A DNA stretch of 32,324 nucleotides, taken from positions 1-32,324 of the forward strand of contig JALVST010000090.1 in the NCBI GenBank assembly GCA_027024205.1, read 5' to 3'. Both the position numbers and the translations under genes were made by a program. Positions 1 to 32,324 of this stretch are shown in pieces (position 1 is the first letter of the stretch; each line of letters opens with the position of its first letter). Below the pieces are notes generated by a model that did not search any database, was not told the DNA's origin, and worked only from the letters and a program-made list of their open reading frames with translations. Origin of the DNA: Flavobacteriales bacterium (GTDB lineage: Bacteria > Bacteroidota > Bacteroidia > Flavobacteriales > Flavobacteriaceae).

Positions 1-99
1 TACCTAAAGATACAAAATCTTTAGGAACGGGGGAAGAAATTCTCCCGTTTTTTTTTACAAAAAACAAAAAAAGGCTGCCCTTTTGAGACAGCCTCTTTT
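1..99 (-). repeat. Terminal copy of a ~98 bp repeat (probable IS end, left)
   Basis: The reverse complement of 1-99 matches 32194-32290 base for base except for two single-base indels: a run of nine versus eight at the T/A tract, and CTTTAGG versus CTTAGG. The repeat begins with GAGGCTGTCTCAAAAGGG, contains a terminator-like hairpin, and ends exactly where an ATG opens in the right-hand copy. The two copies point outwards, one at each edge of the window. The simplest reading is the 5' end of a multicopy insertion sequence where an assembled contig stops. The transposase itself lies outside, so its family cannot be assigned. Confidence 0.6.
60..96 (-). terminator. Rho-independent terminator after the PilJ-like gene
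   Basis: On the minus strand AGGCTG (94-89) pairs with CAGCCT (77-72) across a short A-rich loop and is followed by a run of T. It lies 25 bases past the stop of the minus-strand gene ending at 120. The hairpin is part of the repeat shared with the right edge, so this gene apparently uses a terminator carried by that repeat. Confidence 0.6.
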
Positions 100-119
100 A
101 GATAAAATATTATTAGAGA

Positions 120-902
120 CTATTCAAATTTTTCATAAAGAATTTGTGTTAACAGTTCAAAATTATCAGTCATTTGGTTGACAATCATGTTAGCGGTTTT
201 GGGATGTACTTTACTGTCAATTGTAATATTTTTTCGAACTTTATCAAAACTGTCTTTAATCATTTCAACATACATCAACACACCGGAATCCGCTTTAAGG
301 TCAGGGTCAGTTTCAGATTGATTAGTCAGTAATTTAATGACTTCATACAAATCTTTTTTTGTTTTTTCAAATTTATTAGGAATTTCAGGATCTCTCAATT
401 TAGCTTTTGCAGCAATGTAATAAAGTAGAAGTCTTTGTGAGAGCATTCTTCCTTCCGAGCTGAGTCTCAATAGTTTAACGGATTTTAGTTTAGTAGCACT
501 ATTAACCATATCGGCAATAGTTTCTATTTCTTCACTCATTTTATCGGCATATTTTACGACTTTAACGGCCGCGTTACCATCATATTTTTTCTTCATAATC
601 CTATCCATTAACATCCAGGATAAATTGAGTTTTTGTAATTCAATTTCTATTTCTTCATTTAAGGCACTATCAGTGAGACTGATGAGGATATCGGAAAATT
701 TATTAGAATCTTCTTCCAGTTTTTTGACAACCTTAGGATTATTGGCCAAGATGCCTTTCATGATGTAGTTTTTAGCCAATCGTTCAGTCAAAGTACGCAA
801 TTCTTCCAAATTGACAATAAAGTCATTCATATTTTTAATTTGCGCTTTTCCACTTAAACTTACGATAAGGAATAAAATAGCTAGATAATTCTTTAATCTC
901 AT
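120..902 (-). CDS. Exported PilJ/NarX-type sensory domain protein, stand-alone
   Basis: A 260-residue protein with a signal peptide (hydrophobic residues 6-18, likely cleavage near KAQ at 19-21) and no later membrane segment, so it is predicted periplasmic. Two helical repeats resemble the PilJ N-terminal (type IV pilus methyl-accepting) domain: LRTLTERLAKNYI near residue 35 and EGRMLSQRLLLYYIAAKA near 150. The second carries the typical RMLSQR core. In known receptors this four-helix module senses ligand and is joined to a signalling domain. Here it stands alone, so a partner must be elsewhere if it signals. It has its own -7 box (TAACTTTG, 923-930), so it may be transcribed apart from the cytochrome gene 65 bases upstream. 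The family call is moderate and the ligand unknown. Confidence 0.65.
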   Translation of the reverse strand: MRLKNYLAILFLIVSLSGKAQIKNMNDFIVNLEELRTLTERLAKNYIMKGILANNPKVVKKLEEDSNKFSDILISLTDSALNEEIEIELQKLNLSWMLMDRIMKKKYDGNAAVKVVKYADKMSEEIETIADMVNSATKLKSVKLLRLSSEGRMLSQRLLLYYIAAKAKLRDPEIPNKFEKTKKDLYEVIKLLTNQSETDPDLKADSGVLMYVEMIKDSFDKVRKNITIDSKVHPKTANMIVNQMTDNFELLTQILYEKFE

Positions 903-922
903 AATAATTATTTTATATATTG

Positions 923-930
923 CAAAGTTA
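923..930 (-). promoter_or_regulatory. -7 promoter box TAACTTTG
   Basis: The minus strand reads TAACTTTG, a perfect match to the Bacteroidota TAnnTTTG box, about 20 bases before the ATG of the PilJ-like gene. An upstream TTG at roughly the right spacing could be the -33 element. Confidence 0.55.
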
Positions 931-967
931 TTATTTTTAGTTTAAAATATACAATGTTAATTATATT

Positions 968-1681
968 TTAGTGAAATACTTTTAATTGCAAATCTTTTTT
1001 GTCACCTTCCGGTTTTTTAGCATTTGTTTGTTTTCTATTTTGTAAGGCTTTAATGTACGTCAAAACGGCTTGAATTTCTTCAGGTTTCAGGTAATCTTTA
1101 TAAGGAATCATCATGGTTCCTTTTTTACCTTTTGCTATGATGTCGTATAATTCTTGCGAAGAACCTATGTATTTCCAATAACTATCTGTTAAATTGGGGG
1201 CTACCCCCCCTTTGGCAAATTTGCCATGACAGGAATAACATCGTGTTTTATATATTTTGTTGCCTTTTGTCAATTCTTTGGAGACCGGCGAATTGTCAAA
1301 TTTAAAAATGTCAATAATTTTATAATTGTTATTAATCTTGCTTTTTATGATTGAAAAGTTATTGCCGTCGGTTAGAATAATATAAATGGTGTTGTTTTCA
1401 GCCAAAACATTAAAAAGCTGGATTTTATCTTTATTGAGTAGTATAAATATCTGTTCTCTTAATGTTAAGAAAGATTCCATTATTTTGGCTTTTTGATCTA
1501 TGTCGATTTTGTCATCCAAATAATCCACGAGTTTGTCCGTATTGCCTGTTTTAGTTATTTGAACAAGTTCTTCTCCCAGTTGATACAAATTATTTGTTTG
1601 AGCTGTTGTTTTTGAATAACCGATAAAAATCAACATTAAAGCTCCCAAATTCATTACTATTTTTTTTCCAAGAAGTTTCAT
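968..1681 (-). CDS. Exported c-type cytochrome with an extra N-terminal domain
   Basis: A 237-residue protein. Residues 1-28 form a signal peptide. Residues 30-130 form a domain I do not recognise, of mixed helix and strand character. Residues 138-213 are a class I cytochrome c domain: heme-binding CYSCH at 148-152, a Gly/Pro-rich segment with PNLTD, and Met190 or Met191 before IPYKDYLKPEEIQAVLTYI as the likely axial ligand. This layout resembles small periplasmic or oxidase-associated mono-heme cytochromes. It starts 27 bases after the stop of the S46 peptidase gene, so the two are probably co-transcribed. The electron partner is unknown. Confidence 0.8.
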   Translation of the reverse strand: MKLLGKKIVMNLGALMLIFIGYSKTTAQTNNLYQLGEELVQITKTGNTDKLVDYLDDKIDIDQKAKIMESFLTLREQIFILLNKDKIQLFNVLAENNTIYIILTDGNNFSIIKSKINNNYKIIDIFKFDNSPVSKELTKGNKIYKTRCYSCHGKFAKGGVAPNLTDSYWKYIGSSQELYDIIAKGKKGTMMIPYKDYLKPEEIQAVLTYIKALQNRKQTNAKKPEGDKKDLQLKVFH

Positions 1682-1708
1682 AATTTGATTTGTGTTGTGT
1701 TTGTTTCC

Positions 1709-3844
1709 CTATTTTGTTATACTCATTTCTTTTATTAATCTTTTGTCATTGCCGATCTTATCAATTACAAAAAGAACATAGTTTATATCTACCATAATAT
1801 TCCTACATATTTTTTGGTCATAATACAGATCACTCATTGTTCCCTCCCATACTCTATCAAAGTTTATGCCAATTAGTTCTCCTTCTTTATTTATTGCAGG
1901 ACTTCCGGAGTTACCTCCTGTGGTATGAGCCGTCCCCAGAAAGTCAACCGGCATTTCTCCCGAATTGGAATAAGGCTTGTAATCCTTATTTTTATACAAA
2001 TCTATTAATTTTTTCGGAATGTCAAATTCATAGTCTCCCGGTATGTATTTTTCAATTATCCCTTTTACGTGAGATATGGGAAAATAATAAACGGCATCAT
2101 GGGGTTCATAGCCTTTGATAACACCGTAGGTAATCCGTAAAGTGCCGTTGGCATCAGGATATAAAGGGCGGTTATCAAATACTTGTTGTATACCTTTCAT
2201 GTATTTTTTTTGAAGATTATTGATCTTAGAACGGATATTTTGATAATCCGGGGCTATTTTTTGATAATAATCTTTTATAAATTTCTCGGCAAATAAATAG
2301 CCCGGGTCATTGTCCAAGATTTTAATAAATTTTTTCGGACCTTTATGTAAAAGTTTTTTTAATTCATCCGGATTGTTCAATACGGAATTTTGATAAATAT
2401 TTTCGGCAATATCGTCTATATTGTCCGGATTGAACGAAGTGTTTTTATATGCAGCAGGCATATAAGCGGCATATAATTTCATCAAAGCTTTGAAAATATC
2501 TTTGTCAACAGTGGTATTGTAATTTTTAAAACTTCCGGTTAGACGTCCGGCATATTTTTTTTGCAGTTCAGCAAAACTTTCTTTGCCTTGTTTTTCATAA
2601 GTTTGCTTTAAATTATACAATAATAATGCCCTTTTTAATAAATCGTTGTTGAGATAAAAAATTTCGATAAAATAATTTCGGGCCAACTCAATGTCCCGGT
2701 TTTCTTTATACAGGTTTTCAAAGAGATTAAAAATTCTCAAATAGTCCGGATCCATTTTTTTAGCTTGGGCTTGAGATATGAAATATTTTTCAAAATCTTT
2801 CTTTTTTTCAATGACGCCGGTTCTTTTAATTCCTTGATTTTCGCCTATCCATTTTTTCCAATAATTGGCAATGCGGGCGTATTTGGCGGTATATTGTAAT
2901 TTTATAGTATCATTTTTAGACATATAAGATTTCATAATGTCCAATACGGTTTTGCGGGTTTTGATACGAGCCGGATTGATAACTTCGACTTTTTGTTGTA
3001 CGGCAACAGCCGGTAAATATTCTTGTGTGCGTCCGGGAAAGCCGTAAATCAGAAAGAAATCTCCCGCTTTTTTGGGTTTTATAGATATTTTGAAATAAGA
3101 ATCCGTGTGATATGGTACATTGTCCGGACTGTATTCTGCCGGACGGTTGTTTTTACCGGCGTAGATTCTAAAAACTGAAAAATCGCCAGTATGTCGCGGC
3201 CACATCCAGTTATCGGTATCGGCTCCGAATTTGCCGATGGATGACGGCGGAGCCGCTACCAACCGGATATCTTTATAATTTTCAATTGTAAAGGCATAAT
3301 AACTGTTTCCGTCATAAAATGATTTGATTTGAATCTCTTGCCAGTCTTTTTTGGGTAAGGTTTTTTCAAGACGGTTGATATTTTTTTGAATCATCGATTT
3401 TTTTTGTGTTTCATCCATAGTATCGTCAATACCTTCCATAACCTTATCCGTTATATTTTCAATTTTTCTGACAAAAGTAACATACATCCCGGGATTGGGC
3501 AGTTCTTCTGCCAAACTTTGAGACCAAAATCCGTCTTTGACGTAATTATGTTCAAATGTTGAATGAGATTGGATAGCACTATAGCCGCAATGGTGATTGG
3601 TTAATATCAAACCGTCCGGCGAAACAATTTCACCTGTACAACCACCGTTAAATTGGATAACGGCATCGTTCAAACTTGTTTTATCAGGACTGTATATAGC
3701 GTCAGCGGTTAATTTTGAACCCATTTCTTGCATCCGGGATATCAAATCATTTGATAACTCAGAAGGGATAATCATCCGGCCGTTCTGTGACCGGCTATTT
3801 TGAAACAGAAATGTGACAAGTAGTAAAACAAGTATTTTTTTCAT
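1709..3844 (-). CDS. dpp11: S46 family dipeptidyl peptidase, DPP11-type (Asp/Glu-specific)
   Basis: A 711-residue secreted or periplasmic serine peptidase that removes dipeptides from the N-terminus of peptides. It has a signal peptide (1-19) and the S46 chymotrypsin-like triad: His85 in NHHCGY, Asp221 in HTGDF, Ser646 in GNSGSP. Length is typical for the family. In characterised S46 enzymes the residue 18 positions after the catalytic Ser sets specificity: Gly in DPP7, Arg in DPP11. Here it is Arg664 (INFDRVW), which predicts cleavage after acidic P1 residues. Such enzymes support growth on peptides in periodontal and marine Bacteroidota. It is the first gene of a probable operon with the cytochrome. 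Confidence 0.93.
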   Translation of the reverse strand: MKKILVLLLVTFLFQNSRSQNGRMIIPSELSNDLISRMQEMGSKLTADAIYSPDKTSLNDAVIQFNGGCTGEIVSPDGLILTNHHCGYSAIQSHSTFEHNYVKDGFWSQSLAEELPNPGMYVTFVRKIENITDKVMEGIDDTMDETQKKSMIQKNINRLEKTLPKKDWQEIQIKSFYDGNSYYAFTIENYKDIRLVAAPPSSIGKFGADTDNWMWPRHTGDFSVFRIYAGKNNRPAEYSPDNVPYHTDSYFKISIKPKKAGDFFLIYGFPGRTQEYLPAVAVQQKVEVINPARIKTRKTVLDIMKSYMSKNDTIKLQYTAKYARIANYWKKWIGENQGIKRTGVIEKKKDFEKYFISQAQAKKMDPDYLRIFNLFENLYKENRDIELARNYFIEIFYLNNDLLKRALLLYNLKQTYEKQGKESFAELQKKYAGRLTGSFKNYNTTVDKDIFKALMKLYAAYMPAAYKNTSFNPDNIDDIAENIYQNSVLNNPDELKKLLHKGPKKFIKILDNDPGYLFAEKFIKDYYQKIAPDYQNIRSKINNLQKKYMKGIQQVFDNRPLYPDANGTLRITYGVIKGYEPHDAVYYFPISHVKGIIEKYIPGDYEFDIPKKLIDLYKNKDYKPYSNSGEMPVDFLGTAHTTGGNSGSPAINKEGELIGINFDRVWEGTMSDLYYDQKICRNIMVDINYVLFVIDKIGNDKRLIKEMSITK

Positions 3845-3991
3845 AGTTCCATTTGGGTTTGGATGGGAAATTGTAAAAATAATGAATTTCTCGGTAATAA
3901 GAACTTATATTTTACTTAAAATATCTTATCAATAACCAAAAGTAAATACATTTAACATTTTACACAAATATTTTTAAAAAATTTCTTTTAT

Positions 3992-3999
3992 TATCTTTG
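3992..3999 (+). promoter_or_regulatory. -7 promoter box TATCTTTG
   Basis: Perfect TAnnTTTG match 25 bases before the ATG of the DUF819 gene, in the divergent intergenic region after the peptidase gene start. Confidence 0.6.
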
Positions 4000-4024
4000 C
4001 CTTTATTAAAAAAACAGACCAAAA

Positions 4025-5359
4025 ATGGCGGAAATAGAAATTTTTAGAGATACAAGTCCGGTTTTTACTAATGATATTATCGTATTCGGGCTTTTGATGG
4101 GATTGCTGGCATTGATTTTTTATACATCTTCACTTAGAGGCGGATTTTGGGAAAAATTTTACAAAATAGTACCGGCTTTATTACTGGCTTATGTGTTGCC
4201 TGCTATTTTGGCTTCTACAAATGTTATTGCAACCGATTGGGTTAGCGTCGAAAACGGCCAAAAAACGGTTCACGAATCTCAATTATATTATATAGCCAGC
4301 CGGGTTTTATTACCGGCCTCTTTGATTTTGATGACTTTGAGTATTGATTTAAAAGCGGTTTATAATCTCGGTTCCAAAGCCTTGATTATGTTTTTTACCG
4401 GTACTTTGGGTATTGTGATTGGAGGTCCTATTGCCTTGTTGTTAGTGGGGAGCGTTTCTCCGGAGACAGTTGCCGGTACCGGATTTGATGCTTTATGGCG
4501 TGGTTTGTCCACTTTGGCCGGTAGTTGGATAGGTGGTGGTGCCAATCAAGCGGCTATGTTAGAGATTTTTCAATATAATCCTAAAAAATACGGGGCTACG
4601 GTTTTGGTCGATATTTTTGTGGCTAATTTATGGATGGCTACTTTATTATTCGGGATTCCGAGAGCTAAAAAAATAGATAAATGGTTGAAAGCCGACACTT
4701 CATCTATTGAGACTTTAAAAGAAAAGGTAACGGCTTTTGCCAAAAAAGTGGAGAGAATACCAACTTTAACGGATTATATGGTTTTGTTGGGTATTGTTTT
4801 TTCGGCGGTGGCTTTGTCATTTTTGGGAGCAGATTTTGTATCACAATGGTTAAAAGATCATATTCCGGCGGTTGCCGATAAAAAATCGGTTGTATCATCT
4901 TTCGGTTCGCAATTTTTTTGGTTGATTACTTTGGCAACTTTATTTGGTATAGCTTTTTCTTTTACCAAAATAAGAAATTATGAAGGGGCGGGAGCATCAA
5001 AAATAGGTAGCGTTTTTATTTATATCCTGGTGGCAACCATCGGGATGAAAATGGATTTGTTTGAAATCCTCAAAAATCCCGGCTTGATTTTTATCGGTCT
5101 TATTTGGATGACGATTCATGCTTTACTATTAATAATAGTTGCCAAGTTGATAAAAGCACCTTATTTTTTCTTAGCCGTAGGCAGTCAAGCAAATGTAGGC
5201 GGTGCGGCATCGGCACCGGTGGTGGCGGCGGCTTTTCATCCGTCATTGGCTTCGGTTGGGGTAATGCTGGCGGTAGTCGGTTATGCCGTCGGGACTATAG
5301 CAGCACAAGCCTGTGCGATTTTAATGGAATGGGTATCTCAATGGCTCGGAATTATTTAA
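4025..5359 (+). CDS. DUF819 family multi-pass membrane protein
   Basis: A 444-residue very hydrophobic protein with about ten predicted membrane segments. The Gly-rich stretch around residues 165-180 (GSWIGGGANQAAM) and the late GSQANVGGAASAPVVAAA segment are characteristic of the DUF819/YjcL family, which resembles sodium-coupled carboxylate or glutamate carriers in layout. Two similar halves, each with a Gly/Ala-rich re-entrant-like segment, suggest a transporter, but no substrate is established. The cytoplasmic loop near residues 215-245 is charged (KKIDKWLKAD). It is preceded by its own promoter and followed by 134 bases before lpxK, so it is probably a single-gene unit. Confidence 0.85.
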   Translation: MAEIEIFRDTSPVFTNDIIVFGLLMGLLALIFYTSSLRGGFWEKFYKIVPALLLAYVLPAILASTNVIATDWVSVENGQKTVHESQLYYIASRVLLPASLILMTLSIDLKAVYNLGSKALIMFFTGTLGIVIGGPIALLLVGSVSPETVAGTGFDALWRGLSTLAGSWIGGGANQAAMLEIFQYNPKKYGATVLVDIFVANLWMATLLFGIPRAKKIDKWLKADTSSIETLKEKVTAFAKKVERIPTLTDYMVLLGIVFSAVALSFLGADFVSQWLKDHIPAVADKKSVVSSFGSQFFWLITLATLFGIAFSFTKIRNYEGAGASKIGSVFIYILVATIGMKMDLFEILKNPGLIFIGLIWMTIHALLLIIVAKLIKAPYFFLAVGSQANVGGAASAPVVAAAFHPSLASVGVMLAVVGYAVGTIAAQACAILMEWVSQWLGII

Positions 5360-5493
5360 TGTCAAGTAACAAGCGGTGTGAAGTGATGTCCCGTTTTACC
5401 GGCTTTTGTCCGGAAAATGGAATCGCAACTAATAAGTAATAATGTATTACGTTTACAAATACCTATTTAAATTTTACGAACATTACATTTAAA

Positions 5494-6522
5494 ATGAACT
5501 TACGTTTAATCCTTTTGCCGTTTTCCGTTTTATTTGCTTTGATTACAGAAGTGCGTAATTTTTTGTATGATAGGGGTATTTTGAAGCAATATGAATTTGA
5601 CGTGCCGGTTATCAGTGTGGGTAATTTAAATGTAGGCGGGAGTGGTAAAACACCGCAAATAGAATATTTGATTCGATTGTTGCAACCCGGTTATAAAGTG
5701 GCCGTTATCAGTCGTGGATATAAACGGCTTACGAAAGGATATATTGAAGCAAACGAAAATTCATCGCCTGAAACCATCGGTGATGAGCCGTACCAGATAT
5801 ATCGTAAATTTAAAGATATTATCGTTGCCGTAGGGGAGAATAGAGTGGAAGCCGTTCGTAAGGTTGTAAAAAAACATCGCCCCGGCGTTATTCTGCTCGA
5901 TGATGCTTTCCAACATAGGCGTATCAAACCGGGATGGCAGATACTCTTAACGCCCTATAAACATTTGTTTTATAATGATTGGATGTTGCCTGCCGGAAAT
6001 TTAAGAGAATTGCCTAAGAATGTGAACCGTGCCGATATGATTATAGTGACCAAATTGCCTGAAAATTTAGATGCGAAAAAACAAAATAAAATTCGCAGTA
6101 AGATAGCAAAATTCACGGGTAAAGAGGTCTATTTTTCTAAAATAAATTATGCTCCGTATCTTACTAATGAAATAAAACAATTGAATATTAATGATTTAGC
6201 GGATTATAAAATTTTATTGATTACCGGTATTGCCGATACTTCCCAGTTGTATGCCTTTTTATCGAAAAAAAATATTAACTTTGAAGGCTTAAAATTCGGC
6301 GACCATCATAGATTTTCGCCAGCTGATATCCGGCGTATTAAAAAGAAATTTGCCGGTATTAAATCATCTAAAAAGTTGATTTTGACTACCGAAAAAGATT
6401 ATGTACGCCTGTCGTTCCGTTTGAGTGGCGGAATGCTATATTATCTACCTATACAAACGGAAATTATTGAAAAAAAGGAGTTTAATCAAAAAGTTTTAGC
6501 ATATGTCAGAAGCAAAAAGTGA
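5494..6522 (+). CDS. lpxK: Tetraacyldisaccharide 4'-kinase (lipid A synthesis)
   Basis: A 342-residue inner-membrane-associated kinase that phosphorylates the 4' position of the lipid A disaccharide, the sixth step of the Raetz pathway. The N-terminal hydrophobic helix (residues 4-18) is the membrane anchor. The unusual P-loop GNLNVGGSGKTP lies at 43-54 and the catalytic LLDDAFQHR at about 134-142. GDHHRFSPADI near residue 268 is the late conserved His motif. Length is typical. It overlaps the following purine nucleoside phosphorylase gene by 20 bases, so translation is likely coupled. Its presence shows a lipid A-bearing outer membrane. Confidence 0.95.
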   Translation: MNLRLILLPFSVLFALITEVRNFLYDRGILKQYEFDVPVISVGNLNVGGSGKTPQIEYLIRLLQPGYKVAVISRGYKRLTKGYIEANENSSPETIGDEPYQIYRKFKDIIVAVGENRVEAVRKVVKKHRPGVILLDDAFQHRRIKPGWQILLTPYKHLFYNDWMLPAGNLRELPKNVNRADMIIVTKLPENLDAKKQNKIRSKIAKFTGKEVYFSKINYAPYLTNEIKQLNINDLADYKILLITGIADTSQLYAFLSKKNINFEGLKFGDHHRFSPADIRRIKKKFAGIKSSKKLILTTEKDYVRLSFRLSGGMLYYLPIQTEIIEKKEFNQKVLAYVRSKK

Positions 6523-7333
6523 GTTTGATTTATCGTTGGAAACAGCCCGTTTTTTACAAAACAAGATAGATTATATACCGGAATATGCCATTATTTTAGG
6601 TAGTGGGCTCGGAAGTTTATCCAAAGATATTACGATTGATTTTGAAATCCCCTATCATGATATACCCAATTTTCCTGTTTCTACAGTTCAAGGGCATAAA
6701 GGTTCTTTGATTTTCGGAGAATTGAGTGGTAAGAAAATTGTAGCCATGAACGGCCGTTTTCATTACTATGAAGGTTACAATATGAAACAAGTGACGTTTC
6801 CCGAACGTGTTTTTTGGCAAATGGGTATTCGAAAGTTGGTGGTTTCCAATGCTTCGGGCGGTGTCAATAGAAATTTTAAAATCGGAGATGTAATGTTGAT
6901 TACGGATCATATCAATCTTTTTCCCGAGCATCCTTTACGCGGACAAAATGATGAACGTTTCGGCCCTCGCTTTGTCAATATGAGTGAACCTTACAGTAAA
7001 AAAATGTTGCAAGTCGTAAGAAAATATGCAACGGAAAACAATATACGTATTAAAGAAGGGATATATTTGGGTTTACAAGGTCCTACCTTTGAGACTTTGG
7101 CAGAATATACTATGGTTCGGAATATGGGAGGCGATGCAGTTGGGATGTCAACCGTGCCGGAAGTTATTGTAGCCAGACATATGGATATGGAAGTTTTCGG
7201 TATCTCGGTTATAACCGATATCGGAACGGCTGAATTTATTGAAGAAGTCAATCATGAAGAAGTATTAAAAGCTGCCAAAAATTCCGAGCCTGTTGTGAGG
7301 GAATTGGTGGCTAAGTTAGTGGAATTGTATTAA
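6503..7333 (+). CDS. punA: Purine nucleoside phosphorylase (PNP, trimeric type)
   Basis: A 276-residue cytosolic enzyme that splits inosine and guanosine with phosphate to give the base and ribose-1-phosphate. Visible signatures of the trimeric PNP family are ILGSGLGSL near 30, VQGHKGSLIFG near 60, the phosphate and ribose site MNGRFHYYEGY near 80, VSNASGGVN near 114, PTFETLAEY near 195 and GDAVGMSTVPEVIVARH near 212. All expected active-site blocks are present. The ATG lies within the end of lpxK, 20 bases before its stop, so the two form an operon. Confidence 0.94.
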   Translation: MSEAKSEFDLSLETARFLQNKIDYIPEYAIILGSGLGSLSKDITIDFEIPYHDIPNFPVSTVQGHKGSLIFGELSGKKIVAMNGRFHYYEGYNMKQVTFPERVFWQMGIRKLVVSNASGGVNRNFKIGDVMLITDHINLFPEHPLRGQNDERFGPRFVNMSEPYSKKMLQVVRKYATENNIRIKEGIYLGLQGPTFETLAEYTMVRNMGGDAVGMSTVPEVIVARHMDMEVFGISVITDIGTAEFIEEVNHEEVLKAAKNSEPVVRELVAKLVELY

Positions 7334-7345
7334 AAATTGTCCATA

Positions 7346-7365
7346 GCAATTTCAATTGCAATTTT
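7346..7365 (+). terminator. Weak hairpin after punA
   Basis: GCAATT (7346-7351) and AATTGC (7354-7359) form a short perfect stem followed by ATTTT. The loop is only two bases and the stem is AT-rich, so it may be a weak terminator or chance. Confidence 0.25.
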
Positions 7366-7505
7366 AACAGTTCGTGATAAAAAACAAAAAATTTGTTTAA
7401 GACTGACATTTATTGTAATTTTACTATATAAAAAATTAAGTGAATTACAAGTAATTAAAATTATTATTATAAAAATAAAAGTAAATTAAACTAAATTTAA
7501 CAACT

Positions 7506-8747
7506 ATGAAAAAACTATTGATGGTATTAGTATTTCTTAGCTTTGGCAGTATATATGCCGGAGGCTATCGTGTAGCTCTGCAAGGCCAGCGGATGATAGG
7601 AATGGCCCATACGGGATTATCGGTTTTTAACAATGCCGAAACCGCTTTTTTTAATCCGGCCGGAATTTCGTTCTTAGACAAAAAATTTAATTTTTCGATC
7701 GGTGTAAGTGGTATTATGTCGCATATCAAATTTCAAAATACCGATTACAATTGGGCTTATGAAACGGATAATCCTCTGGGAACGCCCTTTTATTTGTATG
7801 CCACTTATCAGGCTACAGACAAAGTTGGATTGGGTTTAGCGGTTTATACGCCTTTCGGAAGTTCAACCGTATGGCATCAATGGGCAGGTTCAGATATTGT
7901 TAATGAGATATCTATGAAGGTTTTTTACGTTCAACCGTCTCTTTCTTATAAATTTTCGGATATGTTCAGTATTTCTGCCTCTTTGATTATGGCTTACGGC
8001 GGAGTTTCTTACAATAAAAATATCAACCGGTATTTAACCGGAGATAATGGCGAAAAAACCAATGCCCAATTAGATTCCGGCATCACCGGAGCCGCCGGTT
8101 ACGATTTTGCTTTGGCTTTCAGACCTACCAAAAATTTAAATTTCGGAATAAATTACCGTTCATCCGTAACATTGGATGCCAAATACGGTAAAGCAACATT
8201 TAACAATGTACCGGCATTTTTATCAAATACTTTAAAAACAACGGCTTTTTCGGCTAAATTACCGATGCCGGCAGAGTTGGGCGTAGGTATGTCGTTTAAG
8301 CCTATGGATAAGCTGTTGGTAGCTATTGATTACAATTACACTTATTGGAGTATTTATAAAGAATTACGAATTGATTTTAAAAACGGTTTGCCGCCGAGCA
8401 TAGCACATAAAAATTATCATAATACCAGTACCTTCCGTGTTGGTGCTGAATATCAATTCAATGATAAAATGTTTGTAAGGGCAGGGTATTATTTCGATGA
8501 ATCTCCTGTAACCGAAGGATATTTCTCTCCCGAAACGCCTTCAACCGATACTAATAACTTTACTTTCGGTTTCGGTTATCAAATGCATAAATGGGCGGTA
8601 GATTTTTCATTATTATATTTAAAAGGAAAAGAAAGAACCGATTATACATTTGTAAGAGGTGAAGGTCCTAGTGCTCATAAATTCGGAGGCACTTATGTCG
8701 GTAATGCCATCATTCCCGGCATTGGAATCAGTTATTCTATTAAATAA
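7506..8747 (+). CDS. FadL/OmpP1/TodX family outer-membrane hydrophobe porin
   Basis: A 413-residue beta-barrel protein with a signal peptide (1-18, cut near YAGG). The N-terminal hatch region carries the family signature: GQRMIGMAHTGLSVF then AETAFFNPAGIS, with the NPAG turn near residue 56. Alternating aromatic strands follow and the chain ends in ISYSIK. FadL proteins pass long-chain fatty acids or other hydrophobic molecules through the outer membrane by a lateral route. It is followed after only 17 bases by an SGNH-hydrolase lipoprotein, suggesting that lipid released by the hydrolase is the cargo. Confidence 0.9.
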   Translation: MKKLLMVLVFLSFGSIYAGGYRVALQGQRMIGMAHTGLSVFNNAETAFFNPAGISFLDKKFNFSIGVSGIMSHIKFQNTDYNWAYETDNPLGTPFYLYATYQATDKVGLGLAVYTPFGSSTVWHQWAGSDIVNEISMKVFYVQPSLSYKFSDMFSISASLIMAYGGVSYNKNINRYLTGDNGEKTNAQLDSGITGAAGYDFALAFRPTKNLNFGINYRSSVTLDAKYGKATFNNVPAFLSNTLKTTAFSAKLPMPAELGVGMSFKPMDKLLVAIDYNYTYWSIYKELRIDFKNGLPPSIAHKNYHNTSTFRVGAEYQFNDKMFVRAGYYFDESPVTEGYFSPETPSTDTNNFTFGFGYQMHKWAVDFSLLYLKGKERTDYTFVRGEGPSAHKFGGTYVGNAIIPGIGISYSIK

Positions 8748-8764
8748 TAAAAAAAATTTGAACC

Positions 8765-10279
8765 ATGAAAAAGATTTTAAATATACTAGCAGGTTTATTA
8801 ATTGTATCAAGTTTTACAGCTTGTCAACCGGAATTTTCAAATCCTATCGGTGATAGCACCTATACTTCCGGTGATGCCGATTTTTCCAATTATGTAGCAG
8901 TTGGTAATTCGTTAACAGCCGGTTACACAAACGGAACGCTTTATAAAAGCGGTCAGGAAAATTCTTTCCCTTCTTTGTTATCCAACCAAATGCAATTGGC
9001 CGGAGGGGGCGATTTTACACAGCCTTACTTGGATGATGACACCAATGATGTGGGCGGAATGGTTTTTTCGGGAACCCCTATTTTACAACCGAAACTTATA
9101 ATTGATGCTTCACAAGGTGGTCCCGAAAGAATCAATAAAACACCGACCATGGATGTCTCAAATATCCATCCCGGACCATATAATAATATGGGTGTTCCGG
9201 GAGCTAAAATTTTCCATTTGGTTGCCAACGGTTACGGTAATATTGCGAATTTAGCATCTCAACAAGCCAATCCGTATTTTGTAAGAATGGCATCTGCGCC
9301 TGATAAATCCATTATTGAAGATGCTGTTGCTAAAAATCCTACTTTTTTCACTTTATGGATAGGTAATAATGATGTGTTGTGGTATGCTACCAGTGGTGGA
9401 ACAGGAGTTGATCAAAACTCGGCCGGTAATGTGGATCCGACAACTTACGGACCTGATGATATTACCAATGTCAATGTGTTCGGAGCTATATATCAACAAT
9501 TGCTTGATGCCTTAACCGCCAATGGTGCCAAAGGAGTTGTTGCCACTATTCCGGATGTTGCTTCCGTACCGTTCTTTACCACGATTCCTTACAATCCTAT
9601 TCCGTTAAGTGATCAAACCCAAGTGGATGCCTTAAATGCGGCTTATACTCAATATAATGCCGGCTTACAAGCAGCACTGCAAAACAATCTTATTACACAA
9701 GATGAAGCTGATGCCAGAACCATTAACTTTGATTTAGGTGCTAATGCTTTGGTAATCGAAGATGAATATTTGACGGATTTATCTGCTTTGGGATTACCGT
9801 CTATCAGACAAGCTACTGCTAACGATTTGGTTGTACTACCTGCTATGTCAGTTATCGGAGTGGCACCCGACCCTAATAATCCGCAATTGGTAAACGGTAT
9901 AACTATTCCTTTGGAAGATAAATGGATTTTATCCAAGGATGAAATTACCGAAGTCAGAACAGCTACGGCCGGATTTAATCAAATTATACAATCCATTGCT
10001 GCAGCTAAGAACTTGCCGGTAGCCGATATGGGGGCTTTAATGGAAGATATGAAAAACGGTTTGGTGGTTGAAGACGGCTCAATATATACCGCTAATTATT
10101 TTGACGGAACAAATTTGGATAACTTGCTCTTCGGTTTGGACGGTGTTCACCCGACCCCGAGAGGCTATGCCGTTATAGCTAATAAATTTATCGATGTGAT
10201 TAAAAGAGCTTATGGCGCCAATTTACCGAAAGTTGTTCCGGCAAACTATCCAACATTTGATATTTTACCTGCAAATTAA
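8765..10279 (+). CDS. SGNH/GDSL-type hydrolase lipoprotein
   Basis: A 504-residue lipoprotein: hydrophobic signal then lipobox SFTAC with Cys20. The SGNH blocks are present: Ser49 in the GNSLTAGY block, Gly in NMGVPGA near 143-146, Asn202 in IGNNDVLW, and Asp459/His462 in DGVHPTPRGYAVIANKF. The family hydrolyses esters of lipids or sugars. At 504 residues it is longer than single-domain members (about 200-250), with a long insertion between the Asn and Asp-His blocks. It sits 17 bases after a FadL-type porin, probably in one transcript, and ends before a strong hairpin. The natural substrate is not shown by the sequence. Confidence 0.88.
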   Translation: MKKILNILAGLLIVSSFTACQPEFSNPIGDSTYTSGDADFSNYVAVGNSLTAGYTNGTLYKSGQENSFPSLLSNQMQLAGGGDFTQPYLDDDTNDVGGMVFSGTPILQPKLIIDASQGGPERINKTPTMDVSNIHPGPYNNMGVPGAKIFHLVANGYGNIANLASQQANPYFVRMASAPDKSIIEDAVAKNPTFFTLWIGNNDVLWYATSGGTGVDQNSAGNVDPTTYGPDDITNVNVFGAIYQQLLDALTANGAKGVVATIPDVASVPFFTTIPYNPIPLSDQTQVDALNAAYTQYNAGLQAALQNNLITQDEADARTINFDLGANALVIEDEYLTDLSALGLPSIRQATANDLVVLPAMSVIGVAPDPNNPQLVNGITIPLEDKWILSKDEITEVRTATAGFNQIIQSIAAAKNLPVADMGALMEDMKNGLVVEDGSIYTANYFDGTNLDNLLFGLDGVHPTPRGYAVIANKFIDVIKRAYGANLPKVVPANYPTFDILPAN

Positions 10280-10304
10280 GTATAAGGTAGAAAGTTATAA
10301 ATAA

Positions 10305-10337
10305 ATAGAGGCTGTCTAAAATGATAGCCTCTATTTG
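10305..10337. terminator. Bidirectional terminator between convergent genes
   Basis: AAATAGAGGCT and AGCCTCTATTT form an 11-bp perfect stem around a loop of about a dozen bases. It lies between the SGNH lipoprotein gene (plus) and the DUF6702 gene (minus), and A/T runs on both sides suit termination in both directions. The left arm and loop share GAGGCTGTCT with the repeat at the window edges. Confidence 0.75.
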
Positions 10338-10348
10338 TAATAAAAAAT

Positions 10349-10891
10349 TTAATTTTTACCATTAACTAATTTAAACTCCGCAATAGGGTTTTGTTTGGTT
10401 AAAATGTAACTGGCTTTATCATCTTTGTAAAAGAAGTGGACAATATTTTTTTGTTCTTCAAACAAGTCTTGTAAAATAGTGTTTTTGATTGAAATTCGTC
10501 CGGGTTTGCCGGCTAAACCGGCCTCTAATAAGATAACAAAAAATTCGTCTTCTTGTGTAAATCCTGCAAACCGGCAATCAACAACTTGATTGTCAGTAGT
10601 TATTAAAAAATGGGAACGAAGATACTCCTTTAACAATTCACGGGTTTGTTTTTGAGATAAATCGGCTTTTATTTGGTAGTTTTCTTTCAAAACATTCTCA
10701 ATATCGTCGGGAAAAGTACGAATGATAATTTCCAGTTTTCCGGTTTTTATATAAATTTCCGTTACGCTGACATAATATTTATGCATGGTAAAAGCTGTTA
10801 TTCCAAATAAAAATAGTGTGTAAACTAACTTTTTCTTATATTTGAAAAAATTTAACTTTATGAAAAAGCCGTTTTTTTTATCTATTGTCAT
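10349..10891 (-). CDS. DUF6702 family exported or anchored protein
   Basis: A 180-residue protein. A hydrophobic segment (LVYTLFLFGITAF, about residues 22-34) is followed by HKYYVSVTEIYI, the conserved start of the DUF6702 domain. The rest is mixed alpha/beta with FPDDIENVLKENY near 60 and a short C-terminal segment. The function of the family is unknown. The only ATG that keeps the membrane segment is at 10891, giving a long 20-residue basic lead and placing the start inside the divergent lipoprotein gene. A non-ATG start nearer the hydrophobic segment is possible but I see no clear codon. Confidence 0.7.
   Translation of the reverse strand: MTIDKKNGFFIKLNFFKYKKKLVYTLFLFGITAFTMHKYYVSVTEIYIKTGKLEIIIRTFPDDIENVLKENYQIKADLSQKQTRELLKEYLRSHFLITTDNQVVDCRFAGFTQEDEFFVILLEAGLAGKPGRISIKNTILQDLFEEQKNIVHFFYKDDKASYILTKQNPIAEFKLVNGKN
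10837..10844 (+). promoter_or_regulatory. -7 promoter box TATATTTG
   Basis: A perfect TAnnTTTG match 16 bases before the ATG at 10860. A TTG six codons upstream of that ATG (10842) overlaps the box, so it cannot be the start if this promoter is used. Confidence 0.55.
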
Positions 10892-12224
10892 CTTGTTGTG
10901 GTTTATAGCGTGTAAATCATCTCAAAAAGCATACCGGAAACCGGTAGAGAATACAGTAATAAAAACTCAAGAACCGGCAAGCCCTTTAAAAATTACAAAA
11001 TCAAAGGTAGTAACAATTCTTAAAAAATCAAATCCGTTTTCGTCTTTATCGGAACCGTCTATTTGTATCAATAAATCGGATACGTCAAATTTTGTAGCAG
11101 GTAGCATTTACGATAATGTTCATGTTACAAATGACGGAGGCAAGACTTGGGCCAACAGTCATTTAAAATCCCGTTACGGGGTTTTCGGAGATCCTTGTTT
11201 GGCTTCTGATAAATCCGGTAATATTTATTATTTACACTTGGCCAATCCTGAAAATAAACGGGGTAGTAAAGAATTTTTAAGCAGTATCGTTTTTCAAAAA
11301 TCCACAGATAAAGGAAAAACTTGGTCGGACGGTGTGGCTATCGGTTATGACAATACACATGTGCAAGATAAACATTGGATAGGCATACATCCCGTAACGG
11401 GAGAATTGGCAGTTACTTGGACAGAATTTGATGCTTATCATAGTAATAATCCGGATGATTATTCGAGAATATTGTTTTCAAAATCAAACGATTTCGGAGA
11501 AACTTGGTCGGACCCCTTAAAAATTAATGAACTTGATGGCGATTGTATGGATAGTGACGATACTGTTGAAGGGGCTGTGCCGGTTTTTGATAAACAAGGG
11601 AATATTTATGTGGCATGGGCTTATCACAACAAAATTTATTTTGATAAAAGTACAGACGGTGGTAAAACTTGGTTAGATAAGGATATTGTCATAGCGGACC
11701 AACCTCAGGGTTGGGATATAGACATTCCGGGTGTTTTCAGGGCAAACGGTATGCCGGTTTTAGGTATTGATAATAGTAACGGACCATACCAAGGAACTTT
11801 GTATGTCAATTGGGCGGACCAGCGTAACGGTTTGGACGATACGGATATATTTATAGCCAAAAGTACGGATGGTGGGAAAACTTGGAGCAAGCCGGAACGC
11901 GTCAATACCGATAAAACCAAAACTCATCAATATTTAACTTGGATGGCTGTTGATCCGTTAACCGGGTATATCTATATAATGTATTACGATCGCAGTCGCT
12001 ATACCGACGAAAAAACCGATGTTACTTTGTCATACAGTACCGACGGGGGTGGGACCTTTAAGTCGATAACCGTTTCCGAAAAACCTTTTAACCCTTTTAA
12101 AGGAGCTTTCATTGGAGATTATAACAATATAGATGCTTACAACGGTATTGTGACTCCCATTTGGACGGATTTGTCCGTTAGCGGAATAAGTATTAAAACC
12201 TGTAAGGTTGTATTTAGAAAGTAG
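10860..12224 (+). CDS. Asp-box (BNR) repeat lipoprotein, sialidase-like propeller
   Basis: A 454-residue lipoprotein: signal MKKPFFLSIVILLWFIAC with Cys18 in the lipobox. Six Asp-box repeats of the form SxDxGxTW are visible: TNDGGKTW, STDKGKTW, SNDFGETW, STDGGKTW twice, and a weaker STDGGGTF. These mark a beta-propeller of the sialidase or photosystem-stability-factor type. I do not see the RIP arginine motif of true sialidases, so sialidase activity is unproven. The ATG at 10860 was chosen over an in-frame TTG at 10842 because a perfect promoter box covers the TTG and the lipobox then sits at the normal distance. The final codons and stop fall in a repeat arm (12218-12233). Confidence 0.82.
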   Translation: MKKPFFLSIVILLWFIACKSSQKAYRKPVENTVIKTQEPASPLKITKSKVVTILKKSNPFSSLSEPSICINKSDTSNFVAGSIYDNVHVTNDGGKTWANSHLKSRYGVFGDPCLASDKSGNIYYLHLANPENKRGSKEFLSSIVFQKSTDKGKTWSDGVAIGYDNTHVQDKHWIGIHPVTGELAVTWTEFDAYHSNNPDDYSRILFSKSNDFGETWSDPLKINELDGDCMDSDDTVEGAVPVFDKQGNIYVAWAYHNKIYFDKSTDGGKTWLDKDIVIADQPQGWDIDIPGVFRANGMPVLGIDNSNGPYQGTLYVNWADQRNGLDDTDIFIAKSTDGGKTWSKPERVNTDKTKTHQYLTWMAVDPLTGYIYIMYYDRSRYTDEKTDVTLSYSTDGGGTFKSITVSEKPFNPFKGAFIGDYNNIDAYNGIVTPIWTDLSVSGISIKTCKVVFRK

Positions 12225-12233
12225 AACTTAGAA
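12218..12233. repeat. Left arm of an inverted repeat flanking the four-helix-bundle gene
   Basis: AAAGTAGAACTTAGAA here is the exact reverse complement of 12677-12692. Variants of TAGAA(C/A)TTAGAA continue to about 12253. The arm contains the stop codon of the upstream lipoprotein gene. Confidence 0.7.
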
Positions 12234-12252
12234 AGTAGAATTTAGAAGTTAG

Positions 12253-12607
12253 AAATATGAGAAGTATGATTTAAAAGATAGAACTTTCGGGTTTTCAATA
12301 GGTATTATTGATTTAGTTGAATTGTTGCCAAAGAATAAAGCCACATCTGTTGTTTCTTACCAGATATTAAAAAGTGCTACATCGGTAGGTGCCAATTATC
12401 GTGCCGCAAAAAGAGCAAGGAGTAATAAAGAATTTATTGCAAAAATTAATATTGTTTTAGAAGAAGTTGATGAAACCTTATTTTGGTTGGAATTAATCAA
12501 GACAAAAAAAATGGATAAATGAAGAAGATTTGGACAAGTTTTTAAAAGAAGCTGATGAATTAACAGCCATTTTTACAACGACATTAAAAACAATGAATAG
12601 AAAATAG
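12253..12607 (+). pseudogene. Four-helix-bundle protein (23S rRNA IVS type), start lost and frameshifted
   Basis: The frame starting at 12253 reads KYEKYDLKDRTFGFSIGIID and continues through SATSVGANYRAAKRARS and EVDETLFWLELIKTKK. This is the four-helix-bundle family first known from intervening sequences in 23S rRNA genes and related to the Avd proteins of diversity-generating retroelements. Two faults are visible. A TAG lies directly before the frame at 12250 and no in-frame ATG starts it. After a run of eight A at 12494-12501 the frame ends early (MDK stop), but dropping one A continues with WINEEDLDKFLKEADE and ends naturally at 12607. It is either a pseudogene, a slippage-expressed gene, or a sequencing indel. 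No partner gene is present. Confidence 0.75.
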
Positions 12608-12635
12608 TAGTTTATGTTTAGTTAATAACAACCGC

Positions 12636-12709
12636 TTCTACTTTCTACCTTCTAATTTTATATACCAACCCCTCCCTTCTAAGTTCTACTTTCTACCTTC
12701 TAATTTTAT
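12636..12709. repeat. Direct and inverted repeat block right of the four-helix-bundle gene
   Basis: A 26-bp unit beginning TTCTACTTTCTACC occurs at 12636-12661 and again at 12684-12709, spaced 48 bases. The 16 bases at 12677-12692 are the exact reverse complement of 12218-12233. Together the arms bracket the damaged four-helix-bundle gene, suggesting a small unit that moved or expanded here. Confidence 0.65.
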
Positions 12710-12733
12710 TTTGTTCCTTGAAAGAAAAACCCC

Positions 12734-12741
12734 GATATTTG
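12734..12741 (+). promoter_or_regulatory. -7 promoter box GATATTTG (hisS)
   Basis: Seven of eight match to TAnnTTTG, with TTTTG at 12709-12713 about 20 bases upstream as the -33 element. It lies 27 bases before the ATG of hisS and inside a longer frame opened by a TTG at 12711. Confidence 0.45.
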
Positions 12742-12767
12742 CAAAAATAATTAAACCGAACTTTAAA

Positions 12768-14135
12768 ATGGCACAAAAACCGGGTATTCCCAAAGGGACA
12801 AGAGATTTTTCTGAGGAACAAATTGCAAAACGCAATTATATCATCAAGCATATCAAAAATCAATTTGAATTGTTTGGTTTTGCACCGATTGAAACGCCGT
12901 CATTCGAAAATCTTTCGACCTTAATGGGAAAATATGGAGATGAAGGCGACCGCTTGATTTTTAAAATTCTTAATTCCGGTGATTTTTTACGAAAAGTTGA
13001 CGAAAAAGTTTTAGTAGAAAAAGATGCTAAAAAACTGACCTCTAAAATTTCGGAAAAAGCTTTGCGTTACGATTTAACCGTTCCTTTTGCTCGGTATGTA
13101 GTGCAACATCAAAACGAATTGACCTTTCCGTTTAAGCGCTATCAAATTCAACCGGTTTGGCGTGCCGATCGGCCTCAAAAAGGACGTTTTAGAGAATTTT
13201 ACCAGTGCGATGCCGATGTCGTCGGAAGTCGTTCCCTTTGGCAAGATGTCGAATTTGCTTTACTTTACGATGCGGTTTTTACAGCCTTGAAATTGCCGGT
13301 TACTATCAAAATAAATAATCGTAAAATTTTGTCAGGTTTGGCTGATTTGTTGGAAGAAAAAGATAAATTTACTGACTTTGTAGTGGCTTTGGACAAACTG
13401 GATAAAATAGGAGAGGACGGCGTTGTCAAAGAGATGATAAGTAAGGGTATTTCCCAACAATCTATTGACAATATTAAGCCAATTTTTGATTTTAAGGGTG
13501 ATAATAAAGCCAAAATCAATTTACTTAAAACTTTATTATCCGGTTCCGAATCCGGACAAAAAGGTTTGGAAGAACTGGCGTTTGTTTTGAATAATATTAC
13601 GGAAACAGGTTTGCAATCTGCTAAAATAGAATTTGATATTACCTTAGCCCGTGGGTTAAATTATTATACGGGTAGCATTTACGAAGTATCGGCCAAAAAC
13701 GTCCAAATGGGTTCCATTGGTGGTGGTGGTAGATATGATGATCTAACCGGTATTTTCGGGTTGAAAAATATGAGTGGTATCGGTATCTCGTTTGGCTTGG
13801 ACAGAATATATCTCGTCATGGACGAACTCGGTTTGTTTGAAAATGTCAGTATTCCTAAACCTGATATCCTTTTTATCAATTTCGGAGAAAAAGAAGCATT
13901 GTATAGCTTAAAAGCGGTTCAAAAATTGAGGCAAGCAGGTATCAAAGCAGAACTCTATCCGGAAAATGTCAAAATGAAAAAGCAAATGACCTATGCCAAT
14001 AAGCGGCAAATTCCCTTCGTTGCCCTTGCCGGTACCAATGAAATCACAAAAAATACTTTTACCCTTAAAAATATGACGGACCGTAGCCAACGAGAGGTTG
14101 GTTTGGCGGAGATGATAGGCATTATAAAATCCTGA
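12768..14135 (+). CDS. hisS: Histidyl-tRNA synthetase
   Basis: A 455-residue class II synthetase that charges tRNA-His. Visible blocks are GIPKGTRDF at the N-terminus, YDLTVPFARYV and the motif 2 loop with WRADRPQKGRFREFYQCD, the histidine-specific LARGLNYYTGSIYEV, SIGGGGRYDDL, and motif 3 GIGISFGLDRI. A C-terminal anticodon-binding domain follows from about residue 370. An in-frame TTG at 12711 would add 19 residues, but a probable promoter lies within that stretch, so the ATG before AQKPGIPKG was chosen. A hairpin with a T-run follows the gene. Confidence 0.95.
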   Translation: MAQKPGIPKGTRDFSEEQIAKRNYIIKHIKNQFELFGFAPIETPSFENLSTLMGKYGDEGDRLIFKILNSGDFLRKVDEKVLVEKDAKKLTSKISEKALRYDLTVPFARYVVQHQNELTFPFKRYQIQPVWRADRPQKGRFREFYQCDADVVGSRSLWQDVEFALLYDAVFTALKLPVTIKINNRKILSGLADLLEEKDKFTDFVVALDKLDKIGEDGVVKEMISKGISQQSIDNIKPIFDFKGDNKAKINLLKTLLSGSESGQKGLEELAFVLNNITETGLQSAKIEFDITLARGLNYYTGSIYEVSAKNVQMGSIGGGGRYDDLTGIFGLKNMSGIGISFGLDRIYLVMDELGLFENVSIPKPDILFINFGEKEALYSLKAVQKLRQAGIKAELYPENVKMKKQMTYANKRQIPFVALAGTNEITKNTFTLKNMTDRSQREVGLAEMIGIIKS

Positions 14136-14202
14136 CGAAGAAGTTTCCACTCCTACGGCGTTTTTATATTGTATTGTTTTAATTATCTATTACCATGGTA
14201 TT

Positions 14203-14228
14203 GCCCCCTTATGGGGCTATGATTTTTT
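14203..14228 (+). terminator. Terminator after hisS
   Basis: GCCCC (14203-14207) pairs with GGGGC (14213-14217) around a five-base loop, followed by six T at 14223-14228. It is about 70 bases past the hisS stop. The rest of the spacer to trxB (14229-14400) shows nothing I recognise. Confidence 0.5.
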
Positions 14229-14403
14229 GACAAATAAAATACATTGAATCTAATCAATGAAATACATCATTGAACTTCGACGGACCTCAAATGCCTACTT
14301 GGTAGATACAATTGATAAAATACATTTTACTCTTTTATAAAATATCGTTATTTGATTATAAAAACGATTGATTGTTTGTTTGAAAATTTGCTATAAAAAG
14401 CCT

Positions 14404-14411
14404 TATCTTTG
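14404..14411 (+). promoter_or_regulatory. -7 promoter box TATCTTTG (trxB)
   Basis: Perfect TAnnTTTG box 23 bases before the trxB ATG. TTTG at 14379-14382, 21 bases upstream, could be the -33 element. Confidence 0.65.
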
Positions 14412-14434
14412 CAGAAATAAAAAATAGAAAAATT

Positions 14435-15385
14435 ATGAGTGACGGAAGAGAACACATACAAGTATTGATTTTAGGATCAGGACCTGCCGGATATACGGCC
14501 GGTATTTATGCCGCGAGAGCCGGATTAAAGCCGGTTATTTATACCGGAATGGAAATGGGCGGTCAATTGACAACCACTACGGATGTGGAGAATTATCCTG
14601 GTTTTCCTAACGGCTTACAAGGACCGAAATTGATGGAAAATATGCAAAAACAAGCCGAACGTTTCGGTACGGAAGTGCGTTTCGGGATGGCTACGGCTGT
14701 TGATTTTGCAAATAACCCCGGAGAGAAACATGTTGTTACGATAGACAATAACAAAGAAATAACGGCGGATACAGTGATTATCGCTACCGGGGCTACGGCG
14801 AAATATCTTGGTTTGGAGAGTGAGCAACGATTACGTGGAGGCGGTGTGTCGGCTTGTGCCACATGTGACGGTTTCTTTTACAGAGGTTTGACCGTCGGTG
14901 TGGTCGGCGGCGGTGATACGGCTGCCGAAGAGGCTAGTTATTTGGCCGGATTGGCTAAAAAAGTATATATGTTTGTCCGTCGTGACCAAATGCGGGCATC
15001 CAAAGCAATGCAAGAGAGAGTGAAACGTATCGAAAATATCGAAATCAAATGGAATACCGAAATAGAAGAAGTATTGGGTGATAAAGTGGTAGAAGGTGTT
15101 CGTGTGGTCAATAATAAAACCGGTGAAAAGGAAGACATTAAATTGGAAGGTTTGTTTATCGCAATTGGTCATAAACCGAACACGGACTTTTTGGGTGGAC
15201 AGATAGATTTGGACGAAACCGGTTATATCAAAACCCAATGTGACACGACTAAAACCAACAAGCCCGGGGTATTTGCCGCCGGAGATGTTATGGATCCTGT
15301 TTACCGTCAAGCGGTTACAGCTGCAGGTTCAGGTTGTAAAGCCGCTTTGGATGCTGAAAAATATATCATTTCATTGGATGAATAA
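14435..15385 (+). CDS. trxB: Thioredoxin reductase (NADPH)
   Basis: A 316-residue cytosolic flavoprotein that passes electrons from NADPH to thioredoxin. The FAD-binding GSGPAG is at 14-19, the redox pair Cys141/Cys144 in CATCDG, the NADPH-binding GGGDTA at 158-163, and RRDQMR, which reads the 2'-phosphate of NADPH, shortly after. The closing FAD motif GVFAAGDVMD lies near residue 280. Length and order match low-molecular-weight bacterial enzymes. It is a single-gene unit with its own promoter and a strong terminator shared with convergent mnmA. Confidence 0.96.
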   Translation: MSDGREHIQVLILGSGPAGYTAGIYAARAGLKPVIYTGMEMGGQLTTTTDVENYPGFPNGLQGPKLMENMQKQAERFGTEVRFGMATAVDFANNPGEKHVVTIDNNKEITADTVIIATGATAKYLGLESEQRLRGGGVSACATCDGFFYRGLTVGVVGGGDTAAEEASYLAGLAKKVYMFVRRDQMRASKAMQERVKRIENIEIKWNTEIEEVLGDKVVEGVRVVNNKTGEKEDIKLEGLFIAIGHKPNTDFLGGQIDLDETGYIKTQCDTTKTNKPGVFAAGDVMDPVYRQAVTAAGSGCKAALDAEKYIISLDE

Positions 15386-15402
15386 TGTTGATTGAATATC
15401 AC

Positions 15403-15438
15403 AAAAAAACGGCATCGAAAAATCGGTGCCGTTTTTTT
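15403..15438. terminator. Strong bidirectional terminator between trxB and mnmA
   Basis: Arms AAAAAACGGCA and TGCCGTTTTTT form a long GC-cored stem with A and T runs on each side. It lies 18 bases after trxB and serves that gene; it could also stop transcripts from mnmA. Confidence 0.85.
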
Positions 15439-15459
15439 ATGTTTCAAAATGATTTAAAG

Positions 15460-15486
15460 AGAGTGACGAATGTAATTCGTCTCTAC
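15460..15486. repeat. Short palindrome of the GAGACG/CGTCTCTAC type
   Basis: GACGAAT (15465-15471) and ATTCGTC (15475-15481) pair around a three-base loop, followed by TCTAC. A related palindrome ending CGTCTCTAC occurs at 23802-23826. It lies between convergent trxB and mnmA. Confidence 0.4.
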
Positions 15487-15535
15487 ACATGTGTCCACTA
15501 ACTTTATGAACATCGTAAACTTTATGAACTTTTAA

Positions 15536-16732
15536 CTAACTGATAACCCCTGACCCAATCAATTCGTCATCGATATACCAGGCGGCAAATTGCCCTTCTG
15601 CAATGGCTTGTTGCGGTTCGAAAAATTCAATCCAAAGCACATCGTCAAATTGGTGCAAACGGGCTTTACGCAAAGGTTGAAGATGCCGGTAACGAACTTT
15701 TACATCCATGGTTTCGCCGGGTTTTAAAGCCATATCGGGGCGAACCCAATGTAGTTCGTCATCGGTAATCTTTAAAGCACTGCGATACAGCCCCGGATGT
15801 GTATAATGTTCACCGATATACACGATATTATTCTCAACATCTGTATCGATGACAAAGGTGCGTTGTTTAAACCCGCCTATATTAAGTCCTTTACGTTGTC
15901 CTTTGGTAAAATAATGGGCGCCTTGATGCTTGCCGGCAATTTTACCATCTCCGGGTTTGTAATTGTAGGTGCGTCCCAAGTATTCTATACGTTGGCGTTC
16001 GTTTTCAAAGTTTTCATGTGTTTCAAATTGCTCATAATATTCTCTCGGAATAACGATAATATCGCCTTCTTTGGGCTCGAGTTGTTGTCGTAAAAAGTCG
16101 GGGAGATTGACTTTTCCTACAAAACAAAGCCCTTGACTGTCGCGTTTGTCTGCTGTAACAAATCCTGATTCTTTAGCAATTCGCCGCACTTCGGATTTTT
16201 CGAGTTCACCTATGGGAAACAATGCGTGTTTGAGCTGTTCCTGATTGAGTTGGGCTAAAAAATAACTTTGGTCTTTTTTGGAATCTACACCGGCAAGTAA
16301 ACGATAGTAGGTTTGCCCGTCTTTTTCAATTTGTCCTTTACGTGCATAATGTCCGGTTGCGACAAAATCGGCCCCATATTTTTTGGCTTCTTCCCAAAAC
16401 AAATCGAATTTAATTTCCCGGTTACATAAAATATCGGGGTTTGGCGTACGTCCGCGGGCATATTCACGAAACATATAATCAACTACACGCTTAAAATATT
16501 TCTTTCTGAAATCAAAAATTTCAAAAGGTATATGAAGCGTTTCGGCGACTTTGCGAGCATCTTCACTGTCTTTGATCCACTGCATTTCATCGGTTTTGGT
16601 ATAACGGGTATCGTCCCAGTTGAGCATAAAAGCCCCCATGACGTCGTAACCTTCATTTATAAGCAATTTGGCGGCAACACTTGAATCAACCCCACCGGAT
16701 AGACCTACTACAACTTTTCCTTTTGATGACAT
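15536..16732 (-). CDS. mnmA: tRNA-specific 2-thiouridylase
   Basis: A 398-residue enzyme that thiolates uridine 34 of tRNAs for Lys, Glu and Gln. The ATP-binding PP-loop GLSGGVDSSVAAKLL is at 10-24. The catalytic cysteines are in NPDILCNREIKF and SQGLCFVGK. GHYA and the C-terminal barrel domain (residues from about 290) are present. A longer frame opens at a TTG 11 codons upstream, but the promoter box TATCTTTG at 16757-16750 lies inside that extension, so the ATG of MSSKGK was chosen. The gene is convergent with trxB and is a single unit. Confidence 0.95.
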   Translation of the reverse strand: MSSKGKVVVGLSGGVDSSVAAKLLINEGYDVMGAFMLNWDDTRYTKTDEMQWIKDSEDARKVAETLHIPFEIFDFRKKYFKRVVDYMFREYARGRTPNPDILCNREIKFDLFWEEAKKYGADFVATGHYARKGQIEKDGQTYYRLLAGVDSKKDQSYFLAQLNQEQLKHALFPIGELEKSEVRRIAKESGFVTADKRDSQGLCFVGKVNLPDFLRQQLEPKEGDIIVIPREYYEQFETHENFENERQRIEYLGRTYNYKPGDGKIAGKHQGAHYFTKGQRKGLNIGGFKQRTFVIDTDVENNIVYIGEHYTHPGLYRSALKITDDELHWVRPDMALKPGETMDVKVRYRHLQPLRKARLHQFDDVLWIEFFEPQQAIAEGQFAAWYIDDELIGSGVIS

Positions 16733-16749
16733 CTTTTTTGTTTTTATGG

Positions 16750-16757
16750 CAAAGATA
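16750..16757 (-). promoter_or_regulatory. -7 promoter box TATCTTTG (mnmA)
   Basis: Perfect TAnnTTTG on the minus strand, 17 bases before the chosen ATG of mnmA. Confidence 0.6.
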
Positions 16758-16822
16758 CGATACAATTGTAAAGAAATTAGATTTTAGTTTTTTTATTTGA
16801 TGAAATGATGATTTGAAAAGTA

Positions 16823-16872
16823 GGTCGCTGAGTGATTTTGCGAGGAAACGAGCAAAATTGTACCGAAGCGCC
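16823..16872 (+). repeat. REP-like palindrome, copy 1
   Basis: GGTCGCTGAGTG opens and GTACCGAAGCGCC closes a palindrome with an inner hairpin ATTTTGC/GCAAAAT. It has the same plan as copy 2 (16949-17000): outer stem, CTGAGTG, inner hairpin, GTA(C/T)CGAAG, outer stem. It lies between mnmA and the citrate-lyase-like large-subunit gene. Confidence 0.6.
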
Positions 16873-16948
16873 GGTTCATAGCATATTTTAATTTGATAGA
16901 TTGTTTATTACTTCATACCGCATATCCAACTTTGGAAATTGAGAACAA

Positions 16949-17000
16949 GGTTACTGAGTGTCGTCTCGACAAAATCGAGACGGTATGTATCGAAGTAACC
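16949..17000 (+). repeat. REP-like palindrome, copy 2
   Basis: GGTTACT and AGTAACC form the outer stem, and CGTCTCGA/TCGAGACG an inner eight-base stem with a CAAAA loop. CTGAGTG and GTATCGAAG are shared with copy 1. The rest of the 16766-17066 spacer (AT-rich, with ATTGATGAATTGATGA) shows no gene. Confidence 0.65.
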
Positions 17001-17066
17001 GGGGTTTGAATTGATGAATTGATGATTTTATTCATTAACGTCTCATTCCTCACTTTTTCAATAACC

Positions 17067-19754
17067 CTACATTACAAACCGGGTTTCACTGACAGGCGTA
17101 CGCGTATCCATTGGTAAGCCGCGATTGCGGTGGTCATCTATTTCGGCGGCAACCCCAATGGTTCTTCCAAGTAAAAACAGATTAAACCCGATTTTTTGCA
17201 TGGCTTTTTCGTCCACTTTATTTTGACGGTATAATCGCCACATCAATTTAAGACTGATAGCGGCGATAACAGCATCGATATTGACGGCATACACGTTTTT
17301 GGTGATTTTTTGCCGTTTAAGTGCATGCACTAATGCCTTATAGAAATCCCAAAAAACATTGCGGATGCCGGCTTCTGAAAATTGCTTATAAATATAATCT
17401 TCACGCGGGTCTGTATTAACCGGTTTACCTTTAAAAACCGGATGGTTAATACCCGGTATGCGTTCATAAGATGTTCCTTTGGCTTTGGCTTCATTTTTAG
17501 CTTTACCAAAATTGCTTGCCGCTTGCTCTGCAATCTTTTCTACATCAATATTTTTAGTAGCGGGGTTAAAATCTTGTTGCGAACCGAAAGCGTTCAAAAG
17601 ATAACGGATGCCGACAAATCCGTTACCGCCGTGCGATAAGCCCGTATTGGCTAAGAAACCCATGAATGCCGTAGCAATCTGATTGCCGGCACTGACGCTT
17701 TCTTTGGCTCCTTTGGCACTGATAGTCCCCGGGCCATTGGTCAATGTGATGCCTGCCAAAGTTGAAAATTCTTTAAGTGAAACGGTATCCGGCTCATAAT
17801 TGAATACGGCCTTAAAGATAGTTTCGGTAAATGATTGTGCCGGAGCGGTTCTGCCTGCGATATGAGATTTTATATAATCATTACTGTCAAAATCAGTTGT
17901 GGATAAAATACTGATTAAAGCTATTCTGTTAAAATAATCATAAGTGTCGGCAATGGTATCTTGACTGATTTTTTTCTTGACCAAGGCGGGTAGGAACAAG
18001 TGGAACAGTATGCCTGCAATGATAAATGTATCGCCATCTTTTACTTCATAATTTGCCGTTATGTATTTGATTAATGATAAGGCATTGCTTTTATGATTTA
18101 AAAAATCATTCCACTTATCAATATGAGTTTGGCCATTTTTGAAATTGAAAACGGTTTTAATAGTATCTTTAAATTTTTGCCAATCAATTTCTTGTGACAA
18201 ATCTCGAAGGTTCAAATCTATATAAAGTTGTATGAAATTTTGAATGGTTTGACGGGCATAAGTTATTTTGTCGTTGTCAGGGTTCAAAGCCAGTACCGTC
18301 ATCAAAGCCTGATTGGGAGTAGCCTTATTTTTTTCAGCTTGTTTAATTAAATTAAAATAGCCTTCCGGAACTTGTGATAAATGGTTTAAAATATTGTTAA
18401 TCAATCTTATATCTTGTTTTTTTGGTGGTATTTTTGCCAAGGCAAAAAAGATATTTTCTTCGTAGGAATTTTGTGCCAATTCGGTAACCTTTTTACCGTG
18501 TAGTTCGGCTATGTGGGTTTTGGGGTCCAAAGTGGAGGCACCGGAAGCGTTGCGCATATTTTGGCGTAGAAAGACAGCGCCAAGTGCTTTATTGACACGT
18601 TCTATTTCTTCGTCATAAGGTGAAATGGCTTTGCCAACAGCTTGTTTTAAATTCCCGGGTAGTTGCCAATCAAAATCGTTGCCGAACCAAGCTTTGAGTT
18701 TCAAATCCCCTTTGGGTTCGAAATCGAGTTGCATCCGCCGTTTGTCAAAAACGGCTTTCATAGCCAATGGAATTTGTTGAATGGAATTGACCAAGGCACC
18801 TTTTTCGCTGACAGTATCCGTATTTTCAGGGTCAAAAACATCTACATTAAGGAAGTCTTTAAACCATTGTTCCTTACTGGCGGCATCGTCATTACTACCG
18901 GCCAGGGCCCCGGCATGCCCTACGGCTCTTGACAGTTTGGCTTTCCAATGCCCTGTAACGCAAGCGATAATAGGTTTTGTAAAGTGGTATTTCCCTTCTT
19001 TAATCATATCTAATGCGATTTTTTCATAAAAACCGCCCGGTTCGATATATAGTACGACAGCTTTGGTACGTGCGTCATTTTGTGCAGCGTATAAAAATTC
19101 GGCTACCGGATATTGAATGATGGTATCTTTACCGGAACTGACCAAAGTGGTGACGCCAAATCCTTGTGTTTTAAGATATTCAGTGATGGTGGTGCTAAAA
19201 TTACCCGAATTGCTGTGAATTGCCACAGAGCCTTTCATCAATAATTCTTCGGGTTTGTCACCGCCCAATCCGCCACCGATACGTACGTGATTCCATGCAT
19301 CGGCGACTCCAAGTGAATTGGCACCGAAAACATCTACACTGTTGGCTTGTGCGATAGCCCGTATTTGTACTTGGTCCTTGACACTCAGTTTTTCGGTAAC
19401 GATGATAATTTTTTTTAGTTTTTTGTTATAATGAAGCAATTCGGCTACGGCGTGATAAACAGCAGCAGGAGGGAGGTAAATAACACCTGTATTGAAATCG
19501 TGTTTTGCGACGGCATCGGCCAAGCGGCTGTAAACCGGTATATCCCCGATGGCTGTTTTCATCACCCCCGGACGTCCGTATTGCACGCCTGCCACAACGT
19601 TACCCTCGCTGTAAACGTGTGAAACAGGCGTAACTTTGCGACTTTCGTTCCCTAAAATATTCATAACAAGGACTTTATCTTCTTTTGAAGCGATTTGTTT
19701 CAAGTCGGTTATACCGACGTAACTGTTGAAGGGTTTGCATTTATTGATAGGCAT
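17067..19754 (-). CDS. ATP-citrate-lyase-like large subunit (SucD-like plus citrate-synthase-like)
   Basis: An 895-residue two-part protein. Residues 1-330 resemble the CoA-binding and ligase parts of succinyl-CoA synthetase alpha and ATP-citrate lyase, with the phosphohistidine in VGHAGA (His280). Residues 400-885 resemble citrate synthase, including a full small-domain-like stretch (HGKKVTELAQNSYEEN near 419, a helical region to about 660), LSHGGNG with His708, VNIDAVI with Asp827, and a C-terminal LLGRTIGVAAEIDDH. Length is well above the roughly 610 residues of green-sulfur AclA. At the position of the catalytic His in the lyase motif ADHGP there is Asn673 (TNGPG). It overlaps the small-subunit gene by 14 bases. 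Citrate cleavage is the likely role but unproven. Confidence 0.75.
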   Translation of the reverse strand: MPINKCKPFNSYVGITDLKQIASKEDKVLVMNILGNESRKVTPVSHVYSEGNVVAGVQYGRPGVMKTAIGDIPVYSRLADAVAKHDFNTGVIYLPPAAVYHAVAELLHYNKKLKKIIIVTEKLSVKDQVQIRAIAQANSVDVFGANSLGVADAWNHVRIGGGLGGDKPEELLMKGSVAIHSNSGNFSTTITEYLKTQGFGVTTLVSSGKDTIIQYPVAEFLYAAQNDARTKAVVLYIEPGGFYEKIALDMIKEGKYHFTKPIIACVTGHWKAKLSRAVGHAGALAGSNDDAASKEQWFKDFLNVDVFDPENTDTVSEKGALVNSIQQIPLAMKAVFDKRRMQLDFEPKGDLKLKAWFGNDFDWQLPGNLKQAVGKAISPYDEEIERVNKALGAVFLRQNMRNASGASTLDPKTHIAELHGKKVTELAQNSYEENIFFALAKIPPKKQDIRLINNILNHLSQVPEGYFNLIKQAEKNKATPNQALMTVLALNPDNDKITYARQTIQNFIQLYIDLNLRDLSQEIDWQKFKDTIKTVFNFKNGQTHIDKWNDFLNHKSNALSLIKYITANYEVKDGDTFIIAGILFHLFLPALVKKKISQDTIADTYDYFNRIALISILSTTDFDSNDYIKSHIAGRTAPAQSFTETIFKAVFNYEPDTVSLKEFSTLAGITLTNGPGTISAKGAKESVSAGNQIATAFMGFLANTGLSHGGNGFVGIRYLLNAFGSQQDFNPATKNIDVEKIAEQAASNFGKAKNEAKAKGTSYERIPGINHPVFKGKPVNTDPREDYIYKQFSEAGIRNVFWDFYKALVHALKRQKITKNVYAVNIDAVIAAISLKLMWRLYRQNKVDEKAMQKIGFNLFLLGRTIGVAAEIDDHRNRGLPMDTRTPVSETRFVM

Positions 19755-21003
19755 GATGTTTTGTTTTATTGTTATTTTGTATCATCCAGTTATCGATATC
19801 GACAGCGTATTGAATCACTTCAATCATGGAACTGTCATAACCGAAAAACTTATAGGGTATTTCCAAAGATTCCAAAATATCACGGGCGTAAGCAAAGCCT
19901 TTAATCAGGTTGGGACCACCACGTCCCGAGACTACATACAAATCTTTTTTGGGATGCGTTTTGTAATAATCACGCAAAGCATCAAATATAGCTTTATAGG
20001 TTACAAAAATATCGGTATTGTTGGCTTTACCTCCTATAATCAATAAAACATTGCTTTGTTCAAGCCAATATTTATACACGATTCGGGCGATATGATACAT
20101 TTTTTCGTATGGCGGATTACCACCGAAATCACTGGAAATAGTCGTTTTTTCCGATAATATTTCAGTAGCCGCACTGTTGGCCCCGCCACCGAACATAAAT
20201 GATGTAATAGTCCCTTCGGGATTGATGACTGCTACATCACTTTGCCCCTGATAGGTGCGTAATTGGTTGACTTCAATTTCAAATTCCGATAAATTGGTTT
20301 CAAAAATTTCAGGAGGCAGGTTCAACCTGTCTGTCAAAGGATTGTCTTGGTCCAGCATGCCTTTGTAATCACAGGCAATGGCGTGTAATCGACCGTTTTT
20401 GCGTTCTACACGTATGGGATTTAATTCCAATGTGATAAAACCGTAATCGTTATAAAGTTCCCACAATTTAGGTAGATGACGTACTAAGGCACTGACCAAT
20501 TCTTGGGGAGCATTGAGCTCTGCCAAGGCATCTATGATATGGTAGTTTTTTAAGCCGGTTAGCGGGTCAAAAGATTTGCTGATGATTTTACCGGGTGGTA
20601 ATTCTTCAATATCAATACCGCCATCGATAGACAGTGTAAATTCGGGACGTCTGGAAACGGTTGAAACGTTCAGGTTGAAATAAATTTCATACTCCGAAGG
20701 AATAAATTCTTCAAAAGTCACCCCGTTGGCAATAACTTTTTCGTTGTGAAATTGGTGTTCGACAAAGAACAATTGACGTTTAGCAGCCATAGCATCTTGA
20801 ACATTATCAACTATTTTGACCAATCCGGCTTTGCCTTTTTTTCCAACACCACCGTAAAAAATCGGCTTAACTACAACTTTACCGCGTTTCTCTATTAATT
20901 TTTCAATACTTTCGTAAGTGGCATTGGAATGGAGCACTTCCGGAACCGGAAAGCCTGCCAGTTTAAGAATGGGAGCGCCATAGCGCATGCCTGTGATTCT
21001 CAT
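19741..21003 (-). CDS. ATP-citrate-lyase-like small subunit (ATP-grasp and citrate-binding)
   Basis: A 420-residue protein. Residues 1-220 are a succinyl-CoA synthetase beta-like ATP-grasp domain (KVVVKPIFYGGVGKKGKAG near 44, FITLELNPIRV near 195). Residues 240-400 match the citrate-binding domain of ATP-citrate lyase, with SFMFGGGANSAATEIL, FGGNPPYEK, VLLIIGGKANNTD and VVSGRGGPN in order. In known lyases this subunit activates citrate with ATP and the large subunit splits citryl-CoA. Gene order (small then large, 14-base overlap) is that of green-sulfur aclB-aclA. Immediately upstream is a 14-bp triple repeat and no clear promoter box. Confidence 0.8.
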   Translation of the reverse strand: MRITGMRYGAPILKLAGFPVPEVLHSNATYESIEKLIEKRGKVVVKPIFYGGVGKKGKAGLVKIVDNVQDAMAAKRQLFFVEHQFHNEKVIANGVTFEEFIPSEYEIYFNLNVSTVSRRPEFTLSIDGGIDIEELPPGKIISKSFDPLTGLKNYHIIDALAELNAPQELVSALVRHLPKLWELYNDYGFITLELNPIRVERKNGRLHAIACDYKGMLDQDNPLTDRLNLPPEIFETNLSEFEIEVNQLRTYQGQSDVAVINPEGTITSFMFGGGANSAATEILSEKTTISSDFGGNPPYEKMYHIARIVYKYWLEQSNVLLIIGGKANNTDIFVTYKAIFDALRDYYKTHPKKDLYVVSGRGGPNLIKGFAYARDILESLEIPYKFFGYDSSMIEVIQYAVDIDNWMIQNNNKTKHHAYQ

Positions 21004-21008
21004 AGTTT

Positions 21009-21050
21009 GGAAATTAGATTTTAGATATTAGATTTTAGATATTAGATTTC
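21009..21050. repeat. 14-bp unit repeated three times upstream of the citrate-lyase-like operon
   Basis: The plus strand has three 14-base units of the form (A/G)GATATTAGATTTT, the first and last slightly changed. They lie 6-47 bases before the ATG of the small subunit, inside its leader. A single similar unit lies upstream of mnmA near 16773. Confidence 0.7.
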
Positions 21051-21216
21051 TGAATATTTAGCAAATGAGGATAAATTAGTTAAATGTTGCATTTCGGCAA
21101 GCTCTGTGACCTGAGTTAAAAGTTAACTGTTATGATCATAGATTGCTTTTTTTGATGAATTTTTTTTTTGTGCTACATTTCGTCTTCTTGCATTTAATTT
21201 TAGTAAGTGAAGAGCT

Positions 21217-21319
21217 CGCTGAATGTTCCGTTTCGACCTTGACGGCTGTCGGGAGACGGTAAAGAGGCCGGTACTTCAATACATTTCTCTCTTAACTTTC
21301 GCTGGAGGCATTCAGCGCC
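21217..21319. repeat. Composite REP-like palindrome (two elements head to head)
   Basis: CGCTGAATG (21217-21225) and CATTCAGCG (21309-21317) are exact inverted arms about 83 bases apart. The segment 21270-21319 aligns with the reverse complement of the copy at 16949-17000 (GGTACTTCAATACAT near its start, CATTCAGCGCC at its end). The segment 21217-21260 aligns with the first half of that copy (CGCTGAATG, then CCGTTTC/GAGACGG hairpin arms). So two related elements face each other. It could form a ~100-nt hairpin in RNA read from either strand. The rest of 21051-21431 has no gene I can support. Confidence 0.5.
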
Positions 21320-21431
21320 TACTTCCACACACTGTTTCTTTGTCGTTTGTCCGGTTGCCAGACTACACTTTTTATTATTCACTTGTTACTTTCTATTTTA
21401 TCGTGCGACAAATATAAAAAACTGACATTTG

Positions 21432-22901
21432 TCATAAAATATAAATCATCAAAAATTTGCCCGGTTTTAACATATCGATATTAATTTTGCTTGTTTTGGC
21501 AGAAATCAATAATGTTTTACCTTTTTTTAAATTGATTCCGTTAATGTTAAAGTCTCCGTCTCCGGTATTCATTAGAATGATAAAACTGTCGAGTTCTTTA
21601 ATATTGATGGTTTTTGAGTTTGTGATATTGATTTTTTCAATTTTAAAATAAGGGGTATCGATAAAATTTTCTGTTTTTTTATCCGGTTGTGCTTTGAAAT
21701 TGATTGCTTCCAAGGCGAGGTCAGTATGCAATTCGCGGGGTTTTCCATCCAACCCGGGGCGGTTCCAATCGTAAATACGGTAAGTAATATCGGAACTTTG
21801 TTGCACTTCTGCCAGTAAAATACCTTTTCCGATAGCATGAACCGTTCCGGCAGGTATATAAAAGGTATCGCCTTTTTTTACTTCTATTTTGTTGAGTAAG
21901 TATTCCAATTTTCCGTTTTGTAAGGCTTCCAGATATGCTTTATGTGTTGTTCCGCTTTTAAATCCGAGGTATAAAACAGCCCCTTTATCGGCTTGAATGA
22001 TATGCCATAATTCGTTTTTCCCGAAAGATCTGTGCTTTTTGTAGGCAATATTATCGTCGGGATGTACCTGTATGGATAAATCATCGTTGGAATCTATGTA
22101 TTTGATTAACAAAGGAAAATTATTGCCGTATTTTTTGTAATTGTTTTTACCCAACAAATATGCTTGGTATTTACGGATGAGTTCTTGTAAATTTTTTCCT
22201 TTGAAATATCCGGATTTAACGACCGAAATGTTTTCAGGCACATTGGAAATTTCCCAACTTTCGCCGGTATGATTACCGGGAATATTTTTGTTTAATATAC
22301 TTTTTAATTTATAACCACCCCAAGGTTTTTCTTTGAATATAGGCTTAAATTCCAAGGGATATTGGAGCATTTTTAAAGCCAATTGCTCTTTTAATTTGCC
22401 TAACGAATTATCAAAGATAATTTTGAACCATTCCGTATATTTTTCAGGATGCTTTTTGATATCCGATTCAATATTTTCGAGACTTTCATAAGTGTAATCC
22501 ATGACTTCGCCGGGATTAATACGAGGAGATTTGTTACTGAAACCGATCATAACATGGTCCAGTTCGTGTTCGGTCAGTCCGTTATCAAATGGGGCTTTGT
22601 AAACGAAATGAAAAACTTCAGTTAGGTTGGCTGTTAGTCCCATTTCTTCCATCAAACGGCGTTTGCCCGCTTCAATATTAGTTTCGTTTTTACGTTGATG
22701 ACTGCAAACCGTATTGGTCCACAGGCCGGGCGAATGGTATTTGTGAGCGGCACGCTGTTGGAGCAGGAGTTCGCCTTTGTCATTAAAAATAAAGACAGAG
22801 AATGCCCGGTGTAATAAGGCTTTTTCGTGGGCTAACATCTTGGGAGCGTAGCCCAAAACTTCATCTTTTTCGTTGACCAATATGACTTGTTCTTCTTGCA
22901 T
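21432..22901 (-). CDS. Isopentenyl-diphosphate isomerase / mannose-6-phosphate isomerase fusion
   Basis: One 489-residue frame holds two complete enzymes. Residues 1-165 are a type I IPP isomerase (Nudix fold): active-site Cys66 in TNTVCSHQ, Nudix-like EAGKRRLMEEMG near 77, and HELDHVMIG with the catalytic Glu region near 112. Residues 180-489 are a short bacterial type I ManA: Gln278 and His280 in QVHPDD, Glu297 in KNELWH, His355 in PAGTVHAIG, and IYDWNR at the end of the catalytic part. The first interconverts IPP and DMAPP for isoprenoids, the second fructose- and mannose-6-phosphate. A six-codon longer start at 22919 overlaps the promoter box, so MQEEQ was chosen. I know of no standard reason for this pairing. 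Confidence 0.88.
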   Translation of the reverse strand: MQEEQVILVNEKDEVLGYAPKMLAHEKALLHRAFSVFIFNDKGELLLQQRAAHKYHSPGLWTNTVCSHQRKNETNIEAGKRRLMEEMGLTANLTEVFHFVYKAPFDNGLTEHELDHVMIGFSNKSPRINPGEVMDYTYESLENIESDIKKHPEKYTEWFKIIFDNSLGKLKEQLALKMLQYPLEFKPIFKEKPWGGYKLKSILNKNIPGNHTGESWEISNVPENISVVKSGYFKGKNLQELIRKYQAYLLGKNNYKKYGNNFPLLIKYIDSNDDLSIQVHPDDNIAYKKHRSFGKNELWHIIQADKGAVLYLGFKSGTTHKAYLEALQNGKLEYLLNKIEVKKGDTFYIPAGTVHAIGKGILLAEVQQSSDITYRIYDWNRPGLDGKPRELHTDLALEAINFKAQPDKKTENFIDTPYFKIEKINITNSKTINIKELDSFIILMNTGDGDFNINGINLKKGKTLLISAKTSKINIDMLKPGKFLMIYIL

Positions 22902-22916
22902 AAAAAAAATATGACA

Positions 22917-22924
22917 CAAAGATA
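22917..22924 (-). promoter_or_regulatory. -7 promoter box TATCTTTG (isomerase fusion)
   Basis: Perfect TAnnTTTG on the minus strand, 15 bases before the ATG at 22901. An upstream ATG (22919) falls inside it. Confidence 0.6.
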
Positions 22925-22956
22925 TAAATTTATGATTGTGTTATTAAAAAAATGTT

Positions 22957-22964
22957 TACCTTTG
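22957..22964 (+). promoter_or_regulatory. -7 promoter box TACCTTTG (DUF4395 gene)
   Basis: Perfect TAnnTTTG, 34 bases before the ATG at 22999, with TTG at 22936-22938 spaced 18 bases as a likely -33 element. It is divergent from the isomerase-fusion promoter 33 bases away. Confidence 0.65.
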
Positions 22965-22998
22965 CAACAAAAGTTACTTTTAAGCTTGTAAGGTTTGA

Positions 22999-23508
22999 AT
23001 GTCGAATGCGACTAATAAAAAAATTGAAATGAATAAGCATTTTTCATATAATCAATTTGGACAGGGGAATAAAATAGAGGCATGTCCCGTGTCTTATCAA
23101 CAAGTAAATAGAAATTTAATCAAAGCTTACAGTAGTATTGTTTTGATTGTTTTAGTTTATACGTTAATGACACATCAATACTGGGCGATGTACCTTATCA
23201 GTTTGGATTTTTTCATCCGGGTTTTTGCAGGTATAAAATATAGTCCGCTTTGTAATTTATTGACGGCGATGATGAAAATTACCTCCTTAAAACCCGTTTT
23301 GGTAAATGCGGCTATTAAGAAAATAGCGGCAAAAGTAGGATTGATTTTTGCCATTGGTGTCTGTGCATTTCATTTAGCGGGTTATGAATTTTTGTCCGAC
23401 ATATTCATTTATATGTTTATGTTTGCCATCAGTTTGGATTTGGTGTTCAATTACTGTTTGGCTTGCAAATTACAAAGTCTGTATTTGAGTTATTTCAGTA
23501 AGCGTTAG
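22999..23508 (+). CDS. DUF4395 family membrane protein
   Basis: A 169-residue protein with about four membrane helices (roughly 45-60, 65-85, 112-130, 134-155). The start CPVSYQQVNRNLIKAYS and the segment DFFIRVFAGIKYSPLCNL are typical of DUF4395, an integral membrane family of unknown role. Cysteines at CPVS, SPLC and a late CLAC are notable for a small membrane protein. An alternative ATG at 23032 (MNKHFSYN) would remove 11 residues. It has its own promoter and a strong terminator. Confidence 0.8.
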   Translation: MSNATNKKIEMNKHFSYNQFGQGNKIEACPVSYQQVNRNLIKAYSSIVLIVLVYTLMTHQYWAMYLISLDFFIRVFAGIKYSPLCNLLTAMMKITSLKPVLVNAAIKKIAAKVGLIFAIGVCAFHLAGYEFLSDIFIYMFMFAISLDLVFNYCLACKLQSLYLSYFSKR

Positions 23509-23526
23509 TTTTTTCATAATAGTTAA

Positions 23527-23568
23527 AAAAATACGAGGCGTTTGGATATCCAACTGCCTCGTATTTTA
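23527..23568. terminator. Strong bidirectional terminator
   Basis: AAAATACGAGGC (23528-23539) pairs perfectly with GCCTCGTATTTT (23556-23567); the loop itself contains the palindrome TTGGATATCCAA. It separates the DUF4395 gene (plus) from the tRNA (minus). Confidence 0.85.
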
Positions 23569-23573
23569 TGTAT

Positions 23574-23648
23574 TGGTGCCCCTGCCAAGAATCGAACTTG
23601 GATCTACGGTTTAGGAAACCGCTATTCTATCCATTGAACTACAAGGGC
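23574..23648 (-). tRNA. tRNA-Arg (anticodon CCT)
   Basis: The minus strand folds as a tRNA: acceptor GCCCTTG with CAGGGGC, discriminator A, encoded CCA at the 3' end, D arm with AGTTCAATGG, anticodon loop TTCCTAA giving CCT, and T arm with GTTCGATTC. It reads AGG codons. It stands alone; the 23649-23801 spacer before clpC shows only a small hairpin (CCTGAC/GTCAGG near 23730). Confidence 0.95.
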
Positions 23649-23792
23649 TTATGTTTTATCATGTCTTTTTATTCCGTTGCCCCGTGAGGCTGGTGTTATA
23701 AAAATATTATTAACTGTTTACTTCTAATCCCTGACCTGTCAGGTTTTGTATTCAAAAAAAATCCAAATCCACATTTAAATGGTATCGTGATA

Positions 23793-23826
23793 AAAAAGAA
23801 GGAGACGTTTACTAAAACGTCTCTAC
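23793..23826 (-). terminator. GAGACGTTT palindrome serving as clpC terminator
   Basis: GAGACGTTT (23802-23810) and AAACGTCTC (23815-23823) form a perfect nine-base stem with a four-base loop. On the minus strand it is followed by CTTCTTTTTT, so it can end the clpC transcript. It is a relative of the palindrome at 15460-15486. Confidence 0.7.
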
Positions 23827-23860
23827 TTAATGCAAGATACCGGTTATCCGGAAATTATTA

Positions 23861-26488
23861 TTAAGCGCTTTCATTCTCATCTTTCTCCAAATTTTCATCT
23901 TTTTCGACATGTTTTATTTTGAAAAACAGTTTTTCTTTTTTGGGGTCATAATCCATTACTACGGTATCGCCTTCATTGACTTTATCATTAAGAATTTCTT
24001 CTGCCAATGCGTCTTCAACATATTTTTGAATGGCACGATTTAAAGGACGGGCACCATATTGTTTATCAAAACCTTTTTCGGCAATAAAATCTTTGGCTTT
24101 ATCGGTCATTTTAAAATTATAGCCCAGTTCTTTGATACGTTTATAGACTTTTTGAAGTTCGATATCTATAATTTTATGTATATCGTCTTTTTCCAGTGCA
24201 TTGAAAATGATGATATCATCTATACGGTTTAAGAATTCGGGGGCAAATGTTTTTTTCAAAGCCTTTTCGATGACACTTTTGGCGTGTTCGTCGGCTTGTG
24301 ACAATTTGGCACTGGTTCCGAAACCAACGCCTTGTCCGAAATCTTTAAGTTGACGGGCGCCAATATTGGATGTAAGAATGATAACCGTATTTCTAAAATC
24401 AATTTTTCGTCCTAAACTGTCGGTAATAAAACCTTCGTCCAATATCTGCAAAAGCATATTGAATACATCCGGATGGGCTTTTTCGATTTCGTCAAAAAGG
24501 ACCACAGAATAGGGTTTGCGTCTGACCTTTTCCGTGAGTTGTCCGCCTTCTTCATAACCTACATATCCCGGGGGAGCGCCTATCAGTCGTGATAAAGCGA
24601 ATTTTTCCATATATTCGCTCATATCAATGCGAATCAAAGCGTCTTCATTGTCAAATAATTCTCTGGCTAATACTTTTGCCAGTTGGGTTTTACCGACACC
24701 TGTTTGTCCCAAAAAGATGAAGGAACCTATCGGTTTATTGGGGTCTTTTAAACCTAAGCGGTTTCGTTGGATGGCTTTGACCACTTTATCAACCGCTTCG
24801 TCTTGTCCGATAACTTTTGACTTGAGAATTTTACTTAAATTTTTCAATTTGGAGGTTTCGGCTTGAGCAATACGGTTGACGGGGATGCCGGTCATCATGG
24901 AGACGACATCGGCCACTTCTTCTTCGCCTACGGTGTGACGAAGCTCTTTCATTTCTTCTTGCCATTTTTCTTGGGCTTTGACCAATTGACTTTCTACATA
25001 TTTTTCATCGTCACGGTATTTGGCAGCCAGTTCGAATTGTTGTGCTTTGACCGCTTGTTGTTTTTTTTCCTTGACTTCTTCCAATTTGTTTTCGAGTGAT
25101 AAAATGTATTCCGGAACTACAATATTGGTAATGTGTACCCGGGAACCGGCTTCATCCAAGGCATCTATGGCTTTGTCGGGCAGGTTGCGGTCGGTCATAT
25201 AGCGATTGGTTAATTTTACGGCTGCTTCGATAGCTTCGTCGGTAAAATTGACATTGTGATGATTTTCGTATTTGTCTTTAATATTGTGTAAAATTTGTAT
25301 GGTTTCGTCCACACTGGTCGGTTCAACCAAAACCATTTGAAAACGACGGGCCAATGCGCCGTCTTTTTCGATATATTGACGGTATTCATCTAACGTTGTG
25401 GCTCCGATAGTTTGGATTTCACCACGAGCCAAAGCCGGTTTAAACATATTGGAAGCGTCTAAGGAACCTTGTGCGCCACCGGCACCTACAATGGTATGTA
25501 TTTCATCGATAAATAAAATGACATCTTTGTTTTTTTCAAGTTCGTTCATCAAAGCTTTCATTCTCTCTTCAAATTGACCACGATATTTGGTACCGGCTAC
25601 CAAACTGGCCAAATCCAAGGCCACGACACGCTTATTGAATAGTACCCGTGAGACCTTTTTTTGAACGATACGTAAAGCCAAGCCTTCTACAATAGCCGAT
25701 TTTCCGACGCCGGGTTCTCCAATCAGAATAGGGTTGTTCTTTTTACGCCGGCTCAATATTTGCGAGACGCGTTCTATTTCTTTTTGCCGTCCTACAACCG
25801 GATCCAATTTGCCTTCTTCGGCCAATTTAGTCAAATCACGTCCAAAATTATCCAAAACAGGGGTCTTGGATTTGGTTTGTTGACGCCGTCTGGGACGTCC
25901 TAATGGCCTCTCACTACCGAAATCGTCATCACTACCGCCGAAAGGATTGTCTCTTTCATCTCTGGGTAAATCGGAAAAAGGTCCTTGTTCGTCATCAAAA
26001 TCATATTCGTCATCTTCTTCATCATTTTTTATCATATCGTCCATAAACATGTCGAGATATATCAGTTTCAAATCTTCATATTTTAAATCGTAACGGTTGA
26101 ATATGCGACTGACAGGGTCATCTTCATTATATAAAATACTTATGAATAAATGAGCCGTATTTATTTGATCTTCTTTAAACGTTTTTGATAACAAATATGA
26201 ACGTTTGAGTGCATTGGAAGCTTGATGGGTTAAGGTAATAACAGATTTGTCCTGAACCGTCAAATTAATATCTGATTTTACAGGTATTAATTGCCTGATT
26301 TTCATTAATAAACGATCCATGGGCAAGTCATATTCTTCCTTTAACAATTGGGTAATTTTATTCTCTCCGGAACTGAGCAGCGCATAAACCAAATGCTCGG
26401 TTCCGACAAATTTATTACCATTTTTATAAGCCAAATCCCGGCTTTTGATAATAATGTTTTTAAGTGTTTTACTATATTTTTCTTCCAT
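23861..26488 (-). CDS. clpC: ATP-dependent Clp protease unfoldase ClpC
   Basis: An 875-residue AAA+ unfoldase that feeds substrates to ClpP. Two Clp N-terminal repeats span about 1-150. An acidic, probably disordered linker (about 150-205, rich in D and E, then RPRRRQQ) follows. The first AAA+ module has Walker A GEPGVGKS at 257-264 and Walker [11 protein letters not shown] middle UVR-like coiled-coil ([15 protein letters not shown]) separates it from the second, with GQTGVGKT and [16 protein letters not shown] is the ClpP-docking loop. All key residues are intact. It is a single-gene unit with no clear -7 box in the upstream AT-rich region. Confidence 0.96.
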
Positions 26489-26689
26489 GAATATGTGAAA
26501 ATTTGTCGTTGTAAAATTACAAATTTTTTAGATAAATGCCGTTTACAAAAAAATTAAGTTTGATTTTATATAAAAAATAAGATAATTGAGCATTTAACGA
26601 ACATCAAAAATTATGCCGCATTGCCCTGTTTTTTTTATAGTAAATGACAAATGTAGTTGTGTTTTTTTTCGTAATTTCACAATCTTTTT

Positions 26690-26697
26690 TATCTTTG
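26690..26697 (+). promoter_or_regulatory. -7 promoter box TATCTTTG (PrsW-like gene)
   Basis: Perfect TAnnTTTG 19 bases before the ATG at 26716; it lies inside a 24-codon upstream extension of the frame. Confidence 0.6.
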
Positions 26698-26715
26698 ATA
26701 AATCTTATTAAGTTT

Positions 26716-27786
26716 ATGGAAATTTCCGTTTTACAGATCATTTTAATATCTTATTTGACCGGTTTCGGCTTTTTGCTTTTGATACGTTCTTATGATAAGT
26801 ATGATAAAGAACCACTATGGCGGATGGTTTTATTGTCTTTTTTCGGTGGTTTTGTGTCCATTTTGGCTTCGTCTTTTTTGTATGTTTGGGTGCGTCCGCA
26901 ATTAAATTTGACCGATGCCATTCTGAAAGTCGGAACGGTTGAAGAGTTTTCCAAACTTTTGGCTTTATTCATATTGTATAAAATTATCAGGGAGGAATTT
27001 GATGAGATTGTTGACGGGATTATTTATGTGTCGGCTGTCTCATTGGGTTTTTCGGTTATAGAAAATATTTTTTATGCTCAACATGCGGCTTTTCCCCTTA
27101 CTTTACTTTTCAAACGGTTTTTGTTTGCAACGGTCGGACATATTTCATTTTCGGTTTATATGGGCATTGCTTTTTACGTGCACAAAAAAATGCGTAAAAA
27201 TTATGCCGGTTTATTTTTATCTTTTGTTTTAGCTACTTTGGCGCACGGTTTTTATGACGGCTTTTTGTTTAACAGGAATTTGACTGTATTTTTTATTCCG
27301 CTATATTTTTTATTGATTATTTTTCAGTTTAGATTACTTCATGTAGCGTATGCTTATTCTAAAATGAAAGGACATTTCAGATTTGATGATTTAAAGATTC
27401 TAAATCATGAAGTAGATAATTTGTCTTGTTGTAATTGTAAGCAACACAGTACGAGATTGGCCAGATTTAAAAAAGTGGATATCTCGATTTGTAATCACTG
27501 TAATCATTTAATAATCTCAAAAAAAGATTTTAATCGTTTGTTAAAATATTACCGGCCTAAATTAAACCGGAAATCTTTTTTTAAAATACTTGATGTTAAG
27601 GGGGGAAAAGTAACTTTAAACAAAGCTAAAACAATTGTTTTTCATACTGATAAAGAACGTTTGAATGCCAGTTTTGATGATTTCAATATCTGGCTTTATA
27701 CTGAAAATAAAAGGGATTTGCAAAGGTTCCACAGGACTTTGGAAGGGCAGATTTTTTATCAATTGGGTTTTAAATACTTGTCATAA
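26716..27786 (+). CDS. PrsW-like intramembrane metalloprotease with C-terminal zinc ribbon
   Basis: A 356-residue protein with about seven membrane helices in residues 1-215. PrsW-family motifs are present: Glu76-Glu77 in VEEFSKLL, Glu116-Asn117 in SVIENIFYA, His142 in GHISFS, and His177 with Asp181 in LAHGFYDG. The family includes the protease that cuts the anti-sigma factor RsiW. After the membrane part come two CxxC pairs (238-241 and 259-262) that look like a zinc ribbon, then a basic, non-membrane tail of about 90 residues. The start at 26716 was chosen because the promoter box lies in the extension before it. The stop overlaps the ATG of thpR, so the two are coupled. Confidence 0.8.
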   Translation: MEISVLQIILISYLTGFGFLLLIRSYDKYDKEPLWRMVLLSFFGGFVSILASSFLYVWVRPQLNLTDAILKVGTVEEFSKLLALFILYKIIREEFDEIVDGIIYVSAVSLGFSVIENIFYAQHAAFPLTLLFKRFLFATVGHISFSVYMGIAFYVHKKMRKNYAGLFLSFVLATLAHGFYDGFLFNRNLTVFFIPLYFLLIIFQFRLLHVAYAYSKMKGHFRFDDLKILNHEVDNLSCCNCKQHSTRLARFKKVDISICNHCNHLIISKKDFNRLLKYYRPKLNRKSFFKILDVKGGKVTLNKAKTIVFHTDKERLNASFDDFNIWLYTENKRDLQRFHRTLEGQIFYQLGFKYLS

Positions 27787-28337
27787 TGTGTAGAAAAAGA
27801 ATTTTTATCGGAAGTTTTGTAAGGCATGAAGCACTTATGCATTTGTTTGAAATTTCAAAGGAAAGTTTGAATAAAACGGGATATTTCAAATGGACGAGGA
27901 CACAAGAAAATTTTCATATTACTTTTCATTTTTTCGGCTCTATGCATTGTAATGATATTAAAAAATTGCACGAAGTTTTACAAGATTTTTTTCAAAACGA
28001 ATATGATTTTGATTTGGAATTGCAAGGACTTGGTTATTTTAAACGAAAGGGCCGGCCGACTGTGTTATATGCCGGTTTGTTATCAAATCCCCGTTTATAT
28101 CAATTGCATCAAACTATTCAAAAACGTCTCTTTGGAACCGGTTTTATCAGTGAAATACAGATGCGTTTTACGCCGCATATCACATTGGCTCGGATTAAGA
28201 AAACGTTACCGTCTTTTGAGGAGGAAGTTGAAAAAATCAATCGTGATTTTAAACCGGTAAGACTTCATCCGTTTAAAATCGATATTATCGAAAGTATTTT
28301 ATCACCGGAAGGGGCCTTGTACAAAGCTATCTATTGA
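27786..28337 (+). CDS. thpR: RNA 2',3'-cyclic phosphodiesterase (LigT/ThpR)
   Basis: A 183-residue cytosolic 2H phosphoesterase. The two catalytic HxT motifs are His44-Thr46 in NFHITFHFFG and His131-Thr133 in TPHITLARIK, separated by the usual distance. Length is typical. The family opens 2',3'-cyclic phosphates at RNA ends; the physiological role in bacteria is unclear. Its ATG overlaps the last base of the PrsW-like stop (TAATG), so translation is probably coupled. No clear terminator follows before the convergent FeoB-associated gene. Confidence 0.92.
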   Translation: MCRKRIFIGSFVRHEALMHLFEISKESLNKTGYFKWTRTQENFHITFHFFGSMHCNDIKKLHEVLQDFFQNEYDFDLELQGLGYFKRKGRPTVLYAGLLSNPRLYQLHQTIQKRLFGTGFISEIQMRFTPHITLARIKKTLPSFEEEVEKINRDFKPVRLHPFKIDIIESILSPEGALYKAIY

Positions 28338-28379
28338 TTTGATTATCTGGTCAATATGTAAATCTGGAGGTAAAAATCT

Positions 28380-28508
28380 TTATTTTTGGCATTTGTCACA
28401 TTTTTGTTTTTTTTTGGGTTTAAATATAACTTTGTAAACCTGCCAAATAGCCCAAAGGACAATAATATATACAATCAGATCTACAATATATACAATCAGA
28501 TCTACCAT
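28380..28508 (-). CDS. FeoB-associated Cys-rich small membrane protein
   Basis: A 42-residue frame, too short for usual gene calls, beginning at 28508, four bases after the feoB stop. One membrane helix (about residues 2-29, VDLIVYIVDLIVYIIVLWAIW) is followed by a basic tail KPKKKQKCDKCQK with CxxC at 37-40. Position, size and the C-terminal CxxC fit the FeoB-associated small protein family. Its N-terminus repeats VDLIVYI twice, encoded by a perfect 21-bp tandem duplication. It probably helps iron uptake by FeoB, by analogy with FeoC. Confidence 0.85.
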   Translation of the reverse strand: MVDLIVYIVDLIVYIIVLWAIWQVYKVIFKPKKKQKCDKCQK

Positions 28509-28512
28509 GAGT

Positions 28513-30618
28513 TTATTTTAAGAGTTGGTATGCGGCAACGGCGCTCAAATAAGCCAATCCCGTCATGTAAAAAAATACGATAACCGGCCATTTCCAGGTT
28601 TTGGTTTCATTGCGTAGAGTTGCCAGCGTACTGAAACACTGCATGGCAAAAGCGTAAAATAGCAGGAGTGAGATGCCGGTGGCAAACGTAAAAGTTTTTT
28701 TGCCGGTAAGATGGTTTTTTTCGTTAGCCATGCGGTCGCGGAGACCTTGGTCATCATCGGTGTTTCCGACACTGTAAATAGTGGATAAGGTGCTGACAAA
28801 AACTTCTCTGGCCGCAAATGATGTCAGTAAAGCAATACCGATTTTCCAATCGTATCCCAATGGTTTGATAACGGGTTCAATGGTTTTACCCATTTGTCCC
28901 AGATAAGAATGTTCCAATTTGTATGATTCCAAGTTGAGATGGCCGGATTCTTGATATTGCGTAAAATTATTTCCTGCATTTTGAAATTTTTCTCCGCCAT
29001 GCGTTGCTAAAAACCATAGAATAATTGAAAAAGCGACGATGATTTTTCCGGCGCCAAACACAAAAGCCTTTACATGATCCCAAACCGTAATAAAAACGTT
29101 TTTGGCAATAGGGGGCTTGTATTCGGGCATTTCCAGAATAAAATACCGCTTGTATTTCGATTTAATGATTTTATTAAGCCCGAATGCCAAGAGGAGTGCT
29201 GAGGAAAAACCTAAAAAATATAGAGCAAATAATACCAAACCTTGCAAATTGATAAATCCGGCCATATCTTTTTGAGGTATGACCAAAGCGATGATTATCG
29301 TGTAAACCGGAAGACGTGCGGAACAGGTCATAAAAGGTGTAACCAGCATGGAAATAAGCCGTTCTTTACTGTTTTCAATAGTCCTGGCACTCATAATAGC
29401 CGGGACGGCACAAGCGGTCCCGGATAAAAGCGGTACAACCGATTTGCCGGATAAACCGAAGGGTTGCATAAACCGGTCCATCAAAAAAACCACACGACTC
29501 ATATAACCCATTTCTTCCAGTAAGGAGATAAATAAAAATAGTAAAGTGATTTGCGGTACAAATATCAAAACGCCTGCAATACCGGATATAACGCCTTCGG
29601 TTAGTAAGGCTGTCAATTGGTTGTCAGGAAGAACGGTTTTGAGATATGCGTTTAATTGACTGAAAGAAACATCTATCCAATCCATCGGTATTGTAGCCCA
29701 ACTGTAAATGGCTTGAAAAACCGAAAACATGATAAAAATAAAAATAAAAATTCCCCAAACTTTGTGTAATAAAACCCGGTCGATACGTTCCGTTAAACCG
29801 GTTGCTTGACTTTTGTCTATATGGTAGGTTTCTTTCAGAATCCGGTTGATATCTTTATAGCGTTTGATAACCTCTTTTTGAAGCAAACGTTTTATTAAAT
29901 TCCGGTCAAACGGCAAGTCTGATATTGCGGGATATTTTGTTTGTAATTCGTTACCGAATTTATCTTGTTCGGTATATAGCAGCCATAATTTATAGAGTGG
30001 TTCGTCAGGGTACAAGGGTTTGATAAAGTCAATGTTGGTTCCCGTAAGACCGTAATTTTCAAAATATCTTTTAGAGGGCTTTTTAAACATTTGAGGAATC
30101 ATTTCTTTCATCTCATGAATACGACCTTTTCCGGATTTTTGACCATTGGCCTTACTTTTTTTAGCACTCACCAAAATGACAGGTATTTGAAGTAATTCGC
30201 TCAGTTTATCGACATCTATTTTGATGCCTTTTTTTTGCATTTCGTCACACATGTTGATGGCCAGCATAACCGGAAATCCTAAATCTTGTATCTCTTTTAA
30301 GAGAATTAAATTCCGTTTCAAATTATTGACATCGGCTACCACTAAAACCCCGTCAATACCTTCACGGTTGATCAATAATTCTTTTAAAACGACTTCTTCG
30401 TCTTTGGAGGTAGGGTGTAAACTATAAGTGCCGGGTAAGTCAATTAATTCAATTGCAGTACCATCGTCCAAAGTAAAATGTCCGGTGACGCGATTGACCG
30501 TTATTCCGGGGTAATTACCTATTTTTTTATGCAATCCGGTTAGTTTGTTGAATAAAGAGGTTTTTCCGGTATTCGGATTGCCGATTAATGCAATTTTATA
30601 CTTTTTTTTCTGCGCCAT
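28513..30618 (-). CDS. feoB: Ferrous iron transporter FeoB
   Basis: A 701-residue inner-membrane Fe(II) importer. The N-terminal GTPase domain (1-170) has G1 GNPNTGKTS at 13-21, G3 DLPG, and G4 NMCD, and ends with VLVSAKK. A short helical insert precedes the membrane part, which starts near residue 285 and has two Gate domains, with MGYMSRVVFLMDRFM and SGTACAVPAIMSAR in the first and the usual core Cys. The C-terminus has the last helices. FeoA and FeoB are separate here, whereas in some Bacteroidota they are fused. It overlaps feoA by 23 bases. Confidence 0.96.
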   Translation of the reverse strand: MAQKKKYKIALIGNPNTGKTSLFNKLTGLHKKIGNYPGITVNRVTGHFTLDDGTAIELIDLPGTYSLHPTSKDEEVVLKELLINREGIDGVLVVADVNNLKRNLILLKEIQDLGFPVMLAINMCDEMQKKGIKIDVDKLSELLQIPVILVSAKKSKANGQKSGKGRIHEMKEMIPQMFKKPSKRYFENYGLTGTNIDFIKPLYPDEPLYKLWLLYTEQDKFGNELQTKYPAISDLPFDRNLIKRLLQKEVIKRYKDINRILKETYHIDKSQATGLTERIDRVLLHKVWGIFIFIFIMFSVFQAIYSWATIPMDWIDVSFSQLNAYLKTVLPDNQLTALLTEGVISGIAGVLIFVPQITLLFLFISLLEEMGYMSRVVFLMDRFMQPFGLSGKSVVPLLSGTACAVPAIMSARTIENSKERLISMLVTPFMTCSARLPVYTIIIALVIPQKDMAGFINLQGLVLFALYFLGFSSALLLAFGLNKIIKSKYKRYFILEMPEYKPPIAKNVFITVWDHVKAFVFGAGKIIVAFSIILWFLATHGGEKFQNAGNNFTQYQESGHLNLESYKLEHSYLGQMGKTIEPVIKPLGYDWKIGIALLTSFAAREVFVSTLSTIYSVGNTDDDQGLRDRMANEKNHLTGKKTFTFATGISLLLFYAFAMQCFSTLATLRNETKTWKWPVIVFFYMTGLAYLSAVAAYQLLK

Positions 30619-30841
30619 TTTTTACGGGTTCAACATCTATTTCATTAACAATCTCTTTTCCCAAAGCAATTCTGGAGTCTCCTATGATAAAATATAGTGG
30701 TGTGCCCAGCGGCGCTTTGTTTATTAAAGTCACTTCAACGCCATCAACACATCCCATTTCCATCAGTTTGAGGGGTAGTTGTTTCTCTTGACAATTTACA
30801 ATGACGGCTTTCTGGTGTTTTTTTAAGTCCTTTAACTTCAT
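30596..30841 (-). CDS. feoA: Ferrous iron transport protein FeoA
   Basis: An 81-residue SH3-like cytosolic protein that stimulates FeoB. Signatures are the N-terminal LKDLKKHQKAVIV, LMEMGCVDGVEVTLI and the C-terminal IALGKEIVNEIDVEP. It starts the feoA-feoB-small-protein operon and overlaps feoB by 23 bases. Confidence 0.93.
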   Translation of the reverse strand: MKLKDLKKHQKAVIVNCQEKQLPLKLMEMGCVDGVEVTLINKAPLGTPLYFIIGDSRIALGKEIVNEIDVEPVKNGAEKKV

Positions 30842-30863
30842 TATTGAGAATGTTTCTAAATAA

Positions 30864-30871
30864 CAAAAGTA
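30864..30871 (-). promoter_or_regulatory. -7 promoter box TACTTTTG (feo operon)
   Basis: Perfect TAnnTTTG on the minus strand, 22 bases before feoA. I looked for a Fur-type palindrome nearby and saw none I can name. The rest of 30872-31172 is AT-rich and shows no gene. Confidence 0.5.
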
Positions 30872-31172
30872 TAATTTTTTTTTTGAAAATAGTAGTTTTA
30901 ATTATAATATTTTTTTATCATCATCATATTGATTATCAGTATATTAATGGGATGTTGTTTAAAAAAGGAATTAATTAGAAAGCAGTAAAACTTATATAAT
31001 TCATCAAATTTACTTATGATATTATAACAAAATTTGATAATATTAAGTTTAAGAGAAGTATATTAGTCAGAGAAATGGTGATTTGTTATTAAAATTTAGT
31101 GATGTTAAGTTGCAAATAAGCGTTCTTTGATTTGCCGGAGGAAAGAGGAATTGGAAGGGCTTACACTGTTTT

Positions 31173-31643
31173 TCAATGAAAAGTATAACGAAAAGACAAA
31201 GCGCCACCGTCTGTAAAAAAGCCTTTTGTTCCGGCAAAATTATAGAATGGTTTCCAGTCGATTCCGAATGCGACGGGTATCCGCTTAAATTCGTATTCAA
31301 ATCCAACAATCAAGTCGCCTCCGTAGACAAATGAACTTTTGGTATATCTGGAATTATATAAACCTGTATGGGCACCTGCTCCGTAATACAGAAAAAAGTT
31401 TCTATTTCTATCCATAGGTATGTGATATTCTACCAAGAGAGTCATTTCAAAAGCTTTCCAAGGTCTGAGAAGTAGCACTTCAAAAGCAGTGGAATTGCCA
31501 AAGAAGTTTTTATAATTCACTCCGCTATATACCCCACCTCTCAAACCGATAGCTTGTTTGTAGTTTTGTGAATATGTAGATGTTACTGTCAATAAAGTAG
31601 CAGATACGAAAAGGAATAATAAAAATTTTTTGAGTGATTTCAT
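31173..31643 (-). CDS. Small outer-membrane beta-barrel protein
   Basis: A 156-residue protein with a signal peptide (MKSLKKFLLFLFVSATLLTV, cut near TYSQ) and alternating amphipathic strands (AIGLRGGVYSGVNYK, FEMTLLVEYHIPM, FLYYGAGAHTGLY, LIVGFEYEFK, FGIDWKPFYNF) ending in SFRYTFH, a typical C-terminal barrel strand with final aromatic residues. This fits an eight-stranded outer-membrane barrel of unknown role. A longer frame starts at 31721 but lacks a signal; the ATG at 31643 gives a proper one. It is divergent from ssrA. Confidence 0.75.
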   Translation of the reverse strand: MKSLKKFLLFLFVSATLLTVTSTYSQNYKQAIGLRGGVYSGVNYKNFFGNSTAFEVLLLRPWKAFEMTLLVEYHIPMDRNRNFFLYYGAGAHTGLYNSRYTKSSFVYGGDLIVGFEYEFKRIPVAFGIDWKPFYNFAGTKGFFTDGGALSFRYTFH

Positions 31644-31769
31644 CTTAACTATTTTTTTTACGGTGGTAAATGTAAACAATAAAATATGACAAAATGTTTG
31701 GTTGTCGGTAAAAATAGTCATTTTTTACATTATTGGCATAAATTTTGTAAGTTTTTAATGTAAATTTAA

Positions 31770-31777
31770 TAATTTTG
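31770..31777 (+). promoter_or_regulatory. -7 promoter box TAATTTTG (ssrA)
   Basis: Perfect TAnnTTTG 12 bases before the mature tmRNA 5' end, with TTTTG at 31743-31747 as a possible -33 element. Confidence 0.6.
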
Positions 31778-31789
31778 CAATACAGAAAC

Positions 31790-32188
31790 GGGGTCGATTG
31801 GATTTGACAGCAAGGACCATTGACATGTAAGCATGCCGAGCGCTGATACATAGCTCGTTAATCTCATGTATCAAGAACAATAAACGGCGAAACTAACTTC
31901 GCTCTTGCTGCTTAATCCCGAATAACAGTACGGATTAAGCCACGTTCCGGCAAGGTCCGGAAGGCAAGAAGTTCCTCGGAAGCCTTGACTTACGGCGTCC
32001 GGTCAAGGAGCTTCGTAAAAGTAAGTCTAGGTATAAATTTGCTCTGGATTTATACCGAAATTTTTAGGAGCTAAGCTTTGAGTAGCCGGTCTGTGGGCGG
32101 CTCAAAGTCGAAAAACAAACACAGACTAAGCATGTAGAAAGCATGTGAGTGGCTTGTGTGGACGAGGGTTCGATTCCCTCCGACTCCA
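31790..32188 (+). ncRNA. ssrA: Transfer-messenger RNA (tmRNA)
   Basis: The 5' end GGGGTCGATTGGATTTGACAG and the 3' end GTTCGATTCCCTCCGACTCCA form the tRNA-like part (GGGGTCG pairs with CGACTCC; CCA is not encoded). The tag frame starts at GGC 31886 and reads GETNFALAA then TAA at 31913. tmRNA rescues stalled ribosomes and marks the product for Clp proteases such as the ClpC encoded here. The length of 399 is normal. Confidence 0.97.
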
Positions 32189-32193
32189 CACAA

Positions 32194-32290
32194 AAAAGAG
32201 GCTGTCTCAAAAGGGCAGCCTTTTTTTGTTTTTTGTAAAAAAAACGGGAGAATTTCTTCCCCCGTTCCTAAAGATTTTGTATCTTAGGTA
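32194..32290 (+). repeat. Terminal copy of the ~98 bp repeat (probable IS end, right)
   Basis: Inverted partner of 1-99, beginning GAGGCTGTCTC right after ssrA and ending at the A of an ATG. Its hairpin AGGCTG (32199-32204) / CAGCCT (32216-32221) with seven T following also serves as the ssrA terminator. Confidence 0.6.
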
Positions 32291-32324
32291 TGCAAAGCTC
32301 AGCAAATATACCATTTAAAAATTA
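32290..32324 (+). CDS. Start of a reading frame, possibly a transposase (cut by window end)
   Basis: An ATG at 32290 opens MQSSANIPFKN before the window ends. It lies right after the repeat shared by both edges. IS1182-type transposases of this phylum often begin with an FKxYxxxQ-like stretch, so this may be one, but eleven residues cannot prove it. Confidence 0.3.
   Translation, partial: MQSSANIPFKN

What the first reader, a model, noticed from the sequence alone, without database searches (positions are those of the whole stretch)
21432..22901. IPP isomerase fused to mannose-6-phosphate isomerase
One uninterrupted frame holds a complete type I IPP isomerase (Cys66, HELDH) and a complete short ManA (QVH at 278-280, Glu297, His355). 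The two enzymes belong to isoprenoid and sugar-nucleotide pathways with no usual link, except possibly lipid-linked sugar or polyprenyl-phosphate mannose synthesis. All visible active-site residues are kept, so both halves look functional. I do not know of this domain pairing as a described architecture.
Basis: partly seen in the sequence, partly recalled or inferred. Interest (0 to 1): 0.65.

Follow-up and report, generated by a model that had tools for sequence, protein, structure and literature searches.

The report
Isoprenoid and mannose isomerases fused together
In one lineage of Flavobacteriaceae, two unrelated housekeeping enzymes (one for isoprenoid building blocks, one for mannose phosphate) have become a single inherited protein, apparently when a gene lying between them was lost.

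Summary
On the minus strand (22901 to 21432) one 489-codon ORF encodes a complete type I IPP isomerase (about 1-165) joined end to end to a complete short type I mannose-6-phosphate isomerase (about 182-489). It is not an assembly join: the junction recurs in 11 of 12 same-genus genomes (the twelfth is cut off before it), in two more genera of the family and in further MAGs, down to about 52% identity. Trees of each half group all 18 fused sequences (ManA 100/99, Idi 95/75), so one origin is likely. Checked active-site residues are invariant in 16 of 16, and both halves are under purifying selection. In 12 of 12 unfused family relatives a PTPS-family gene follows idi, and in 6 of these manA comes next. 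Fused-clade genomes examined lack that PTPS paralogue. The likely origin is deletion of ptpS from an idi-ptpS-manA cluster. I infer a bifunctional enzyme with two independent sites and no shared chemistry; activity is untested. Searches of open-access papers gave no description of the pairing. A clean new domain architecture of two ordinary enzymes, moderately interesting.

The parts
21432..22901 (-). fused idi-manA gene, 489 codons plus stop
22407..22901 (-). type I IPP isomerase domain, residues 1-165
   Evidence: NCBIfam NF002995 and TIGR02150; PDB matches
22359..22406 (-). junction, residues 166-181; in the model one helix spans 157-178
21435..22358 (-). short type I mannose-6-phosphate isomerase domain, residues 182-489
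   Evidence: TIGR00218, PF20511, PF21621; 1qwr
22917..22924 (-). TATCTTTG, promoter-like TAnnTTTG element (name of the motif recalled) upstream of the start
   Evidence: in 17 of 18 fused genes, 0.64 expected
22999..23508 (+). divergent neighbour, DUF4395 (PF14340), present beside most fused genes of the genus; not part of the fusion

Best explanation
A bifunctional fusion enzyme. The N-terminal type I Idi interconverts IPP and DMAPP; the C-terminal short type I ManA interconverts fructose-6-phosphate and mannose-6-phosphate. The two sites work independently on one chain. The gene most likely arose once, in an ancestor with the order idi-ptpS-manA: deletion of ptpS put the 3' end of idi in frame with the 5' end of manA. 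One promoter then drives both, and the fusion was inherited vertically. Shown: ORF, domains, residues, conservation, grouping in both trees, absence of the idi-linked ptpS paralogue from the fused-clade genomes examined. Inferred: deletion as the joining event, both catalytic activities, one stable chain, no channelling.
For: Both halves over curated cut-offs. Junction seen in 11 of 12 same-genus genomes, in 6 of 397 family genomes from three genera and in 15 of 80 kept loci of the species-genome scan, which overlap with these. 18 fused rows are one side of a branch in both trees (Idi 95/75, ManA 100/99). 10 Idi and 4 ManA positions invariant in 16 of 16. dN/dS in 8 pairs 0.03-0.09 (Idi) and 0.06-0.17 (ManA). 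PTPS next to idi in 12 of 12 unfused family relatives G013-G024, manA next in 6 of them; 14 of 14 PTPS found in fused-clade genomes are the other paralogue, across a 100/100 branch. No second ManA by HMM and no second type I Idi by protein search in this genome. Model pLDDT 95.0, pTM 0.90.
Against: No activity data. The Idi tree's support is not strong (95/75), and the trees are midpoint-rooted without an outgroup. In 6 of 12 unfused relatives manA is not beside idi. G176 has idi and manA adjacent and separate, its PTPS copies elsewhere, so loss of the middle gene need not fuse the ends. Absence of PTPS rests on draft genomes; L039-L043 were not searched for it. The mevalonate marker is just under its cut-off (167 vs 171.35 bits) and the same search rings below cut-off in control genomes, E. 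coli among them. Type II Idi was not searched.
Confidence: 0.75

Rival explanations
1. The halves reach the cell mainly as separate proteins, by internal initiation near residue 178 or by cleavage in the junction.
For: In the window's gene an ATG lies at residue 178, just where unfused ManA begins; 9 of 16 full-length fused genes have an ATG within 166-183. The junction is the least constrained part (dN/dS 0.07-0.52).
Against: 7 of 16 lack an ATG in 166-183, and L004, L005 and L006 have no ATG, GTG or TTG from 160 to 190. The model predicts an unbroken helix over 157-178 at high pLDDT.
Confidence: 0.1
2. The fusion was selected because it couples isoprenoid and mannose supply, for example for polyprenyl-linked mannose, with communication between the two sites.
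For: Kept across three genera and down to about 52% identity; predicted rigid helical join, pTM 0.90.
Against: The two reactions share no intermediate (established pathways). Gene order alone explains the partners. No nearby gene of such a pathway was identified among the window proteins searched.
Confidence: 0.1
3. One half is catalytically dead and kept as a scaffold or for another role.
For: ManA evolves somewhat faster than Idi in most of the 8 pairs.
Against: Catalytic and metal positions checked are invariant in 16 of 16 in both halves; each is the only copy of its kind found (type II Idi not searched).
Confidence: 0.04
4. Assembly or binning artefact joining two contigs.
For: The genome is a draft in 151 contigs.
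Against: Same junction in many separately named MAG assemblies, with most fused genes away from contig ends.
Confidence: 0.01

Closest known systems
Type I isopentenyl-diphosphate delta-isomerase (E. coli Idi; PDB 1hx3, 1nfs)
   Same: Residues 4-180 match 1hx3 over 175 positions at 33% identity, Z 25.0, rmsd 2.3; catalytic Cys67/Glu116 equivalents are Cys66/Glu113 (numbering of E. coli residues recalled; alignment)
   Different: The C-terminal helix runs on into a second enzyme
Short type I mannose-6-phosphate isomerase (B. subtilis ManA, PDB 1qwr; A. fulgidus, 1zx5)
   Same: Residues 180-488 match 1qwr over 298 positions at 35% identity, Z 37.9, rmsd 1.7
   Different: Carries an Idi at the N-terminus
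idi-ptpS-manA gene cluster of other Flavobacteriaceae (Kordia, Mangrovimonas, Winogradskyella)
   Same: Same two enzymes, same order and strand
   Different: Separate genes, with a PTPS-family gene and in some loci a further gene (peroxiredoxin-like by eye) between them

Membership tests
Type I IPP isomerase | Score over the curated cut-off of the family model | tested here: met
   NF002995 159.7 vs 127 bits; TIGR02150 123.1 vs 105.8
Type I IPP isomerase | Catalytic Cys and Glu, metal ligands, Tyr and Trp of the active site (roles recalled) | tested here: met
   H25, H31, C66, H68, E85, E86, Y101, E111, E113, W158 invariant in 16 of 16 full-length fused proteins (alignment to E. coli)
Type I IPP isomerase | IPP/DMAPP isomerisation | not testable with these tools
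   needs an assay
Type I mannose-6-phosphate isomerase | Score over the curated cut-off of the family model | tested here: met
   TIGR00218 142.6 vs 116.2 bits; PF20511 44.6 vs 22
Type I mannose-6-phosphate isomerase | Zinc-site Gln, His, Glu, His (roles recalled) | tested here: met
   Q278, H280, E297, H355 invariant in 16 of 16
Type I mannose-6-phosphate isomerase | Fructose-6-phosphate/mannose-6-phosphate isomerisation | not testable with these tools
   needs an assay
Conserved gene fusion (not a local event) | Same junction in independent genomes | tested here: met
   11 of 12 same-genus genomes; 6 of 397 in the family draw, three genera
Conserved gene fusion (not a local event) | Fused sequences form one group in trees of both domains | tested here: met
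   ManA 100/99; Idi 95/75, not strongly supported; midpoint rooting only

The most novel reading that the evidence does not exclude
The fusion is more than a by-product of ptpS loss. Joining Idi rigidly to ManA through one continuous helix created a control point by which this lineage couples isoprenoid supply to mannose supply, for polyprenyl-linked mannose sugars, each substrate affecting the other site.
Probability: 0.08. Interest if true: 0.7.

Novelty: new variant of a known kind. Interest (0 to 1): 0.4.

Why it matters
It adds a two-enzyme architecture that I did not find described, with its likely history still readable in living relatives: idi-ptpS-manA cluster, loss of the middle gene, in-frame joining, inheritance through three genera. 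It warns that a conserved fusion can reflect gene neighbourhood and not a shared pathway, which bears on methods that infer functional links from fused genes. It also offers a naturally linked pair for testing whether joining unrelated enzymes has kinetic effects.

Tried and rejected
Triple fusion Idi-PTPS-ManA: the genome search gave open frames of 665 and 696 aa for G017 and G013, but reading the loci showed three separate genes in each. Rejected.

Assembly artefact: rejected by independent orthologues.

Fusion elsewhere: searches with P0001 at E <= 1e-98 gave only the window's own genome in draws from the order (1 of 296), class (1 of 295) and phylum (1 of 296); the draws share genomes, and even same-genus fused genomes were not drawn, so they are thin samples. 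The species-genome scan used six short peptides of this protein and kept 80 of 246 relatives, so a diverged or independent fusion would be missed.

Papers: four searches on the pairing returned 0, 0, 1 and 13 papers (10 of the 13 listed); none describes it by listing and start of abstract. I opened no paper. One search on fusion in operons and two on flavobacterial ATP citrate lyase were seen as listings only.

Row handling: my labels K294, E296 and R374 were misnumbered guesses (they fall on G, N and Y) and are not used. L112 and L113 are in the trees but not in the residue counts. Left out of the trees as duplicates or contig-cut: L011, L012, L031, L033-L038, L044, L045, L114. Identical rows were dropped (Idi 52 rows). 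The ManA tree used 62 of 88 prepared rows, these having at most 40 ManA-only loci.

The fold comparison lists no other two-domain protein like this one; a match that is not listed proves nothing.

Full report
Observation. The finding's coordinates are right and lie on the minus strand. The reverse complement of 21432-22901 is one open frame of 489 codons ending in a stop; the plus frame is not open. Residues 1-162 score over the curated cut-offs of two IPP isomerase models and the C-terminal half over that of ManA class I. The best solved relatives are B. subtilis ManA (1qwr) and bacterial and human type I IPP isomerases.

Conservation. Of 12 same-genus genomes, 9 hold the full-length fusion at 65-83% identity. 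Two more (G003, G010) are cut by a contig end but run through the junction. G004 shows only residues 1-56 at a contig end and says nothing. In a draw of 397 genomes of the family (237 genera by its tally), uninterrupted matches across both domains occur in 6: G000, G001, G012, G260, G397 and G234, from genera g1, g249 and g223; the match list was cut, but it is sorted by E-value. G176 spans both domains but with four stops; it is two separate neighbouring genes. The second g249 genome, G412, had no match at all. Among the 80 loci kept from the species-genome scan, 15 (L031-L045) carry both domains in one frame, two of them contig-cut; several are the same genomes as above. Draws from order, class and phylum showed no other case at E <= 1e-98, but they are thin.

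One origin. In the Idi tree (52 rows, 18 fused) the fused rows are one side of a branch with support 95/75; in the ManA tree (62 rows, 18 fused) with 100/99. One origin is well supported by ManA and not contradicted by Idi. The trees have no outgroup; that unfused is the ancestral state is assumed because separate genes are general in other bacteria (established knowledge).

How it arose. In the 12 same-family relatives outside the genus (G013-G024), a PTPS-family gene with E 3e-33 to 4e-36 lies next to idi in 12 of 12; manA follows on the same contig in 6 (G013, G017, G020, G021, G023, G024) and lies elsewhere or was not found in the other 6. In 12 of 12 idi loci whose ORFs I read, a gene of about 140 aa follows idi; 11 of the 12 also hold manA further on, in some after a peroxiredoxin-like gene (by eye). 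That gene is PTPS family (PF01242 120.9 bits, over the cut-off; TIGR00039 98.6 bits, under its cut-off of 125.5). By tblastn it was found in 16 of 18 idi loci given, missing in L111 (G176) and L029 (G027, another family). Of the 12 same-genus genomes, 11 have a single, weaker PTPS hit (2.5e-29 to 2.0e-26) and G010 none; the window's genome has none. G234, G397 and G260 have one weaker hit each, G412 none. A tree puts all 14 of these sequences with the unlinked QueD-like paralogue, across a 100/100 branch from the idi-linked one; its bootstrap had not fully settled. For G004, one of the 14, the junction itself is not seen. L039-L043 were not searched for PTPS. So the idi-linked paralogue is missing from every fused-clade genome examined, all drafts. 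In G176 idi and manA are adjacent, separate genes and both its PTPS copies are of the idi-linked type but elsewhere: removal of the middle gene need not fuse the ends. By eye the junction holds no PTPS remnant: unfused Idi ends near residue 171-175 and unfused ManA begins at the equivalent of 178.

Surroundings. A divergent DUF4395 gene lies upstream of most fused genes of the genus and of L113 and L114, though not found in L006/L034; mnmA follows the fused gene directly in most of them. No DUF4395 match occurred in the unfused loci held. In the window two ATP-citrate-lyase-like genes lie between the fusion and mnmA.

Function. Ten Idi positions (His25, His31, Cys66, His68, Glu85, Glu86, Tyr101, Glu111, Glu113, Trp158) and four ManA positions (Gln278, His280, Glu297, His355) are invariant in 16 of 16 full-length fused proteins. 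In 8 pairs dN/dS is 0.03-0.09 for Idi and 0.06-0.17 for ManA, with dS high; the 18-codon junction is looser, 0.07-0.52. No second ManA was found by HMM and no second type I Idi by protein search; type II Idi was not searched. A mevalonate diphosphate decarboxylase homologue scores 167 bits against a cut-off of 171.35; the same search rings in 8 of 14 control genomes, over the cut-off in 2, E. coli among the ringing ones, so the marker is suggestive. ispH was not found, while it rings in 9 of 14 controls. If the genome is mevalonate-only, Idi is needed for DMAPP (established pathway). A TAnnTTTG element lies 18-25 nt before the start in 17 of 18 fused genes, 0.64 expected; L043 lacks it. In 8 unfused loci it precedes idi in 7 and manA in 2, within 60 nt.

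Structure. The AlphaFold model from a 43-row alignment, 13 of them fused and the rest unfused halves, has pLDDT 95.0 and pTM 0.90, with one helix over 157-178 leading from Idi to ManA. Residues 180-488 match 1qwr (Z 37.9, rmsd 1.7, 298 aligned) and 4-180 match 1hx3 (Z 25.0, rmsd 2.3, 175 aligned).

Internal start. 7 of 16 full-length fused genes lack an ATG within 166-183, and L004, L005 and L006 have no ATG, GTG or TTG from 160 to 190; the window's gene does have an ATG at 178. A general internal-start mechanism is unlikely.

Verdict. A real, conserved fusion, most likely formed once and most simply a result of gene-order history. Both domains are ordinary members of known families; the architecture is what is new. 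Four searches of open-access papers gave no report of it.

Noticed in passing
window 17067-19754 (-) and 19741-21003 (-): Two adjacent genes resembling a two-subunit ATP citrate lyase (PF16114 citrate-binding 67.9 bits over the cut-off in one; succinyl-CoA-ligase-like and citrate-synthase domains in the other). In a flavobacterium this could point to a reductive TCA cycle; other key enzymes were not searched.
   Followed up: partly
L031 7565-7800: Two short remnants of the same AclA-like gene (59 aa at 92% and 19 aa at 84% identity) just after the fused gene in the closest relative: the pair seems to have been lost there.
   Followed up: partly
L111; G176 C1:2122409-2122798 and C1:31147-31533: idi and manA adjacent and unfused, while two PTPS genes of the idi-linked type sit elsewhere in the genome.
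   Followed up: partly
window genome G000: No PTPS-family gene at all, although 11 of 12 same-genus genomes keep the QueD-like one; loss or a gap in the draft.
   Followed up: no
L039, L101: Record titles say Chlorobiota and Ruminococcus, yet the sequences match Bacteroidota proteins (L039 lies within the fused clade); the records may be misnamed or misbinned.
   Followed up: no
window 22999-23508 (+): DUF4395 membrane-like protein divergent from the fusion and found beside most fused genes of the genus, not in the unfused loci held; no function known.
   Followed up: partly
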